Shown one piece after another: positions 1 through 64,000 of a DNA stretch of 64,000 nucleotides. Under the pieces are notes generated by a model. It had not been told where the DNA came from, ran no database searches, and was given only the letters and a program-made list of their open reading frames with translations. This DNA is from Sulfurimonas indica (GTDB lineage: Bacteria > Campylobacterota > Campylobacteria > Campylobacterales > Sulfurimonadaceae), in the NCBI RefSeq assembly GCF_009192995.1, contig NZ_SDID01000001.1, positions 1 through 64,000 of the forward strand, written 5' to 3'. Within the stretch, counting starts at the first letter, position 1. Each line of letters opens with the position of its first letter. The position numbers and the translations under genes were made by a program.

Positions 1-1749
1 TCTGTATCTGTCTGCAACTGCTGCATCCGTAATATTGTCTCTTTGGTTAAGGGCACCCATGGCTGCATTTGCACGTGATGCCTGGTCTTGAAGTCTTTGA
101 TACCAATCACCGGCACTCACTCCACTAGGAGCATCGCTAAGAGAGAAACCGGCTTTACCAAGTTTTTGTTTTGCGACTTCTTCCATCTCTTTATCATATG
201 CAGCTTCTTTCGCTTTGGTTGTTGTGTCAACATCCATTGCTGCATCAGGACCGCTCTTATAAGCAGAAGAGAGTGATGTCATAGCTGACATTGCAGCGCT
301 TGCTTGCCCTTTTAAAATCAAACCAGGTGCAATCATGGCAATAGTAGCACCCAAAAATCCTGCAACACCGGTATAGGTGGCCATATCCAAATAATACTGT
401 TTCAATGCAGATATGGAACTTGGAATACACCCGACAGAAGCAACAAAATCTGTAAAATGCTTGCTCGCAAAATAGGTCACTATATCACTAGAAACAGCCA
501 TACCGATACCAACTGCAGCAAACCCGATAAGGCTCATAAAGTAACTAAGAATATATTTGGAGCCTTTATCGGAACCTAACATGATTGCAATTACAGGAAC
601 AAAAATTCCGTAAAAATAAATCACGCCTTTTAAAATGTGGAAGATATAAGGTGCAATAGTGGCAAACCATTTTCCTACACCCACACCGCCCATTTGAATC
701 TGTTGGATTGCAGATTGTGCAGTAATAGCATTTGCGTAGTCAACACCGGTTTGCAGATTGTTGTTGTTTTGGGTGATGGCAGCATTAATTGGTGCTATCA
801 TAGCAGCATTGACAATAAATCCCTTTTGCATCCCCAAGGCATCTGCTGCAAGCTGGCTGGATTGAACATATATGCTTCCAACTTGATTAAGTCCATTGGC
901 CAAGTTGCCTAAATCCACATTAAGCTGTTTAGCAACTTGACCACTGAGAATATCGGCAACATCAGATTCTTTATTCTTTAAGTTGTTGTTGTAATAATCA
1001 CTACATGTCGTTCCGTCTGCAAGAGTGTCATTGTTTGTTAGTCCAAGAGCATTTGGGTCAATGATATCAATTAAATCACGATCTGGACTTTTTATTTTAT
1101 ATATCGTATTGCTTGTTGCAGTGGGTAAGACACACTCAAGTGCGTATGTTTTTAAGGATTGTGAAAAATCAAAAGTTGTTTCGTTTCTATCCAGAAAATT
1201 TTGATCAGATGCAATTTCAATTATTTTAGATAATTTGGTAAGCCCCACCGCAAAACCAATTTTTGATGTTGAAAACTCTTGTGTTCCGTTTACGGAATTT
1301 AGAGCATCATCAACAAGATTTGTTCCAACAAGTTCAAATGCACTCGAAGCACCATACATGGCACCAAGTAAAGAGGGTACCGTGCCTACAGAATAGGTGC
1401 TTGTTCCAGGGGTAATATTTTGTACAATTCGAACATCTTCAATATGCACATCTGTCGTATAATGTAAAAATCCGACAATAGTTAAAGGAACAGCCGCTGA
1501 TTTCGCTATTTGCATAAAATCTTTTTTATACCACAGCTCAATTCCTATCATTATCACTGCTATAAATGATGCAATATATACCAGGTCGATATATTCTGAG
1601 GATGTGACCGCTTTTTGTACAGCAGTCATAATCATCTTTATAAAACCAATGTCTCCATGAACATAGATGCCAGTAAGGTCTTCAAAGTTCGAAGCAAACG
1701 CCACACTAGGAAGAATAAATATTACTAAAAGTACAAATAACGCTCTCAT
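1..1749 (-). CDS. TraG-like conjugation membrane protein (partial, C-terminus outside window)
   Basis: This reading frame is open from the ATG at 1749 to the left edge (583 codons) with no stop, so the C-terminus lies outside the window. An AAGGA ribosome site precedes the start. The protein begins with a signal-like or membrane segment (LFVLLVIFILPSVAFA), followed by a hydrophobic helix near residues 58-75 and several more around residues 330-450, with a long polar stretch between. This is the layout of the TraG N-terminal domain of F-type conjugation systems, which acts in mating-pair stabilisation at the inner membrane. The last visible part (KAKEAAYDKEMEE...) is soluble and helix-rich. 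It is the last gene in the run of tra genes, separated from the others by a repeat block. Assignment to TraG is by layout and context, not alignment; a VirB6/TrbL-like protein is the alternative. Confidence 0.6.
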   Translation of the reverse strand, partial: MRALFVLLVIFILPSVAFASNFEDLTGIYVHGDIGFIKMIMTAVQKAVTSSEYIDLVYIASFIAVIMIGIELWYKKDFMQIAKSAAVPLTIVGFLHYTTDVHIEDVRIVQNITPGTSTYSVGTVPSLLGAMYGASSAFELVGTNLVDDALNSVNGTQEFSTSKIGFAVGLTKLSKIIEIASDQNFLDRNETTFDFSQSLKTYALECVLPTATSNTIYKIKSPDRDLIDIIDPNALGLTNNDTLADGTTCSDYYNNNLKNKESDVADILSGQVAKQLNVDLGNLANGLNQVGSIYVQSSQLAADALGMQKGFIVNAAMIAPINAAITQNNNNLQTGVDYANAITAQSAIQQIQMGGVGVGKWFATIAPYIFHILKGVIYFYGIFVPVIAIMLGSDKGSKYILSYFMSLIGFAAVGIGMAVSSDIVTYFASKHFTDFVASVGCIPSSISALKQYYLDMATYTGVAGFLGATIAMIAPGLILKGQASAAMSAMTSLSSAYKSGPDAAMDVDTTTKAKEAAYDKEMEEVAKQKLGKAGFSLSDAPSGVSAGDWYQRLQDQASRANAAMGALNQRDNITDAAVADRYR

Positions 1750-1788
1750 AAATAAATTTCCTTTTTTAATCAGATAATAAACAATGTT

Positions 1789-1972
1789 TAAAAAGAAAAT
1801 AATCACTCTTTAAACATTGTTTAGCAATAGTTTTAACAATGCTAAATGCTAAAACATTGTTTAATGATTGTTTTAACATTGTTTTAGCATTGATTACACT
1901 TTTAACATTGTTTAAACAATTGTTAAACATATAAATAAAAACATTCATTGTTTTAACATTGTTTAAACAGAG
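1789..1972. repeat. AT-rich block of AACATTGTTT-type direct and inverted repeats
   Basis: The stretch between the coiled-coil gene and the traG-like gene is made of repeated AACATTGTTT units. Clear copies lie at 1812-1823, 1852-1863, 1874-1886, 1903-1914 and 1951-1965, with inverted copies at about 1789-1797 and 1833-1841. The unit is itself almost a palindrome (AAACAATGTTT against AAACATTGTTT), so many hairpins are possible. Spacing is irregular (23 to 52 bases). A 71-codon frame (1766-1981) runs through it and overlaps the upstream stop as TAATG, but its peptide only reflects the repeats (LNNVK repeated). Confidence 0.8.
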
Positions 1973-1980
1973 TTTAGTCA

Positions 1981-2361
1981 TTACTTACCCTTTGTGTTTT
2001 TTTGAATAAAGTTTTTGATGACTTCATCATACTTGTCGGGTGATATGGTGGTTTTTTCAAATACAGGTATCTTTTTCTCTATGGCATCCATTTTTTCCTG
2101 CATCACAAGAAGAGTTTGCTTTATTTTTTCTATGGCTTCAGTATTTTTTTTGATAGCTTCAGCATTGTTTGTTGTCTCTTTTTTGGATGCATCCATAGAA
2201 CCATTGGTAAGATTAAGTTTTTTATCCAAAGCATCATTTTTTTCAATAAGATAGACAAGACTCTCTTTGATGTCTGTCAATGTTGCATCTTCGCTAGATG
2301 CAAAAACATTACCGGTTAGCGACAAGATGATTAAACCGCCTATTAAAATTTTATTTTTCAT
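1981..2361 (-). CDS. Periplasmic coiled-coil protein of the tra operon
   Basis: This 126-residue protein has an N-terminal signal peptide (MKNKILIGGLIILSLTGNVFAS) and a polar, helical body rich in K, E, A and N, with heptad-like leucine/isoleucine spacing around residues 30-95 (for example NAEAIKKNTEAIEKIKQTLL). It is therefore probably a secreted or periplasmic coiled coil. Its start overlaps the end of the preceding lipoprotein gene by 11 bases, so it is part of the conjugation operon and probably translated by coupling. I do not recognise the family. A role as a periplasmic stalk or assembly factor of the secretion channel is a guess from position. Confidence 0.7.
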   Translation of the reverse strand: MKNKILIGGLIILSLTGNVFASSEDATLTDIKESLVYLIEKNDALDKKLNLTNGSMDASKKETTNNAEAIKKNTEAIEKIKQTLLVMQEKMDAIEKKIPVFEKTTISPDKYDEVIKNFIQKNTKGK

Positions 2362-2914
2362 TCTTTTTGTTCTCCTTTTTGTTTGTTATTTTTTTTATAA
2401 AGTTTTTAATTGCAATATCATTTTTGGAAGCCTTGTGTAGATTCTCTTTTGCTGCAACCGGTGTTGTCTTTTGCTTGTAAACAGAATTGACAAAATTGCG
2501 AATATTTTTATTGTCTTTAAAATTGCTTCTGTCAACACTATTGTCGGACAGCATAAAAGGCATCTTATGCTGAGGAGTTAATAATCCTCTTGATTTTGCA
2601 GGTAAGACATTGCCTGCAATAAAATCAGGTTTTTTTGCCCAAATATACAGGTCATGACTACTTACTAGAGTATTACTTCTGTTTTTATAGCTGTTAACCC
2701 ACACGCGTAAAACAACTCCCATATCTACAATCACCTTGTCATCTGGTGTTTGCGTGCCTATTATTGGAATATAATTGAATGTGTAAGCTTTTGGACGCTT
2801 TAACTTGACTATTGTTGTTTTCGGCTTCGGCTTTACGCTCTCTTTTGAACTACAACCACTTATGCCGATAATCATTGCACCGGCTAGCAATATGCTGCTT
2901 AAACTCTTACTCAT
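2351..2914 (-). CDS. TraV-like outer-membrane lipoprotein, C-terminal part
   Basis: The start at 2914 (MSKSLSSILL) is preferred because AAGGA lies seven bases upstream and the ATG overlaps the stop of the previous gene as ATGAGTAA; a longer frame to 3070 has no such signal. The 187-residue product has a lipobox (GISGCSS). Its middle segment, VVLRVWVNSYKNRSNTLVSS, resembles the pattern in the C-terminal half of TraV/TrhV proteins (R-V/I-W-I/V-x-P/S-Y/W ... V/H-S-x-x-Y/L-Y), the lipoproteins that anchor the F-type T4SS core to the outer membrane. The C-terminus is lysine-rich. Since a TraV-N-like protein is encoded just upstream, the two may together replace one TraV. This is inference from motifs. 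Confidence 0.55.
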   Translation of the reverse strand: MSKSLSSILLAGAMIIGISGCSSKESVKPKPKTTIVKLKRPKAYTFNYIPIIGTQTPDDKVIVDMGVVLRVWVNSYKNRSNTLVSSHDLYIWAKKPDFIAGNVLPAKSRGLLTPQHKMPFMLSDNSVDRSNFKDNKNIRNFVNSVYKQKTTPVAAKENLHKASKNDIAIKNFIKKITNKKENKKNEK

Positions 2915-3137
2915 TATCATTTCCTTCTGCTGCACACGAATAATTTCCATATGCTTTTTTTTGAACTTCTCTCCAGTTTTTATATACGTCATAGCTGTTG
3001 CCGCATACTCCCGCATCAGAATAATCGCAACTGTGCTCCGCACAATACGTTTCATTTTTCCCAACACCAATCCATGAACAGCCGCTAAAACTTAGTGTCA
3101 ATATAGCGGTGGTTATTGCAATATGTAATTTATTCAT
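2907..3137 (-). CDS. Small cysteine-rich lipoprotein, TraV N-terminal-like
   Basis: A 76-residue lipoprotein with signal peptide and lipobox (TLSFSGCSW). After the lipidated cysteine it reads GVGKNETYCAEHSC...GVCGNSYDVY, close to the G-x-G-E/K...C...C-x-S/N-x-x-x-V-Y pattern that follows the lipobox of TraV. It stops after about 50 more residues. Its start overlaps the end of traB by eight bases and its stop overlaps the start of the next lipoprotein gene, so all three are translated together. It probably supplies the outer-membrane-anchored, disulphide-containing part of the T4SS core complex. It could instead be an unrelated small lipoprotein. Confidence 0.5.
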   Translation of the reverse strand: MNKLHIAITTAILTLSFSGCSWIGVGKNETYCAEHSCDYSDAGVCGNSYDVYKNWREVQKKAYGNYSCAAEGNDNE

Positions 3138-4728
3138 CCTCTATGTCCTTTTCACTAAAATACTCCATATCAATTGGCTCATATTTGCTAAGTTGAAGCT
3201 TTTCTCCACCTTTGAAGGCTATTGTTACTTTTCTTCCAGCTCTGATAGATATAGTTGGATTCAGACTATTGAGCATTTTCATATAGTAATCAGAGAATTT
3301 TTTCAAAACTTCGCTTGTTCCTCTGCCTGCGCCTTGAATAAGCCCGCCGCTCATATATTGAGAATTCACGGCTGCCGGATTATCTCCAACTGGAATGACA
3401 ACATTTGTATTAGAGTTGCCAATAGCCATAGAGAGAGATTGAATCATACTCTCAACAATTGCCAAAGGTAAACCGGCCTTAATGATTTCTTTTTCTCTTG
3501 AAACCAATCGCCCTTTAATTCCATAATTTCCGTTCTCATCAAACACCCATCCTGCGATTTTTTGATCAATTTTATAGCTGCTACCATCCAAATCAGTAAT
3601 GTTGCATGAAATTTTAGAAAGACGAAGCTCTGCAGCCCTTTTACTTAAACTGCCTTTGGCTGTTGCAAGAATAATACAGCCGTCTATATTGACAGATGCA
3701 TCGTTGGCAATTAATTCATCCCCGTTAATGCGAATATAAATAGGTACCGCTTCGGAAGCATCATCTCCTTCTGTAAGGATTGGCATTTCTCCACCATTAA
3801 TAAGTAATCCTTTTGTGAAACCAGGCATAAGTGTAAAACTCGGCATAGCAACTGTATTGTTAATATCCTTAGTCGATTCACTGAATTCTTGTGTCTCATA
3901 ATCCATCGTATCGCTGTTTACTTCCACAAATGCATCTTCATAAATATCATCATCTTCTTTTTTTTGATTGCTATATAAAACTGCTGATTTTGCCTTTGAG
4001 CTTGTGTGCGTAAAATCTTTCTTCAAAGGCGGTAAATCTGGCAGATTGATTCCGTTTTTGGCACCGGTGTTTACATATTTAGTTTTTTTAACAATTTCTA
4101 AAATATCCTTTTTTTGACTGTTTATTTTTTTCTGCAACATGTTTTGCTGCTGCGTGGTCATATTAAGCCTGTTTATGATTTCATCTTTTGTTTTTGAAAA
4201 ATCTTTTTTCATTGACTGCAGCTCTTTAGTGATTGAAAGTGTGTTTTTTTGCAGTTTTTCCTCAACGAGAGTCACTGTTTTATTCATATCAGCCTGCAAA
4301 GATGTTTTTAACTCATTAACATCCTTTTTTAATCCTTTCATCTCCTGGTCTTTTAATACTCTCCACTGGAATGTTGTATCGACTGCTAATCCCATTTTTG
4401 TCGTATTATTATCTTCTACAGCAGACATGCGAATAGAGTCTTTTTGTAACATTTTGTACGTTTTATAAAAAACTACGCCAAAAAAGATTACCAATGGAAT
4501 AGTGATAAGAACCAATGTTGTCTTTTTTGTGATGTTTTTTTCTATATTTTTAGCCTGAGTGTTGAGAGATGTTAGGTTCTCAAGTTTATCCTCGTCGGCA
4601 TTTTTTTTATCCTCTTTCTCTTTTTTGTTTTTTAATTTTTCTAGGGTCTCTCCGCTTTTTTTCATTTTTAAATTGTCGGTAATATAAGAATGTAAATCAC
4701 CCATGCCAAAAGTAAATTTATTTTTCAT
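3130..4728 (-). CDS. traB: TraB/VirB10-like T4SS core protein
   Basis: A 532-residue protein with a basic cytoplasmic N-terminus, one transmembrane helix near residues 71-90 (TLVLITIPLVIFFGVVFYK), a long coiled-coil and proline-containing periplasmic linker (about 120-240) and a folded C-terminal domain. The C-terminal region has features of TraB/TrbI/VirB10: DASVNIDGCIILATAKGSLS, a glycine-rich PVGDNPAAVNS...GGLIQGAGRG segment and a final beta-rich part. TraB spans both membranes and couples the inner-membrane complex to the outer-membrane pore. Length fits the family (about 430-550). It lies four bases after traK, in the usual traE-traK-traB order. Confidence 0.8.
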   Translation of the reverse strand: MKNKFTFGMGDLHSYITDNLKMKKSGETLEKLKNKKEKEDKKNADEDKLENLTSLNTQAKNIEKNITKKTTLVLITIPLVIFFGVVFYKTYKMLQKDSIRMSAVEDNNTTKMGLAVDTTFQWRVLKDQEMKGLKKDVNELKTSLQADMNKTVTLVEEKLQKNTLSITKELQSMKKDFSKTKDEIINRLNMTTQQQNMLQKKINSQKKDILEIVKKTKYVNTGAKNGINLPDLPPLKKDFTHTSSKAKSAVLYSNQKKEDDDIYEDAFVEVNSDTMDYETQEFSESTKDINNTVAMPSFTLMPGFTKGLLINGGEMPILTEGDDASEAVPIYIRINGDELIANDASVNIDGCIILATAKGSLSKRAAELRLSKISCNITDLDGSSYKIDQKIAGWVFDENGNYGIKGRLVSREKEIIKAGLPLAIVESMIQSLSMAIGNSNTNVVIPVGDNPAAVNSQYMSGGLIQGAGRGTSEVLKKFSDYYMKMLNSLNPTISIRAGRKVTIAFKGGEKLQLSKYEPIDMEYFSEKDIEDE

Positions 4729-4731
4729 CTT

Positions 4732-5574
4732 TTACTCCGTCGCCGTTGGAGTTATTACGAACATTCTTGTTGCCTCACCTGACTCTAGTTCTCTGTTTTC
4801 TATAGATATTGCGTATGTGTTTTTAGAGGCAAACATTGGCTCGTTGAGACGCTGTGTGCTTTCTGATATATTTTCAACACTGTATTCAAGAGCGCTGTAT
4901 CTTTTGCCTATTAGCGTTTTTATTAAAACAAATTTTAAAGAATTTGAATTATATACCTGATGGTGTGTTTCAATTTTATACCCAGATGGTGTTTTGTTGT
5001 GATAAAGATACTGGATTAGTTTGCTGCATATCTTTTCATGAGAAATACCTTTTAGGGAGGTGTTTTTATTTTCTCTTTCTTGATAATCCACAAATTTCAA
5101 ATAGGTATCTGTATCTTTTTTATCCGCAGAAACTACGATGGTAATAAGTAGTGGATATTTTGAATATCCCCACACGATCAGTTGCGTTTTACCTATTTTG
5201 TATGGATAAAACTGTACGAAATTTTTACCCCATGTTGAGGCAAACGCTTTATTTTTTGGTTTATTTGTTTCTGTACCGTTTTTCTTCTTAAATTGATTAA
5301 GTGAAAAGAACTTTTTATTGTTTGTCCCTTGGTTTGCATTTGGTATAGATACTTTTTCTTTTAAAGGATTAAATTTTTTAGTTTTCTTTTTTATCTTTTT
5401 TTTGTAGACAAATGGAGAAAATCTTTTCTCTTTCACCTCAAAAGGGAATTCAAGTACACTAAACTCTTTAAGTGGTATTTTAATCTCTATTGTTTGGACC
5501 ATAGGGATATCTTTTGCGGACAAAATTCCTACTACTACAAAACTAGAAACAATCAGTGCCAAAATCTTCGACAT
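4732..5574 (-). CDS. traK: TraK-like secretin-type T4SS protein
   Basis: A 280-residue secreted protein with an N-terminal signal (ILALIVSSFVVVGILSAKD) followed by a beta-rich N-terminal domain (EIKIPLKEFSVLEFPFEV), a basic linker (about residues 55-105), and a segment with VQFYPYKIGKTQLIVWGYSKYPLLI, typical of the N-terminal secretin-like domain of TraK/VirB9-related proteins. The C-terminal part has ALEYSVENISESTQRLNE...AISIENRELESGEATRMFVIT, matching the late TraK segment. TraK forms the outer-membrane ring with TraV and TraB. It overlaps the traE gene by 32 bases. Placement between traE and traB supports the call. Confidence 0.75.
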   Translation of the reverse strand: MSKILALIVSSFVVVGILSAKDIPMVQTIEIKIPLKEFSVLEFPFEVKEKRFSPFVYKKKIKKKTKKFNPLKEKVSIPNANQGTNNKKFFSLNQFKKKNGTETNKPKNKAFASTWGKNFVQFYPYKIGKTQLIVWGYSKYPLLITIVVSADKKDTDTYLKFVDYQERENKNTSLKGISHEKICSKLIQYLYHNKTPSGYKIETHHQVYNSNSLKFVLIKTLIGKRYSALEYSVENISESTQRLNEPMFASKNTYAISIENRELESGEATRMFVITPTATE

Positions 5575-6148
5575 ACAAAACTCCTTTCACATAACGTAAA
5601 TCTACATCGTATTTACACTCTTTTTTGCTTTTTTCCTTGCTGATACTTTGAAACGCAATCCCGTTTACAGTAATTGTTGCACTTCGGATAATCCCTTTTG
5701 ACTCTATTACATTTGAAAGATTGGTATCTTCCGGAATAAATTTTTGTGACATTAAATTTTTACTTAACGTATTTGTAAAAATATCAATCTCTTTTTTCTT
5801 TTCCACAAAACGGGTAGGGCGCATCATTTTCTTAAGTAGTTGAACTTTCTTTCCAATGGTTTCATATGTAAAATTTGACAGCTCTTTTATTACATACTCT
5901 CCCCACATTCGATAGTAAACTTTATTTGCTCCATCTATGCCGGCTACAACAACTGGGGCATTTTTATAAATTAGCGTTGCGGGCAATTCAATATTCACTC
6001 GCGTTGTTTCCCTAATGCTCATAAAAGCAAAAGACAAAATAACAATTGCAACAGAGAGCATCACAACTATTCTCCATAAGTATTTGACAACAACTTTGTC
6101 TTTGTCGATAATTGATATAAATTCTTCACCTTTTAGTTTATCAGCCAC
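5543..6148 (-). CDS. traE: TraE-like T4SS inner-membrane protein
   Basis: A 201-residue protein with a short cytoplasmic N-terminus, one membrane helix at about residues 27-45 (WRIVVMLSVAIVILSFAFMSI) and a periplasmic domain, the VirB8/TraE topology. The segment MWGEYVIKELSNFTYETIGKKVQLLKKMM matches the conserved part of TraE, and the end contains the SKEKSKKECKYDVDLRYVKGVLYVEDF strand pattern. TraE nucleates assembly of the transfer channel at the inner membrane. It follows traL after 12 bases and overlaps traK, as in other F-type clusters. Confidence 0.8.
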   Translation of the reverse strand: MADKLKGEEFISIIDKDKVVVKYLWRIVVMLSVAIVILSFAFMSIRETTRVNIELPATLIYKNAPVVVAGIDGANKVYYRMWGEYVIKELSNFTYETIGKKVQLLKKMMRPTRFVEKKKEIDIFTNTLSKNLMSQKFIPEDTNLSNVIESKGIIRSATITVNGIAFQSISKEKSKKECKYDVDLRYVKGVLYVEDFGTDCF

Positions 6149-6160
6149 TAAAAATTCCTC

Positions 6161-6526
6161 CTATTCTATAAATAATTTTTCGTTTGGATTTGGATAGTAG
6201 TCATCTACATCCACATCCATTCTTTTTGCCTCTTCTTTAAATTCTTTTTCTTTTACCTTGTAGATATGCATGGTGTACAAAAGGTGCTTCAAAAACCCTT
6301 TTGGTGCTTCATCTTTAAACTTTGAGTAATAAAAAGCCGTAAAACCACCAATAAGCATACTTATAATAAAATCTGGTGCCGGTGGCAAAACAGAAGTTAA
6401 AGAAGATGCAAAAAACAGAACCAGTCCGACTGCAAAGAAGATCCCTATTGTGTCAATTTCAATTGAAACAAAAACTCTCGGTCTATTGAACCATTTTAAA
6501 AATCTAACTTTTGTATATTTAGCCAT
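6161..6526 (-). CDS. traL: TraL-like T4SS inner-membrane protein
   Basis: A 121-residue protein with the TraL pattern: a short basic N-terminus with FLKWFNRPRVFVSIEIDTIG, two adjacent hydrophobic segments (about 25-45 and 50-68) and a charged C-terminal tail containing FLKHLLYTMHIYK. TraL is the VirB3-like partner of the pilin assembly ATPase in the inner membrane. The gene sits between the pilin and traE, as in F-type operons. A hairpin in the 44-base gap before it may lower its expression relative to the pilin. Confidence 0.85.
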   Translation of the reverse strand: MAKYTKVRFLKWFNRPRVFVSIEIDTIGIFFAVGLVLFFASSLTSVLPPAPDFIISMLIGGFTAFYYSKFKDEAPKGFLKHLLYTMHIYKVKEKEFKEEAKRMDVDVDDYYPNPNEKLFIE

Positions 6527-6542
6527 TATTAAAAACCTTTAT

Positions 6543-6561
6543 TTCCCTCAAAGAGAGGGAA
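6543..6561 (-). promoter_or_regulatory. Intercistronic hairpin between pilin and traL
   Basis: TTCCCTC (6543-6549) and GAGGGAA (6555-6561) form a seven-base-pair stem with a five-base loop, extended by A/T pairs, just downstream of the pilin stop on the minus strand. No long U-run follows, so partial termination or protection of the pilin mRNA is more likely than a full stop. Function is inferred. Confidence 0.5.
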
Positions 6562-6570
6562 AAATAACAC

Positions 6571-6849
6571 TTAGAATGCAAATCCACTAAATGATGTAAC
6601 AAGTGAAGCTGCTCCACCGATAATAGCAGCAGAAATACCGCCGACAACAAGTGAAATTGTCCAATCTTTTGTTCTCATATATGTAATTGCTGCAGCAATT
6701 AAAACAAGAAACAAAATAACAGGCACCGCAAACTGCGTTGATTGATCAAGAAACGTTGTTTTGAATGCATCTATTGGTCCTGCTGCAAAAGAGTTTGTAG
6801 CCAAAGCTCCAAGAGCCAACATGAATAGAACCATTTTTTTTATAACCAT
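6571..6849 (-). CDS. Conjugative pilin (TraA/VirB2-like)
   Basis: A 92-residue protein with an N-terminal signal segment ending near NSFAA-GP (residue 24), then a mature peptide of about 69 residues with two hydrophobic helices (FAVPVILFLVLIAAAITYM and TISLVVGGISAAIIGGAASLV) joined by a short basic turn (RTKDW). Size, glycine/alanine-rich second helix and position directly before traL, traE, traK and traB are those of the pilin of F-type and VirB2-type systems. An AAAGGA site lies upstream. It is preceded by a tiny leader frame and followed by a hairpin, which fits high, separately tuned expression. Confidence 0.75.
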   Translation of the reverse strand: MVIKKMVLFMLALGALATNSFAAGPIDAFKTTFLDQSTQFAVPVILFLVLIAAAITYMRTKDWTISLVVGGISAAIIGGAASLVTSFSGFAF

Positions 6850-6862
6850 AAGAATCCTTTTT

Positions 6863-6928
6863 TTATCTTTTAAATATGAACAGAGTAGGAAAAAAATCTG
6901 GCGGTGATCTGTTATGTTTTTGATACAT
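6863..6928 (-). CDS. Possible 21-codon leader peptide before the pilin gene
   Basis: In the gap between the 296-residue membrane protein gene and the pilin there is a 21-codon frame, MYQKHNRSPPDFFPTLFIFKR, with a strong AAGGAG site nine bases before its ATG. It ends 13 bases before the pilin start. It may be a leader that couples or tunes pilin translation, or chance. No family is recognisable. Confidence 0.35.
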   Translation of the reverse strand: MYQKHNRSPPDFFPTLFIFKR

Positions 6929-6943
6929 TACTTTTTGCTCCTT

Positions 6944-7834
6944 TTAAAAGTCAAATTTTTCTCTTGCGAGATCCGCAGGATTTTTAAACTCTTTTTGCAT
7001 AGAAAACAGATTATCTTTATATGTTTGCTTGTATTTGTTGTAAACAAGATAGTTCACAACACTGTAAGAGAGTAAAAAAAGCAAAAAGAGTAGCAATAAT
7101 CCATTAAAGATAGTTTCAAATTGCGTCACAAAACTTATAAAATATGGTTTTGATACGACAACGGCCCACATCTTTTCAAGAAAACCCATTTTAAATTGAT
7201 AGCTCAAGATTTCATTTGCTAATTGCTGCCAGTCAACATGTGAAAAATAAACTAAAACTAAAGCTATTGTGACCGACCCAAGAATAAATTCATAGAAATG
7301 CCACGCAGTTCTTACAATTTTTATAAAACGTCCTGTTTCTTTTTCCCCGACTTTATGCCTATCAAGAGAGTAAACTATTCTTGCAACTTGAAAAACTGTA
7401 ATCTGCAGAAAAAACAATGAACCAATAATTCCTAAAACTACAGAAAAAGGCGCAATCATTAAATAGATAATGATTGCCAAAAAAATAGAAGTTATTCCTG
7501 TGCTGATCGTAGGAATAAGTCTAAAAAACAGATCAAAAAAGCCGAGTTCAGACATAGCGTAAGTGCTTTCCACAAAATCACTTTTGGAAATTTTCATTGA
7601 TTGCAATTCCGCTTCTATCTCTCTTATGTCATAATGAAAAAAAAGCCTTTTGAAAAAACCATGTCCTTTTGCGGCTTCTTGTGACCTGGTTGTCTGGTTG
7701 TAATCATGAGGAATAGAGGTCATAGTCCCTCTTGGATCCCCTTTAACCATTCCTTCTTTGTTAGAATAGCTTCCGTGTTGTCCATGTTGTCCAGTGCTGG
7801 TCATACTATTGTTTGGATTGCCACCCTGTGTCAT
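6944..7834 (-). CDS. Membrane protein of the tra operon, unknown function
   Basis: A 296-residue protein with a disordered, Gly/Ser/Asn/His-rich N-terminus (about residues 1-55), then hydrophobic segments near 105-125, 128-150, 175-198 and 240-265, and a lysine-rich tail. Its start overlaps the preceding stop as ATGA, so it is translationally coupled to the 69-residue gene. I do not recognise the family. Its position next to the pilin suggests a role in the transfer apparatus or in the recipient/donor cell envelope, but nothing in the sequence proves this. Confidence 0.75.
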   Translation of the reverse strand: MTQGGNPNNSMTSTGQHGQHGSYSNKEGMVKGDPRGTMTSIPHDYNQTTRSQEAAKGHGFFKRLFFHYDIREIEAELQSMKISKSDFVESTYAMSELGFFDLFFRLIPTISTGITSIFLAIIIYLMIAPFSVVLGIIGSLFFLQITVFQVARIVYSLDRHKVGEKETGRFIKIVRTAWHFYEFILGSVTIALVLVYFSHVDWQQLANEILSYQFKMGFLEKMWAVVVSKPYFISFVTQFETIFNGLLLLFLLFLLSYSVVNYLVYNKYKQTYKDNLFSMQKEFKNPADLAREKFDF

Positions 7835-8040
7835 TGTTCTATTCCTTCTAAATTGTTTTTAAATTCACTGATTAACTCAATGTATTTTTTTCTTATTGCA
7901 ATATATTGCGTTGCATTTATTTTATTTCTTGTATATTTTTTCTCTATCCGCGATATTGAATCCGCCACAAACAAAGAAAGACTCACAAGAACATTTGCCT
8001 CATAAATTTGATATTCAATACACTTGGTTCTCTTTTTCAA
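7831..8040 (-). CDS. 69-residue protein of unknown function
   Basis: A short, charged, helical protein (MKKRTKCIEYQIYEANVLVSL...). It overlaps the upstream YdjM-like gene and the downstream membrane-protein gene by four bases each (ATGA junctions), which supports it as a real member of the operon. It has no signal peptide or membrane segment and no motif I know. Confidence 0.6.
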   Translation of the reverse strand: MKKRTKCIEYQIYEANVLVSLSLFVADSISRIEKKYTRNKINATQYIAIRKKYIELISEFKNNLEGIEQ

Positions 8041-8579
8041 AATATCTCCAATGCATATGATTTAGCAATCAGCAGTGATATTGCCACATTCAATAAAAGC
8101 AAAAAGACAATAAAAATATGCTCTGCTATAGAATTGGTATAAAATCTCAACTGTTTTGGCAAGATTGCTATTTTTGTGTTTGGAAAAAACGGAAAGAAAA
8201 AACCATTGATTCCACCTTTTGTCAACATGTCTCCTAAATCATGCATCAATATTCCAAGCGAAAAACCATATAGGAAAAGTTTTGTGAAATAATCCTGCAC
8301 GAAATAAGTAGCCACAAATAGGGCTATCGGAACGAACAGGTAGTGCGTAAATGTTCTATGTTTAAAAACAGAACTCATAACTAAAGAAATTGCGTAAAGC
8401 CTTCTTCCTATATAGCTTTCGCTCTCATCAATATCTGGAGCAAGAGAGCCAAAAATTACACTAAAATAAAAAGCAATCAAATCTATCGTTTCAATATCAT
8501 TGCATGCTATATCTAAGCAATACTCAATTATTACAAGTGCAGAAACACTTGCTAATGCCATGTGTCCTTTTGCTGTCAC
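8037..8579 (-). CDS. YdjM/DUF457-type membrane-bound hydrolase-like protein
   Basis: A 180-residue membrane protein with the family pattern: an early histidine (MTAKGHMALASVSA), a GSLAPDIDESES motif at about residues 44-55, an arginine/histidine motif FKHRTFTHYL at about 72-81, and a second LMHDLGDMLTKGGI at about 111-124. These His/Asp residues are the expected metal site of the YdjM family (inner-membrane, metal-dependent hydrolase-like). Hydrophobic segments fill the rest. Its stop and start overlap the neighbours by four bases. A YdjM-type gene inside a conjugation operon is unusual and its substrate is unknown. Confidence 0.75.
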   Translation of the reverse strand: MTAKGHMALASVSALVIIEYCLDIACNDIETIDLIAFYFSVIFGSLAPDIDESESYIGRRLYAISLVMSSVFKHRTFTHYLFVPIALFVATYFVQDYFTKLFLYGFSLGILMHDLGDMLTKGGINGFFFPFFPNTKIAILPKQLRFYTNSIAEHIFIVFLLLLNVAISLLIAKSYALEIF

Positions 8580-9280
8580 AATTCTTCCTCTTTAGATGAA
8601 CCGGGTTTTATATATTTCTTCACATAAATAATTTCCTGTGTTCTGGCATTCTTATCAGCCAAAATCAAATCTTTTAAAAAATCATTTTTTATTTTCACTG
8701 GCGAGTGTTGAACATTGATTGTTTGATACACTGTATCGACAACATCTTTTGTTATTTCTCTGTTTCCATTCAAAGCCTCAGATGAAAGATAATCTTGAAG
8801 AAACTTTGCACTTATTTTTTCATGTGACATTTTTGCGGAATTGTGTACTAAACGCTTTACAGCTAGAGATTTGCCAAAATCATGAAGTAGGGCACACATA
8901 ACATTTATTCCGGCAGTGTTGCCTTGTTTTGAAAGTTTTAATGTTTCGTAAGCCACATTTGTACTGTGTGTAAATAAATCTATTTCATACAGCAGATCAT
9001 AATTGGAAAAAGTTTTTTTAAGATAGATGTCGTAATTTTTATCAACACTTGGAGTATTTGCAAAATCATACTCAATCATTAAATTGAGAATATTCTTAAT
9101 GGTTTTTTTAAATGACGGAGTTCTCTTTATAATATATTGAACCACATCCAATAGCTCCTCTTTTTCATTCTCTATTAAAGGAACATCAACAACATCCTCT
9201 ATGATGGGCGACAATGCTCTTCTTTCTTCAAGTTTTAAAAAAAGATTGTATATGTTTGCAATATCAATAAACTTATTCAC
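8576..9280 (-). CDS. HD-domain protein of the conjugative element
   Basis: A 234-residue soluble protein. The central part reads DLFTHSTNVAYETL (about 101-114) and VMCALLHDFGKSLAVKR (about 128-144), then SAKMSHEKISAKFLQDYL, the H...HD...H arrangement of HD-superfamily phosphohydrolases; a later QHSP motif with K and D residues (near 191-210, ending in LILADKNAR) completes it. Similar HD modules occur in the TraI_2-type relaxase proteins of integrative conjugative elements, but the DNA-nicking partner is not seen here. It starts 13 bases after the 58-residue gene. Enzymatic role and substrate are unknown. Confidence 0.7.
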   Translation of the reverse strand: MNKFIDIANIYNLFLKLEERRALSPIIEDVVDVPLIENEKEELLDVVQYIIKRTPSFKKTIKNILNLMIEYDFANTPSVDKNYDIYLKKTFSNYDLLYEIDLFTHSTNVAYETLKLSKQGNTAGINVMCALLHDFGKSLAVKRLVHNSAKMSHEKISAKFLQDYLSSEALNGNREITKDVVDTVYQTINVQHSPVKIKNDFLKDLILADKNARTQEIIYVKKYIKPGSSKEEEL

Positions 9281-9293
9281 TTTTTATCCTATA

Positions 9294-9470
9294 CTAAACT
9301 TTTGTTATTTGAACTTTGTGGTTACTAAGTGTTAAAACATTTGACGAACCCTTGATGAAAATATCAGTTGTGTTTTTATTGATTCGTACTTTTGTAAAAT
9401 CCACAATCTCGATTGAGAATGTCATGCCGAAAAAAATAAGTTTTTTTATCTCGTTTTTTAAAAGTTCCAT
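9294..9470 (-). CDS. 58-residue protein of unknown function
   Basis: The frame MELLKNEIKKLIFFGMTFSIEIVD... starts directly after the TAG stop of the BRO-N gene (TAG-ATG) and ends 13 bases before the HD gene, filling what would otherwise be a gap in a tightly packed operon. The predicted protein has alternating hydrophobic and charged residues with beta-strand character (VDFTKVRI, DIFIKGSSNVLTL). No family is recognised. Position is the main support. Confidence 0.55.
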   Translation of the reverse strand: MELLKNEIKKLIFFGMTFSIEIVDFTKVRINKNTTDIFIKGSSNVLTLSNHKVQITKV

Positions 9471-10379
9471 CTATTGCTCCTGTGTTGTATTCTCAGTAAT
9501 TATTCGTAACGCTTTTTCTGTCAAGGCCACATAATCAAAACTCGTGTTTTCCAAAACAAGCTTTTCAAACAATTCGTGTTTAAAAAGATTTTCTATTTTT
9601 TGTTTTATAAGCACAATAGAATCATTGCTAACTTCTTTGATCACATCTTCCATATTAAAGTAGTAATATATTGTTTCGTTTACGGTAATTTGTTTATTAT
9701 CTTTATTGGAAAGTAGGGCATAGATTGACAAAAAGAGTTCTATATCCTCTGTGTACATATCTACATCTTTTCTATAGAGAGTTGGGTTTTCATAACACAA
9801 CAATCGTTTTACGTTTTCAATCTCACTAAAAAGTCTTTCATTTGATTCTATATAGTTGTCGAATTTTGGAAGACTTTTAATATTGGCTTGAAAACCAATT
9901 AATCCTTCTGTCTGTTTTACAAGTTGTTCAACACTGCTACTAAGGCAATCAATAGCCATCTTTTGATCAAAAATATTACTTACCACAATCTCTTGTAATC
10001 TTTCAATTGCCTTGAAGATATGATCTTCAACAATTTCTATTTTTTTTGTTTCAGAAGAAACAGAATAAGTGCCTTGTTTTCTGATTGTCGGTAAAACTTC
10101 ACCCGTAACCCATTTTTTAAATTTTTTTGCTTCTGGTTTGTTGGAACGCAAGATGAGTGAATATAATCCAGATTCTGTTACTACCGACATATCTCTATTT
10201 TGACCTGATGAAAAAATTCTTTGTGTCAGCTTTTCATCATCATCTAATTTCGACAAGGTCATTGACACATCACTATAACCCAGCGCATCACAAATATCCT
10301 TCACCACAAACAATGGATTACCCGAATCACCTAATACACGAATTTCCGCATTTTCATTTTTAAATATTTGAGGTATCAT
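9471..10379 (-). CDS. BRO-N domain protein, first gene of the tra operon
   Basis: Start at 10379 is chosen because AAGGA lies seven bases upstream of MIPQIF; a frame extending to 10409 lacks this. Residues 1-105 form a BRO-N domain: NAEIRVLGDSGNPLFVVKDICDALGY, then VVTESGLYSLILRSNKPEAKKFKKWVTGEVLPTIRK, the signature of the phage antirepressor / baculovirus Bro family of DNA-binding domains. The remaining ~200 residues are helical and unlike known antirepressor C-termini. Being first in the operon, it probably regulates transfer genes. Such proteins are typical of phages and mobile elements. Confidence 0.8.
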   Translation of the reverse strand: MIPQIFKNENAEIRVLGDSGNPLFVVKDICDALGYSDVSMTLSKLDDDEKLTQRIFSSGQNRDMSVVTESGLYSLILRSNKPEAKKFKKWVTGEVLPTIRKQGTYSVSSETKKIEIVEDHIFKAIERLQEIVVSNIFDQKMAIDCLSSSVEQLVKQTEGLIGFQANIKSLPKFDNYIESNERLFSEIENVKRLLCYENPTLYRKDVDMYTEDIELFLSIYALLSNKDNKQITVNETIYYYFNMEDVIKEVSNDSIVLIKQKIENLFKHELFEKLVLENTSFDYVALTEKALRIITENTTQEQ

Positions 10380-10480
10380 ATTTTTTTCCTTGAGGATTTT
10401 ATTAAACATAAAATATTTCTTATAAATTTATAATAACTATATTTATTAAGTTTAGAAGCTATTTTAATGATATAATTGCG

Positions 10481-10610
10481 TATTCTAATAGGGTAAAAAT
10501 ATTTTTCAAGAGAATTTACATTATGTTAACCAATAAGAATTTATAACATGAATGTACTATACGAAAAAGCGTATCCACTCTTAATGTATCTTACCCTATA
10601 CTTTAGAATA
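10481..10610. repeat. Inverted repeat pair TATTCTAA..TAGGGTAA in the divergent intergenic region
   Basis: TATTCTAATAGGGTAA at 10481-10496 recurs in inverted form at 10591-10610 as TATTCTAAAGTATAGGGTAA (minus strand), so two blocks of 8 bases match with a 4-base insertion. The pair lies in the 245-base gap between the BRO-N gene (minus) and the 67-residue gene (plus). Possible regulator sites or element-end sequence; between them is also a small ATACG/CGTAT hairpin (10561 region). Nothing else is visible in the gap. Confidence 0.5.
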
Positions 10611-10624
10611 AGGAATAAATCAAT

Positions 10625-10828
10625 ATGGAAAGAAAGCAGCAATTAATTAAAGATATCCAAGACCTTCTTAACAGTTATAATGGTGTACGCCCTACCTCAA
10701 TAAATCCAAACTTATTGGAGTTCATGGATGAAGAGACGCTTATAAATATAATAGACTCTCTATTGAATCAAAAAGAGGAAAACAGAGAAGCTGATACAGA
10801 ATGGTTAGAAAAATTTAAAACAAAATAA
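10625..10828 (+). CDS. 67-residue acidic protein of unknown function
   Basis: A short helical, acidic protein (MERKQQLIKDIQDLLNSYNGVRPTSINPNLLEFMDEETLINIIDSL...) preceded by an AAGGA site about ten bases upstream. The pattern of a helix, a PTSINPNLLEFMD turn and a second helix suggests a small folded domain. No family is recognised. It lies between the conjugative element and the response-regulator gene, so it could belong to either. Confidence 0.6.
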   Translation: MERKQQLIKDIQDLLNSYNGVRPTSINPNLLEFMDEETLINIIDSLLNQKEENREADTEWLEKFKTK

Positions 10829-10870
10829 ATCATTGTTTCATTTTGTTATCGTTATTTACTATTAATAATG

Positions 10871-10876
10871 TATAAT
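10871..10876 (+). promoter_or_regulatory. -10 box of the REC-RHH regulator gene
   Basis: A consensus TATAAT lies 30 bases before the ATG of the regulator, with AGAGGA as ribosome site between. No good -35 is visible, which is common for promoters in this phylum. Confidence 0.55.
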
Positions 10877-10905
10877 TTCACAAATTAAAATAAGAGGATA
10901 ACACA

Positions 10906-11454
10906 ATGAGTAGCAATGTAGATTTAATCCAGCTTACTGAACAAACGAAAAAACTTACAGCAATGGTTGTAGAAGATGAAAAAGTGACAAATGAACTTTT
11001 AAGCTCTACATTTAAAAACTTCTTTTCAGATGTAGATTCATGCTTTGACGGTGAAACTGCTTTAAAAATATATGAAGAGAAAAAACCTGATGTTGTTTTT
11101 GTTGATATTATCATGAGCGGTATGGATGGTATCGAATTAGCACGTAAAATTCGTGAGATCAATCCTGCACAGATTATTATTGTAATTTCAGCAAGTAACG
11201 ATATGGAGAAAATTTCTGAATCAATCGAAGTTGGTGTAAACAGCTTCATCCAAAAACCTATCGACACAAAGAAAATCATTGAACTTTTAAATAATGTTGT
11301 TTCAATGATTGCTAAAAAGAAAAAAGTAGAGACAAAAACTTTCTCTATCTCTTTACCATTGGACCTTTACGAAACTGTAAACGACAATGCAAAAGCTGAA
11401 AGTATCTCTAAAAATGCTGTAATCATCAGAGCACTTCGTAGTTTTTACGAATAA
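10906..11454 (+). CDS. Response regulator: receiver domain fused to ribbon-helix-helix DNA-binding domain
   Basis: A 182-residue protein. Residues 17-135 form a CheY-like receiver: acidic pair ED in VVEDEKVT, phospho-acceptor Asp67 in VVFVDIIMSGMDG, Ser95 and Lys117 in NSFIQKP. After a lysine-rich linker the C-terminus (about 145-182) reads FSISLPLDLYETVNDNAKAESISKNAVI..., the strand-helix-helix form of Arc/MetJ-type ribbon-helix-helix domains. The usual output is a winged helix or HTH, so this fusion is uncommon. No sensor kinase is encoded next to it. It has its own promoter and a strong hairpin follows it. Confidence 0.8.
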   Translation: MSSNVDLIQLTEQTKKLTAMVVEDEKVTNELLSSTFKNFFSDVDSCFDGETALKIYEEKKPDVVFVDIIMSGMDGIELARKIREINPAQIIIVISASNDMEKISESIEVGVNSFIQKPIDTKKIIELLNNVVSMIAKKKKVETKTFSISLPLDLYETVNDNAKAESISKNAVIIRALRSFYE

Positions 11455-11462
11455 TCACATTT

Positions 11463-11504
11463 TTATATAGATTTTAGCTTTATTTAAGAGTAAAATCTAT
11501 ATAA
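11463..11504 (+). terminator. 14-bp perfect inverted repeat after the regulator gene
   Basis: TTATATAGATTTTA (11463-11476) is repeated exactly inverted at 11491-11504, with a 14-base loop. It begins eight bases after the stop of the regulator gene and could end its transcript. The right arm also contains TATAAT (11499-11504), which is well placed as the -10 box of the tRNA-Glu gene, so the element may serve both. Confidence 0.55.
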
Positions 11505-11509
11505 TTTCG

Positions 11510-11529
11510 GCTCAACAAAACTGTTGAGC
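11510..11529 (+). promoter_or_regulatory. Hairpin in the tRNA-Glu leader
   Basis: GCTCAACA and TGTTGAGC pair perfectly over eight bases around a four-base loop, 14 bases before the tRNA. It would sit at the very 5' end of the precursor made from the TATAAT at 11499 and may guide processing or be a leftover of another transcript. Confidence 0.45.
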
Positions 11530-11543
11530 TTTCACATAAAAGT

Positions 11544-11618
11544 GGCCCCTTCGTCTAGCGGTTAGGATCCATGGTTTTCATCCATGTTACAGGAGTTCGA
11601 GTCTCCTAGGGGTCACCA
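11544..11618 (+). tRNA. tRNA-Glu (anticodon TTC)
   Basis: The 75-base sequence folds as a cloverleaf: acceptor GGCCCCT pairs with AGGGGTC, the anticodon arm reads CCATG-GTTTTCAT-CATGT with anticodon TTC, the T arm contains GGAGTTCGAGTCTCC, and the 3' end ACCA is encoded. It directly precedes the glutamyl-tRNA synthetase gene by 84 bases. Confidence 0.93.
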
Positions 11619-11702
11619 CTTTTTCTTAAAAAACAATCCAAACAAACACTTTAGATTAATCAAAAATACGCTAAAATCACAAAAAAATATTTAGGAATTT
11701 TT

Positions 11703-12974
11703 ATGCTTAGATTTGCATCCAGTCCTACTGCTGATATGCACATTGGTGACTTACGTGTTGCCCTATTTAACTACCTTATTGCAAAACAACGTCAAGAAGA
11801 TTTAGTTATCCGTATTGAAGATACTGATAAAAAGAGTAATATCGAAGGAAAAGATCAGGAAATTTTAGATCTTCTTGGACTTTTTGGTATTGAGTATTCA
11901 CAGGTAATATACCAAAGCCAAAATTTTCGTTTTCACTCTGCTATGGCTCTGCAGCTTCTTCATGAAAAAAAAGCTTTCTCATGTTTCTGTTCTGATGAGT
12001 GGCTTGAGAAAAAACGTGAAGAGGCAAAGAAAGCAAAACAGGCATATAGATATGATGATGCTTGTCGCAATCTTCCTGCTGAGCTTGTAATAGACAATAC
12101 TGCCCCTTTTACTGTAAGAATTGCCCGTCCGGATGAGCCTATTGTCATTCATGACAAGATAAAAGGTGATATAAGTTTTGATCCGGATGCAGTTGACAGT
12201 TTTATCATTATGAATCAAGATAAAACACCTACATATAACTTTGCCTGTGCAGTGGATGATATGCTCAGTGATGTCTCTATGGTTATTCGCAGTGAAGACC
12301 ATATGAATAATACTCCAAAACAGGTACATATTAGAAATCAGCTTGGCTATGAGAAAGAGATAGAGTATGCACACCTACCTGCCATAATAGATGAAGATAC
12401 AGTTAGTGTGAAAGAGCTACTAGAACAAGGATATCTACCGGAAGCCATTTTAAATTATTTAATATTAACAGGCAATAAGCCTCCACGTGAGATATTTACA
12501 CTTGAAGAAGCGAAAAAGTGGTTCACGCTTGATACTATTTCAAACTTCCCTGCTCGCTTTGATATGGATATGTTGAAGCATATAAACAAAGAACATATGA
12601 AGATCATGGATGCTACAGAGCTTTCACGCTATGTCGGTTTTGCTGATGCAGATATTGGTGAGCTTGCTCGTATCTACCTGGAAGAAGCGGGAACGACACG
12701 TGAGCTCAAAGAGAAAATCGCACCTATATTCACACCAAGAGATGTACCAGAAGCTTTTAGTAAGCAGGGTGCTATTATGAAAGAAGCAATTATAAAAGCA
12801 CCTCATTTTGAGGAATATGATGATTTTAAAGAACACATCACAAAAAAGACCGGACTTACAGGTAAAAATTTCGTTACACCACTTCGTATATTACTTACTA
12901 ATGCAGAAGATGGTCCAGATATCGCAGATATCTATAAGTATCTTAAAAATTATATAAGGGAGATTATAAAATGA
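11703..12974 (+). CDS. gltX: Glutamyl-tRNA synthetase-like protein lacking a visible KMSKS loop
   Basis: A 423-residue class I synthetase: SSPTADMHIGDLRVALFNYL carries the HIGH motif (residues 13-16), followed by RIEDTDKKSN and a full anticodon-binding half. It would attach glutamate to tRNA-Glu or tRNA-Gln. Where relatives have the KMSKR loop between LPxIxxED and SVKxLLEQGYLP, this protein reads LPAIIDEDTVSVKELLEQGY (about residues 225-244), so about eight to ten residues including the KMSKS lysines are missing, in frame. Many Campylobacterota have two GluRS genes of different specificity; this may be one specialised or impaired copy. It overlaps yggT by four bases. Confidence 0.85.
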   Translation: MLRFASSPTADMHIGDLRVALFNYLIAKQRQEDLVIRIEDTDKKSNIEGKDQEILDLLGLFGIEYSQVIYQSQNFRFHSAMALQLLHEKKAFSCFCSDEWLEKKREEAKKAKQAYRYDDACRNLPAELVIDNTAPFTVRIARPDEPIVIHDKIKGDISFDPDAVDSFIIMNQDKTPTYNFACAVDDMLSDVSMVIRSEDHMNNTPKQVHIRNQLGYEKEIEYAHLPAIIDEDTVSVKELLEQGYLPEAILNYLILTGNKPPREIFTLEEAKKWFTLDTISNFPARFDMDMLKHINKEHMKIMDATELSRYVGFADADIGELARIYLEEAGTTRELKEKIAPIFTPRDVPEAFSKQGAIMKEAIIKAPHFEEYDDFKEHITKKTGLTGKNFVTPLRILLTNAEDGPDIADIYKYLKNYIREIIK

Positions 12975-13249
12975 TAGTAGATATTATTCAAGGAATTGGT
13001 GGGATTGTGATCTCACTGATTAATGTATATATTTGGGTTATAATTATTGCTGCACTGCTAAGCTTTGTAAATCCGGACCCTTTTAATCCTATTGTCCAGT
13101 TTTTATACAGAGTGACTAATCCTGCCTATGCATTTGTCAGAAGGTTTATTCCAACAAATTTGAATGGGCTTGATTTTGCACCACTTATTATAATCATAGC
13201 ACTGCAGGTGCTTATTGTTATTCTCTCTTCTATTTTAAGAAGTCTCTAG
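12971..13249 (+). CDS. YggT family membrane protein
   Basis: A 92-residue membrane protein with two hydrophobic segments (about 10-35 and 68-90) separated by a conserved loop SFVNPDPFNPIVQFLYRVTNPAYAFVRRFIP, the YggT hallmark. Function is poorly known; family members are linked to cell division or osmotic/ion tolerance. It is coupled to gltX by an ATGA overlap. Confidence 0.85.
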   Translation: MIVDIIQGIGGIVISLINVYIWVIIIAALLSFVNPDPFNPIVQFLYRVTNPAYAFVRRFIPTNLNGLDFAPLIIIIALQVLIVILSSILRSL

Positions 13250-13250
13250 A

Positions 13251-13709
13251 TTATTTATCTTTAACAAACTGCAAGGTAGCATTTGCTGCCTTAGACGTTT
13301 CTATTTTCAGATTTAACACATTTCCCTCTTTTTGAAATCCAAGCAGACAGTACTTGCTCCATGGTGCAGTAAATGATGTTAGATAAGAGAATTCATTCTC
13401 TGATTCAAGCTCTTCTTGTAACAGAGATGGTTTGCCATTAAGCGTGAATGTAACGGTATCGTTTTTATCTTTTATGTAATAATAAACATAAAAATACTCG
13501 TTTTGATTATACATCTCAGGCAGTACTTTATTAAGATGGATAACATTGATGACACCCTCTACTTTTGTGCCCTTTTTAATTTTAAGCGTTTGAATACTGT
13601 CTTCACTCAGCTCTTTTACTGAAGTAAAGTGAAATTTTTCAAATGCATTTTTTTGAGCACATCCAATAAATAGTAGAATAAATAGTACAGTTGCTAAAAA
13701 AGTTCTCAT
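13251..13709 (-). CDS. Small lipoprotein, unknown function
   Basis: A 152-residue protein with signal peptide and lipobox (ILLFIGCAQK). The mature part is beta-rich and moderately acidic, with EYFYVYYYIKDKNDTVTFTLNG in the middle, suggesting a small periplasmic beta domain on the outer or inner membrane. It is convergent with yggT (one base apart) and stands alone. I do not recognise the family. Confidence 0.7.
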   Translation of the reverse strand: MRTFLATVLFILLFIGCAQKNAFEKFHFTSVKELSEDSIQTLKIKKGTKVEGVINVIHLNKVLPEMYNQNEYFYVYYYIKDKNDTVTFTLNGKPSLLQEELESENEFSYLTSFTAPWSKYCLLGFQKEGNVLNLKIETSKAANATLQFVKDK

Positions 13710-13794
13710 TATATACCTTAAATTTTAGATGAAATTATATCTTATTAAACTCTTCTTTTGTATAATAACTTAAAATTTAAAGCAAAGTTGAACA

Positions 13795-14298
13795 TTGAGT
13801 AAAAGATTAGCAGTTGCATTTACAGGGCCATCCAACAGTGGTAAAACTACTTTGATATTAAAAGTAGCACGTAAACTCATTCATGAGCATAAGTTGGAAG
13901 TTGCGATTATAAAACACGACCCAAAAGATAAAGCCCGTTTTGATGTCGAGGGAAAAGACAGTTATAAATTCAGTGATACTGGTGCAGAGGTAATCGTTAC
14001 TTCTCCAAACCGTACGACATACTTTTCTAACCGACATTCTGAACTTGAAGATATGATAAGGCTCTTCGATAAGTTTGATATTTTACTTGTTGAGGGACTA
14101 AAAAACCTCCCTCTTCCACGTATCAGTGTTTTTAGAGACTCCATAGATAAAGATTATTTTCCATACATGAATGCTTTGGCAATAGATGACAGTATCGACG
14201 TTTCAAAATATAATTTACCAACAGATGTTGATATTTTAGATCTAAATGATGCCAATGAAGTTATTACATGGATTCAAAACAATGCTAAAGAAGTATAA
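13795..14298 (+). CDS. mobB: Molybdopterin-guanine dinucleotide biosynthesis protein MobB
   Basis: A 167-residue GTPase-like protein starting at TTG: AVAFTGPSNSGKTTLILKVARKL is the P-loop, followed by VAIIKHDPKDKARFDVEGKDSYKFSDTGAEVIVTSPNRTTYF, the MobB signature, and DILLVEGLKNLPLPRISVFR, its Walker B-like region. MobB assists insertion of the guanine-dinucleotide molybdenum cofactor into enzymes such as nitrate reductase. It is followed 13 bases later by fbp, so the two are probably cotranscribed. Confidence 0.9.
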   Translation: MSKRLAVAFTGPSNSGKTTLILKVARKLIHEHKLEVAIIKHDPKDKARFDVEGKDSYKFSDTGAEVIVTSPNRTTYFSNRHSELEDMIRLFDKFDILLVEGLKNLPLPRISVFRDSIDKDYFPYMNALAIDDSIDVSKYNLPTDVDILDLNDANEVITWIQNNAKEV

Positions 14299-14311
14299 AA
14301 AAGGATAAAAT

Positions 14312-15154
14312 TTGAGAGATATATTTGACGCAATACAAAAAAGTGCAAAAAGAATTAAAATTGCCATCGATACAAAAGACATAGGCTATTCACAGCAAGA
14401 AAACTCTTCAGGAGAGACACAACTTGAGCTTGATATTCAATGTGATATGATTATTGAAGAGGAGTTCTCACGTATTGCATCTGTCCATACAGTAGCAAGT
14501 GAAGAAAAAGAGCATGAAGAACTACTGCACAGTGATGGAAAATACTTTATTGCTTATGATCCACTTGACGGTTCCTCTTTAGTAGATGTAAATCTTAGTG
14601 TCGGTTCTATCTTTGGAATTTATGAAGGCGGATTCTCATCCGATAAAATGGTTGCAGCATGTTATGTTGTTTATGGTCCGCGTGTTGAGATGGTTTTTGC
14701 AGAAAATAAAGTAAAACTTTACCTGCTTCAAGCTGGAGAGTTTGAATTTGTTAAAGAGATTCGTTTAAATGAAAAAGGTAAACTTATGGCTCCGGGCGGA
14801 ACACAGCAAAACTGGCCAAAATATCATAAAGCTATGATAGATGGTTTTTTTGCGGAAGGCTACAGACTACGCTATTCTGGTGGTATGGTACCTGATTTGC
14901 ATCAGATTCTTCTTAAAGGTGGCGGTCTTTTTTCTTATCCTGCTACAAGCGACAAGCCTGAAGGCAAACTGCGTCGTCTTTTTGAAGTATTTCCTTTTGC
15001 TTTTGTTTATGAGAAAGCCGGTGGTGAAGCAATAGATGGTAAAGAGAGAGTATTAGACTTATGCTGTGCACATATTCATGATACTTCTCCATGCTTTTTT
15101 GGTTCAAAAAGTGAAGTAGCACGTGTCAAAGAGGTTTATGCAAAAAATGCATAA
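14312..15154 (+). CDS. fbp: Fructose-1,6-bisphosphatase, class I
   Basis: A 280-residue protein with a TTG start. It has the class I motifs [41 protein letters not shown] (metal ligands Glu, Asp, Asp, Glu) and [26 protein letters not shown] for phosphate and sugar binding. It hydrolyses fructose-1,6-bisphosphate in gluconeogenesis, needed in an autotroph. It is shorter than the E. coli enzyme (332). The 3' end overlaps the start of a small cysteine protein gene. Confidence 0.93.
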
Positions 15155-15344
15155 TGAACCAAAGGACAGATTTGAACTGCATCTCGATGAGATGATAAAA
15201 AAAGTTCAAGAGTGTCAACACAACAGAGGACACAAAAGCTGTTCTGCCTGTGAACTCTACATAGGTTGCGAGCTTCGAGACGAATATGTCAAAGCCGTTT
15301 ACAACAGTATGTCAAAAGGCGATACAGGCGGCTTTGAGTTTTAA
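15147..15344 (+). CDS. Small four-cysteine protein
   Basis: About 65 residues (start at 15147 preferred; 15138 or GTG 15123 also possible, since an AAGAGG site lies at 15128-15134). It has [33 protein letters not shown], four cysteines arranged C-x7-C-x2-C-x5-C plus histidines, suggesting a zinc or iron-sulphur site. It overlaps the end of fbp by eight bases or more and is translationally coupled. The ending [10 protein letters not shown] is distinctive. I know no function. Confidence 0.7.
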
Positions 15345-16567
15345 AATGAAAGTATTTGAACTCCAAGCATAAATAAATTGAGAATTATAGCTATTATGGG
15401 TATCCAGATAGGAAAAATTGTAATTCCTTTTGGATGTGGTGCTTTCAACTTTATCTTTATCAATGCCATATTAATGAGAGTAAATACAATAAAAATTACA
15501 AAACTTGTTGACTGAGCCAATGTTATAAGTGGTAATAAAAGTGACAAAACAAGTATAATCAACGATGTTATAATCGTTGCATAAACCGGAGTAAAAGTTT
15601 TAGGATTCACAATGCCTAAAAACTTAGGCATCCACCCTTTGGCACTCATACCGTAAAAAATACGAGAAACCATTATAATCTGAACTAAAACGCCATTAAT
15701 TACAGCAAACATACCAATAAAGCTAAGTACTACAGCCTTTTGTGAAGTGGCTTTTTCATATACTGCTGCTAATGGTGCAGAAGTTGACGAGAGTATATCC
15801 GGTGATAAGAGTGATATAGAAACAAAAGCAATCGCAAAATAAAGTATAGTAGCAATAAAAAGTGTAATAATAATGGCCTTAGGCATTGTAGAAGTCGGAT
15901 CTTTAACTTCCTGAGCAATATTAACCATATCTTCAAATCCGATAAAAGCATAAAAAGCTAAAAACGCACCTAAAATAATGTTATTTAAAATAATAAAATC
16001 TGCAGAAGGTATCATCTTTGCAAAGTTCTCCAAATCAAAAGAGAGATAAGGAAGAGCAACATATATAACAAGAAAGAGTCCAAAAATCTCTAAAAATGTA
16101 AAAAGTACAGTAACTTTTACGGACTTGCTTATTCCCCAAGCAGCGATAAGAGTTAACAGAAAAATTAAAGAGATAGAGACCAAAAACTCAGGAATATCTA
16201 CAAAGGTACTTAAATAACCGTAAAAACCATGTATGATTGTTGCAGATGATAGCACTCCACTCAATGCAATTATAATTCCTATTGCAATAGAGAGCTCTTT
16301 GATCCCAAACCCCTCATACACATATACTGCTTCACCAGCACTGACAGGGTATCTTGCGGACAATTCTGCATAAGAAAATGCTGTAAAAAGTACAATAACA
16401 CATGCAATTAAAAAAGATAGAGGCATATATATTCCGCTTATTCCGGCTATCTTGCCTATTACAACATAAATACCAGCTCCGAGGATATTCCCAAGTCCAT
16501 AAAAAATAAGCAAAGGAAGAGATATAACTCTTTTTAAAGAAGTATTATTTTTTTCTTCGCTTAACAT
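15341..16567 (-). CDS. APC-family amino acid permease
   Basis: Start at 16567 (MLSEEKNN) follows a GGAG site by six bases. The ~408-residue product has about 12 hydrophobic segments, starting with LIFYGLGNILGAGIYVVIGKIAGISG, the TM1 G-x-G motif of APC transporters, and TM6 with AFYAFIGFEDMVNIAQEVKDPTSTMPKAI, the substrate-binding helix typical of cationic/neutral amino acid permeases. It imports an amino acid or polyamine; the substrate cannot be told. Its stop overlaps the stop of the small cysteine gene on the other strand. Confidence 0.85.
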   Translation of the reverse strand: MLSEEKNNTSLKRVISLPLLIFYGLGNILGAGIYVVIGKIAGISGIYMPLSFLIACVIVLFTAFSYAELSARYPVSAGEAVYVYEGFGIKELSIAIGIIIALSGVLSSATIIHGFYGYLSTFVDIPEFLVSISLIFLLTLIAAWGISKSVKVTVLFTFLEIFGLFLVIYVALPYLSFDLENFAKMIPSADFIILNNIILGAFLAFYAFIGFEDMVNIAQEVKDPTSTMPKAIIITLFIATILYFAIAFVSISLLSPDILSSTSAPLAAVYEKATSQKAVVLSFIGMFAVINGVLVQIIMVSRIFYGMSAKGWMPKFLGIVNPKTFTPVYATIITSLIILVLSLLLPLITLAQSTSFVIFIVFTLINMALIKIKLKAPHPKGITIFPIWIPIIAIILNLFMLGVQILSF

Positions 16568-16709
16568 GCTGAACTCCATTTTTCTTATAATATAACTTAT
16601 AACATTATTTATATTAAGAGAAGCTATGCATATTTTTTTGATATTAATTGAAAAATCTAAGTCTATTTGGATAAAATAGCAACTATAAATACTTTACAGG
16701 ACAATAAAA

Positions 16710-18641
16710 TTGAGTAAATATATTACTACACCTATCTATTATGTAAATGGCGAGGCTCACATCGGTCATGCTTACACTACTTTCATTGCAGATACGATGG
16801 CACGATATGAGAGATTAAAAGGCGAAGATACTTTCTTTTTAACAGGGACTGACGAACATGGTCAAAAGATTGAAGAGTCAGCTGTAAAAGCAGGTAAACA
16901 AACGCAAGAGTTTGCAGATGAGATAAGCGCAAAATTTAAAAATCTTTGGGATGAATTTGGAATCAGCTATGACAAATTTATCCGTACAACGGATGAAGCA
17001 CATATGAAAGGCGTGCAAAAAGCTTTTGAAGTAATGGTTGCAAAAGGTGACATCTATAAAGATTTTTATGAAGGTCACTACTGCGTGAGCTGTGAGACTT
17101 TCTTTCCTGAAACACAACTGGTAGATGGAGAGTTCTGTCCTGACTGTGGTCGTACGACAAGTGTTGTAAAAGAGGAGAGTTACTTTTTTAAACTTTCAAA
17201 ATATGAAGACAGACTCCTAGAACATTATGAGGCCAATCCAGAGTTTATCATGCCAAAATCACGTGCTAGTGAAGTAGTAAACTTTGTAAAAGGCGGTTTG
17301 AGAGACCTTTCTGTTACTCGTACATCTTTTAGCTGGGGTGTAAAAATGCCAAAAAGTATTGGCGATGACAAGCATGTTATGTATGTTTGGCTTGATGCCC
17401 TTCTAAACTATGTTACAGCACTTGGATATGGTACAGATGAAGCACAAATGGACTACTGGCCTGCAGATGTACATTTTGTAGGAAAAGATATTTTACGTTT
17501 TCATGCGATTTACTGGCCTGCATTTTTGATGAGTCTTGATCTGCCACTTCCAAAGCACATTGGTGCACACGGCTGGTGGACACGTGATGGTGAAAAGATG
17601 TCAAAATCAAAAGGAAATGTTGTTTCACCTAAAGAAGTTGCAGATGCTTACGGTGTTGAAAATCTACGCTATTTTATGCTGCGTGAGGTTCCTTTTGGAC
17701 AGGATGGTGATTTCTCTCAGCGTGCATTCATAGATAGAATAAACTCTGAACTCTCTAATGACCTTGGTAATCTACTCAATCGTATCATCGGTATGAGTGG
17801 AAAATACAGTGACTTTGTGATTGATTCTAAAGATGTAGAGAAGTATCATGCAAAAGAGCTTGCAAAGATGAATGAAGTGCTTGATTCTCTTGATGTCTTT
17901 ATGGAAAATCTGCAAACACATAGATATCTAGAAGAGCTCTGGAGACTTTTTGCAATTGGTAATGGTGTTATTCAAGAATACGAGCCATGGGTAAAAATGA
18001 AAAACAACCAAGAAGATGAAGCACTTGCAACTGTTGCGCTTGTTGCAAATATTTTAGCACGCGCTGCTGTGATGCTGCATCCTGTTATGCCAGAAACTAC
18101 TAAAATTATTGCTGATGCTCTCTCTTTTGAGATAAGTAAAGAGAGTTATCAAGAGCTTGTTATTGATAAAAAACTTCTCAAATTATTTAATATTAAAAAA
18201 GTTCCGCCGCTCTTTCCACGTATTGAAGAACCTTTGATGGCAGAAGCTCCAAAGGCAGAACCAAACCCTCCAAAAGAGGAGAAAAAAGAAGAGAAAAGTT
18301 CAAAAAATGAAGACAACCTGATTGAAATCGGTCAGTTTTTTGAAACTTCTTTGAAAGTGGGAACAGTTGTTGAAGCCGAAGAGGTGCCAAAAAGTAAAAA
18401 ACTTCTCAAACTGCAAGTTGATTTAGGTGAAGAGAAGCCTCGTCAAGTAGTTGCAGGCATTAAAGAGTTTTACTCTGCTGGAGACCTTGTAAATACTCAG
18501 GTTTGTGTTGTAGCAAACCTCAAACCTGCAAAATTGATGGGGATGATGAGCGAAGGAATGCTTCTTGCTGCTAAGGATGAAGATGGTTTATGTTTAATTA
18601 GACCAGAAAAACCTAAAAAAGCAGGCACACCTATTGGATGA
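16710..18641 (+). CDS. metG: Methionyl-tRNA synthetase
   Basis: A 643-residue enzyme with TTG start. ITTPIYYVNGEAHIGHAYTT is the HIGH motif; CVSCETFFPETQLVDGEFCPDCG is the four-cysteine zinc knuckle; KMSKSKGN near residue 300 is intact. After an E/K/P-rich linker (about 515-540) a C-terminal tRNA-binding (Trbp111/EMAP-like) domain follows, with VGTVVEAEEVPKSKKLLKLQVDLG and VVANLKPAKLMGMMSEGMLL. It overlaps the next gene by four bases (ATGA). Confidence 0.96.
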   Translation: MSKYITTPIYYVNGEAHIGHAYTTFIADTMARYERLKGEDTFFLTGTDEHGQKIEESAVKAGKQTQEFADEISAKFKNLWDEFGISYDKFIRTTDEAHMKGVQKAFEVMVAKGDIYKDFYEGHYCVSCETFFPETQLVDGEFCPDCGRTTSVVKEESYFFKLSKYEDRLLEHYEANPEFIMPKSRASEVVNFVKGGLRDLSVTRTSFSWGVKMPKSIGDDKHVMYVWLDALLNYVTALGYGTDEAQMDYWPADVHFVGKDILRFHAIYWPAFLMSLDLPLPKHIGAHGWWTRDGEKMSKSKGNVVSPKEVADAYGVENLRYFMLREVPFGQDGDFSQRAFIDRINSELSNDLGNLLNRIIGMSGKYSDFVIDSKDVEKYHAKELAKMNEVLDSLDVFMENLQTHRYLEELWRLFAIGNGVIQEYEPWVKMKNNQEDEALATVALVANILARAAVMLHPVMPETTKIIADALSFEISKESYQELVIDKKLLKLFNIKKVPPLFPRIEEPLMAEAPKAEPNPPKEEKKEEKSSKNEDNLIEIGQFFETSLKVGTVVEAEEVPKSKKLLKLQVDLGEEKPRQVVAGIKEFYSAGDLVNTQVCVVANLKPAKLMGMMSEGMLLAAKDEDGLCLIRPEKPKKAGTPIG

Positions 18642-19657
18642 GACTTGAAAATATTTTAGCACTTACACATGGGGAACTTGTAAACTCCCCTTTTGTAAAC
18701 AGTTTTGAAAATATTGTTTTTGATGCAAGATCTGTAAAAAGAGGCGATCTTTTTGTAGCTTTTGATGAAACAATGATAGAAGATGCTGTGCTAAATGGTG
18801 CCTATGGTGTTGTTTTTGACAAACCGACACAGATAAGTGACAGTGAAATTGCCTGGATAAAAGTAAAAGATCTTCAAGAGGCACTGGAGAGAATTTTGCG
18901 ATTTATCCTGATAGATAAAGAGATAGAGGTTTATGAGTGCAATGAGATTATTTTAAAACTGGCCTTGCAGGTTGTCACTGAACCAAACTTCATCGCTCTT
19001 CATGGTGACATTCAAACACTTTACAAGATGCTTAGCTCTCTTGAAAATGGGGCAAGCATTCTCTTTAGCCCTGCTCTTACGTCAAAAGAGCTCTTTACCA
19101 ATGTAAAAAAACTACCCCTAAACCCAAATGAATCTATCAATATCATTGAACAAACTCTTTTTGAGACCTCTTTTATCTATGATAATATATTTTATGAAAG
19201 ACAGCTTATCTCTCCTTTTTTTATGCCCTATCTAGAACAGCTTCTTCATCTTTTTAAAGTGCTCAAGATAAACTTTAGACTGAGAAAATTTACTCCAATT
19301 GACCATTTTGAAGCAGTCTTTACAAATAAAAACTTTGAGATTAAAGAGTTTGGAACAAGTGACAAGGTACTTATATTTGAAAAAAGTACTACTTTAATCG
19401 AACAAGAGATAGAATTCTTACAAAAACAGGCTACTTGGGCAAATATTCTCTATCTCATCCCTTTTACTGCAGTAGAATCACTCAGCCAAAAGTTACGAGA
19501 AAATCCACATATTGTCATATATAAAAGTGAAAATGAGATTAAGAACCTTCTTAGAGAACATAGTTTCCATTTTGCACTTATTGTAGGTGCGAATAAATCT
19601 ATACTTACAAAACCACTTATAAAACAGACAGAGGTATCTTTGTTTGATTTTTATTAA
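18638..19657 (+). CDS. MurF/MurE-like protein with degenerate ATP site
   Basis: A 339-residue protein. The N-terminal ~90 residues resemble the UDP-binding domain of Mur ligases: FDARSVKRGDLFVAFDETMIEDAVLNGAYGVVFDK matches the FDSRxVxxGDLFVAL...A...GAxxvv pattern. The place of the P-loop reads FIALHGDIQTLYKMLSSL instead of G-x-x-G-K-T, so ATP binding is probably lost. Later sequence is leucine-rich and poorly conserved. It is coupled to metG by overlap and is followed by the TRAP binding protein. It may be a non-catalytic relative acting in cell-wall synthesis; that role is only a guess. Confidence 0.6.
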   Translation: MRLENILALTHGELVNSPFVNSFENIVFDARSVKRGDLFVAFDETMIEDAVLNGAYGVVFDKPTQISDSEIAWIKVKDLQEALERILRFILIDKEIEVYECNEIILKLALQVVTEPNFIALHGDIQTLYKMLSSLENGASILFSPALTSKELFTNVKKLPLNPNESINIIEQTLFETSFIYDNIFYERQLISPFFMPYLEQLLHLFKVLKINFRLRKFTPIDHFEAVFTNKNFEIKEFGTSDKVLIFEKSTTLIEQEIEFLQKQATWANILYLIPFTAVESLSQKLRENPHIVIYKSENEIKNLLREHSFHFALIVGANKSILTKPLIKQTEVSLFDFY

Positions 19658-19668
19658 AAAGGCATCAT

Positions 19669-20799
19669 ATGAATCGTAGAGATTTTCTAACAACGGCAAC
19701 AACAGCCTCAGCAGCACTCGCTCTTGGCGGGTGTAATGAAAATAATCGTCAGGCGATTGATTATTCAAAGCATCCAAAGCACACAGCAGAAACAAAACGT
19801 GTCAATGTAAACAGAAATACAAAAACCGTTATAAAACTCGCTACAAGCTGGCCTGCTCACTTTCCGATAATGGGCAGCGGTGTTGAAAAGTTTGTAAAAC
19901 GCGTGAAAGATATAAGTGGTGGCCTACTTGAAATAAAACTCTATCCTAAAAATGTTCTTGTCCCTGCTCTTGCTGTTTTTGATGCGGCAAGTTCCGGACA
20001 AATCGATGCTTTTCACTCAGGTCCATATTACTGGAAAGGGAAAAACTCTGCCTTCTCACTTTATAGCGGCATTCCTTTTGGCTTTACTGCTGAAGAGGTC
20101 AACTCATGGATGCTTTATGGTGGTGGACTTGAACTATGGCGTGAGCAGTATGCAAAGTACAACCTCTACCCTTTTCTTGGGGGTAATACAAACATTCAAA
20201 TGGGTGGATGGTTTCGCAAACCTATCAACTCTTTGGCAGATATGCAAGGACTGAAAATGCGTATTCCCGGTCTTGGTGGTGAAGTCTTTGCTAAGATGGG
20301 AGTGAATCCTATTTTATTGCCTGCAGGAGAGATCTATACTTCATTAGAGCGCGGGGTTATCGATGCAACTGAGTGGGTTGGTCCGGCACTTGATATTAAA
20401 ATGGGATTTTATAAAGTAGCCCCTTATTACTATTCAGGCTGGCACGAACCAGGTTCGGTGTTAGAGCTCACGTTTAACAAACACTCGTGGAAAAAACTCT
20501 CAGATGAACATAAAGCAATGATTGAAGTGTGCGCAAGCGAGATGAACTCCAATATGACCTATGAATTTCATGCACAAAACATTCAGGCACTGCAAAAACT
20601 CAAATCTCTTGATGTAAAACTCTCCAGATTTCCTGATGATGTTACAGAGGCAGGTAAAAAAGCACTCAAAGAGGTCATTACTGAGCTCAGTAGTCAAAAC
20701 AGTGACTTTGCAAAGGTATATGACTCAATAAATAAACATCTTCAACTCTCAAAAGAGTGGAGTGATGCAAGTTTAGGATATTTTTTAAATATCAGATAA
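19669..20799 (+). CDS. TRAP transporter substrate-binding protein (DctP family), Tat lipoprotein
   Basis: A 376-residue exported protein with a twin-arginine signal and lipobox (MNRRDFLTTATTASAALALGGCN). The body matches the DctP family: KLATSWPAHFPIMGSGVEKFVKRV, a GQIDAFHSGPYYW segment, and LADMQGLKMRIPGLGGEVF with the conserved Arg for the substrate carboxylate, followed by LERGVIDATEWVGP. The type resembles those annotated for 2-oxo acids or mannitol/chloroaromatic compounds. No membrane subunits (DctQ/DctM) lie next to it, so it is an orphan here. Confidence 0.85.
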   Translation: MNRRDFLTTATTASAALALGGCNENNRQAIDYSKHPKHTAETKRVNVNRNTKTVIKLATSWPAHFPIMGSGVEKFVKRVKDISGGLLEIKLYPKNVLVPALAVFDAASSGQIDAFHSGPYYWKGKNSAFSLYSGIPFGFTAEEVNSWMLYGGGLELWREQYAKYNLYPFLGGNTNIQMGGWFRKPINSLADMQGLKMRIPGLGGEVFAKMGVNPILLPAGEIYTSLERGVIDATEWVGPALDIKMGFYKVAPYYYSGWHEPGSVLELTFNKHSWKKLSDEHKAMIEVCASEMNSNMTYEFHAQNIQALQKLKSLDVKLSRFPDDVTEAGKKALKEVITELSSQNSDFAKVYDSINKHLQLSKEWSDASLGYFLNIR

Positions 20800-20854
20800 C
20801 AACCATTAGTTAAAAGAGAGTATTATTCGCTTAAAATTTCTTATGGTATATTTT

Positions 20855-22096
20855 ATGAAAACAGTTTTACTTCTTCTTTTGTCTTTACAAGTATCACTTT
20901 TTGCATCATTTAGCGGAATACTGCTTGATGCAAACAGCTCCTCTCCTGTAGCAGGTGCCCTTATTAGTGACTCAAAACATGATGTAAAGAGTGATATCAA
21001 TGGCAGTTTTACAATTGAGTCAAATGAAAAAACCTATCACATCAAAGCCATTGGTTACAGACCTTACACGTTTACAAGTGAGAGAAACAACACAATTATA
21101 AAACTTGAACCTGTCAAAGTAAAAGCGCTCTACCTCACATTCTGGGGTGCGAGCAACAACTCAAAAACTCTTAAAAACATACTCAAACTCATTGAAGAGA
21201 CAGAAGCGAATGCCATCGTTGTAGATGTTAAGAATGAATATGGTTCTACACAGTTTTGGACAGGTTTCAAACAGGCAAATGAGTATGGTGCATATAAAAA
21301 CAGAACAAACAGAGATATTAAAAAGTTTATGAAGATGCTCAAAGAGAGAAACATCTATACAATTGCTCGTATCGTAACATTTAAAGATGAACTTCAAGCT
21401 TCAAACAATCCTGACTATGCTATAAAAAAGAATGATACAAATCAAACTATTTGGCGTAATCATGACAATATGGCATGGGTAGATCCTTTTGATAAGCGCT
21501 CACATGATTATGCTATCTCTATCGCAGAAGAGGCTGCAAAAGTTGGCTATGATGAGATCAACTTTGATTATATTCGTTTTCCTGCCAAAAAAGGACTTAT
21601 CTACTCTCAAAAAAACACACAAAAGAATCGTATCAAAGCAATAGAGAGCTTTTTAGATGAAGCAAAATCAAGACTGCGAAAATATGGTGTTTTCATCTCT
21701 GTTGATACATACGGTAATATCTGCTGGGCAAAAGATGACAATGGCATAGGTCAGACGGTCAGCTCACTTGCTTCTCGCGCAGACTATCTTGCGCCTATGC
21801 TCTACCCTTCAGGTTTTTCGAAAGGCTCTTTTTATTTTGAGTACCCTTCCGAGTATCCTTATGAAGTGGTTTTTCGCAGTGTAAAAACGATTCAAGACAG
21901 AGTTAAAAGTGCTCGTGTAAGACCTTGGTTACAACACTTTAAAGATTATACAAGAAGAAAAAAAGAGTATGCAAGAGATGAGATCCAGGCTCAAATTAAA
22001 GCTACGGAAGATGTAGGAACAAATGGATGGATGATGTGGTCACCATCCAGCAAATATAATATCGACTATCTAATCAAGGACCCTGCTCTCTTTTAG
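20855..22096 (+). CDS. Putative glycoside hydrolase (DUF4015) with N-terminal carboxypeptidase-regulatory-like domain
   Basis: About 413 residues; the start at 20855 gives a signal peptide (MKTVLLLLLSLQVSLFAS); an upstream ATG at 20843 is possible and neither has a clear ribosome site. Residues 20-85 form a small beta domain (SGILLDANSSSPVAGALISDSK...GSFTIES...IKAIGYRPYTF). The rest is a TIM-barrel-like domain with KALYLTFWGASN, ANAIVVDVKNEYG, ARIVTFKD, the DEINFDYIRFP motif and APMLYPSGF, typical of DUF4015. It would act on a polysaccharide in the periplasm or outside; substrate unknown. Confidence 0.75.
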   Translation: MKTVLLLLLSLQVSLFASFSGILLDANSSSPVAGALISDSKHDVKSDINGSFTIESNEKTYHIKAIGYRPYTFTSERNNTIIKLEPVKVKALYLTFWGASNNSKTLKNILKLIEETEANAIVVDVKNEYGSTQFWTGFKQANEYGAYKNRTNRDIKKFMKMLKERNIYTIARIVTFKDELQASNNPDYAIKKNDTNQTIWRNHDNMAWVDPFDKRSHDYAISIAEEAAKVGYDEINFDYIRFPAKKGLIYSQKNTQKNRIKAIESFLDEAKSRLRKYGVFISVDTYGNICWAKDDNGIGQTVSSLASRADYLAPMLYPSGFSKGSFYFEYPSEYPYEVVFRSVKTIQDRVKSARVRPWLQHFKDYTRRKKEYARDEIQAQIKATEDVGTNGWMMWSPSSKYNIDYLIKDPALF

Positions 22097-22735
22097 CCGC
22101 TTTCTTATTGCTTTGGAGTTTGTTAGGTATGTATCAACGAAAGTATGAAAGTCTTTTGAGTGATTCATATGCACGAGATGAGCAAGTTCATGAATGACAA
22201 CATAGGTTATAAGCTCTTTATCAAGCTTCATCAGTTCACTGTTGAGTGTAATAACTCTGCATGAGCTACAACTTCCCCATCGTCTTCTCATTTTTCGAAT
22301 TTTAAGCTCTTCAAAAGAGAGATTCATAATTTGTGCATATTTTTGCAGCTTCTGCGTGAGGTATTCTCGCGCAATCTCTTTATAAAAAGTATCGTAAACT
22401 TTAAGAACTTTTTCTTGAGTGGGTGATTTGAGACGATGGAGTTTTCTCCTTAGTTGTGCTGCTTCTTCACTGTCTATGCTGTAAACTTCACCAAAAAGAA
22501 GCACTTCATCTTCTAAGTTTACAGAAATTTTTTCTCTTGATCTGTTTTTTGCTATCTGCTTGTTTATCCAGTTACTCTTGTCTTCAAGCAATGCCAGAGT
22601 AAAACTTGGTGATTTGTAAGGAGTTTTTACCGTAATGATATTATCTTGATTGATGCGGATATAACTGTTTTTGAGGCGTGGATTATGGATAATCTCTACC
22701 TCATACTGTTTAAAATTGATTTTAGACGTATGCAA
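22070..22735 (-). CDS. YgjP/M48-type zinc metallopeptidase (DUF45)
   Basis: A 221-residue protein with the metal motif [23 protein letters not shown] (HExxH plus a third His) and the preceding [30 protein letters not shown], both hallmarks of the YgjP/SprT-like DUF45 family. The N-terminal half has the [18 protein letters not shown] pattern of the family. Its 3' end overlaps the glycoside hydrolase gene by 27 bases on the other strand, and its start overlaps queC by 14 bases on the same strand. Confidence 0.85.
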
Positions 22736-23399
22736 TTGGATCTTTTACTCCGGCTTTCTTAAATCCATTGAGTCTCAGTCTACAACTGTCGCAGACACCA
22801 CATGCCTTATCTTCATTTTTATAACAGCTCCATGTAAGTTCTAGTGGAACATGCAACTTGAGTGCCTCAGCTACAATTTGTGATTTTTTCAGATGTACCA
22901 AAGGCATTCTAATCTCGATATTCGTTTCATCCTTGGTTCCCAGGTTAATTGCCTTTTGCATTGCAGTAATATAATCTTCTCTACAATCAGGATATCCGCT
23001 ACTGTCTTCTTCAACAACACCGATAGCAATCACCTCTGCACTCTCTTTTTCAGCAATAGCTGCAGCCATCGAGAGAAAAATACCATTTCTAAAAGGCACA
23101 TAGGTAACAGGTACCCCCTCTTCTATGCCACCTGTTGGAACATCAATGCTCTTATCTGTCAATGCCGAAGCTCCGAGCTGTTTAAAAAAATCCAAATCTA
23201 AAATATACTGCTCTTTTACATCAAGTTTTTTACTGATTGCGTTAAAACACGCCAACTCTTTATTTTGCGTTCTTTGGTCATAGTTAAAATGTACGGCGAT
23301 TATCTCATAACCTTGAACATGCATCATATATGCAGCAAGTGTAGAATCCATACCACCACTCATAATGCAGACTGCTTTTTTACTTCTATTCTCTTTCAT
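22722..23399 (-). CDS. queC: 7-cyano-7-deazaguanine synthase
   Basis: A 225-residue PP-loop ATPase. [36 protein letters not shown] is the ATP-binding motif and adjoining loop; [20 protein letters not shown] and [21 protein letters not shown] are typical of QueC; the zinc site is [22 protein letters not shown]. It makes preQ0 from 7-carboxy-7-deazaguanine for queuosine in tRNA. Start has an upstream gap of 90 bases containing the divergent YjfB-like gene's leader. Confidence 0.95.
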
Positions 23400-23491
23400 A
23401 GTGTGATTTTAGCATATCTAACTCTTTTTTTTAATCTTTTTCAAATAAAAATCATTCTACAATGATAGAAGTAGAGATAAAGGAGTTCGTA

Positions 23492-23674
23492 ATGGCAGTA
23501 TCTTCAACTTCAAATGCATCCACAGCACAAACCATTCAAATTGATGTAATGAAAAAAGCACAGGATGTGCAAGCACAGCAAGTACTCAAAGTCTTAGAAA
23601 ATGCAAATCAGCAATCACAACAGGTTACTGCACAAAAAACAGGAATTGGACAAAATATCAATATACTAGCTTAA
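23492..23674 (+). CDS. YjfB-like putative motility protein
   Basis: Start at 23492 (MAVSSTSN) has AAGGAG seven bases upstream; an ATG 30 bases earlier does not. The 60-residue product is Ala/Gln/Val-rich with VMKKAQDVQAQQVLKVLENANQ, the YjfB-family pattern, often associated with flagellar motility in other bacteria. No signal peptide. Standing alone between queC and ybeY. Confidence 0.6.
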   Translation: MAVSSTSNASTAQTIQIDVMKKAQDVQAQQVLKVLENANQQSQQVTAQKTGIGQNINILA

Positions 23675-23734
23675 GTGCCGTTTTCCTCTCTTTTAAAAAA
23701 TCTTTTATAAGTTCTCTTTGCTATAATTTCACCC

Positions 23735-24157
23735 ATGATAGATATAGATAACCAAACTTCTTATGAAGTAAAAGAGACATTGTTGCAAAAAATTGCAAAA
23801 AGTCTTACAGAAAAAGATATTGAACTTATCATAACAGATAATGCATCCATACAAGTTATGAACGCTGAGTACAGAGATATTGACAAGCCAACAGATGTAC
23901 TCAGTTTTCCTTATGATGCTGCTATGCAGATGGCTCCACTTGGTAGTATTGTCATCTCTTATGATTTTGTTCAAGAAAAAGCCAAAGAGTTTCAACACCA
24001 TGAAGATGATGAGTTTACCCTACTCTTTATTCATGGGCTTTTGCATATTTTAGGATACGATCATGAGTGTGATAATGGTGAAATGCGCCAAAAAGAAGAA
24101 GAGATCATCAAAGCTTTTTCACTTCCTCAAAGTCTCATTGTCAGAACAGAAGGATAA
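23735..24157 (+). CDS. ybeY: Endoribonuclease YbeY (16S rRNA maturation)
   Basis: A 140-residue protein with LLFIHGLLHILGYDHECDNGEMRQKEEEII, the H-x3-H-x5-H zinc motif of YbeY, and the NAEYRDIDKPTDVLSFPYD motif before it. It acts in 16S rRNA 3'-end processing and ribosome quality control. The downstream exchanger gene starts two bases after its stop. Confidence 0.93.
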   Translation: MIDIDNQTSYEVKETLLQKIAKSLTEKDIELIITDNASIQVMNAEYRDIDKPTDVLSFPYDAAMQMAPLGSIVISYDFVQEKAKEFQHHEDDEFTLLFIHGLLHILGYDHECDNGEMRQKEEEIIKAFSLPQSLIVRTEG

Positions 24158-24159
24158 AG

Positions 24160-25086
24160 ATGGATTATGTAGTTTTTTTAATATCTATGGCAGCTCTTAT
24201 TTATGGGGCTGATTTCATCATTAAAGAGAGTGAAAGAATTGCTCTGCACTTTGATATTTCACACTTCGTTATTGGTGCGACACTCATAGCCTTTGGTACC
24301 AGTTTACCAGAAATGGCAGCCTCTATGGTCGCTTCTTATCACGGAAAAAGCGATATGGCAATTGCCAATGTTGTCGGTAGCGTTGTATTTAACATTACAC
24401 TTGTTTTGGGTGTTGTTTTTATGATTGCAAAGTCTATGAATCCTGATAGAGATCTCTTTTCAAAAGATAGTACCTGGGTTATTGTACCTGTTGTGATTTT
24501 CTATATTATGATACAAGATGGAGAAATAGGCAGACTTGATGGTATTTTATTTCTACTGATGATGGCCTCCTATCTTTTCTTCCTTTTTTCAAGCTCCAAA
24601 GAGGAACTTGAAAGTGAAATAGATGAAGATCTGACAAAAGAGAAGTTCAACTGGCCAAAAAGTATCCTTCTTTTACTTGTTGGTTTCATTTTCACAATAG
24701 GTGGAGCGAATTTTGTCGTGGAGAGCGGAACAAACATAGCACGTTCACTTGATGTGAGCGAATGGATTATCGGTCTGTTTTTGATCTCACTTGGAACATC
24801 ACTTCCTGAACTCATTGTATCACTTGTAGCTGTCAAAAAAGGAAATTCAGAGATGAGCATTGGAAATATCATCGGTTCAAACGTTGCAAACTTTTCCATG
24901 GTCCTTGGTGGTGCATCATTGATAAATCCATTGACTATCGATTTAAGTGCTGCGAGTTATGATATTTTGATTATGGCATCAGCTTCTATCACCCTGCTCT
25001 TTATCTTGGCAAATAAAATCTATAATAAAGCTGGCGGTATCTTTTTATTGACTATTTTGGTACTTTTTATCGCCCACTCAGTTTAA
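24160..25086 (+). CDS. Calcium/sodium antiporter (CaCA family, YrbG-like)
   Basis: A 308-residue membrane protein with two inverted alpha repeats: FGTSLPEMAASMVASYHGKSDMAIANVVGSVVFN (about 46-80) and LGTSLPELIVSLVAVKKGNSEMSIGNIIGSNVAN (about 209-243). These hold the ion-binding Glu and Asn residues. About ten hydrophobic segments are present with an acidic loop between the halves. It exchanges Ca2+ or Na+ across the inner membrane. Located directly after ybeY, probably in one transcript. Confidence 0.92.
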   Translation: MDYVVFLISMAALIYGADFIIKESERIALHFDISHFVIGATLIAFGTSLPEMAASMVASYHGKSDMAIANVVGSVVFNITLVLGVVFMIAKSMNPDRDLFSKDSTWVIVPVVIFYIMIQDGEIGRLDGILFLLMMASYLFFLFSSSKEELESEIDEDLTKEKFNWPKSILLLLVGFIFTIGGANFVVESGTNIARSLDVSEWIIGLFLISLGTSLPELIVSLVAVKKGNSEMSIGNIIGSNVANFSMVLGGASLINPLTIDLSAASYDILIMASASITLLFILANKIYNKAGGIFLLTILVLFIAHSV

Positions 25087-25091
25087 CAACG

Positions 25092-26879
25092 CTACCTTTT
25101 CTTAATATATCCAAGCTCTAAGAGCTTGTTATATATATCAGAGACAATAGATCCTGCAGCATGCCCACCATGCCCACCATGTTCTATCATAACCGTTACT
25201 ATATACTGAGGTTTCCTAGTAGGTCCATAGCTTGTAAACCATGCGTGAGAACGGTTATAGTAAGAGAGTTCATGCTCTAGTCTTCTTTTTTCAATATCCT
25301 GCTTGATCCCAATTACCTGTGCTGTACCCGTTTTTCCTGCAATTCGTACTTTAGAGTGTAGATACTGCGTCGCTGTACCATGTGGTGAATTACAAACCTG
25401 AATCATAGCCTTTCGGATGACTGGAAGTTTTCTTTTTTCCAAAGGAGTTAAAATGTCTTTATACTCTATCTTATATGGCTCATCACCTATATATTTTGCA
25501 AAGTGTGGTGTAATGAGCTTCCCTGTGGCAATCAATGCGGTCTCTCTTGCAATTTGTAACGGTGTGACAAGAAAGTCCCCCTGTCCGATTGACATATTTG
25601 CAGTCTCTCCGATATTCCAGGAACGATTGTATTTTCTCAGCTTCCAAAGACGAGAAGGAACGACTCCGATAAACTCATTTGGCATATCTATACCGGTTTT
25701 TTTACCAAAACCATACCGTTTGAGTCCCTCACTCATCATCTGATTACCCAGAATAAGACTTCCTTTATAAAAATAATCATCGCAACTCTCACGGATGGCT
25801 TTTACAATGTCCGTATGGTGATGACCTCTCTCTTTCCAACAACGGAATGTCCTGTTTGCAATTCGTAAGTTAGAGCGACAATCAACACTCCATTTATCAC
25901 TCAACTTCGTCGTAATATAAAGCAGTCCAAGCAGTGGTTTAATCGATGAACCGGGAGGATATAGCCCGTGTGTGAGTTTATTTGTAAAAGGATGATCCAG
26001 ACTTGAAGCAAGTTTGTTGTACATTTTGTAGCTCATCCCTGAAACAAAGATATTTAAATCATAATTTGGAAAACTGCCCGCAGCCAATATAGAACCATCT
26101 GTTTTCATAACAACAAAAGCACCTACTTTACCCAAAAAGAGTGCAGATATATATTTTTGCAGCTCTATATCCATATTAAGTGTCAGTTTTGTATCTTCCT
26201 GTGGACTTTTATAGTAAAGCTCTTCTATCTCTTGATTATTGGCATTTACTTTTATCTCGCGTTCTCCGGGAATTCCTTGAAGGTAGTTATTATAGTAATT
26301 TTCAATACCTGTTTTTCCCGTATAACCAATGAGTTCAAGTACCGGATTTTTATCGATATCTTTTTTGTTTGCACGCGCTACATAGCCTATCATATGCGCT
26401 GCGATATTTTTATAAGGGTAGTAACGTTTTGGCGCTGGTACTATCTTCATGTTCTCACGCAGATTGAGGATCGAATATATCGGCATCATCTCTTCGTAAG
26501 GAATAAACTGTACAACATCGATAAAGTTGTGATTATAAAAAGAGTCTTTTTTTCTATAGTTTTTTACGATCTTTTTTCTATCAAGTGACGGCAAAAGCTT
26601 TGTAAGAAGTGCCACCTCTTCTTCAAATTCATTTTTATGTTTTTTCGTAAGCAAATGTGGGGCAAGTTGGATTTTAAATCCAAGTTTGTTGATGGCAATA
26701 GGTCTGTTTTTCACATCAACAATCTCACCACGCACAGGAGCAATCTTTTCATGCTTGATTGTATTTTTAATGGAGAGTTTTGAGTAGTAGATGTTTGACT
26801 CCACTGCCAGAAAAAAAACACGCACAATTAAAGCAAGCCAAACAGATGCAAAGAGTAAAATAATAAATTTAACTTTCAT
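25092..26879 (-). CDS. mrdA: Penicillin-binding protein 2 (cell elongation transpeptidase)
   Basis: A 595-residue class B PBP: one N-terminal membrane helix, a pedestal domain with APVRGEIVDVKNRPIAIN, and a transpeptidase domain with YPPGSSIKPLLG (S-x-x-K), SCDDYFYKG and AGKTGTAQV (K-T-G). The motif GGHGGHAAGSI near the end is typical of PBP2. It cross-links peptidoglycan in the rod-elongation complex. It overlaps the mreD-like gene by four bases. A 30-base palindrome lies just before its start. Confidence 0.94.
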   Translation of the reverse strand: MKVKFIILLFASVWLALIVRVFFLAVESNIYYSKLSIKNTIKHEKIAPVRGEIVDVKNRPIAINKLGFKIQLAPHLLTKKHKNEFEEEVALLTKLLPSLDRKKIVKNYRKKDSFYNHNFIDVVQFIPYEEMMPIYSILNLRENMKIVPAPKRYYPYKNIAAHMIGYVARANKKDIDKNPVLELIGYTGKTGIENYYNNYLQGIPGEREIKVNANNQEIEELYYKSPQEDTKLTLNMDIELQKYISALFLGKVGAFVVMKTDGSILAAGSFPNYDLNIFVSGMSYKMYNKLASSLDHPFTNKLTHGLYPPGSSIKPLLGLLYITTKLSDKWSVDCRSNLRIANRTFRCWKERGHHHTDIVKAIRESCDDYFYKGSLILGNQMMSEGLKRYGFGKKTGIDMPNEFIGVVPSRLWKLRKYNRSWNIGETANMSIGQGDFLVTPLQIARETALIATGKLITPHFAKYIGDEPYKIEYKDILTPLEKRKLPVIRKAMIQVCNSPHGTATQYLHSKVRIAGKTGTAQVIGIKQDIEKRRLEHELSYYNRSHAWFTSYGPTRKPQYIVTVMIEHGGHGGHAAGSIVSDIYNKLLELGYIKKR

Positions 26880-27328
26880 AAAAGACTCACTATTAAAAAT
26901 TCAATTACTATATAGTATACTATATAGTAATTTATCTCAGGTGCCTCTAGCAGAAAGATATTTGAGACAAATGTAAGAAATGCAAAATATCCCATATAGG
27001 TAAAGAGCACATAGGAAATCTTGATACAGGAGTTACACGAAAAGTTTTGAATAATTTTTGGCATGATAAATTTATATTGAATATAAAAGTATATAAGTGA
27101 ACTAAAAAGAAGGTAACCATAATTTGCTTCAAAGATCACGAGACAAAATGCAATTAAAAAGAGTGCCAGTGTATCTTCTCTCTTAAGTGCACGTGAGAAA
27201 AGAACAAAAAGTACAGAAAGCAAAGGTGGCAAAAAAGGATATATACTCGCCAGTGAGCTATAGAGAACATAGAGTACAATGTATAAGAACGGTACTATAG
27301 GTTTTTGATCAGAGATACTTCGTTGCAT
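26876..27328 (-). CDS. MreD-like rod-shape membrane protein
   Basis: A 150-residue, highly hydrophobic protein with about five membrane segments (FLYIVLYVLYSSLASIYPFLPPLLSVLFVLFSRAL..., FLIAFCLVIFEANYGYLLFSSLIYFYIQ...). Position directly before mrdA, length and topology fit MreD, the membrane partner of MreC and PBP2, though sequence conservation in this family is low. It overlaps the upstream GNAT gene by 34 bases and its 3' end holds the 30-base palindrome. Confidence 0.65.
   Translation of the reverse strand: MQRSISDQKPIVPFLYIVLYVLYSSLASIYPFLPPLLSVLFVLFSRALKREDTLALFLIAFCLVIFEANYGYLLFSSLIYFYIQYKFIMPKIIQNFSCNSCIKISYVLFTYMGYFAFLTFVSNIFLLEAPEINYYIVYYIVIEFLIVSLL
26903..26932. repeat. 30-bp perfect palindrome inside the 3' end of the mreD-like gene
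   Basis: AATTACTATATAGTA is followed directly by its exact reverse complement TACTATATAGTAATT, with no loop. It codes for residues NYYIVYYIVI of the mreD-like protein and ends 24 bases before the mrdA start codon. It could form a DNA cruciform or an RNA hairpin that affects mrdA translation. Confidence 0.9.
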
Positions 27329-27756
27329 ATTGGAAAGTGTTTACATTTGATACAATCAGCCCAGATTTTATGCTCAGGGAGGGACTCTTTTGGAATTTCT
27401 ACAAAACCAAGCCTTTCGAAAAAAGACTGTTTGTAAGTTAAACTCAGAACTCTTTGCACTCCAAGAGATTTTGCTTCATCGAGAACTTTGTTTATGAGTT
27501 TTTCTCCTATCTTTCTACCTCGAAAGCCGTCCTTTACAATCAAAGAGCGAATTTCGGCAAGAGAGAATGTGTGAATATGTAAAGCAGTGAAACCAACGAG
27601 TTCTCCATCTAAAAAAGCCAGCGTATAAGAGCGTATATTTGTTGCTATCTCATCATCACTTCTGTCTAAAATGATTCCACTCTCCACTTCAGGACGGACC
27701 AGCTCTTGCATTTTAGGAATATCTGAAAGCTTTGCTTTTACAAATTCAATCTGCAT
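27295..27756 (-). CDS. GNAT N-acetyltransferase (ArgA-like)
   Basis: A 153-residue GNAT protein: FVKAKLSDIPKMQELV start, LAFLDGELVGFTALHIH core, and the acetyl-CoA loop LIVKDGFRGRKIGEKLINKVLDEAKSLG (R/Q-x-x-G-x-G/K). The end FFERLGFVEIPKESLPEHKIWADCIKCKHFPICNE matches small arginine-pathway N-acetylglutamate synthases, which make N-acetylglutamate for arginine synthesis. The C-terminal C-x2-C...C cluster is typical of that group. It overlaps engB by 11 bases. Confidence 0.8.
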   Translation of the reverse strand: MQIEFVKAKLSDIPKMQELVRPEVESGIILDRSDDEIATNIRSYTLAFLDGELVGFTALHIHTFSLAEIRSLIVKDGFRGRKIGEKLINKVLDEAKSLGVQRVLSLTYKQSFFERLGFVEIPKESLPEHKIWADCIKCKHFPICNEVSLIKNL

Positions 27757-28372
27757 CTACTTCTTCTTCACTCTCTTTTAAAATATCGTAAATCTCTTTA
27801 ATGATTTTCTTTGTTCCCCGTTTTTTAGCACTTGAAACCATCAATGCATTGGGAAACTCTCGTCTTAGAGCATTTTGTTCTTTCTGGTTGAGCTTATCAA
27901 TCTTTGTAAAGATTTGGATGATGTATTGATCCTCTCTTGCATGTGTAAATAAAAACTCACTTACTTGCGTGTCAATCTCCAAATGAGGATGACGACAATC
28001 GATAAGATGAATAAAAATCTTGATCTGTTCTCTGTTTGCTATATAATCTGTAAGATTTTTCTCCCAGTCATGCTTTTGTGCTTTTGATACTTTTGCATAT
28101 CCAAAACCTGGCAGATCGACAAATTTTGCCATCAGTTTTTGGGATGTGTCTCTATCCATGAATGTCACATCAAAATAGTTAATCAGCTTTGTCTTTCCCG
28201 GTGTTGAAGAGACTTTTGCCAGTCCTTTGTGATCTGTCAAAGCATTTAGAAGTGAGCTTTTGCCAACATTTGAGCGTGCCATAAAAACAACTTCGTTGTG
28301 TTCATCAGACTCAGGAGCCGCTTTATAGTTTGGTGCTGACGTAATGAATTTTGCATCGACTATGTCAATCAT
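27746..28372 (-). CDS. engB: Ribosome-assembly GTPase EngB (YsxC/YihA)
   Basis: A 208-residue TRAFAC GTPase with MARSNVGKSSLLNALTDHK (G1), STPGKTKLINYF (G2), FVDLPGFGYAKVSKAQK (G3, D-x-x-G) and FTKIDKLN (G4, T/N-K-x-D). EngB helps assemble the large ribosomal subunit. It starts directly after lptA with no gap. Confidence 0.95.
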   Translation of the reverse strand: MIDIVDAKFITSAPNYKAAPESDEHNEVVFMARSNVGKSSLLNALTDHKGLAKVSSTPGKTKLINYFDVTFMDRDTSQKLMAKFVDLPGFGYAKVSKAQKHDWEKNLTDYIANREQIKIFIHLIDCRHPHLEIDTQVSEFLFTHAREDQYIIQIFTKIDKLNQKEQNALRREFPNALMVSSAKKRGTKKIIKEIYDILKESEEEVDAD

Positions 28373-28846
28373 CTACTTCTTTTCCTCATCAATATTAAAT
28401 ATCATAATAACAGGCTCTTTTTTAAAGCCTTTTGCATATGCTTTTCCATCTGTCGTCTTTAAGACCACTTCATCTCCTAAGATCTCTTTTTTATCATTAA
28501 GCTGTTTTAAATGAACATTTTCATAAAAATAATACTCTTTTTTATTTGGAAAATAGATGACTTTACCGGCAACTCCACTATATTTTGCCCCATCTTTTGT
28601 CGTAATACTAAAAGAGACATCCCCTACTGCTACAAATTTTGTAGGTTTTTTCTTTTTATTGACATAAATTGTCACTTTAGAAGCATTGAGTTCGTCATTT
28701 GCCTTTTGAATGTTTACATCACCACTAAAGACAGAAACCCCAGTGTTTTGGTCAGATGTAAAAGAGTTTGCCTTTATTTTTAACTCTTCGGAGAAAAGCA
28801 GTGTTGTAAATGTTGTAATTAAAAGGAATATGGCTGTTTTTTTCAT
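28373..28846 (-). CDS. lptA: LPS transport periplasmic protein LptA
   Basis: A 157-residue exported protein with a signal peptide (MKKTAIFLLITTFTTLLFSEE) and the LptA beta-jellyroll pattern: IKANSFTSDQNTGVSVFSGDVNIQKANDELNASKVTIYVNKKKKPTKFVAVGDV. It forms the periplasmic bridge carrying lipopolysaccharide from LptC to the outer membrane. The gene starts immediately after the lptC stop (TAG-ATG). Confidence 0.88.
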   Translation of the reverse strand: MKKTAIFLLITTFTTLLFSEELKIKANSFTSDQNTGVSVFSGDVNIQKANDELNASKVTIYVNKKKKPTKFVAVGDVSFSITTKDGAKYSGVAGKVIYFPNKKEYYFYENVHLKQLNDKKEILGDEVVLKTTDGKAYAKGFKKEPVIMIFNIDEEKK

Positions 28847-29365
28847 CTATTTACTCTCTTGTAATTGAATTTTTGCACGAACATTTTTTGAAAAAATCTT
28901 GTTTTTTTCATTGTTATACCGGATATAAGAACCCTGTACTATACTGTCGTTAAGGTAAGCGACATAACCTACATCACTGGTAACATCGGAAGTCTTTTTA
29001 TTATATACAGCTTTTTTCGTTTTAAAAGTCAGTCCGTCATCCCGTATATACTCAACATTACCGCTTAAAGTCACCAGATCATCTTTGTAGATACCATCAT
29101 CTGCTTTCATATTTGCAATATACTTTTTTTCATTATCAGTATAATCCATATTTTTGATTGTATATCTGTTAGAGTAACGCACAGCCTCATTCCCAAGCAT
29201 AATGGTCTGTAAACTGCTTCTGTCTAGCTCATACATTGTAAAGTCTTTTATCTCAAACAGTGGCACATCAACAAAAGCCTGCTGCTTTATATTTAAAGGC
29301 TTGAAAAAAACATAGATACCGATAAGTACACCTAAAACAAGTGAAAAAAAAAGCGTAATTTTGAT
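28847..29365 (-). CDS. lptC: LPS export protein LptC, apparent AUC start
   Basis: The conserved LptC topology needs an N-terminal membrane helix, and the sequence upstream of the only GTG (29266) encodes one in frame: ITLFFSLVLGVLIGIYVFFKP. No ATG, GTG or TTG precedes it; the frame begins after a TAG and the first plausible start is ATC at 29363-29365, six bases after GAGGAG. The rest (VPLFEIKDFTMYELDRSSLQ...DDGIYKDDLVTLSGNVEYIRDDGLTFKTKKAVYNKKTSDVTSD) is LptC-like. It carries LPS between the inner-membrane transporter and LptA. Non-AUG start is inferred. Confidence 0.75.
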   Translation of the reverse strand: MKITLFFSLVLGVLIGIYVFFKPLNIKQQAFVDVPLFEIKDFTMYELDRSSLQTIMLGNEAVRYSNRYTIKNMDYTDNEKKYIANMKADDGIYKDDLVTLSGNVEYIRDDGLTFKTKKAVYNKKTSDVTSDVGYVAYLNDSIVQGSYIRYNNEKNKIFSKNVRAKIQLQESK

Positions 29366-29368
29366 AGC

Positions 29369-29869
29369 CTACTCCTCAATCCAAAGAGATAAAAACTCAT
29401 CTTTTTGATCATTTTCTTCTATGATGATATCAATCATCTCACGCACAGCTGCATCACCGCCATTTCTGCTCAAAACTGTATCGACAAGCTCTTGAATCTC
29501 TTTTACCCCGTTGTTTGGAGTAAAACTTCTGCCGACCAAAGAGAGCATACCGTAATCATTGAGATCATCACCAATTGCCGCAACTTCATACATCTGTAGA
29601 TTCAAAGACTCAACTATCTCACGCAGTACTTTCTCTTTATCCTTGATACCTTGATGCAGATGCTGTACACCAAGTTCATCAGCACGTCGCTTTACTATAA
29701 AAGAGTTACGACCTGTGATAATGGCTACATGATTTCCCATACGTATCCAGCTGGCAATCGCCAAACCATCTTTGACATGAAACTCTTTGACTTCAGATGA
29801 GTTACTTGTATAAATTATTTTACCATCAGTAAGACAACCATCAACATCTAAAACAAGCAGCTTAATCAT
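29369..29869 (-). CDS. kdsC: 3-deoxy-D-manno-octulosonate 8-phosphate phosphatase
   Basis: A 166-residue HAD phosphatase with LLVLDVDGCLTDGKIIYTSN (nucleophile Asp), FHVKDGLAIASWIRMGNHVAIITGRNS and VAAIGDDLNDYGMLSLVGRSFTPNN, the KdsC motifs. It removes phosphate from Kdo-8-phosphate in LPS core synthesis. It lies just before lptC and overlaps hisB by four bases. Confidence 0.92.
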   Translation of the reverse strand: MIKLLVLDVDGCLTDGKIIYTSNSSEVKEFHVKDGLAIASWIRMGNHVAIITGRNSFIVKRRADELGVQHLHQGIKDKEKVLREIVESLNLQMYEVAAIGDDLNDYGMLSLVGRSFTPNNGVKEIQELVDTVLSRNGGDAAVREMIDIIIEENDQKDEFLSLWIEE

Positions 29870-30438
29870 AATACATCTTTTGTACTAGGAATTCCTACAC
29901 GTGCATTTGGTGCTGTTGCACGACGAAGTGCAACTGCCACTGCTTTAAAAGCTGCTTCGATGATATGATGTTTGTTCTTCCCACGCAGCTCAATGATGTG
30001 CATACTTACTCTAGCATTAAGTGCAAAAGCTCTAAAGAACTCTTCAACTAGTTCAGTATCAAACTGCCCTACTTTACCATGTACATCAAGTTCATAAACT
30101 AAAAAAGGACGGTTACTAAGGTCCAGGTCACAGCTCACGCAAGCCTCATCCATAACAATATTTGCACTTCCAAAACGCTCCATGTTTTTTACAGGGTAGA
30201 TTGCCTCAGCAAGTAAAGCACCAAGAACAATGCCTACGTCTTCAACACTGTGGTGATCATCAATGTGCGTATCACCTTTACAGCTGATATCTAAGTCTAT
30301 CAAAGAGTGTTTTGAGAAGCTCTCAAGCATATGGTCTAAAAAACCGACACCAGTGCTAATGTTGCTCTTTCCACTACCGTTTATATCCAATGAAATCGTA
30401 ATATCTGTCTCTTTCGTTGTTCTTGTTTTTGTTATCAT
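29866..30438 (-). CDS. hisB: Imidazoleglycerol-phosphate dehydratase
   Basis: A 190-residue protein with the HisB metal motifs HDHMLE-like FLDHMLESFSKHSLIDLDISCKGDTHIDDHHSVEDVGIVLG and ELRGKNKHHIIEAAFKAVAVALRRA. It dehydrates imidazoleglycerol phosphate in histidine synthesis; no fused phosphatase domain. It sits within an envelope operon between rlpA and kdsC. Confidence 0.95.
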   Translation of the reverse strand: MITKTRTTKETDITISLDINGSGKSNISTGVGFLDHMLESFSKHSLIDLDISCKGDTHIDDHHSVEDVGIVLGALLAEAIYPVKNMERFGSANIVMDEACVSCDLDLSNRPFLVYELDVHGKVGQFDTELVEEFFRAFALNARVSMHIIELRGKNKHHIIEAAFKAVAVALRRATAPNARVGIPSTKDVL

Positions 30439-30441
30439 TAT

Positions 30442-31272
30442 CTAATCCTCTCTTACAATAAATGCATTTTTAAATTTTCCGTGAGCTTTATAGTCTCTAG
30501 CCTCTTGCTCACCTTTAAAACCTGTCAGCCAGACTTTAAACATACGCCCCTTATCACTTTCAACATCTTTAATGATTGTTTTATACCCATCTGTGTTGTC
30601 ATATTTCTCTTGTGTTACAAGTGCCCCCTCTATACGGGAAAAAGAGCCGATCTGAATAGCATATTTTCCAGCCAGAGACATCTTTTGCGGTAACTTTTTC
30701 AGCTCTTTTTTCGTTGGTATGCTGCGCTTTCCTTTGCCTTCAAAACCGAGAACCTCTAATGTAACGGGAGCAGTCCCCGTTCCAATCATGTCAATCTTTG
30801 ATGCCGCAGCCTTTGAAAGATCGATGATACGTGTCGAGACAAAAGGACCTCTGTCGTTGATACGCACTACTGTACTTTTTCCATTGCGTCTGTTTGTTAC
30901 TTTGACGATGGTGTTCATAGGCAGTGTTTTGTGTGCTGCTGTCATCGCCCACATATTGTAACGCTCACCATTTGAAGTGAACTTTCCATGAAAGTTCGGT
31001 CCATACCAGGATGCATTACCACGAAATCTATCTCCTACACTTACAACCTGCGGATAGTACTTTTTCCCATGAACGACATAAGGGCGCATCGTTGCGTGAG
31101 AGTACTTTTTCTTTGGTGGTGTTGCACGGTATGCACCTCTGTCATCTGTGTATGTTTTTACTGTTGATGAGGGTGCATAGTTATAACTTCTGTAAGTCCC
31201 TGGACCTCGCGTACTACAAGCTGTAAAAATGAAAGAGATGATTATTGCAAGAAAAAACCATGATCTATTCAT
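30442..31272 (-). CDS. rlpA: Septal ring lytic transglycosylase RlpA family lipoprotein
   Basis: A 276-residue lipoprotein ([13 protein letters not shown]). The double-psi barrel reads [49 protein letters not shown]...[23 protein letters not shown], with the RlpA catalytic His/Asp region. A C-terminal SPOR domain follows ([22 protein letters not shown]...). It binds and cleaves denuded glycan at division sites. It overlaps mltD by eight bases. Confidence 0.92.
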
Positions 31273-32494
31273 ACAGTTTCAACCTATCCCCAACTCTAAT
31301 TAAAGAACCTCGAATATGGTTTTGCAAGCGAATATTGCGTACACTGATCTTATGTGCTTTAGCAATCGACTCCAAAGAGTCTCCTTTTTTAACCATGTAG
31401 TAGTGCTTTGAAGATATCTTTTTTATAGCACTTTTCTTAGGAATAGGAATGATAAGTTTTTGCTTGAGTCTAAGCCTATTGGTTTTTAGATGGTTGAAAT
31501 CTTTGATGACTTTATAAGAGACACCATACTTTTTACCGATGTAAGAAAGGTTGTCACCACGTGTTACCACATGCACTTTATAGATGTTTTTTATAGGCTC
31601 TTTTGTGTACTTCTGCTTAAACTCTGCGAGCTTGATGTACGGAATGTACACGTTATACCCTTTTGAATAAGGAGGTACAAAGTCATATTTTAAATGTCTG
31701 TTGAGTTTTTTCAAATCTTTAAGTGGAATGTGGATCAACTTTGAAATACGCGCTAAAGATTCCCCGCTTGAAAGCTTAACCGTTGAGATGGAGTATGCAT
31801 TTGCACGGTTTAAAAGATACTCATACTCACTGTGTAATAGATATTGTTCATCACTTCCTATAAGTGCAAGTGCCACAATCTTTCTGATGTAGTTTCTACT
31901 CTCACGAGGAATGTACTTCTTTTTTGGATCGAGCAGTACTGCAAGATCATCCGTACCTGCTTTTTTTATAGCACGATTGAGTCGTCCTCCACCACAGTTG
32001 TAAGCAATGGCAGCCAAATACCACTTCCCAAAACGTTTATGGAGTGCAGAGAGATGCTTGGCAGCAGCTTCTGTAGACTTTATAAGATCACGTCTTTCAT
32101 CTACATACTCGTCAATTTTTAGATTATAGTGCTTCGCAGTACGTGGCATAAACTGCCAAAGTCCTGCTGCGCGCTTTTTAGAGTAGGCTTTTGTACGAAA
32201 ATTCGACTCTGCCATCGCAAGATATAAAAACTCTTGTGGTACATCATACTTTGAAAGCGTACTCTTAATAGCAGGAATGAAGAGATAAGCATCACTCATA
32301 GCACGGAAAAAATGCTTGTCCTTTGCAAGCGTTCTTCGCTTCATCTTGTTCATGACCGGATCATAAAGAAAAGATGGTTCGATATCAAAAGAGTCAAGAA
32401 GTGCAAGTTCTTTGTTATAGTTGGACTCGTAAGTCAGGTTCGCAAAAAGAAATAACGGAAAAAACAGAGTTAATAGATATTTTATCATGGACAA
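31265..32494 (-). CDS. Membrane-bound lytic transglycosylase D-like with LysM repeats
   Basis: A 409-residue exported protein. The SLT domain reads [43 protein letters not shown] (catalytic Glu in MAESNF) and [21 protein letters not shown]. Two C-terminal LysM domains bind glycan: [27 protein letters not shown] and [27 protein letters not shown]. It cleaves peptidoglycan with anhydro-muramic ends. 71 bases separate it from tatD. Confidence 0.92.
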
Positions 32495-32565
32495 CTTTTT
32501 ATTTTAATTTTAAGTAGTAGATTTTATCTAAAAAATCATTAAAAAAAGTTGTAAACTCTCTAATA

Positions 32566-33342
32566 TTAAGAAATATGAAAGAGTTTTAGGGCGTTTTGCG
32601 TGGTTAAATTTTCTACTTCCTCACGTGAGATATTAAGCAGTTCTGCCATTTTCTCTGCTACAAAGGTAGTATAAAATGGCTCATTTCTCTCTCCTCGATG
32701 TGGCGTCGGCGTGAGATATGGTCCATCAGTTTCAATGATGAGCTTCTCTTTTGGAATGCGAGGCAGTATATTTACAAGCTTTTTCGCATTCTTAAAAGTA
32801 AGGACACCTCCTATACCAAAGTAAAAGTTCTCATCTGCGAGACTTAAAAGTTCATCATCCGCATTAAAACAGTGCAGTACACCGCCAACTTCACCGGCAC
32901 TGTTCTCTAATAGTATCATTTTGGAATCGTGTGAAGCATTTCGGATGTGGACAATAAGTGGTTTGTTGTGCTCTTTGGCAAAATTGATCTGCCAAGCAAA
33001 TATCTCTTTTTGTTTTGCTTTCTCTGCTGCTTTTTCCTCATCACTTCCCTCAAGTCGGAAGTAATCCATGCCACATTCACCAATAGCCACACACTTCTCA
33101 TGCCCTACATAACGCTCAAAGTAACTCGCATCAAAACCATCTAAATCATACGGATGTACCCCAATAGCAAAGTAAACATCATCATATCTTTCTGAAATCC
33201 CAATAGCTTTCTCAAGTGTAGATAAATCTGCTCCGGGAATGATAAAACGCTCTACTCCACCCTCACGCGCACGATCTAGTACAGCATCCAAATCTTCATC
33301 GTATCTTGCATCATCCAAATGTATATGTGTGTCGATTATCAT
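32566..33342 (-). CDS. tatD: TatD family metal-dependent DNase/hydrolase
   Basis: A 258-residue TIM-barrel protein with IDTHIHLDDARYDEDLD (first metal motif), AIGECGMDYFR, KPLIVHIRNA, and LIIETDGPYLTPTPHRGERNEP (last Asp). These are standard TatD motifs for a 3'-5' exonuclease or deacylase-type hydrolase. It lies directly after recN with no gap, so both may serve DNA repair. Confidence 0.9.
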   Translation of the reverse strand: MIIDTHIHLDDARYDEDLDAVLDRAREGGVERFIIPGADLSTLEKAIGISERYDDVYFAIGVHPYDLDGFDASYFERYVGHEKCVAIGECGMDYFRLEGSDEEKAAEKAKQKEIFAWQINFAKEHNKPLIVHIRNASHDSKMILLENSAGEVGGVLHCFNADDELLSLADENFYFGIGGVLTFKNAKKLVNILPRIPKEKLIIETDGPYLTPTPHRGERNEPFYTTFVAEKMAELLNISREEVENLTTQNALKLFHIS

Positions 33343-34878
33343 CTATTTCTTTGCCTCCAGTAACTCACGGGCAAACTTTTTCGCTTCATCAGAGATTTTA
33401 TCTCCACTGATGATTCTTGCTATCTCATCTACCCGTTCATCAAAATCAAGTTCTTTTGTTTTTGAAATAGTACCATCTTTATAGACTAAAAAGTGCTGAT
33501 CTCCCATAGAAGTAAGCTGTGGTTGATGAGAAATGACAAATATCTGAAAATGTTCTGCCAACTGTTTAAGCACACGTGCAACACTCATAGACTCCTCACC
33601 ACTGAGGTTTGCATCTATCTCATCTAGCATCAAAACACCACCGTTTTTATTCATATGCTCTGATTTAAGTGCTAAAACAGCAAGACGAAGACGATTGAAC
33701 TCCCCTGTTGAAATTTTATCGAGTGCAGTACCATTTAACTCAATTCTGAGCATATCCTGCCCTATTTTTGAGTATGCAACTCTTTGCATCGTTAACTTTG
33801 CCTCACGCAAGTAGAGATTTTTCAAGTAAATGTTCAGATCTTTTTCAAATGCCATAAGCTCTGCCTCACGCAAAGCACTTAATTCATTAGCAAGTTGTTC
33901 TACCTCACGTGAGAGTTCTTCATACTTCTGTTCTAAATCATGCTTTTCTATCTCGATGTTTTCATATTTTTGAAGCTCTTGCATCTTCTGTTCTTTGTAT
34001 GTAAGTGCCTCCTCGATGCTACCATATCGACGTTTTAATCCGCTAAGCTCTTCTATGCGATTGAGCACTGATTCTACATCAACATCTTCAAGTGCGTTAA
34101 ACTTCTCCTCTGCACCATCAAAAACGGCACGAAGTTCATTCATCGCATCATCAAAAAAACTGCTATCTACGTCCAGTTGTTCCAGAGCTGACGCAACAAG
34201 ATGCTCATAGTTGAAGATCTCATTTGCCGAGCCTATACTCTCCAGTACTTTTTCCTTGCGTGAGAGCTCTTTTTTTATCTCTAAAAGCTCTTCATCTTCA
34301 TTTGGCTGTGGGTTGATGTCTTCTATCTTTTTTATCTCAAAGGCTGCAAACTCTTTGAGCTCTACTATCTTTTTCTCTTCCTCTTCGATGACCTTAAGTT
34401 CGTGTTCTGTCCAGTGATACTCTGTATAGACCTCATGAAACTTCTTTTTTAAAGCCTTGATGCTTTTAGACTTCGCTTCGATGCGTTCATCTAAAATGGC
34501 AAGTAGATTCTCATTTTCAAAGTCACTGAAATCTTTGAGGCTCAAGTGTCTTAAATACTTCGCAGCAACACTGCTCATAGCCTTGCGTGAGAGGCTTTGG
34601 TTGTTAATGAAGTAACGGGATTTCTCTTTTTTGATATGCTTAAAGACATTGATATCATCACTCTCAATCCTACATTCCTCTTCATCTATCTCCCATGTAA
34701 CACTACTCTCACACAAAGTTGCATCACAGCTGCTTCCTCCAACAGAGGTAAGAATAGACTCCATAAGAATGGACTTTCCACTCCCACTCGGCCCCGTAAA
34801 GACCACAAGTCCATTATTTAAGTTCAGCTCTGCTTCGTTAAAACTCAGGTAATCTTTGAGGTAAAATCTTTCTATCAT
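33343..34878 (-). CDS. recN: DNA repair protein RecN
   Basis: A 511-residue SMC-like ATPase: FTGPSGSGKSILMESILTSVGG is the Walker A, two coiled-coil arms flank the middle (about 140-330), KISTGEFNRLRLAVLALK is the signature motif and GVLMLDEIDANLSGEES the Walker B. RecN acts in double-strand-break repair and is a classical damage-induced gene. The intI stop is only ten bases upstream on the same strand, so recN is probably transcribed from the intI promoter. Confidence 0.93.
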   Translation of the reverse strand: MIERFYLKDYLSFNEAELNLNNGLVVFTGPSGSGKSILMESILTSVGGSSCDATLCESSVTWEIDEEECRIESDDINVFKHIKKEKSRYFINNQSLSRKAMSSVAAKYLRHLSLKDFSDFENENLLAILDERIEAKSKSIKALKKKFHEVYTEYHWTEHELKVIEEEEKKIVELKEFAAFEIKKIEDINPQPNEDEELLEIKKELSRKEKVLESIGSANEIFNYEHLVASALEQLDVDSSFFDDAMNELRAVFDGAEEKFNALEDVDVESVLNRIEELSGLKRRYGSIEEALTYKEQKMQELQKYENIEIEKHDLEQKYEELSREVEQLANELSALREAELMAFEKDLNIYLKNLYLREAKLTMQRVAYSKIGQDMLRIELNGTALDKISTGEFNRLRLAVLALKSEHMNKNGGVLMLDEIDANLSGEESMSVARVLKQLAEHFQIFVISHQPQLTSMGDQHFLVYKDGTISKTKELDFDERVDEIARIISGDKISDEAKKFARELLEAKK

Positions 34879-34888
34879 CTTCGCACCT

Positions 34889-35857
34889 TTAAAAATCTAA
34901 TGGACTTATGAGTTTCGTTTTATTCATTTCGCTAACAACATGAGTGTATATCATAGTTGTTTCAACAGATTTATGCCCTAATAGCTCTTGAATACTTCTT
35001 AAATCTATACCAGCCTGCAGCAGATGAGTTGCATAGGAGTGGCGAAATATATGTGAAGTTACTCGTTTGTTCAAGTTGGCTTTACTTGCTGCAGCTTTTA
35101 TATTTCTGCCTAAAGTTTGCGGATGAATATGATGTCGTCTTTTTTCTCTGCTTCTAGGGTCTTGTGAAATACTTTTCATAGGAAACAGAAATTGCCATTT
35201 AGTTTCAAATTGTGTATTTGGATATTTTTTTGCAAGAGCATAGGGGATAAATACAGAACCAAAGCCCTGTTTTAAATCTTGCTGGTGAAGAGCTTGAACA
35301 TAAGAGACCTGCTCAAATAACTTCTCTTTTAGTTTTTGAGGCAATGGTATAGTTCTATCTTTGAGAGATTTAGAATCCCATATATATATTTTGTCAAATC
35401 CAAAATCAATATCTTTTACTCTTAGATTAAGCGCTTCATTCATACGCAAACCACAGCCATACATAAGATGCACAATTAAACTGTAATCATGAGCGATATT
35501 TTGCAAAACTACTCTAATTTCTTCTTTTGTCAATACAACAGGAATATGTTTTCGCTCCTGTGCTCGAAAAGCTTGAACATTCCATTGGCTAGTATCTACA
35601 CCCAAAACCTCTTTATAAAGAAATAGAACTGCACTAAAAGCCTGATTTTGTGTAGTTGGTGAGACCCTATCTTTTGTAGCAAGTTTAGTAAGATAGGCTT
35701 CTAGTTCGACTTTCCCCATCTCAACAGGATGCTTTTTATTATGAAATAAAATATACTGCTTAATCCAATGCACATAAGTTCTCTCTGTAGAGTAACTGTA
35801 ATGTTTAAAACGGATTTTATCTCTAACAATATCTAAAAGTTTTTTCTTCACTTGCAT
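34889..35857 (-). CDS. intI: Integron integrase IntI
   Basis: Start at 35857 (MQVKKKLLD) is supported by GGAGGTG upstream. The 322-residue tyrosine recombinase has catalytic Arg138, Lys163, His269, Arg272, His295 and Tyr304. Between about 188 and 230 it carries the extra segment found only in integron integrases ([24 protein letters not shown]...TKWQFLFP), then [25 protein letters not shown], very close to class 1 IntI. It recombines attC cassettes at attI. It heads a run into recN. Its promoter has a shared operator with the S24 repressor gene. Confidence 0.95.
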
Positions 35858-35972
35858 TTTACACCTCCACTTAAGCAACTTTTTGCATTTTATTGCCAAA
35901 ATCTTCTAATTAGCAAACAAATATGCGTGTTAATTGCTAAAAGAACATTTAACACACACTAAATATTTAAGA

Positions 35973-36027
35973 ATAATAGTGATTTCTTCTAAAAACAATC
36001 AATTATTTGGCAAATTGTCATATTTTT
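35973..36027 (-). promoter_or_regulatory. intI promoter with S24-type operator
   Basis: On the minus strand, -35 TTGATT (35997-36002), an 18-base spacer and -10 TATTAT (35973-35978). Immediately upstream, overlapping the -35 by two bases, lies a 27-base element (36001-36027) with the near-palindrome TGACAATTTGCCA. The same element (25 of 27 bases) is found upstream of the S24 repressor gene at 55445-55471. Confidence 0.7.
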
Positions 36028-36094
36028 CACAATTAACACACAAAAGATATGTTTGTTAATGTTGATTTTTAGAGTTGATTTGTGTAAAATGTTT

Positions 36095-36264
36095 GTTGAA
36101 TAAATAGTTGTCCGCTCGCTTCGCGACCGGACAACGGGGGCGCGGGTTGAACACCCGCTAGTCATCTGTCGCAAAGCGCAAGACAACAAGCGGGAGGAGC
36201 GAACAACCATTTGAAAACATAAATGTTTGAAAATGGCAGTCACTCACCCGCGCCCCCGTTAGAT
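36095..36264. other. Integron recombination region: candidate attI core and one attC-like site
   Basis: GTTAGAT (36258-36264) and GTTGAAT (36095-36101) both fit the GTTRRRY core. Before GTTAGAT, a perfect 15-bp stem (AACGGGGGCGCGGGT at 36133-36147, inverse at 36246-36260) encloses about 98 bases with inner palindromes (CCCGCT...AAGCGGG; CCATTTGAAAACAT...ATGTTTGAAAATGG). A GTTGTCCG...CGGACAAC hairpin (36107-36135) precedes it. Orientation of the GTTAGAT end fits an array running away from intI. This GC-rich patch stands out in an AT-rich region. No gene lies between 35858 and 36323. Confidence 0.55.
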
Positions 36265-36323
36265 GACATAAAAACAAACTAATACAAATTGATATTTACT
36301 TTGTATCAAGCTCTGAAGTTTTT

Positions 36324-36983
36324 TCAACTTAAAAACTTCCAACTATAAATAGTAGTTATTCCTAAAGTGTAAATAGCTAAAAGCCAAACATTTCTAGGAT
36401 TTCCTGAGAGTTTTGGTGTCTTAATCTCTGAAACATTGAGTATGGCAAGTGAAACTCCACTTATATATAAAATAATTGTGAAAGTTCCAGTACTCACGAA
36501 ACCCTCTAGTAAAAATATAGAAACTAAAATTAAACTATTATTATCTAATGCTAATCCTGTGTATTTTGTCCCCCCGGCTAAACCGTATGTGCTAAAATAG
36601 CTTAAGCGTATCGCAGCAGCAGAGACCATAATAAATGCTCCAATTAAAAAGAGTGGCTCAAATTTACCATAGCTTAAGAGTAAAATAGCAGGAGTGACAC
36701 CATAACTGACAACATCTATTAGCACATCAAGTTGCCCTCCAAACTTTGCATCAGTTGGAGTTCTTCCTTTAAGTCTTCTAGCGACAAGCCCATCAGCCCA
36801 ATCAAAAGCAACTGCCCAAACCATTCCAATCATTGCAAGAGCGTAAACACCCTCAATAGAGTAATAGATAGCAAGTATTGTACATGCTAACCCTGAAAGT
36901 GATAAAAGGTTTGGAATGTCTTTGAGATAAGATAAAATAGTGGGTTGTTGTAACTCTTTGTGTGTGCTACTGTCTGCTGACAT
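36324..36983 (-). CDS. CDP-alcohol phosphatidyltransferase (PssA-like)
   Basis: A 219-residue membrane protein with the motif DWADGLVARRLKG...FGGQLDVLIDVVSYGVTP. The catalytic D-G-x2-A-R...G-x3-D-x3-D residues are present, but 12 residues separate AR from G instead of the usual 8. About six hydrophobic segments. It would join a CDP-activated lipid or alcohol to a hydroxyl acceptor, as phosphatidylserine synthase does. AGGAG precedes the start. It is divergent from the cytidylyltransferase gene, which may supply a CDP-substrate. It lies next to the integron site, so it could be an acquired gene. Confidence 0.75.
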   Translation of the reverse strand: MSADSSTHKELQQPTILSYLKDIPNLLSLSGLACTILAIYYSIEGVYALAMIGMVWAVAFDWADGLVARRLKGRTPTDAKFGGQLDVLIDVVSYGVTPAILLLSYGKFEPLFLIGAFIMVSAAAIRLSYFSTYGLAGGTKYTGLALDNNSLILVSIFLLEGFVSTGTFTIILYISGVSLAILNVSEIKTPKLSGNPRNVWLLAIYTLGITTIYSWKFLS

Positions 36984-37019
36984 TGAAACTCCTAATAAGT
37001 ATTTGTAATTCTTTATCGT

Positions 37020-37051
37020 ATAAATTTCAGTATAGCATAAATTTCAGTATA
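37020..37051. repeat. Direct repeat of ATAAATTTCAGTATA
   Basis: The 15-base unit occurs twice, at 37020-37034 and 37037-37051, in the 113-base gap between the divergent phosphatidyltransferase and cytidylyltransferase genes. It overlaps the likely promoter area of both and may be a regulator site. Confidence 0.7.
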
Positions 37052-37096
37052 AAAGAGTATTATGTATACAATAAATTTTACTTAAGGAAATAAATC

Positions 37097-37540
37097 ATGA
37101 CCGTATATACCGTTGGTACTTTTGACTTGTTACATATTGGTCATTTAGACCTCTTAGAATACTGTAAAACATTGGGTGATAAGTTTGTAGTTGGGGTTGC
37201 TTCTGATGAAGTAGTAGCTTCATATAAAAGAAATGTACCTGTGATTCCATTAGCAGAAAGAATGAGAATGTTGAAAGCTTTAGCATGTGTTGATGCTGTT
37301 GTATCATATGATAAACTTGAGTATGTGACTCAATGTAAAGAAGTAGATGTTGATATTTTTGTCATTGGAGAAGATTGGGGAAATAAACCTCATAATATTG
37401 CAGTAGAAAAATATCTAAAGTCAAAAGGAAAAAAGATAATTCAAGTAAGCTATAATCCCCAAACTTCATCTACAAAAATAAAACAAAATGTCATAGCTCA
37501 AATCCATAAGGGTAAATATATGGTACATGATGTTGTATAA
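37097..37540 (+). CDS. Cytidylyltransferase, glycerol-3-phosphate type (TagD-like)
   Basis: A 147-residue nucleotidyltransferase with VGTFDLLHIGHLDLLEYCKTLGD (H-x-G-H motif), RMRMLKALACVDAVVSYD and DIFVIGEDWG, and a degenerate C-terminal SSTKIK where RTxGISTT is usual. It transfers CMP to a phospho-alcohol to make a CDP-alcohol. AAGGAA precedes the ATG and a TATACA -10 lies upstream. Whether the substrate is glycerol-3-phosphate, ethanolamine phosphate or another is unknown. Confidence 0.8.
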   Translation: MTVYTVGTFDLLHIGHLDLLEYCKTLGDKFVVGVASDEVVASYKRNVPVIPLAERMRMLKALACVDAVVSYDKLEYVTQCKEVDVDIFVIGEDWGNKPHNIAVEKYLKSKGKKIIQVSYNPQTSSTKIKQNVIAQIHKGKYMVHDVV

Positions 37541-37619
37541 AACACCTAACAAAATAAAGATAGAGAACATATTTTTGTACTCAACCGTTATGGGGAGGGT
37601 GATAGTTGAAGTAATAAAA

Positions 37620-38189
37620 CTATAAACAAGCCTCCACAGTATACCGCCATTGATAATGTTTTATTTCTACAGTAAAACCATGCCTCTCTAGTATCTTTTT
37701 CAGTTCGTATGGCGCATAAAAATTAGCAGGTTCACCTAGCGTTTTTTCCATCCAACAGACAGCTTTACCTCGAAAGGTGCTCACATCAAAATCATAAATA
37801 AAAAGTTTTCCATTTTTCTTTAGAACCCTTACAGCCTCTTTCATCGCAAGTTCAGGGTTAGAAAAATGGTGAAGTGACTCTCCCATAAGAATCATGTCAA
37901 AACTGTTATCTTCAAATGGCAACTCTTCTGCTGTTGCTATATACGTTTGCACATATGCCGGGGCATATTTAAGCATCCCGTCTGCTGGGTCTACTGCTAC
38001 ATATTTTAATTCACTATTGCATTTATGAGCGAATTCACTCATTATCCCTGTCCCTGCCCCAATATCTAAAACAGATGCTTGGCTGGGGAGTGGTTTTAAA
38101 AATATACACAGTTCCTCTAAAACCTTCTTTTGATATATCAGAGTACCGAAGTGTTTAAAGAAAAATCCAAGATAATTAAAAGGTATCAT
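37620..38189 (-). CDS. SAM-dependent methyltransferase, class I
   Basis: A 189-residue protein with the SAM motif SVLDIGAGTGIMSEFAHKC, VAVDPADGMLKYA, ATAEELPFEDNSFDMILMGESLHHFSNPELAMKEAVRVLKKNGKLFIYDFD (motifs II-IV), typical of small-molecule or ubiquinone-type methyltransferases. The substrate is not identifiable. A 79-base gap without other signal separates it from the cytidylyltransferase gene. Confidence 0.85.
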   Translation of the reverse strand: MIPFNYLGFFFKHFGTLIYQKKVLEELCIFLKPLPSQASVLDIGAGTGIMSEFAHKCNSELKYVAVDPADGMLKYAPAYVQTYIATAEELPFEDNSFDMILMGESLHHFSNPELAMKEAVRVLKKNGKLFIYDFDVSTFRGKAVCWMEKTLGEPANFYAPYELKKILERHGFTVEIKHYQWRYTVEACL

Positions 38190-38501
38190 CTACCACCCTT
38201 TATACTTACTAATCTATTTATAACTTTATTATCAAAGTGTATCTAAAACTTAATAACACATCATTTATTCAAAATAATAAATTCAGACAAAAATTAGAGA
38301 AATATGTAAACCTGACATATAAATAGCAATACATTTTTTATGTCAGATATTATTCCTTATTCAGCAATAGTCATATAAAATGTTGTCTATGAAAGTGGGG
38401 ACATTCCAATTTCAAAAACGCTGATTATAAAATTGTCTAAGTTCCAAATTGCAGCAACAAAAACATATAAATAATCATAATCTAGCTTACCAAGGAATAA
38501 T
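38190..38501. other. 312-base AT-rich intergenic region with an 8-bp inverted repeat
   Basis: No gene is seen. CTGACATA at 38312-38319 and its inverse TATGTCAG at 38339-38346 could form a hairpin with a 19-base loop. Further on is AGTGGGGACATTCC, GC-rich for this region, with no partner found here. The right end provides the AAGGAA ribosome site of the nucleotidase gene. Confidence 0.5.
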
Positions 38502-39428
38502 ATGCCATACCCCATAGAAAAAAAGCTCGTCATCGCCGTCTCTTCCAGTGCACTTTTTGATCTCTCAGAATCACATAGAGTTTTTGTGGAAAAAGGACCA
38601 AAAGCCTATAAAGAGTTTCAAGAAAAAAACTTAGACAAGGTACTTGAGAAAGGTGTCGCTTTTCCCTTTATTAAAAGATTTCTACATATTAACAAGAGGT
38701 TCAACAAAGAGTTGCCGGTAGAAGTTGTATTGCTCTCGAGAAACTCGGCTGTTACGGGTAAGCGGGTATTTCGCTCCATTTACCATTATGGCTTAGATAT
38801 CTCCAGAGCTGCATTTATGGAAGGAAAATCACCTTACGAGTATGTACCTGCTTTTAATGCATCACTCTTTCTCTCTGCCAATGCCTCAGATGTTCAAAGT
38901 GCCATAGATGCAGGATACCCAGCCGGTGTAGTTCTGCCAAGTGAAGTAGTGAATGATGAAGGTGATGAAGAACTCAGAATAGCTTTTGACTTTGATGGTG
39001 TCATCGCTGATGATGAAGCCGAGTCGATTTTCCAAAATGGTGAGCTTCCGGACTTTCATGCCTATGAAGTTGCAAATTCACACATTCCTCATCAGTCAGG
39101 ACCATTAGCAGATCTGTTCAAAAAGCTCTCTTTTTTACAACAACTAGAAGACGCAGAGTTCGAAAAAGACAAAAACTACAAACGCATTCTCAGAACTTCT
39201 ATCGTCACGGCTCGCAATGCACCTGCACATGAGCGAGTCATTACAACATTGGAAGATTGGGGAGTTAGTGCGAATGAGATCTTTTTTCTAGGCGGTATGG
39301 AAAAAGACAGAATCCTCTCTAGATTACAGCCTCATATCTTCTTTGATGATCAAAAAAGTCACCTAACGTCTAACAAAGGTAATATCCCTATGGTTCATAT
39401 ACCTTTTGGTATTTCGAACAAACTGTAG
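38502..39428 (+). CDS. 5'-nucleotidase, NT5C1 type (PF06189-like)
   Basis: A 308-residue protein with KKLVIAVSSSALFDLSES, VVLLSRNSAVTGKRVFRSIYHYGLDISRAAFMEG, an internal Asp motif AFDFDGVIADDEAE (HAD-like nucleophile) and IVTARNAPAHERVITTLEDWGVSANEIFFLGG...IFFDDQKSHL. This matches cytosolic 5'-nucleotidase 1 relatives, which dephosphorylate AMP or other nucleoside monophosphates. It precedes amrS by 28 bases. Confidence 0.85.
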   Translation: MPYPIEKKLVIAVSSSALFDLSESHRVFVEKGPKAYKEFQEKNLDKVLEKGVAFPFIKRFLHINKRFNKELPVEVVLLSRNSAVTGKRVFRSIYHYGLDISRAAFMEGKSPYEYVPAFNASLFLSANASDVQSAIDAGYPAGVVLPSEVVNDEGDEELRIAFDFDGVIADDEAESIFQNGELPDFHAYEVANSHIPHQSGPLADLFKKLSFLQQLEDAEFEKDKNYKRILRTSIVTARNAPAHERVITTLEDWGVSANEIFFLGGMEKDRILSRLQPHIFFDDQKSHLTSNKGNIPMVHIPFGISNKL

Positions 39429-39456
39429 TATAATGTACTAATGAGAGGAGGGAAAG

Positions 39457-40449
39457 ATGAAATACTTCAAAACAGTACCCCAAAAAGAAAAAATCGTCTG
39501 TCTGCTATGTCAACACTACTGCCAACTCAAAGAGGGGCAAGTGGGTGTTTGCGGTGTCAACAAAAATGAAGATGGTGAACTCAAAACTTTAGTTTACGGT
39601 CATCCATCTGCACTCAATCTCGACCCGGTTGAGAAAAAACCACTCTATCACCTCTTACCGGGCACTACTGCCCTCTCCTTGGGAACTGTCGGGTGTAACT
39701 TCAAGTGTCCGTTTTGTCAGAACTGGCAGATATCACAAGAACACTATGTTGATACAAGTGTTACTATCTCACCTGAAAGAATGGTAGAGATGGCTCAAGA
39801 GAGAGGTGCGGCATCTATCGCTTACACCTACAATGAACCGACCATCTTTTACCCCTATGCCAAAGACATCGGCGTTCTTGCCAGAGAAAAAGGTCTCAAA
39901 AATATCTTTGTTACCAACGGATTTGAATCTCCGGAGGTGGTAAAAGATATGGCTTCATGGCTTGACGCTGCCAATGTTGACCTTAAAAGCTGGGATGAAG
40001 CTTATTATAAAAAAATTCTCAAAGGTGGACTTGAAGCTGTAAAAGATACGCTTCGAGGCATGGTGCGTGAAGGTATTTGGGTAGAAGTAACAACACTGCT
40101 CATTGAGGGTGACAATGATTCGGATGCAGACTTAAAAGCGATGGCCAGCTTCATCGCAAACGAATTGGGTGTGCATGTACCTTGGCATCTCAGTGCCTTT
40201 CATCCTGATTATAAGATGCAAGATCACGAGTACACAAAACTCCATACTTTAGAACGTGCAAAACGCATTGCAAAAGAAGCAGGGATTCTCTATGTTTATC
40301 TGGGTAATGTTCCTGTACATGGAGACACCTACTGCCCTGACTGCAATACTCTGCTCATAGACAGAACAGGTTATGCCATTGCACAAAACAGTTTGGTTGA
40401 CGGACACTGTCCAAAATGTAACAGAGCCTTAGAAGGAGTTTGGAGATGA
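39457..40449 (+). CDS. amrS: AmmeMemoRadiSam system radical SAM enzyme
   Basis: A 330-residue radical SAM protein: VGCNFKCPFCQNWQISQEHY carries the C-x3-C-x2-C cluster. Residues 10-35 and 285-325 have further cysteine pairs (CLLCQHYCQLKEGQVGVCGVN; CPDCNTLL...CPKCNRAL) for metal binding. SIAYTYNEPTIFYPYAKDIG is typical of AmrS (PFL-activase-like). Substrate is not established. It overlaps the memo-like gene by four bases (ATGA). Confidence 0.92.
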   Translation: MKYFKTVPQKEKIVCLLCQHYCQLKEGQVGVCGVNKNEDGELKTLVYGHPSALNLDPVEKKPLYHLLPGTTALSLGTVGCNFKCPFCQNWQISQEHYVDTSVTISPERMVEMAQERGAASIAYTYNEPTIFYPYAKDIGVLAREKGLKNIFVTNGFESPEVVKDMASWLDAANVDLKSWDEAYYKKILKGGLEAVKDTLRGMVREGIWVEVTTLLIEGDNDSDADLKAMASFIANELGVHVPWHLSAFHPDYKMQDHEYTKLHTLERAKRIAKEAGILYVYLGNVPVHGDTYCPDCNTLLIDRTGYAIAQNSLVDGHCPKCNRALEGVWR

Positions 40450-41243
40450 GCATAAGAAAAGATGCGGTTGCCGGGCAGTTTTATCCGGCAAGCCAAGATG
40501 AAATAGTAAAAATGTTCACTCACTACAATGAGATCATAGACAATGCCAAAGAAGATAAAAACATACTTGAACTGAGCCCTCGTGCTATCATCGTACCTCA
40601 CGCAGGCTATGTTTACTCTGCTTTTACAGCAAACATCGCTTTTCGACTTTTAAAAAATACAAATGCAAAGCGTGTTGTTGTCATTGGTCCAAGTCACAGA
40701 GTCTATGTAGAGTCTACATCTGTCTCACTCTTTGATACATTTGAGACACCACTTGGAGACCTAAAGATAGACAAATCTCTTGCAAATGAAATGGTGGAGG
40801 AGTTTGGTTTACGATTTCAAAGAGATGCTCATGAAGAACACTCTACAGAGGTCCAGATGCCATTTATAAAATACTATCTTCCGGATGCTTCTGTGGTTGA
40901 GTTTGTCTATGGCAACGAGAAGCCTCTACGCTTGGCAAAGGTCATTAACTATCTTTTAGAAGACAGTGGTACAGTAGTGGTTATCAGTACTGATCTAAGC
41001 CATTACTATGACATCCAAAAAGCAAACAGACTTGACAGTATATGCCTTGATGCAGTTGCAAGATTAAATCCGGAGGAGTTGCATGAAGGGTGTGAAGCCT
41101 GCGGAAAAATAGGTGTAGAAGCCATCCTGCTTGCAGCAAAAGAAAATGGTCTCAAACCTACCCTGCTTGATTACAGAACGAGTGCCGATGCAAGTGGGGA
41201 TAAATCTCAGGTCGTTGGCTATATGAGCGCTGCGTTTGTTTAG
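40446..41243 (+). CDS. amrB: AmmeMemoRadiSam system protein B (Memo-like)
   Basis: Start at 40446 overlaps the amrS stop and has AAGGAG eight bases upstream; a TTG six bases earlier is less likely. The 265-residue product reads AVAGQFYPASQDEIVKMF, IIVPHAGYVYSAFTANIAFRLL, VVIGPSHRVYVES, DAHEEHSTEVQMPFIKYYLP and VVISTDLSHYYD, the conserved His/Asp/Cys positions of Memo, a dioxygenase-like fold. Partner AMMECR1 domain is not encoded here. Confidence 0.92.
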   Translation: MSIRKDAVAGQFYPASQDEIVKMFTHYNEIIDNAKEDKNILELSPRAIIVPHAGYVYSAFTANIAFRLLKNTNAKRVVVIGPSHRVYVESTSVSLFDTFETPLGDLKIDKSLANEMVEEFGLRFQRDAHEEHSTEVQMPFIKYYLPDASVVEFVYGNEKPLRLAKVINYLLEDSGTVVVISTDLSHYYDIQKANRLDSICLDAVARLNPEELHEGCEACGKIGVEAILLAAKENGLKPTLLDYRTSADASGDKSQVVGYMSAAFV

Positions 41244-41247
41244 TTCT

Positions 41248-42282
41248 CTATTGTTCTAAAATAACCCACAGATGGCTGTACCAGTACCATCTTCCATCTT
41301 GTGCAGGTGCAGTACAGGTGTAATGATTTCGCGGGTATAGCAGAGGTTCTGTTGCCTGAACAGTTATTTCTGTATCACTCAGCCACTCCATTTGTATCTT
41401 TTTACCATCAGCTGTAAAACATTGCAACGCTTTAAGCGGTTTTTTGAGTCTCAGTGTTAAAGAGGGAGGATTATTACTCTCATCTACCAACGTATCTTCA
41501 TTTTTAACGGACTCTAGAGGCAAAGGCAAGGTATCTACTTTTAGTTTAAACTGTTCCATTGCACCAAAACCTCCAGACATAGGAAAGCGTGTCAGTTCCA
41601 TAAAGTTACTTTCACTAGAAATAGGTGCAGAGTTTTGTGCCACACCGACATAGTCTAAACCTTTGATAATCTGCAACAGTTCTGTGTCATACTCGCCAAA
41701 AGGATAAGCGAACATTTTTGGCTCATTTGCAACCAAACTTCCAAGTTCTTTTTTCAACTTTTCCTCACATTTTTCTACCTCTGTTTTAACATATGCTTCA
41801 TAATCGTCTACATTTTTCAACCTCTTACGCATAAGATAGGGATGCGAATAGCTGTGATTTGCGAACTCTGCACCATTTTGTCCCATCTCACGCAGCTCAT
41901 CCCAAGTCAAATAGTTCTCTGAGTGATGCATAACCGGTAGCGAATTTACAAAAAGTGTAAAAGGAAGATGCAATTTTTTAAGTAGTGGATATGCTTTTAT
42001 ATAAGCACTTTTATAAGCATCATCTATCGTAATTGCAACGGTTTTTTCAGGAAGAGCCCTCTTTTGTTGCAGATAACGGACAATCTTTGAGAGTGGCCAA
42101 ACATTGTAATGATTTTGCACCAAATGCTCCATCTGTTTTGCAAAAAGCTCCATTGAGATACTTGTAGATGGGTATTTGGACTCATCAAATCTGTGATATT
42201 GCAAAACCACAGCATGATTCTCTTTTGCGAAGAGAGAAAAAGTAAAAAAGATAAAAACAAAGAAACTGTAAACTATTTTCAT
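41248..42282 (-). CDS. Secreted polysaccharide deacetylase family protein
   Basis: A 344-residue exported protein (signal IVYSFFVFIFFTFSLFAKE). The NodB region has AVVLQYHRFDE, VAITIDDAYKSAYIKAYPLLKKLHLPFTLFVNS (Asp-Asp catalytic/metal pair) and EFANHSYSHPYLMRK (His-x3-His metal site), followed by FAYPFGEYDTELLQII. It removes acetyl groups from a glycan such as peptidoglycan or exopolysaccharide. A ~110-residue C-terminal extension is beta-rich and unidentified. Confidence 0.88.
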   Translation of the reverse strand: MKIVYSFFVFIFFTFSLFAKENHAVVLQYHRFDESKYPSTSISMELFAKQMEHLVQNHYNVWPLSKIVRYLQQKRALPEKTVAITIDDAYKSAYIKAYPLLKKLHLPFTLFVNSLPVMHHSENYLTWDELREMGQNGAEFANHSYSHPYLMRKRLKNVDDYEAYVKTEVEKCEEKLKKELGSLVANEPKMFAYPFGEYDTELLQIIKGLDYVGVAQNSAPISSESNFMELTRFPMSGGFGAMEQFKLKVDTLPLPLESVKNEDTLVDESNNPPSLTLRLKKPLKALQCFTADGKKIQMEWLSDTEITVQATEPLLYPRNHYTCTAPAQDGRWYWYSHLWVILEQ

Positions 42283-42341
42283 AACACTATTATATCTTTA
42301 TTTTTTTGATATAATTTTACCAAATATAAAGGCTTATAGTG

Positions 42342-42932
42342 ATGTCAACGATTACCAAACAATTTTCTTACCTGATGCTTACATTTTTAACACTTATAGC
42401 AGGCTATGCCTATCTGCGTTATGCCTATAGAGTAACAGACTCTACACCTTTTACCCAAGAGATAGTACTTATCATTTTAGGTACCATCGCTACTGTCTTT
42501 ATCACCGCCCTGCTTTTAAACAAGCAGACAGCCGTAGAGATAGAAAAAGAACAAAGTATAAAATTTTTAGATTTAAAAGCACAAACTTACGAAAAACTGC
42601 TTGATTTGATGGAAGAGATGGCAACACAGAGTAGTTTTGATGAAGTAGACATTACAAAACTGCAGTTTGTAACACACAGACTTGCCATCTTTGCTTCACC
42701 GGGTGTTTTAAATGAGTACACAAACTTTTTAAATGTTGTCTCACAAATCTCAAAAGATGGAACATTTTCAAATGATGCAGAAAGACTTTCAGAAGCACTA
42801 GGAAAGCTCACTATTGAAATTCGTTTTGATCTGCTTGGTGAAAATGAGTCACAAAAAGCCTACTCTATCACGCAGATCAAAAATATGATCAAGAAAAACT
42901 CTCAGAGCTCTTCTCATATCAACATAGACTAA
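42342..42932 (+). CDS. Membrane protein, unknown function
   Basis: About 196 residues (GTG at 42339 or ATG at 42342; ATG preferred by spacing to AAAGG). It has two N-terminal membrane helices (FSYLMLTFLTLIAGYAYL and IVLIILGTIATVFITALLL) and a cytoplasmic helical domain (EIEKEQSIKFLDLKAQTYEKLLDLMEEM...). No motif of known function. It is convergent with nadK, overlapping by four bases. Confidence 0.75.
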   Translation: MSTITKQFSYLMLTFLTLIAGYAYLRYAYRVTDSTPFTQEIVLIILGTIATVFITALLLNKQTAVEIEKEQSIKFLDLKAQTYEKLLDLMEEMATQSSFDEVDITKLQFVTHRLAIFASPGVLNEYTNFLNVVSQISKDGTFSNDAERLSEALGKLTIEIRFDLLGENESQKAYSITQIKNMIKKNSQSSSHINID

Positions 42933-43783
42933 TCTCCCCAGTTTAACTTCTCTTTGAGTACATCAAAGTAGTTAAACTCTTCTCTGTGAATAAGTTTAAC
43001 AGTTTTACGTGCCAGTTGGATGTGTATACTCTCCCCAGCTTCAAGCTCATGCTTGTCTTGACCATCTATAATGACAAGCGCTCTGTCTTGCGGTGTTTTC
43101 ATCTCAATGGAAAATTTTCCGGGAAGTACCACAGGACGCTGCGTGAGAGAGTGTGGACAGATTGGCGTAAGAGCAAAAACATTTGTCAGAGGAAAAAGCA
43201 CTGGACCTCCTGCGGAGAGGTTGTAAGCCGTTGAGCCTGTCGGTGTGGAGACAATAACACCATCCCCATAGTAGGTATTAAACGCTTTGGAATCAACAAG
43301 TGTTTCAATATGAATCATATTTGAAACCGATGGACGTGTAATGACGATATCATTAAAAGCATACAGAGTCACTTCATTGTCATGTTCTTGAAATTTTGCC
43401 TCTAAGATTGCTCTCTCATCTACTCTGTACTCCCCTTTTACCAAATGCGCAACAAAATCTTCCAGTTCGTCGATGTTGATGTCTGCTAAAAATCCAAGAT
43501 TCCCTGCATAGACACCAAATACAGGCACATCATGCTTAAATGAACGCCGTACCACAGAGATGAGCGTACCATCACCTCCAAGCGTTACCAAAACATCACA
43601 CTTTTGGCAGAGATTATCAAAGTCCATCCCCATTATCCCTATCATCGCACCACTGATACTCTCTATCGTTACTTCAATATTATGTTTTGTAAAAATCTTT
43701 TCAAGTTTAAAATAACTCTCTTTTAATTCAGGTGATGATGGTCTTAAAATGACGCCGACTCTCTTGATTGTATGCGATTTCAC
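42929..43783 (-). CDS. nadK: NAD kinase
   Basis: A 284-residue protein with VLVTLGGDGTLISVVRRSFKHDVPVFGVYAGNLGFLADI (GGDG motif and NE/D site region) and VSTPTGSTAYNLSAGGPVLFP, the nucleotide-binding signature. It phosphorylates NAD to NADP. Its promoter shares the 89-base gap with aspS, transcribed in the other direction. Confidence 0.95.
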   Translation of the reverse strand: MKSHTIKRVGVILRPSSPELKESYFKLEKIFTKHNIEVTIESISGAMIGIMGMDFDNLCQKCDVLVTLGGDGTLISVVRRSFKHDVPVFGVYAGNLGFLADINIDELEDFVAHLVKGEYRVDERAILEAKFQEHDNEVTLYAFNDIVITRPSVSNMIHIETLVDSKAFNTYYGDGVIVSTPTGSTAYNLSAGGPVLFPLTNVFALTPICPHSLTQRPVVLPGKFSIEMKTPQDRALVIIDGQDKHELEAGESIHIQLARKTVKLIHREEFNYFDVLKEKLNWGD

Positions 43784-43872
43784 GGGATTTCCTGTATCTT
43801 TTTCTTTAATTATACTATTTTATAAGCAAATCTTGGATATAATCGCAAAAATTTTTAAATAGGACTTTAACC

Positions 43873-45630
43873 TTGAGAAGTCATTACTGTACAGATTTAA
43901 GTGAAAAAGATGTTGGCACAGAGGTAACTCTGACTGGTTGGGCAAATAGCTATCGTGACCACGGTGGAATTATCTTCATAGATTTACGTGATAAAACTGG
44001 ACTTATCCAGCTTACTTGTGACCCTGAGGACTCTCCTGAAGCACACAAAGTAGCAGACAGTGTAAGAGATGAGTATGTTTTAATAGCAAAAGGGACAGTA
44101 CGTCTCCGTGGAGAAGGTTTAACAAATCCACGCCTTAAAACAGGTGCTATTGAGATCGTTGTACGTGAGCTCATCATTGAGAACAAATCAGCTCCGCTTC
44201 CATTTGTTATCGGTGATAAAAAAGTTGGTGAAGAGACAACACTGAAGTATCGTTATTTAGAGCTTCGTGACCCATCAATGTACGAGTCTTTCCGTCTTCG
44301 TTCAAAAGCAGCGATCGCAGCTAGAAACATCTTGGATGCAAACGGTTTCTTAGAAGTTGAAACGCCTATACTTACAAAATCTACTCCAGAGGGAGCACGT
44401 GATTACCTTGTACCTTCACGTGTGCATAATGGCGAGTTTTATGCACTGCCACAATCTCCACAGCTTTTCAAACAGCTTTTAATGGTTGGTGGATTTGACA
44501 GATATTTCCAGATCGCAAAATGTTTCCGTGATGAAGATCTACGTGCTGACAGACAGCCTGAATTTACTCAGATAGATGTTGAGATGAGCTTCTGTGACCA
44601 AGAGGATGTCATTAAAGTAGCAGAGGACCTTCTTGAAGCAATGTTTAAAGCGTGTGATGTAGATATCAAGCCTCCATTTAAACGTATCTCTTACAGAGAT
44701 GCTATGGAGTGGTATGGTTCAGACAAACCAGACTTAAGATATGACCTTAAGATGGTAGATGTTATCGATATCTTTGAGCGTTGTGACAATGAGATCTTTA
44801 CAAACATCGCTAAAAACCCACATATCAACCGCATTAAAGCGCTACGTGTTCCAGGTGCTGATTTGGCATTCTCTAAGCGTGAGATGAAAGGTTTTGAAGA
44901 CTTTGTACGTAAGTTTGGTGCGCATGGTCTTGGATACTTCCAGATGAAAGAGGATGGTCTCAAAGGTCCGCTTACGAAGTTCTTCAGCGAAGAAGACATC
45001 CAACTCATCATTGAGAGAACTGAACTTGAAGTAGGTGATGTAGTCTTCTTTGGTGCAGGTGATAAGAAAACTGTACTTGACTATATGGGACGCTTTAGAA
45101 TCTTCATCGCAGAGCATGAGAAAATGAACTTAATTGATAAAGATGCATACGAGTTTGTATGGGTTGTTGATTTTCCAATGTTTGAAGTTGAAGATGGTCG
45201 CGTAAAAGCACTGCACCATCCATTTACTATGCCAAAAAATCTTGATAAAGAAGATGTCGAAGAGATAGAGTCTATCGCTTATGATATCGTTCTTAACGGT
45301 GTTGAGCTTGGTGGTGGGTCTATTCGTATCCATAAAGAAGATATTCAAGAAAGTGTATTTAAACTCCTTGGTATCGATGAAGAGGAAGCTCAAGAGAAGT
45401 TTGGTTTCTTACTTGATGCACTGAAATTTGGTGCGCCTCCACACGGTGGTTTTGCACTTGGATTTGACAGACTTATGATGCTTATCTCTAAAACAGCAAG
45501 CATCCGTGATGTTATCGCATTCCCTAAAACACAAAAAGCTTCTTGTGTACTTACACATGCACCTTCACCGGTTGATAACCAGCAGCTGCGTGACCTTCAT
45601 ATCAGACTGCGTGAGCAGACAAAAGCGTAA
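43873..45630 (+). CDS. aspS: Aspartyl-tRNA synthetase
   Basis: A 585-residue class II enzyme with TTG start. N-terminal OB fold ([32 protein letters not shown]), motif 2 ([33 protein letters not shown]), the bacterial insertion domain, and motif 3 ([17 protein letters not shown]). Campylobacterota enzymes of this type are often non-discriminating (also charge tRNA-Asn); this cannot be decided by eye. It is followed after three bases by adk. Confidence 0.96.
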
Positions 45631-45633
45631 ACC

Positions 45634-46206
45634 ATGAGTAAAAAACTCTTTTTAATTATCGGAGCTCCCGGCTCTGGTAAAACTACCGACGCAGAACTTA
45701 TCGCAAAAAATCATGACAACATTTCACACTACTCTACCGGAGATATGCTCCGCGCTGAAGTCGCAAGCGGCAGTGAACGCGGTCAGGAGATAGATAGCTA
45801 CATCTCTAAAGGTTTGATTGTTCCTATTAACATCGTAATTGAGACAATTGTCAGTGCCATCAAATCTGCACCGACAGATGTTGTTATCATCGATGGATAC
45901 CCTCGAAGTATAGAGCAGATGATGGAACTAGACAAATATCTGCAAAATCATAATGATGTAGAGCTTGTCAGTGTCATTGAAGTAAGAGTGAGTGAGGAAA
46001 CAGCAAGAGAGCGTGTTCTTGGACGCGCACGTGGTGCAGATGATGATGAAAAGGTCTTTAACAACCGTATGAAGGTCTATACAGAACCACTTCAGGAGAT
46101 TCGTGATTTCTATACTGAAAAAGGCATCTTAAAAGTTATCTCCGGTGAGGGAACTATCGAAGAGATAGTAAGTGAGATGGAAACTTTCATCAGCTCAAAA
46201 CTATAA
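45634..46206 (+). CDS. adk: Adenylate kinase, short Campylobacterota type
   Basis: A 190-residue NMP kinase with [19 protein letters not shown] (P-loop), [20 protein letters not shown] (NMP-binding), [11 protein letters not shown] and [23 protein letters not shown] (short lid). Interconverts AMP, ATP and ADP. The short lid and 190-residue length are the usual form in this phylum. A second, longer adenylate kinase lies at 47688-48338. Confidence 0.9.
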
Positions 46207-46220
46207 AGCAAGGCACTTTT

Positions 46221-47669
46221 TTGCAAAAATTTATACTCAAACTTTTTCCGGAGATTATGATAAAAGGCTCTTCTGCCAAACGCCAGATGACAGGACAGCT
46301 CTATAACAATCTCCTTACCATACTAGAGCGCGTAAACAAAGATATAAAAGTAGTAAAATACTCTGACAAGATAGAGGTCTTTACACCAAAAGAGTTCCTG
46401 CCGGAAGTACGTGAAAAACTTTTAAATACTCCCGGAATTGAACAGATTCTTGAGGTTTTACAGTTCAACGGTATGGACAGTCTTGATAAGATAAAAACAA
46501 AGGTACGTGAGCTTTTTGCCGACTCACTCAAAGATAAAACCTTTGTTGTAAGAGTCAAACGCTCAGGAAAACATGAATTTAAATCAATCGATATCGAGAG
46601 AACGGTTGGTGGACATCTGCTAGCTAACTCTGAGGCAAAAGGTGTACAGCTTAAAAACCCTGATATCACGCTGCAGATGGAACTCATTCAAGACCAGCTC
46701 AATATCATCACAACAAAGTACAAAGGTCTTAGCGGCTTTCCTATCGGTACACAGGGAGATATTCTCTCACTCATGTCAGGTGGATTTGACTCTACGGTAG
46801 CTTCCTACCTTACAATGAAGCGTGGTATAAAAACACACTTTATCTTCTTTAATCTTGGTGGTATGGCTCACGAGATAGGTGTTAAACAGGTTGCACTTTA
46901 TCTCTGGAATAAGTTTGGTTCATCGCATAAAGTAAAATTTATCTCTGTTCCTTTTGATGATGTCATAGAAGAGATTTTTCGCTCTACTCCACCGACATAT
47001 ATGGGTGTAACACTCAAACGTCTTATGCTTATAGCTTCTGAAAAGATTGCAGATACAATGGAGATAGATGCACTTGTAACAGGTGAGAGCATTGCACAGG
47101 TTTCAAGCCAAACACTGCGTAACCTAGCTCTCATAGACCAAGTGACCAACAAACTTGTTCTTCGCCCACTTGCAACGGTTAATAAACCGGAGATTATCAA
47201 CATCGCTAATGAGATAGGCACACGTCATTTTGCAGAAAATATGCCAGAGTACTGTGGTGTTATTTCTCAAAACCCTATCACACATGGTTCATTTAAGCGT
47301 ATGGAGAAAGTTGCACAGAAATTCAACTACGAAGTTTTAGACAAAGCTGTAAAAGATGCTCAACACCTTAGCATTGATGAGATTGTAGAAGATATCTCTA
47401 ATCAAGCACCGATTGAAGTAATAGATGATATCAAAAATGGAAACTATACGGTCATTGATATCCGTCCTGAAGAGGAGTGTATCGAACTACCGTGTGAAAC
47501 ACTTAAAATTCCGTTTCACAAGCTTAAAAAAGAGTTTAAAAAACTACCAAAAGATAAAGAGTATCTACTCTACTGTGATAAAGGGATTATGAGCCAGCTC
47601 CATGCACAATATCTGCGTGATGCAGATGAAGCTGAAAATGTGAAGGTTTATAGACCGAAAGAAGAGTAA
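46221..47669 (+). CDS. thiI: tRNA 4-thiouridine synthase ThiI with rhodanese domain
   Basis: A 482-residue protein with TTG start. N-terminal ferredoxin-like/THUMP region (FAVRVKRSG-like VVRVKRSGKHEFKSIDIERTVGGHLL), PP-loop SLMSGGFDSTVASYLTMKRG, and C-terminal rhodanese domain with YLLYCDKGIMSQLHAQYLRD (persulphide Cys) and NVKVYRP. It inserts sulphur at U8 of tRNA and can feed thiamine thiazole synthesis. Directly downstream of adk by 14 bases. Confidence 0.93.
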   Translation: MQKFILKLFPEIMIKGSSAKRQMTGQLYNNLLTILERVNKDIKVVKYSDKIEVFTPKEFLPEVREKLLNTPGIEQILEVLQFNGMDSLDKIKTKVRELFADSLKDKTFVVRVKRSGKHEFKSIDIERTVGGHLLANSEAKGVQLKNPDITLQMELIQDQLNIITTKYKGLSGFPIGTQGDILSLMSGGFDSTVASYLTMKRGIKTHFIFFNLGGMAHEIGVKQVALYLWNKFGSSHKVKFISVPFDDVIEEIFRSTPPTYMGVTLKRLMLIASEKIADTMEIDALVTGESIAQVSSQTLRNLALIDQVTNKLVLRPLATVNKPEIINIANEIGTRHFAENMPEYCGVISQNPITHGSFKRMEKVAQKFNYEVLDKAVKDAQHLSIDEIVEDISNQAPIEVIDDIKNGNYTVIDIRPEEECIELPCETLKIPFHKLKKEFKKLPKDKEYLLYCDKGIMSQLHAQYLRDADEAENVKVYRPKEE

Positions 47670-47682
47670 AAAATACTCTTCT
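47660..47682. terminator. Bidirectional terminator between thiI and adk
   Basis: AGAAGAGTA (47660-47668) and TACTCTTCT (47674-47682) form a nine-base-pair stem with an AAAAA loop that includes the thiI stop codon. It lies between two converging genes, so it can serve both transcripts, although T-runs are short. Confidence 0.6.
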
Positions 47683-47687
47683 TCTTA

Positions 47688-48386
<699 letters not shown>

Positions 48387-48391
48387 TTAAA

Positions 48392-48682
48392 TTAATCTTC
48401 TTCTACAAAGCCAAAATCTTCATCATCACTGCCGCGTTGTGCCATCTCGATATCTTCGATAAGCTCTTTTGCTTCTTCTTCGTCCATCTCACCCTCTTTT
48501 ATATCCGCTAAAACATCTTCAAGATCAGCTTTGAACTCACGGAGCTCTTCGATCTCCTCTTTCGCATCTTCGCTTGCTTCTTTATTATCAGCGATCTCTT
48601 CAAAGATCTCATCTAAACGATCATTGATGTCAGGAATAACTCCATTTGCTATCAAATCTTCTAATTTTTTCATGTGTGACAT
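48392..48682 (-). CDS. Acidic helical protein, unknown function
   Basis: A 96-residue, very acidic protein of helical heptads (EIADNKEASEDAKEEIEELREFKADLEDVLADIKEGEMDEEEAKELIEDIEMAQR), probably a soluble coiled coil. An AAGGTG site precedes the start. Transcribed toward the adenylate kinase gene, with a 53-base gap, possibly one transcript. I do not recognise the family. Confidence 0.65.
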   Translation of the reverse strand: MSHMKKLEDLIANGVIPDINDRLDEIFEEIADNKEASEDAKEEIEELREFKADLEDVLADIKEGEMDEEEAKELIEDIEMAQRGSDDEDFGFVEED

Positions 48683-48729
48683 ATATCTACACCTTTATTT
48701 ATTTTTTAGAATTATACTATAATTTGTCT

Positions 48730-49461
48730 ATGAATTTTTATGTAGTAATAATCGGAACAGAGATATTAAACGGTAGACGGCAGGACAAACACTTTGAATT
48801 TGTCAAAAATAAACTTGCAAAATACAATCACGAACTATTTGCCTCTTTTGTCATTAAAGATGATGTAGAACTCATTACAAGAACCTATGAGATGATAAAA
48901 GCGGATAAAGAGGCTGTTATGTTCTCTTTTGGCGGTATAGGCTCAACACCTGATGATCTCACGCGTGAGATTGCTGCAAAGGTTTTTAGAAACTCTCCAC
49001 TTATCACGCATGAAAAATTTAAAAAAGATATCATTAAACAGTTTGGTGATGGTGCCTACCCACATCGTATCCGTATGGCAGATCTACCGCCGGATGTAGA
49101 ACTGCTTTTTAATCCAGTTAACAATATGTCTGGTTTTTCACTCGATAGACGTTTCTTCTTTGTGCCCGGTTTTCCGTCTATGGCACATCCAATGATTACA
49201 GAAGCAATAGAAAAACACTTCTCAAACAGTAAGAAAAAGTATAGATACACGCTCTTTGCAAAAACAAGTGAAGAGTCACTCATCTCTTTGATGCAACAAC
49301 TACCAAAGAGCATTGAGCTCTCATCTTTACCTATGTTTATCGACGGCAAACCAAATGTAGAGCTCTCTCTTAGCGGAGAGAATAAAGAGGAGATAGAACA
49401 CTACTTTGAACTCTTTAAAAAAGAGCTCCAAAATAAAAAAATTGATTATAATTTAAAATAA
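48730..49461 (+). CDS. MoaB/CinA-N-like molybdopterin-binding-domain protein
   Basis: Start at 48730 (MNFYVVIIGTEILNGRRQDKHF). The 243-residue product has the MoCF-binding motif VVIIGTEILNGRR and VMFSFGGIGSTPDDLTREIAAKVF (GGxGxxxDD), the core of CinA-N/MoaB-like domains. There is no C-terminal nicotinamide-nucleotide amidase half. Such stand-alone proteins are often annotated as competence-damage or molybdopterin-binding proteins; true activity is not clear. Confidence 0.8.
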   Translation: MNFYVVIIGTEILNGRRQDKHFEFVKNKLAKYNHELFASFVIKDDVELITRTYEMIKADKEAVMFSFGGIGSTPDDLTREIAAKVFRNSPLITHEKFKKDIIKQFGDGAYPHRIRMADLPPDVELLFNPVNNMSGFSLDRRFFFVPGFPSMAHPMITEAIEKHFSNSKKKYRYTLFAKTSEESLISLMQQLPKSIELSSLPMFIDGKPNVELSLSGENKEEIEHYFELFKKELQNKKIDYNLK

Positions 49462-49510
49462 TAATGGATAATGTCGATATATAGACTATCAAAAGTCAAG
49501 GAATTTTACC

Positions 49511-49639
49511 ATGTTGATTTGGTTATTGGTACTTTTATTGCTTATCTCTTTTATATATGTTGTTTATCGTATTGTTTACCTTCCTCCAAAAGAAGATCTA
49601 AACAATGAAAAAGAACACCACTATACTTTTAAAATATAA
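49511..49639 (+). CDS. 42-residue membrane protein
   Basis: The frame MLIWLLVLLLLISFIYVVYR...PPKEDLNNEKEHHYTFKI has AAGGA eight bases before its ATG, one membrane helix at residues 2-22 and a charged tail. It lies in the 190-base gap after the MoaB-like gene and ends 12 bases before the next gene, so it is probably the first gene of a small operon. No function is known. Confidence 0.6.
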   Translation: MLIWLLVLLLLISFIYVVYRIVYLPPKEDLNNEKEHHYTFKI

Positions 49640-49651
49640 GCGAGAAAACTC

Positions 49652-50263
49652 ATGGCAATTGCAATGAACAACCATGTCTTTAAAGGGCACAGAACACTTT
49701 TAGGCAATAAATTTGTAACCTATGGTGAACTTGAACTTCCAACACGTTTTGATATCTATCCTACTTCTAAAAGCGGGTTTGACTGGGGCAACAGCTCTCT
49801 TGGGTCTAATCAACTGGCTTTTTCTATGCTCTTTCAACTCAGCTCTCAAGAGTTAGCAGAAAAATATGCCGAGCAGTTTATGCGTGATGTAGTCAGAGGT
49901 CTACATACAAGAGACTGGGTTTTGAGTGCTTCTGATGTACTGGAGTGGATAGAGAAGCATTGTGAACTTCCTAAAGAGAAACGTAATGAGCCAAAAGTAA
50001 AAGTCAAAGCTGCCAACAACATAAAAAAAGCCAAAAAGAGTAAATCAAATGTTGTAAAAGATATCTGTAAAGAGCTAGATATCACACAAAAGCAACTCGC
50101 AGAAATCCTTGAAGTACCGGAAGGGACTGTAAGTAGCTGGGCTGTTAAAAATGAAATACCACGTCTTGGGAAAAAAGCCATAGAATTCTACATCCAAAAT
50201 CGTAAAAATCAAAAAATAGTTGACAGCTACAGAAGTTTTATAGAGCTTCTGCAAGCATCATAA
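49652..50263 (+). CDS. DUF6166-like protein with C-terminal HTH
   Basis: A 203-residue protein. The N-terminal ~115 residues (HVFKGHRTLLGNKFVTYGELELPTRFDIYPTSKSGFDWGNSSLGSNQLAFSMLFQL...) resemble the DUF6166 family of unknown role. A lysine-rich linker leads to an HTH of XRE/Cro type near 137-168 (ICKELDITQKQLAEILEVPEGTVSSWAVKNEIP). It is followed after eight bases by a small RHH-like gene. Probable DNA-binding regulator; target unknown. Confidence 0.65.
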   Translation: MAIAMNNHVFKGHRTLLGNKFVTYGELELPTRFDIYPTSKSGFDWGNSSLGSNQLAFSMLFQLSSQELAEKYAEQFMRDVVRGLHTRDWVLSASDVLEWIEKHCELPKEKRNEPKVKVKAANNIKKAKKSKSNVVKDICKELDITQKQLAEILEVPEGTVSSWAVKNEIPRLGKKAIEFYIQNRKNQKIVDSYRSFIELLQAS

Positions 50264-50271
50264 GGACAAAA

Positions 50272-50463
50272 ATGAAACCAAAAGATGAAGTAACAAGAAG
50301 TCTGCTGATAGACAGAGAAACATGGGATGATGCGATGCGATACTCACGTGAGCGCTACAAGATGAGTCTCTCCAAAGTTATAGAATCACTTCTGCAGGAG
50401 TGGCTTATAAAAGAGAAACGTAAACCACTTGACAACTCAAAACAGGCAAAGTTTTTCGAATAG
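50272..50463 (+). CDS. Small ribbon-helix-helix-like protein
   Basis: A 63-residue basic protein, TRSLLIDRETWDDAMRYSRERYKMSLSKVIESLLQEWLIKEKRK, with the strand-helix-helix profile of RHH DNA-binding proteins. It lies eight bases after the DUF6166-HTH gene. No toxin-like gene adjoins, so an antitoxin role is not supported. Confidence 0.6.
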   Translation: MKPKDEVTRSLLIDRETWDDAMRYSRERYKMSLSKVIESLLQEWLIKEKRKPLDNSKQAKFFE

Positions 50464-50478
50464 CTTTCGCTTTATCTA

Positions 50479-50982
50479 CTATCTTGCATAGTTTGTGTTT
50501 TGTGGAGCTTCAGGATCATAATCAAGAAGTTCTAAAACAGATTTTTTATTCATTTTTCTTGCAAAGTCAATAGCTGTAAAACCTTTTGTGTCTTTAGCAT
50601 GTTGATTTGCACCTTTTTCAAGCAAGAGCTTTGCTATCTCTACTCTTCCATAGCATGCAGCAGCCATTAAAGCTGTAAAGCCACTTTTTCTATTTGTCTT
50701 GTTAACATCCAAGCCTTTTTCAAGCAGATATGCAACCATCCATCGGTTATCATAAGTGATCGCCATATCGAAGATACTCACACCCTCATCATCAAAGTCA
50801 AAGATATCTGCTCCGCTCTCAATAAGCAGAGTAAGTACCTCTTCATCGCATCCTGCACGTAAAGCACATGCAAGTACAGATTCCCCTGCCTCGTTTGTCT
50901 CTTGCAGGTCTGCACCGTTTTTAATATATTTTTTAATACCAAGATAGTCGTTATTTTTTAAAAGTTCCAGCCATTTATTCAT
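50479..50982 (-). CDS. Ankyrin-repeat protein
   Basis: A 167-residue protein built of about four ankyrin repeats, for example NEAGESVLACALRAGCDEEVLTLLIESGADIF, DDEGVSIFDMAITYDNRWMVAYLLEKGLDVN, RKSGFTALMAAACYGRVEIAKLLLEKGANQ and DTKGFTAIDFARKMNKKSVLELL. No signal peptide. Ankyrin proteins mediate protein contacts; the partner is unknown. Confidence 0.85.
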   Translation of the reverse strand: MNKWLELLKNNDYLGIKKYIKNGADLQETNEAGESVLACALRAGCDEEVLTLLIESGADIFDFDDEGVSIFDMAITYDNRWMVAYLLEKGLDVNKTNRKSGFTALMAAACYGRVEIAKLLLEKGANQHAKDTKGFTAIDFARKMNKKSVLELLDYDPEAPQNTNYAR

Positions 50983-51058
50983 AATGACAGTATAGTAAAA
51001 TTTTTATTAGTTGTTTTTATGTATAATTCGCATAACAAATTAATTAAGCGAGAATTCA

Positions 51059-52258
51059 ATGGAAGTCATTCAAACAACTGATGCTTTTAAAGCACTCATA
51101 GAAAATATAAAAACAGATACACCAAATTATAAAGACCCTTTAGCATTTGGTATCTGTCGTGTAGATTTAGGTCAATTAAACGTAGATAAATCTCTTCAGG
51201 CTACATATCCACTTATCAACTGGGATGAGAACTTTGGTAGTGCGGCAATTTTCATAAGAGCACTTGCAGAACAAGGTATAGAGGTAGACTTCTCTCAAAA
51301 TGAAGTTGTTTGTAACATCAACTTAGAGTTTTTAAAATCATGTCTTAATGCATTTACTCCTTACAGTGATGAAGCATACGGTGATGCACACAAAAATATT
51401 CAGGTTGTATCAGCTCTTTATTCTCAAATCGTAAATAACGGTTCATTCGAGGGTGAGTTCAAAGTATGTTTCATCTTCGAAGATGCAGCTTTAGAGTCTG
51501 TAGAAGCGACATATCTTAAACTTTATGCGATTTCTCAGGCTAAAGTTGGTCTGCGTGAGATCAACCTAAACGGTGCATTTGGAGCATTACCAAATGTTGC
51601 ATGGTCGAACGGTCAGCCAATTGAGCTTGATTACCTGCGTGAGTTTGAGATTGAGTTAAAACTCTCTGGTGAGTATCCACATATTGACTTTGTAGATAAA
51701 TTTCCAAGATTCCTACAGCACATCATCCCAGCGGACAATACACGTATTTTAGATACTGCTAAAGTTCGTTTTGGTGCACAACTGGCAGCGGGAACTACTG
51801 TAATGCCGGGTGCTTCATACATCAACTTCAATGCCGGAACTACTGGTGTAAGTATGGTTGAAGGGCGTATCTCTTCATCTGCTATCGTTGGTGATGGTAG
51901 TGATGTTGGTGGTGGTGCTTCAATCCTTGGTGTACTTTCTGGAACTGATGGAAATCCAATCAGTGTTGGTAAGAACTGCCTATTAGGAGCAAATTCTGTA
52001 TGTGGTATTCCTTTAGGTGATGCATGTATCATTGATGCAGGTCTTGCAATACTCGAAGGAACAAAAATCGGTATCTACTCTGCTGAACTAGAGAAGATCA
52101 AAGAGGTAAACAGTGGTGTGTCTATCGAAGGTGAAATCTTCAAAGGAAAACAGCTCGCAGGCCTTAATGGTCTTCACTTCAGACAAAACTCTTTAACAGG
52201 TGAGATCACGGCTTCTCGTTCCACAAGAGAAGTAAAACTTAACGCTGAACTTCACTAA
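51059..52258 (+). CDS. dapD: Tetrahydrodipicolinate N-succinyltransferase
   Basis: A 399-residue enzyme. The C-terminal half is a left-handed beta-helix with hexapeptide repeats (AGTTVMPGASYINFNAGTTGVSMVEGRISSSAIVGDGSDVGGGASILGVLSG), a DapD signature; GKNCLLGANSVCGIPLGDACIIDAGLAILEGTKI follows. It makes N-succinyl-amino-oxopimelate for lysine and meso-DAP. The long N-terminal domain is typical of this phylum. A hairpin terminator follows. Confidence 0.92.
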   Translation: MEVIQTTDAFKALIENIKTDTPNYKDPLAFGICRVDLGQLNVDKSLQATYPLINWDENFGSAAIFIRALAEQGIEVDFSQNEVVCNINLEFLKSCLNAFTPYSDEAYGDAHKNIQVVSALYSQIVNNGSFEGEFKVCFIFEDAALESVEATYLKLYAISQAKVGLREINLNGAFGALPNVAWSNGQPIELDYLREFEIELKLSGEYPHIDFVDKFPRFLQHIIPADNTRILDTAKVRFGAQLAAGTTVMPGASYINFNAGTTGVSMVEGRISSSAIVGDGSDVGGGASILGVLSGTDGNPISVGKNCLLGANSVCGIPLGDACIIDAGLAILEGTKIGIYSAELEKIKEVNSGVSIEGEIFKGKQLAGLNGLHFRQNSLTGEITASRSTREVKLNAELH

Positions 52259-52265
52259 TACCTTT

Positions 52266-52293
52266 GAGCTGCTCTTTGTGAGTGGCTCTTTTT
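52266..52293 (+). terminator. Rho-independent terminator after dapD
   Basis: GAGC (52266-52269) and GCTC (52285-52288) with inner CTC/GAG pairs make a stem with a TG/TG internal mismatch and a TTTGT loop, followed by five T residues at 52289-52293. Confidence 0.6.
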
Positions 52294-52361
52294 ACTACTA
52301 ACACTCTACTAACTATTTTATACAATACTTTCACTACAAACAAAAAATAAAAGGACTTACA

Positions 52362-53045
52362 ATGAAAAAACTCATTAGCATATCAATTTTGGTTTCTTCA
52401 CTACTCTTTGGGGCAGAGACATATACACAATTTTTAAACACTGCTGTAGAGGATGCTTATGATATTCACAACTATTCTAAAGAAAAAATGGAACAGATGG
52501 CACAAAGTGACAATAAGTTACAAGCATACAGCAAAAAATTAGAGTCTTATGAAGCTAAAATATCTAGCTTTTTAGAGAGTCAGACAAAAGAAAGCTTTGA
52601 ATCAAAAGGGGATGCACAAAAAGCACTTAATAAACTTGAAGAGCTTTCTTTGCAAAGTGTAGTTTTGGCAAAAACTGTTACCTACCTTGCTTCCCACCAA
52701 GCTGATAATGCGAATGAGAGTTACAACAATACAATTCAGACTACATCAAAAACAATTTTAAGACTCTCAGATGATATTGGTGTTATGGCAGACAGAATTT
52801 TACTGATGGCAAAAGAGATAGGTATCATGGCAGACAGAATAGTAGAGACGCAAGAAATTCAATCTAAAAACCTTATAGCAACACAAAAACTTGCACAATA
52901 CGCAATGACTTTAACTGATGCACAAGCAACGGCTACAAGAGATAATGTACATAATAATATGAACGCAGGCATGTCAAATATGAACATGAACATTAATCAA
53001 ATGCAGTCACAACAAGCATCGCAAGCAACAATTCCAATGCATTAG
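52362..53045 (+). CDS. Secreted coiled-coil protein, unknown function
   Basis: A 227-residue protein with a signal peptide (MKKLISISILVSSLLFGAE). The body is long helices, with an internal repeat SDDIGVMADRILLMAKEIGIMADRIVETQ and a C-terminal Met/Asn/Gln-rich tail (NMNAGMSNMNMNINQMQSQQ). It probably forms a periplasmic or surface coiled coil. It lies between dapD and a rod-like flagellar gene; no family is recognised. Confidence 0.7.
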   Translation: MKKLISISILVSSLLFGAETYTQFLNTAVEDAYDIHNYSKEKMEQMAQSDNKLQAYSKKLESYEAKISSFLESQTKESFESKGDAQKALNKLEELSLQSVVLAKTVTYLASHQADNANESYNNTIQTTSKTILRLSDDIGVMADRILLMAKEIGIMADRIVETQEIQSKNLIATQKLAQYAMTLTDAQATATRDNVHNNMNAGMSNMNMNINQMQSQQASQATIPMH

Positions 53046-53083
53046 CATTTATGCTATAATTGTAAATAGATGAGGAGTTGACT

Positions 53084-53389
53084 ATGAGTATTTCAAACAA
53101 TGTGTCGTCCCTACAGGCAAATCAAGTATTTATGAATACAAATGCAAATAATATTGCCAATGTAAATACAGACGGTTTTATCCCTACTAATACACGTATG
53201 GTTGATGAAAAGACCTCTGTTCGTGCAACAACGAGACTAGCCGATGATAACGGTTCTACAAAAAGCCAGACAGATTTAGCCAAAGAGCTGCCTGACCAAA
53301 TTACAATCGGTGGTGTAGCAGAAGCAAATGTTGCTGCTATCAAAACTCAAGATGAAATGTTTGGCTCACTCTTAGATATAAAAGCCTAA
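53084..53389 (+). CDS. Short flagellar rod/hook-type protein
   Basis: Start at 53084 has GAGGAG six bases upstream (a TTG at 53078 lacks one). The 101-residue product carries the rod signature VSSLQANQVFMNTNANNIANVNTDGFIPTN at its N-terminus and a C-terminal helix (AAIKTQDEMFGSLLDIKA) like FlgB/FlgC, but it is shorter than FlgC (about 135). A TATAAT lies at 53055-53060. It may be an accessory or reduced rod protein. Confidence 0.7.
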   Translation: MSISNNVSSLQANQVFMNTNANNIANVNTDGFIPTNTRMVDEKTSVRATTRLADDNGSTKSQTDLAKELPDQITIGGVAEANVAAIKTQDEMFGSLLDIKA

Positions 53390-54718
53390 CTAGTGGGTGA
53401 GTATATTCATACTCTTGAGATTACGGAGAATGGAAGCATCTGGATCATAATCTTCTAAATTGCTTCCTAGCTCTAAAGTACTAAAGATAGGTTTTCCTAC
53501 GATAAAACGCCCTTCTACTCCATCTTTTTTTGTTTTTACACCCCATGTATTATGAAAAACAATCACTTTACCCTCTTTTACTCCAACGTAAAGAAGAATG
53601 TGCCCTTTTTTATAAAGCAGTGTCTCAAAAGGAATGGCACTCTCTTTAATCTTTGCAATCTTTTCTTCATCATTTAGATTTTCCAAAGAGATGATTTTGC
53701 CTATTTTACTTTGCTCATAGGAGTTTCGTGGCAGCCAAAGACCAAAAGGTGCATAAAAATCACGTAGTATCGAAGAGCAGTCCCGTTGACCATACATCCC
53801 TCCCCAACCATATTTTACTTTTGAGACTTCATTGAAAATCATGGTAATATTTGGAGGATTGAACTTCAAAACTCCTTTATGCAATAGCTCTTTTGATATC
53901 TTTGACTCTATATAGTATGCTTGATTGTTTTTATAGTTCGAAACAGTTAAAAGTTTATAATCAGAAAATGCATCATCAATTTCTGGAAGCATCATTCCTA
54001 TACGCGAACGAAAAAGAAAATTACCTTCACTGTCATAAACAGCTGCTCCCTCTTTTATAAAAAACTCTTTTTGTGCAGCCTGATAGAGTTTTGCATATTT
54101 TTTTGGGATAAAGACTATATCACGTGCTTTTACCCAACCATATGCAAAACTAGCCTGTATAAAAACCCACTCCTTATCTCGTGAATAGTGTGAAACCAAA
54201 ACAGGTTTGTTGGGAGCTATACTGGAGTTTTGCAGATAATCAAACGGAAAACCCTCCCCTGCTTTTTTGGGGTCCATCAAGAGTGGCTTCTCACTTGGAA
54301 ATGCTCGGATATCAAGAGCTTTGAGTGTAATGGCAGGTTTATTGAGTTTTGCAAAATCTTTAAAATTGGATCGTGCATAGATATCTTTGAAAAAAGAGGC
54401 CTCTAATGGCTGCAGGTTTTCTCCGTAACTGTTGTCAATTCTAAAAGCACGGTATGCCCACATCGCTTCATGAACAGAGATATCGATTTTATCAATATTC
54501 CATGGCTTAAAATAAGATGCTTCATAATCTTCAAGTTTTGCGATATAGTGCGCATCTAAGCCATTTACATAGCTTGAGATATTCTGATCTACAGAGAGTA
54601 AATCTTCCAACACTTCCTGTTTTACTTCCTGTGTGAGGTTCTCATCAGGTTTTGGTTCACTTTTAGATGTACATGCTACAAAAAGGAGTGCTAAACCAAT
54701 AAAATAGATATACTTCAA
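53390..54718 (-). CDS. SH3-domain NlpC/P60 peptidase lipoprotein
   Basis: A 442-residue lipoprotein (ALLFVACTSKS). It has an N-terminal NLPC_P60-associated helical part with FKPWNIDKIDISVHEAMWAYRAF, two SH3b-like domains (residues ~150-245) and an NlpC/P60 domain with YGWGGMYGQRDCSSILRDFYAPFGLWLPRNSYEQSK (catalytic Cys), GHILLYVGVKEGKVIVFHNTWG (His). It cleaves peptidoglycan stem peptides, as in cell-shape proteins of this phylum. It is convergent with the rod-like gene with no gap between. Confidence 0.88.
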   Translation of the reverse strand: MKYIYFIGLALLFVACTSKSEPKPDENLTQEVKQEVLEDLLSVDQNISSYVNGLDAHYIAKLEDYEASYFKPWNIDKIDISVHEAMWAYRAFRIDNSYGENLQPLEASFFKDIYARSNFKDFAKLNKPAITLKALDIRAFPSEKPLLMDPKKAGEGFPFDYLQNSSIAPNKPVLVSHYSRDKEWVFIQASFAYGWVKARDIVFIPKKYAKLYQAAQKEFFIKEGAAVYDSEGNFLFRSRIGMMLPEIDDAFSDYKLLTVSNYKNNQAYYIESKISKELLHKGVLKFNPPNITMIFNEVSKVKYGWGGMYGQRDCSSILRDFYAPFGLWLPRNSYEQSKIGKIISLENLNDEEKIAKIKESAIPFETLLYKKGHILLYVGVKEGKVIVFHNTWGVKTKKDGVEGRFIVGKPIFSTLELGSNLEDYDPDASILRNLKSMNILTH

Positions 54719-54727
54719 TCTTTCCCT

Positions 54728-55384
54728 TTAATCAACATCCCCAAATCTACTGATGACTCTGCCAATCACTTCTATTTCATTCGGATTTAACACCTGTGTA
54801 GGATAGACAGAGTTATCAGAGATAACATCTATCATTCCGTCCATTCTTTTTTGTACACGTTTGATGAAGAGTCCGGCTTCTGTTCGAATGGTAAAAATAC
54901 CACCACGATTTAGATCAGTTTTTGCTCTGTTTATAAATACAATGTCATTATAACTAAAAGTAGGCTCCATTGAGTCCCCAGAGACATTAATCGCTTCAAT
55001 ATTTTTAAGCTCACGCTCTCCTCCAAGCATAAATACAAACTGTTCAGGAATTTCCAGCTCTTCTATGGCTTCAAACTCACTATCAGCTCCACCACCAGCA
55101 CTTGCATTGATATCGCTGAAATATCTTATCATATAGTTATTTGTAGCTTCTACCAAACTCTCAGGTGACTGTCCATAAAGCATCCAGTTAATAGATATGC
55201 TTCTCTTGGCACAAAAATCAAGCAACTCTGTAAAAGGTATTTTATTACGTTTTTTCATTGTTGCAAAATTCATTTGTGAGATGCCAAGAACCTCTGCTAC
55301 ATCTTTGTCAAAAACTTTTTTTGGCGCAAACTCAGGAGAGATGATACTTTTAATCTCTTCAACAATATCTGAAAAACTATTCAT
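54728..55384 (-). CDS. S24/LexA-type repressor with N-terminal HTH
   Basis: Start at 55384 (MNSFSDIVEEI) has AGGGG eight bases upstream. The 218-residue protein has an N-terminal HTH of phage Cro/CI type (about 24-65, DVAEVLGISQMNFATMKKRNKIP) and a C-terminal S24 peptidase domain: Ser138 in VSGDSMEP and Lys175 in GLFIKRV form the catalytic dyad, and ASAGGGA (Ala96-Gly97) is a likely self-cleavage point. Such proteins are inactivated by RecA-stimulated cleavage. Its promoter carries an operator also found at intI. Confidence 0.88.
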   Translation of the reverse strand: MNSFSDIVEEIKSIISPEFAPKKVFDKDVAEVLGISQMNFATMKKRNKIPFTELLDFCAKRSISINWMLYGQSPESLVEATNNYMIRYFSDINASAGGGADSEFEAIEELEIPEQFVFMLGGERELKNIEAINVSGDSMEPTFSYNDIVFINRAKTDLNRGGIFTIRTEAGLFIKRVQKRMDGMIDVISDNSVYPTQVLNPNEIEVIGRVISRFGDVD

Positions 55385-55414
55385 TTTGACCCCTTTTTTC
55401 AGTAAATATATCAA

Positions 55415-55471
55415 AGTATAGTTAAATTTTGAAAGAAAATCAATAATTATTTGACAATTTGTCATATTTTT
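55415..55471 (-). promoter_or_regulatory. Promoter and operator of the S24 repressor gene
   Basis: On the minus strand, -35 TTGATT (55438-55443), a 17-base spacer and -10 TATACT (55415-55420). One base upstream of the -35 lies the 27-base element (55445-55471) containing the perfect palindrome TGACAAATTGTCA (55452-55464). The element recurs at 36001-36027 upstream of intI. Autoregulation is likely. Confidence 0.75.
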
Positions 55472-55529
55472 TCAAAAAAATCTGTTTTTATGTAATATTT
55501 TTACAATTACAAAGAATAAAGGATACAAA

Positions 55530-55613
55530 ATGTCACTTATTATTAAAAATGCAGAAACACTCTTTGAAAGATTTGAAAGTAAAATGGAGTTATGGGCAGA
55601 AAAACTTTTTTAA
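55530..55613 (+). CDS. 27-residue peptide divergent from the S24 repressor
   Basis: The frame MSLIIKNAETLFERFESKMELWAEKLF has AAAGGA about six bases upstream and a TAATAT -10-like box near 55493. It is acidic-amphipathic and ends overlapping the stop of the opposing small membrane gene. Sharing the operator region with the repressor, it could be part of a two-gene switch. It may be real or chance. Confidence 0.4.
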   Translation: MSLIIKNAETLFERFESKMELWAEKLF

Positions 55614-55756
55614 GAATCCTGTTCTTTTTTACGATTCTCTTCTTTTTCCCGTTCTGCCTCACGCTCGGCTGATTTTGTCTTGTGATATCCACCGAAGATA
55701 AAGATCATAAATAAGAAAAAAAGTATAAGCATTATCGTATCAACAAATGAGTTCAT
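55610..55756 (-). CDS. 48-residue membrane protein
   Basis: The frame MNSFVDTIMLILFFLFMIFIFGGYHKTKSAEREAEREKEENRKKEQDS has one membrane helix (residues 8-24) and a highly charged helical tail. It starts two bases after the trmL stop, so it is translationally linked. The family is unknown. Confidence 0.6.
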   Translation of the reverse strand: MNSFVDTIMLILFFLFMIFIFGGYHKTKSAEREAEREKEENRKKEQDS

Positions 55757-55758
55757 TA

Positions 55759-56226
55759 TTATGCCTTCTTAAATGTAGTGTAATTTTGACGGATAGCATC
55801 ATAGAGTACAATACCTGTAGATATTGCCAAGTTTAGACTTCTACCGTCTTTTGTCATTGGAATGGTAATATTTTGCGATTTGTATCGATTTAAAATCTCT
55901 TCAGGGATACCTGCTGTTTCACTGCCAAAGAAGATAAAATCACCCTCTTTAAATGCAGCATCAAAATAAGGTCTATCTGTTTTTGTCGTTGCAAAATAGG
56001 CATTATCTGTTATCTCATTTTTTTCAAAAAACTCATCCAAAGATTCCCATACATGTAAATCAAGCTTATCCCAGTAGTCAAGTCCCGCACGGCGAACAGC
56101 TTTTTCATCGATATCAAAACCAATCGGTTTGATAAGATGTAGTGAAGCTCCGGCATTGACACAGAGTCTGCCTATTGCTCCCGTATTGTTAGGAATTTTT
56201 GGATGAACCAAAACAAGGTTAAACAT
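55759..56226 (-). CDS. trmL: tRNA (cytidine(34)-2'-O)-methyltransferase
   Basis: A 155-residue SPOUT enzyme: NLVLVHPKIPNNTGAIGRLCVNAGASLHLIKPIGFDIDEKAVRRAGLDYWDKLDLHVW, FFGSETAGIPEEIL and PMTKDGRSLNLAISTGIVLYDAIRQ (SAM knot). It methylates the wobble nucleotide of leucine tRNAs. Its ATG overlaps the purU stop (TAATG). Confidence 0.93.
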   Translation of the reverse strand: MFNLVLVHPKIPNNTGAIGRLCVNAGASLHLIKPIGFDIDEKAVRRAGLDYWDKLDLHVWESLDEFFEKNEITDNAYFATTKTDRPYFDAAFKEGDFIFFGSETAGIPEEILNRYKSQNITIPMTKDGRSLNLAISTGIVLYDAIRQNYTTFKKA

Positions 56227-57062
56227 TAAAAGATGACCGTTCTGTTTGCATAGACAAAGATTCTGTCTTCAAGGGCAAGTTTAAGTGCACGTGAGAGAAC
56301 AACCTTTTCAACATCACGTCCGAGTCTTTGCATATCTCTCCAAGAGTATGCATGGTCAATGTGTTTAACATCTTGTGCGATAATCGGACCCTCATCAAGA
56401 TTGTTGTTAACAAAGTGTGCAGTTGCCCCGATAATTTTAACACCCCTGTCATATGCCTGTTTATACGGATTTGCACCGATAAATGCAGGTAAGAACGAAT
56501 GATGAATGTTGATTATTTTTCCCTCATATTCTTCAACAAATCGCGGTGTTAAAATACGCATATACTTAGCAAGTACAATATAATCAACATCAGAAAAACC
56601 GTTAATACACTCTATAATTTTGCTCTCATGCTCAGCACGTTCCAAGCCTTCATGTGAGATTGTAATGTAAGGGATATCAAACTTTTTCACTAAGGACTCA
56701 AGCTTGTCATAGTTCGATACTACAGCTAAAATATTTGCATCCAATTCCCCTGCTTCATGGCGGATAAGGATATCACCAAGTGCATGCAGCTCTTTTGTCA
56801 CCATAAGAATAATATTTTTCTTTTTCGGTTCAATGACTTTTATACTCGAACTTATTGGCAAAACATCACGAATCGCGGCTGTCAGCTCATTTTTGTCTAC
56901 ATTGCCATCAACAACAGAACGCATAAAAAATTTATTGCTCTCTTTATCAACAAATTCGCTGTTTGAGAGGATATTGAGGTCATAGTTATAAAAAACACTT
57001 GAAATCTTATGAACCAAACCTTTTTCATCATTTGCATCTATTAAAACACGGTATTGACTCAC
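56226..57062 (-). CDS. purU: Formyltetrahydrofolate deformylase
   Basis: A 278-residue protein: N-terminal ACT domain (RVLIDANDEKGLVHKISSVFYNYDLNILSNSEFVD) and a formyltransferase-type domain with AKYMRILTPRFVEEYEGKIINIHHSFLPAFIGANPYKQAYDRGVKIIGATAHFVNNNLDEGPIIAQDV (catalytic Asn/His/Asp). It releases formate from 10-formyl-THF. Shares a transcript with trmL and the TPR gene. Confidence 0.93.
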   Translation of the reverse strand: MSQYRVLIDANDEKGLVHKISSVFYNYDLNILSNSEFVDKESNKFFMRSVVDGNVDKNELTAAIRDVLPISSSIKVIEPKKKNIILMVTKELHALGDILIRHEAGELDANILAVVSNYDKLESLVKKFDIPYITISHEGLERAEHESKIIECINGFSDVDYIVLAKYMRILTPRFVEEYEGKIINIHHSFLPAFIGANPYKQAYDRGVKIIGATAHFVNNNLDEGPIIAQDVKHIDHAYSWRDMQRLGRDVEKVVLSRALKLALEDRIFVYANRTVIF

Positions 57063-57397
57063 TATATATTTCCTTTTTCTAACTTTTCAACTCTTGCATC
57101 AATCGTTGCAAGTGTATATTCTAAAAAGTTAAGTGTCATATCTATCTTTGCTTCAATATTGACATTATTTGGTGCCTGAAAACCTTCAAAAAGCACTAAA
57201 AGACGTTCCCGTATAGAATTGAGATAGATAAGTTCACTCTCTATGTTTGACGGGCTCACACTCTCTTCTTTTATAAGAGACTCTTCTTGTTTTGGTACAA
57301 ATGTATCTTTAATTTCTTCGGCAGAGGGCTGCTGCGTATTTTGGGTGTCATCTTCCATCTCAGCTAATGTTGAGAGTATTACATCTTTTAATTCCAT
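57062..57397 (-). CDS. Helical protein, unknown function
   Basis: Start at 57397 (MELKDVILST) is chosen; GTG at 57412 has no ribosome site. The ~111-residue protein has a disordered Glu/Ser/Pro-rich first half (NTQQPSAEEIKDTFVPKQEESLIKEES) and a conserved-looking C-terminal helix pair (YLNSIRERLLVLFEGFQAPNNVNIEAKIDMTLNFLEYTLATIDARVEKLEKG), which resembles the C-terminal region of Campylobacterota proteins following TPR genes, though no name is known to me. It overlaps the TPR gene by ten bases and purU by one. Confidence 0.65.
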   Translation of the reverse strand: MELKDVILSTLAEMEDDTQNTQQPSAEEIKDTFVPKQEESLIKEESVSPSNIESELIYLNSIRERLLVLFEGFQAPNNVNIEAKIDMTLNFLEYTLATIDARVEKLEKGNI

Positions 57398-57636
57398 GCT
57401 TTTAGTAACCACCTTTCAAACTCTTTAAACTCTACATCTGTATCCATCTTGACAAAGAACTCTTTCATCTGAGTGTTAACCCGTAAGAATTTTTTGCGCA
57501 TACCAGACAATCTTCTTATGGCAATCTTTGCATCAGAGTTATTTGGGTCTTTTTTCAAGATCTCCTTATAAATCTCTAATGCTTCTTCTTTTAAACCTTG
57601 CAGTTCATAGATGTTTGCCAAAGTGAGTGTCTGCAT
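57388..57636 (-). CDS. TPR-repeat protein, short
   Basis: An 82-residue protein with one clear tetratricopeptide unit (LTLANIYELQGLKEEALEIYKEILKKDPNNSDAKIAIRRL) and a basic second helix pair ending in FVKMDTDVEFKEFERWLLKAWN. It probably binds a partner protein. It follows leuB by 12 bases. Confidence 0.75.
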   Translation of the reverse strand: MQTLTLANIYELQGLKEEALEIYKEILKKDPNNSDAKIAIRRLSGMRKKFLRVNTQMKEFFVKMDTDVEFKEFERWLLKAWN

Positions 57637-57648
57637 TAAAAAAGCCTT

Positions 57649-58716
57649 CTACTTCTCTATGTAGTTTGCAATAATTGAACCCATTTCACTTGTTGAGCAA
57701 ATCTCTTTAGCATCAAACTGTGCCAAGTCCTGAGTTCTATACCCTTCACTAAGAGCACGTTTAATCGCTGCATCAATCTTATCTGCCGCATCATTTTCAC
57801 CAAGTGCATAACGAAGCATCATAGAAGCTGAAGAGATAGTAGCAATCGGGTTTGCGATCCCTTGACCAGCAATATCAGGAGCTGAACCATGAATCGGCTC
57901 ATAAACACCGATTTTAGCACCGACAGAAGCTGATGGTAAAAGACCGATAGAACCGGAAAGCATAGAAGCCTCATCGCTTAAGATATCTCCAAAGATATTT
58001 CCAGTAAGCATTACATCAAACTGTTTTGGGTCACGAATCAACTGCATTGCAGCATTATCTACATACATATGTGAAAGTTCAACTTCTGGGTACTCTTTGG
58101 CTACCTCCTCAACAGTCTCACGCCACAGTTGCGAAACATCAAGAACATTCGCCTTGTCAATAGAGCAAACACGTTTGTTACGAGTCATCGCAATTTTAAA
58201 CGCCTGATGTGCAATACGAATAATCTCTTCACGAGTGTAAACCATTGTATTCCAGCCTTTATCTTCAGTACGGCCTTTTGGCTCACCAAAATAGATCCCA
58301 CCGATAAGCTCACGCACTACCATTAAATCAACACCTTTAACGATTTCAGGCTTGAGTGACGATGCATTTGCAAGTTCATCATAAACCACAGCAGGACGTA
58401 GATTTGCATAAACACCAAGCTCTTTTCTAAAACGTAAAAGTCCGCTTTCAGGACGCTTTTCACGTGGAAGATTATCCCACTTTTCTCCACCGATAGCTCC
58501 AAAAAGTACAGCATCAGAGTTTAATGAACTAGAGATTGTCTCTTGTGGCAATGGATCACCTGTGATATCGTAAGCGATTCCACCCATCAGTAACTCTTCA
58601 TAATTAAAATGAAAACCACTGTATGAAGCTACCGCATCAAGTACTTTCACTGCTTCATCAATAATCTCAGGACCAATTCCGTCCCCTTTAATAAGTGCTA
58701 TTTTATATGATTTCAT
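57649..58716 (-). CDS. leuB: 3-isopropylmalate dehydrogenase
   Basis: A 355-residue dehydrogenase with [108 protein letters not shown], all LeuB motifs. It oxidises 3-isopropylmalate in leucine synthesis. It abuts leuD. Confidence 0.96.
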
Positions 58717-59223
58717 CTATTTTTTACCTTCTATCTCATTTTGTGCAAAGTTCATAAGTCCGCCTGCATCTATCAGTTCCTGCATAAATTCAGGAATCGG
58801 AGTAAAATTATATGTTTTACCCGTTGTTTTATTTGTAATTGTTCCCGCATTCATATCGATGCTGATCTCATCGCCCTCTTTAATTTCACTTGCCTCTTTA
58901 AGCTCAAAAATAGGCAGTCCCATATTGAAAGCATTTCTATAAAAAATTCGTGCAAATGTCGGTGCAACAATTGCTGCAACACCCGCAGCCTTAAGAGCGA
59001 TTGGTGCATGTTCACGGCTTGAACCACAACCAAAGTTCTCATCTGCAACGATAATATCACCTGGAGTCATCTTGTTTACAAACTCTGGGTCGGCATCTTC
59101 CATAACATGTTTTGCTAACTCCTCCGGAACCGAAGTATTTAAGTAACGTGCAGCTATGATTAAGTCTGTGTCAATATCTTTTCCAAATCTCCAAACTTTA
59201 CCGTTTATGTTTGCTTTTTGCAT
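58717..59223 (-). CDS. leuD: 3-isopropylmalate dehydratase small subunit
   Basis: Start at 59223 (MQKANINGKVW) has AGGA six bases upstream; a longer frame to 59268 does not. The 168-residue product has GKDIDTDLIIAARYLNTSVPEELAKHVMEDADPEF, DENFGCGSSREHAPIALKAAGVAAIVAPTFARIFYRNAFNMGLP, LeuD motifs. With LeuC (not seen here) it isomerises isopropylmalate. Confidence 0.95.
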   Translation of the reverse strand: MQKANINGKVWRFGKDIDTDLIIAARYLNTSVPEELAKHVMEDADPEFVNKMTPGDIIVADENFGCGSSREHAPIALKAAGVAAIVAPTFARIFYRNAFNMGLPIFELKEASEIKEGDEISIDMNAGTITNKTTGKTYNFTPIPEFMQELIDAGGLMNFAQNEIEGKK

Positions 59224-59294
59224 ATAAAATCCTAATGTTTTACTAAATAATTTTGCGATTATATCCAAAAAGTGATTGTAGTTTTATAAAGCCT

Positions 59295-60542
59295 TTAATT
59301 CTCACTGAAAAATTTAAAATTATTGCGGCCTGCTTCTTTGGCTCTGTACATTGCCATATCAGCATTTTTTATCAACTCCTCAGCATCTTTTGCATCTTTA
59401 GGGTAGATAGCGATACCAATACTTGTACTGATACTCAGTGAAGATTCTCCGAGCTCTATAGGCTCTTGCATTGCAGTAATGATTTTGTGGGCAACAGTTT
59501 TAGAAGTTGTCAGCTCTTTGTTCTCTTCTAAGATAATCATAAACTCATCACCACCTATGCGTGCCAAAGTATCAGCAGCACGCAGACACTCTTGCAGACG
59601 CTCTGCAAAATGTTTTAAAATCGCATCACCTACATCATGACCATATTGATCATTGATCTGTTTAAAAAAATCGATATCCAGGAAAAAGACTGCAATGGCA
59701 TTCTCATTTCTATCCGCCTTTTTCATCGCTACACTCAGTCTGTCATTAAAGAGTGCTCTATTTGGCAGGTCGGTGAGTTCATCATGGTTCGCTTTATATG
59801 AAAGCAGGTCTTTTTGCTTTGTTAGCTCTTTTTGATAGTTCGAGAGCTCAGACATCATCATATTGAAATTTTTGGCAAGTTCACCTATCTCATCGCTATT
59901 GTAAACCTTTACATGTGTGTCAAGCATTTTTGTATTAATGATTTTTGTTGTGCTTTTATTAAGTTCGGAAACCGGAATAAGTATCTTACGACTTAGTATT
60001 TTATAATAGCGTGAAGTAAGAAGAATCGCAATAATAATAATCAATGTGATGACAAAAGTCTGTGTTAAAAGATGTTCAATGAATTTATCTATAGAGTGTA
60101 TAAGGACAAGATAACCAATTGTTTTCTCATCGGCAATCACCGGCATTACTGTGTATAGTTCCAAACCTTTCCAGAACTGTTTTTCTTGAAGCTTAAGAGT
60201 TTTAATCAGTTTGTTTTCTTTGTATGGCTCACTCTTGACATACATACCAAGCAGCTCTCCGTCTTTTCCCAAAGCATATGCTTCGAGTATGTTTTTGGCA
60301 TGTTTCAGCGAAGAGAGGGAGTCTTGAATGTTTTTTGTGTCTTTAAACAACATTGCCGGAACAATGTTTTTTGCCAGGACTTTGGCAAATGTTCGATTTT
60401 GATATTTGACAATTTTTGTGCCATCGATATATTGATAAAGAACAATAAAGATGATTGCGATAACCCCTGCAATAATTGCTGCAGAAAGGTTCATAAAATT
60501 GAGCTTTTTTGCGATACTGAGATTATTGTAAAACTGCAACAT
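59295..60542 (-). CDS. Diguanylate cyclase with periplasmic sensor and HAMP domain
   Basis: A 415-residue inner-membrane protein. N-terminal helix (LSAAIIAGVIAIIFIVLYQYI), a ~100-residue periplasmic domain, a second helix (about 150-170), a HAMP region, then GGDEF domain: DELTDLPNRALFNDRLS, FFLDIDFFKQINDQYGHDVGDAILKHFAERL and ARIGGDEFMIILEE with an intact active site. It makes c-di-GMP; signal unknown. RxxD-type inhibition site was not evident. Confidence 0.92.
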   Translation of the reverse strand: MLQFYNNLSIAKKLNFMNLSAAIIAGVIAIIFIVLYQYIDGTKIVKYQNRTFAKVLAKNIVPAMLFKDTKNIQDSLSSLKHAKNILEAYALGKDGELLGMYVKSEPYKENKLIKTLKLQEKQFWKGLELYTVMPVIADEKTIGYLVLIHSIDKFIEHLLTQTFVITLIIIIAILLTSRYYKILSRKILIPVSELNKSTTKIINTKMLDTHVKVYNSDEIGELAKNFNMMMSELSNYQKELTKQKDLLSYKANHDELTDLPNRALFNDRLSVAMKKADRNENAIAVFFLDIDFFKQINDQYGHDVGDAILKHFAERLQECLRAADTLARIGGDEFMIILEENKELTTSKTVAHKIITAMQEPIELGESSLSISTSIGIAIYPKDAKDAEELIKNADMAMYRAKEAGRNNFKFFSEN

Positions 60543-60642
60543 CTTTTTTTGTTGTCCCTATCAAAATATTTAAAATTTTTCATATAATATCATAAGATGT
60601 GTTATAATCAGCCTTAAAAATAATTATAATGAAAGTTTTCAA

Positions 60643-61767
60643 TTGATAAAAACAATTTTTTTTACTCTTTTTATACTCTATTTCTCCGCTTGTGTACTAT
60701 CACAAAAGCCAGCTTCCATCATAATAGAAGAAAAACCCATTAAAGAGCCTCCTTTTACATATATGTTTGTAACTACTGACCAAAATCCATTTAAAAAAGG
60801 AGAGAGAGTCAAAGTTTATGGGCTTCAAAACGGTATTGCCAAAACATCAAAAGGGAATATAGAGCATAGTAAACTTGAAAAAGAGCGAAGTGAATTTCAA
60901 CTTTTCATAGAATCTCCAAATGCAACACGTATCCGTATTCTCAACATTAAACCAAAATATAAAAATGGTATTTGGCTTAAAGCTGGAAAATATCACATAG
61001 AGCTCACGGCACCAAAGCACTATACTCATAAAGAGTGGATAACGCTGAAAGAAGACAGACACCTGAGCATCGCTCTTAAGCGCAAGAAGAACATCTCTCA
61101 AGGCTATATTTATTGGCATGAGATAAAAGGTGTAAAATATATAAACGGTGCTTTTTGGCAAGATATGGCAAAGAACAAACAATCACAAATGAATTGGGAA
61201 AGTGCTGAAAAATACTGTAAAAAACTCTCTGTCTTTGTAAATCGAGATATCACATTAAATGAGTTTCGCCTGCCAACCGAACAGGAGTTGCTTGAACTGC
61301 GAAAATACAACAGCTATCTGGACTATTCTGGAACGATTTACTGGTCATCAACTATTGACAAACAGCATCCGCAATTTGCAAAATATGTCTATATAAACAA
61401 AGACAAAAGTGGCTGGTATGATAAAAACGGGAAGGCTTATGTGCGTTGTATCTCCAGAAAAAACTACCCTACAGAGCTCTCATTGCATCAACTTGTAAAA
61501 TATCTTACAAAACATGAACATTACAAATACAGAGAGACCTATGAGTTTGCAGTTGATCTAAAATACGGAAAACCAATCATAAAACATGTTGTCAAGCGAA
61601 ATGACCATAAGATAGAGTTTACACTGCGCTCACAGAAATATGACAAAGATAAAAATTATTTTTATTATAAAAACCATACGGTAAAAGAGAGTAAGAAGAT
61701 CATAAGAGACCCTGATATCAAGTTTGAAATTATTAATGACAAACTTGTATTCAGAGAGATTAAGTAG
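60643..61767 (+). CDS. Lipoprotein with DUF1566/FGE-like domain
   Basis: A 374-residue lipoprotein with TTG start (FILYFSACVLSQ). Residues ~30-145 are a beta domain with PEGA-like features (GIWLKAGKYHIELTAPKHYTHKEWITLKEDRHLSIALKR). The middle has WESAEKYCKKLSVFVNRDITLNEFRLPTEQELLELR...YWSSTIDKQ...VRCIS, the pattern of DUF1566/formylglycine-enzyme-like domains. The C-terminal ~110 residues are basic and unidentified. No clear partner gene. Confidence 0.7.
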   Translation: MIKTIFFTLFILYFSACVLSQKPASIIIEEKPIKEPPFTYMFVTTDQNPFKKGERVKVYGLQNGIAKTSKGNIEHSKLEKERSEFQLFIESPNATRIRILNIKPKYKNGIWLKAGKYHIELTAPKHYTHKEWITLKEDRHLSIALKRKKNISQGYIYWHEIKGVKYINGAFWQDMAKNKQSQMNWESAEKYCKKLSVFVNRDITLNEFRLPTEQELLELRKYNSYLDYSGTIYWSSTIDKQHPQFAKYVYINKDKSGWYDKNGKAYVRCISRKNYPTELSLHQLVKYLTKHEHYKYRETYEFAVDLKYGKPIIKHVVKRNDHKIEFTLRSQKYDKDKNYFYYKNHTVKESKKIIRDPDIKFEIINDKLVFREIK

Positions 61768-61772
61768 GAAGC

Positions 61773-62561
61773 TTATCGCTTCAGATTATTTGTCGTTTGA
61801 AGCATTTCATCACTTGTTGTAATGATTTTTGAGTTGGCATCATATGCACGTTGTCCAGTGATCAGGTCTGTAAGTTCAACAACAAGTTCCACATTAGAGA
61901 GTTCAACAAAACCCTGACGCAATGTTCCGAGTCCGTCAACACCTGGAATACCCTCAACTGGCTGTCCTGAAGCATCCGTCTCTAGGTAAATATTATCTCC
62001 CATAGAGTGCAATCCTGCAGGATTGATAAAGTTTGTTGTCTGAATCTGACCGATTTGAGTGGCTTGTGTTTGACCGGGTTGGACAACAGTAACTGTCCCA
62101 TCTGTACCGATACTGATACTTGTTGCATCAGGTGGAACAACGATTTGAGGGATGAGATAATAGCCGTCACTATTTACTATTGCACCGTCTTGATCGAGTT
62201 TAAAAGCACCATTTTTTGTATAGACTTCTGTTCCATCAGGAAGTTCAAGCTTGAAAAAACCACGTCCGGTAATGGCAATGTCAAGCTGATTATCCGTCTG
62301 CTTCAGACTTCCTTCTGAAAAGATTTTATTGATAGCAGTTGAACGTACACCAAGCCCTACTTCGATTCCTGTTGGAGACTTTGTAGTATCACTTGTAGAA
62401 GTCCCTGCATATTCCATTACATGGTACATTAAGTCTGCGAACTCTGCACGTCCTTTTTTAAACCCGATAGTATTTACATTGGCGATATTATTAGCTGTTG
62501 TATCGATCTGTGTCTGCATTCCCAACATTCCTGTTGAAGCAGTATATAGTGATTGCATCAT
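61773..62561 (-). CDS. flgG: Flagellar distal rod protein FlgG
   Basis: A 262-residue protein starting MMQSLYTASTGMLGMQTQIDTTANNIANVNTIGFKKGRAEFADLMY, the FlgG N-terminus; GVRSTAINKIFSEGSLKQTDNQLDIAITGRGFFKLELPDGTEVYTKNGAFKLDQDGAIV and the C-terminal VELSNVELVVELTDLITGQRAYDANSKIITTSDEMLQTTNNL are typical. It forms the distal rod. It follows the flgF-like gene by 23 bases. Confidence 0.94.
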   Translation of the reverse strand: MMQSLYTASTGMLGMQTQIDTTANNIANVNTIGFKKGRAEFADLMYHVMEYAGTSTSDTTKSPTGIEVGLGVRSTAINKIFSEGSLKQTDNQLDIAITGRGFFKLELPDGTEVYTKNGAFKLDQDGAIVNSDGYYLIPQIVVPPDATSISIGTDGTVTVVQPGQTQATQIGQIQTTNFINPAGLHSMGDNIYLETDASGQPVEGIPGVDGLGTLRQGFVELSNVELVVELTDLITGQRAYDANSKIITTSDEMLQTTNNLKR

Positions 62562-62584
62562 GGCTTTGTTATTCTCCCTTTACT

Positions 62585-63406
62585 TTATACTTTTTTAGCA
62601 ATTTTTTCAATTGCATCTCTGTTCATCTCATTCATCTGTGTATCCATCGCTTTTTGATACATACCAACAAGTCTGTTTGTCTCTATGAGCTGTGTCATCA
62701 TCTTTACAGCATTGACATTGCTCTTCTCCAAAAAGCCTTGGTTAACAGCACCACTCTCTTCGCTTATCTCCAAACGCTTCATATCATCCAGTCTGTAGAG
62801 ATTATCTCCCTCTTTTTTGAGATAACGAAGATTATCCACATTGGCTATAAAGAGTTTTTTATTCTGTGTAAGTGTTACGGAACCCGGTACATTTGTATAA
62901 ATCTGACCATTCTTGTCAATATCTATCACACTGTCAACTGTAGAGAAACTGATACCCTCTTTACTTTTAAAGTAATCATCGCCAAGGACTTCGTATCCTT
63001 GCTTTGTAACAAGTTTTCCTTCATCATCCAGTGAAAAGGAACCATCACGTGTCAGACGGACACCTTCTGGAGTTTTTACAGCGAAAAAAAGATTCTCACG
63101 TGAGAGTGCCACATCGAGAGGATTTGAAGTCTTTTGCAGATTACCGACTGAAAAGTTTGTATACTCATCTACAACCTGAGGAGCTTTTGTCATAGTCCTG
63201 TTTAAAAACTTTGCAGCCTCTTTTGTATTGTTCTCATTTGGCAGTTCATCTCTTTTTTGTTGATAAAGACGCATAAAATCACCAATAATGAGATTATCTT
63301 CTTTATAACCGTTTGTATTTACATTTGCCAGATTGTTCGCAATGGTGTCAAGTCTGTTAAACTGAGTCACCATTCCAGCAGCAGAACTATAATAGCCTGT
63401 TTGCAT
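62585..63406 (-). CDS. flgF: Flagellar rod protein, FlgF-like
   Basis: A 273-residue rod protein with MQTGYYSSAAGMVTQFNRLDTIANNLANVNTNGYKEDNLI, central GNLQKTSNPLDVALSRENLFFAVKTPEGVRLTRDGSFSLDDEGKLVTKQGYEVLG and C-terminal SNVNAVKMMTQLIETNRLVGMYQKAMDTQM. Length and its place before flgG favour FlgF (also annotated FlgG2 in this phylum). A sigma-54 promoter lies upstream. Confidence 0.88.
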   Translation of the reverse strand: MQTGYYSSAAGMVTQFNRLDTIANNLANVNTNGYKEDNLIIGDFMRLYQQKRDELPNENNTKEAAKFLNRTMTKAPQVVDEYTNFSVGNLQKTSNPLDVALSRENLFFAVKTPEGVRLTRDGSFSLDDEGKLVTKQGYEVLGDDYFKSKEGISFSTVDSVIDIDKNGQIYTNVPGSVTLTQNKKLFIANVDNLRYLKKEGDNLYRLDDMKRLEISEESGAVNQGFLEKSNVNAVKMMTQLIETNRLVGMYQKAMDTQMNEMNRDAIEKIAKKV

Positions 63407-63441
63407 CTATCACCTCTGTTTTGCATTATTTTCAAGACTAA

Positions 63442-63458
63442 AAGCAAAGGGTGTTCCA
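63442..63458 (-). promoter_or_regulatory. Sigma-54 (RpoN) promoter for flgF-flgG
   Basis: The minus strand reads TGGAACACCCTTTGCTT, matching TGGCAC-N5-TTGCWT with GG at -24 and GC at -12 in proper spacing. It ends 36 bases before the flgF start. Rod genes of this phylum are usually RpoN-dependent. Confidence 0.75.
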
Positions 63459-63536
63459 GTTAAGCAAGAGCCAACATATAACTTTATAGATAACATCATA
63501 TAAAATAAAAACAAGAGCTTTTTAAGATAATTTCGG

Positions 63537-63542
63537 TATAAT
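63537..63542 (+). promoter_or_regulatory. -10 box of rpoD
   Basis: TATAAT preceded by a G lies 43 bases before the rpoD ATG. No convincing -35 is seen, which is usual here. Confidence 0.5.
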
Positions 63543-63584
63543 CCACCTTTTAAAAACCTTAAAAGCAATGGAGCAACCTCCGAT

Positions 63585-64000
63585 ATGACAGCAAAAGAAC
63601 TCAACAAAGCCCTGGAGACCTTTTTCCAGGAACATAAGTCAAAAGATTGTGTCACTTATGAATCAATCATTGACCTTTTTGAAAAGCAACCTACAGCCGC
63701 ACAGGCAAAAAATATTTTAAAACTTGCAAAAAAATACAATAAATGTCTCTATACAGCAAGTGAACATGCAAAAAAACTCAACGATCAAGAAGCAGAAGCT
63801 CGTCGTGATGCACAGAGAAAGATGCTTGAAGACAATGAAACGGACAAGTTTGACATCTTAAAAGAGCATGAACTTCTTGAGTGGTCTCGTTCAGACTCTC
63901 CTGTTCGTATGTACCTGCGTGAGATGGGGCAAATTCCACTGCTTACAAAAGAAGAAGAGATTGAGATCTCTAAAAAGATTGAAGCCGGTGAGAGCATTAT
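63585..64000 (+). CDS. rpoD: RNA polymerase sigma-70 factor RpoD (partial, N-terminus only)
   Basis: The frame from the ATG at 63585 stays open to the right edge (138 codons). Residues 1-65 are a sigma 1.1-like region ([49 protein letters not shown]), and [34 protein letters not shown] is the start of sigma region 1.2. Housekeeping sigma factor; the rest lies outside the window. Confidence 0.93.

Follow-up and report, generated by a model that had tools for sequence, protein, structure and literature searches.

Four genes, encoding an HD-domain protein, a YdjM-family protein, a 69-aa protein and a membrane protein with 3–4 helices, form a recurring accessory block of an F-type (MPF_F) T4SS lineage. 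We identified the block in a stretch of 64,000 nucleotides from Sulfurimonas indica (referred to as the window) and found it directly upstream of the pilin gene in F-type clusters of Sulfurimonas, Helicobacter species, the Malaciobacter plasmid pAMYT and others. Since the same gene order, HD-YdjM-small-membrane-pilin-TraL-TraE-TraK, is repeated in diverged elements, the arrangement is more than chance. In 7 of 10 pairs the HD and YdjM genes overlap by 4 nt; pAMYT lacks YdjM. The BRO-N gene located at the head of the operon in the window is a local addition and not a member of the conserved unit. A first-pass annotation of the window had suggested looking for the gene set in other Campylobacterota elements, and had named a location mostly apart from tra clusters as the observation speaking against a unit. 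The HD, YdjM, small and membrane genes do recur beside tra. A location apart from tra was not found for the HD and membrane proteins, whereas YdjM-family genes also occur elsewhere.

All six ORFs annotated between positions 6944 and 10379 are present on the minus strand. The first gene of the operon encodes a BRO-N (phage antirepressor-type) protein of 302 aa (9471..10379), or of 312 aa if started at the upstream ATG at 10409. It is followed by the genes for a 58-aa protein (s58, 9294..9470), a predicted HD-domain phosphohydrolase of 234 aa (8576..9280), a predicted YdjM-family membrane metallohydrolase of 180 aa (8037..8579), a soluble 69-aa protein with a TTG start and a conserved position (s69, 7831..8040) and the 296-aa membrane protein (6944..7834). 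These genes had been described as coupled throughout by ATGA or TAG-ATG junctions. Coupling is indeed seen at four of the five junctions: BRO-N and s58 meet at TAG-ATG, and 4-nt overlaps connect HD with YdjM (GTGA), YdjM with s69 (TTGA) and s69 with the membrane protein (ATGA, the only literal case). Between s58 and HD, however, there is no overlap but a gap of 13 nt. The membrane protein gene is separated from the pilin gene by 94 nt, which contain a 21-codon ORF (6863..6928, minus strand) with a good, Shine-Dalgarno-like ribosome-binding site.

Downstream of the block, also on the minus strand, we found a TraA/TrbC-like pilin (6571..6849; TIGR02758, 20.6 bits, below the cut-off of 76.55, with homologues in place in other loci), TraL (6161..6526; PF07178, 20.9 bits, cut-off 24.4, with homologues elsewhere), TraE (5543..6148; PF05309, 41.5 bits, above the Pfam cut-off), TraK (4732..5574; TIGR02756, 1e-9, below the curated cut-off) and a TraB/VirB10-like protein (3130..4728; 2.7e-78 to the TrbI/VirB10 family protein of pAMYT). 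The MPF_F type is given by the TraC_F_IV and TraG P-loop ATPase matches, which score 110 and 108 bits on contig C26 of genome G000 and 80 and 112 bits in pAMYT. Genes of the TraA/L/E/K/B/V/C/G type in F order and a coupling protein are shared with F and pCAR1, and TraU and TraH are present in pAMYT. In contrast to F and pCAR1, the elements described here carry the HD-YdjM-small-membrane block upstream of the pilin, a TraC with a degenerate EAL domain and a bpMoxR ATPase beside the coupling protein, and a common relaxase was not found. The statement that such a gene set is not part of known F-type cassettes thus holds for the well-known ones, but an EAL-YdjM pair is located upstream of traA in the F-type cluster of the betaproteobacterial Sulfuricystis multivorans plasmid pSTJ2, a single case from outside the phylum. 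There ydjM is overlapped by an EAL gene occupying the place of HD; a homologue of the 296-aa membrane protein was not detected in pSTJ2 by tblastn.

In the window the block lies in a chromosomal island, at the end next to dif. The right-hand border of this island carries the chromosomal dif site (10504..10531, plus strand), which has one mismatch to the published dif sequence of Sulfurimonas denitrificans (PMC2731167). In 15 of 19 other loci of the genus dif is present with at most one mismatch, and the HD block adjoins it in L125 and L122 too. A border at dif is what characterizes IMEX elements. Only a single dif copy is seen here, as the contig stops before the far border is reached; no second dif-like site was detected at up to 8 mismatches in the pieces of contig C26. 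A promoter scan returned a TTGAAA/TAGAAT site overlapping dif, with the total number of sites below the shuffle mean. The gonococcal genetic island, likewise an IMEX, is also an F-like T4SS island at dif according to the accessible parts of its descriptions (PMC4207684, PMC5357621). Unlike the island here it has a TraI relaxase, and these parts do not mention an HD-YdjM block.

The classification of three of the proteins as HD hydrolase, YdjM and BRO-N types is backed by Pfam matches above cut-off. BRO-N falls outside the conserved unit. Its Bro-N domain scores 87.4 bits (cut-off 25.6), placing it in the BRO family, and it matches a PHROG anti-repressor with 1e-49, but none of the 13 other loci compared contains a homologue. 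For the other three proteins, of 58, 69 and 296 aa, there is no Pfam match above cut-off. For s58 there was no BLAST match in the other loci compared, and the similar-sized small ORFs upstream of HD in L122, pAMYT and L020 resemble it only weakly. Homologues of s69 were found in L122 (1e-15) and L020 (6e-8); its assignment to SLATT_4 was rejected (18.9 bits, cut-off 55).

The HD protein matches PF01966 with 25.2 bits (cut-off 22) and has the H...HD...D signature. Its ligand pattern consists of H105, H133-D134, H153, H192 and D209. The first three elements are present in 13 of 13 aligned sequences, H192 and D209 in all 12 reaching that far. The motif of HD-GYP c-di-GMP phosphodiesterases is HHExxDGxGYP. 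An [HQN]H pair is present across all HD homologues, but GYP after this pair is absent in the 8 aligned orthologues, so that the HD-GYP motif is lacking. E. coli YdjM is a LexA-regulated inner membrane protein. The protein in the window resembles it in matching the family above cut-off (PF04307, 70.0 bits, cut-off 29) and in its invariant metal-type residues: H6, D49, D51, E52, H74, H79, H113 and D117 are found in 10 of 10 aligned YdjM sequences. It differs from the E. coli protein in that its gene belongs to tra operons and is in translational overlap with HD. Matches to zinc-dependent phospholipase C (PF00882) stayed below the cut-off of 26.8, with 12.9 bits for YdjM here and 19.9 bits (7e-4) for that of pSTJ2. 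A PDB sequence search with the YdjM and membrane-protein profiles gave a best E of 0.27. For the 296-aa protein a TM scan predicted 3–4 TM helices; its long N-terminus is disordered, and the mean pLDDT of its structure model is 58.

The membrane protein is a marker of one type of TraC. Among 397 genomes of the phylum, 25 contain TraC, and in 9 of these the open frame comprises 1142–1207 aa including an EAL domain. The membrane protein (profile A2) was found at full length in exactly these 9 genomes, whereas none of the other 16, where TraC is unfused, has it at that length; because the 9 genomes are mutually related they do not represent 9 independent events. Two weak matches of the membrane profile, in G248 and G482, are interrupted by stops and were left out of this count. 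HD (G206, G330) and YdjM (G206) also occur within F-type clusters with an EAL-less TraC, therefore the membrane protein alone tracks the EAL fusion. Nine loci were found by searching genome contigs with the HD alignment; searching them with the membrane protein alone returned nothing, and two scans of viral contigs gave no relatives. This TraC has matches in 4289 plasmid records, but a match over at least 80% of its length, EAL part included, was obtained for pAMYT alone. We did not find a TraC-EAL fusion or an HD-YdjM block in tra clusters in the titles and abstracts returned by searches of the open-licence literature.

The C-terminal EAL domain of TraC exceeds the Pfam cut-off in pAMYT and G000. 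The second Asp of DDFG and the next motif are lost in all 8 aligned TraC sequences; judged by these residues the domain is catalytically degenerate and therefore probably a receptor. EAL or GGDEF enzymes that look active are encoded on the same elements as the fusion: a stand-alone EAL protein with conserved motifs in G000, a GGDEF-EAL hybrid in pAMYT and, in G343, a GGDEF domain with GGEEF that is fused to a topoisomerase. None was seen in the Helicobacter element regions inspected, in an overview rather than gene by gene. c-di-GMP enzymes on conjugative elements are likewise described for SXT/R391, dgcK/dgcL (PMC10672970). Those genes are cargo, unlike the two fusions described here, of EAL with the TraC motor and of GGDEF with a topoisomerase.

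The first-pass annotation had left open whether the genes form a unit for mating or for element defence. Very probably the block serves DNA transfer, as the HD, YdjM, small and membrane genes travel with tra. We consider it highly improbable that the tra operon harbours the block as cargo for anti-phage or element defence: BRO-N is phage-like and HD proteins are known from defence systems, but PADLOC returned only weak Cas3-HD matches for the HD protein (5e-4) and none for the others, and neither the conserved tra order nor the exact co-occurrence with one TraC type is expected for cargo. Nor do we think it likely that BRO-N, HD and the small proteins merely constitute a switch for tra transcription. 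BRO-N does open the operon, at a distance from dif of about 95 nt (counted from the upstream ATG) to 125 nt, and in L018, a Helicobacter locus, an HTH-like protein (HTH_17, 18.8 bits, below the cut-off of 27) comes before HD. Across the set, however, neither BRO-N nor HTH proteins are conserved, and YdjM and the membrane protein do not belong to regulator families.

Two other explanations concern the enzyme activity of HD. It might be a DNA or RNA nuclease of the Cas3-HD/YhaM kind, which would trim or clear nucleic acid at the transfer channel while the membrane protein and YdjM provide its platform in the membrane. We regard this as rather unlikely, although several observations point to it. 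Cas3-HD nucleases are the best match in a PDB sequence profile search (4e-4, 23 bits) and share the HD...H..SA spacing, and a VIA-align search with the HD model, which returned generic HD proteins, placed YhaM, a 3'-5' exonuclease, on top (Z 13.6, 169 aligned, rmsd 4.2). In G206 a TM-anchored HD version is the neighbour of the coupling protein, and in G330 such a version lies beside both TraU (as read from the sequence) and the coupling protein. However, a Z of about 13 is not decisive among helical folds, Foldseek gave nothing at E≤0.001, and the hhalign profile-profile match to Cas3-HD spans only 20 columns. The location in G206 and G330, like mobH-traD in pCAR1, would also fit a compact MOBH-like relaxase acting as the transfer nickase of an element class without common relaxases. 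A screen with the models TraI_2, Relaxase (PF03432) and TrwC gave no match in G000, G343 and G348 (the pAMYT genome), and TraI_2 (PF07514) was absent at E≤0.1 from all 11 genomes surveyed, which comprise those found to contain the HD protein except G306. In profile-profile comparison with three HD families, HD was closest to MobH (score 52.8, probability 90.5, 89 columns including H, HD and the next H), followed by Cas3-HD (39.5) and dGTPase (32.1). Yet the probability is 90.5% against an alignment of six MobH sequences and 4% against a single one, and the control comparison of MobH with Cas3-HD scores 46.7 (probability 80%); a large part of the match therefore reflects superfamily background. 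HD shares the superfamily core with the MOBH relaxase domain but lacks the triple His that precedes the first ligand helix in all 6 MobH proteins compared, the C-terminal relaxase part and a match to the TraI_2 model, and the N-terminal TM helices of two homologues are odd for a piloted relaxase. A relaxase is therefore improbable.

The reading we prefer, still tentatively, is that the block helps to assemble the pilus and links this process both to the inner membrane and to a nucleotide second messenger. As receptor, probably for c-di-GMP, would serve the EAL domain of TraC, and the membrane protein would be its inner-membrane partner near TraA/TraL. HD could be a phosphodiesterase or nucleotidase by which the signal, or a nucleotide related to it, is cleared. 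YdjM could be a metallohydrolase embedded in the membrane, with a lipid head group or the lipids around the pilin as its target; lipid or nucleotide chemistry is our inference. In favour of this reading are the conserved gene order, the co-occurrence of the membrane protein with TraC-EAL, the EAL and GGDEF enzymes of the elements, the EAL gene in the place of HD in pSTJ2 and the invariant metal ligands of HD and YdjM. Against it are the missing GYP motif of HD and its similarity to Cas3-HD nucleases, the presence of HD and YdjM in clusters with an EAL-less TraC and the lack of YdjM in pAMYT. There are precedents for a role of lipids: F pili are polymers in which pilin and phosphatidylglycerol are stoichiometric (PMC5018250), and VirJ, a T4SS-linked lipid hydrolase, supports transfer (PMC13135905). 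In the fullest form of this reading, which we put forward as doubtful, the second messenger would gate conjugation directly: the TraC/VirB4 motor of this Campylobacterota lineage would contain a cyclic-dinucleotide receptor, synthases and hydrolases borne by the element (topoisomerase-GGDEF, stand-alone EAL, HD) would set the signal, and the HD-YdjM-membrane block would relay it to pilus assembly at the inner membrane.

A group of odd genes thus becomes a defined accessory module of a conjugation lineage, tied to a T4SS whose motor includes a putative signal-binding domain. It also provides a case of F-type islands at dif in Campylobacterota and of elements without a match in the relaxase screen. 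The data hint that Campylobacterota may turn gene transfer on and off via an internal signal molecule. If c-di-GMP is indeed bound, the machine itself would connect the decision on DNA transfer with the switch between biofilm and motility.

All six ORFs described by the first-pass annotation at 6944-10379 are present on the minus strand. Bro-N, HD and YdjM exceeded the Pfam cut-offs, and the 58-, 69- and 296-aa proteins had no Pfam match over cut-off. Four of the five junctions are coupled; the fifth, between the 58-aa ORF and the HD gene, is a 13-nt gap. Nor does the run lead straight into the pilin gene: 94 nt including a 21-codon ORF with a ribosome-binding site (6863-6928) separate the last gene, that of the membrane protein, from the pilin. 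The genome's contig C1 begins with the window, so that the island is truncated at window position 1; the other tra genes found lie on contig C26 (locus L069).

We searched 397 genomes of the phylum with the HD protein (12 matches at E<=1e-6, counting the genome of the window) and compared the neighborhoods of the matches with the window proteins. The block recurs beside tra genes in other Campylobacterota in the same order. Genome G343 carries HD, YdjM, small protein, membrane protein, pilin, TraL, TraE and TraK as in the window. The window order is also kept in five Helicobacter-type loci (L018, L021, L025, L026, L027), some small ORFs being too diverged for BLAST, and in L019, in which the membrane and pilin positions were assigned by place and profile. 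The Malaciobacter mytili plasmid pAMYT carries the genes of HD, the small protein, the membrane protein, the pilin, TraL and TraE; no YdjM was found on the whole plasmid. In G206 and G330 two N-terminal TM helices are fused to HD and a coupling-protein gene adjoins. Sulfurospirillum sp. (G306) retains, as a remnant of a lost element, a truncated HD gene preceded by a small ORF (L024:9255-10018); the other block genes are absent. The block is further found in two loci from genome contigs, L125 (Sulfurimonas sp. KA11 MAG) and L122, whose HD is 41% identical to that of the window and whose source, a Gracilibacteria MAG by label, is probably misbinned. The proposed unit is real as a conserved block of four genes. 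BRO-N is not a member: comparison with 13 loci gave it no match.

Membrane-type proteins with an HExxH-like motif lie after TraK or beside YdjM in three loci (L021:14247-14807, L019:14265-14831, L022:2481-2990). Those of L021 and L022 weakly matched DUF3267/M50B, and all three are candidate membrane proteases. ORFs with short tandem peptide repeats (SRGYKSL; KNITHLR) occur near tra genes at L069:3540-4070 and L125:7198-7602.

The chromosomal dif site at the island border, a 28-mer at 10504-10531, differs by one base from the dif published for Sulfurimonas denitrificans (PMC2731167). It is present with at most one mismatch in 15 of 19 other loci of the genus, as well as in a longer piece of G031; the best of 200 window shuffles had 7 mismatches (mean 10). 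RNase P RNA flanks dif in L132, L134 and L137 and was not found flanking it in the window locus or L125, as expected if an island intervenes. In L125 (6307, 0 mismatches) and L122 (96, 2 mismatches), too, dif adjoins the HD block of the locus, so that the block stands at a dif border in three different elements. The gonococcal island likewise has an F-like T4SS at dif (PMC5357621, PMC4207684). Of the island in the window, one border was seen. A Rep_3-type replication initiator gene between dif and the HD block (L125:6443-7201) suggests that the L125 element is an integrated plasmid.

In the HD protein H105, H133, D134 and H153 are kept in 13/13 aligned sequences, and H192 and D209 in all 12 that reach them. 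The AlphaFold model (pLDDT 76, pTM 0.74) has an HD fold; YhaM (Z 13.6) is its best structural neighbour, with many others close behind. Sequence profiles gave a weak Cas3-HD match (4e-4). With hhalign, MobH relaxases scored 52.8 (probability 90.5) against 39.5 for Cas3-HD and 32.1 for dGTPase; the control, MobH against Cas3-HD, scored 46.7, and the MobH triple His is absent from the HD protein. Among 11 genomes of the set none matched TraI_2 or TrwC, and four matched PF03432 on contigs other than those with the tra genes found. The window's genome, G343 and the pAMYT genome have no TraI_2, PF03432 or TrwC relaxase genome-wide, despite a T4SS and coupling protein. A bpMoxR-type AAA ATPase adjoins the coupling protein TraD on pAMYT (L003:8025-9389) and in the window's genome (L069:9856-11193).

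Eight His/Asp/Glu residues of YdjM are kept in 10/10 sequences, and the homologue on pSTJ2, a betaproteobacterial plasmid (Sulfuricystis multivorans), matched zinc-dependent phospholipase C below cut-off. F pili are described as containing one phospholipid per pilin (PMC5018250), and VirJ is reported as a case of a T4SS depending on a lipid hydrolase (PMC13135905); these observations support a putative lipid role. There are also plasmids that carry YdjM-family genes with no tra gene annotated in the vicinity, and in Marinobacter sp. SBY-1 such a gene lies about 31 kb from traC.

The gene order on pSTJ2 is traD, phospholipase-D family, DUF4400, EAL, ydjM, hypothetical, transglycosylase, OmpA, hypothetical, traA, traL. 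Its EAL gene (L171:7357-8504), upstream of traA and two genes after the phospholipase-D family gene, overlaps ydjM, as does HD in the window; in our reading of this single case, HD and EAL substitute for one another. The block-bearing elements also carry second-messenger enzymes: a stand-alone EAL protein retaining the conserved motifs on the tra contig of the window's genome (L069:14560-15267, adjoined by a DUF87 ATPase and a topoisomerase), a GGDEF-EAL hybrid on pAMYT, and a 993-aa topoisomerase-GGDEF fusion (GGEEF) within the tra cluster of G343 (L070:11056-14037).

An EAL domain is also fused to TraC in pAMYT and in the window's genome (L069:4483-7899, 1138 aa, degenerate EAL). TraC is present in 25 of 397 phylum genomes; in nine the frame is open over 1142-1207 aa with EAL, and in 16 it comprises 574-955 aa. 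The profile of the 296-aa membrane protein matched 11 of 397 genomes. Its stop-free matches are exactly the nine TraC-EAL genomes, covering the whole profile in eight and positions 42-288 in G385; the two further matches are weak and contain stops. Chance agreement of the two nine-genome sets would be 5e-7 if the 25 genomes were independent, which, the genomes being related, is a guide only. The DDFG motif of the fused EAL is lost in 8/8 aligned sequences (the ninth genome, G364, lies outside the alignment). Of the 4289 plasmid-collection records that match the fused TraC, only one spans 80% or more of that protein.

The four conserved genes are part of a distinct F-type lineage, one whose motor is a TraC-EAL fusion. 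Gene context provides good support for a function in transfer; the chemistry of the block proteins is our inference.
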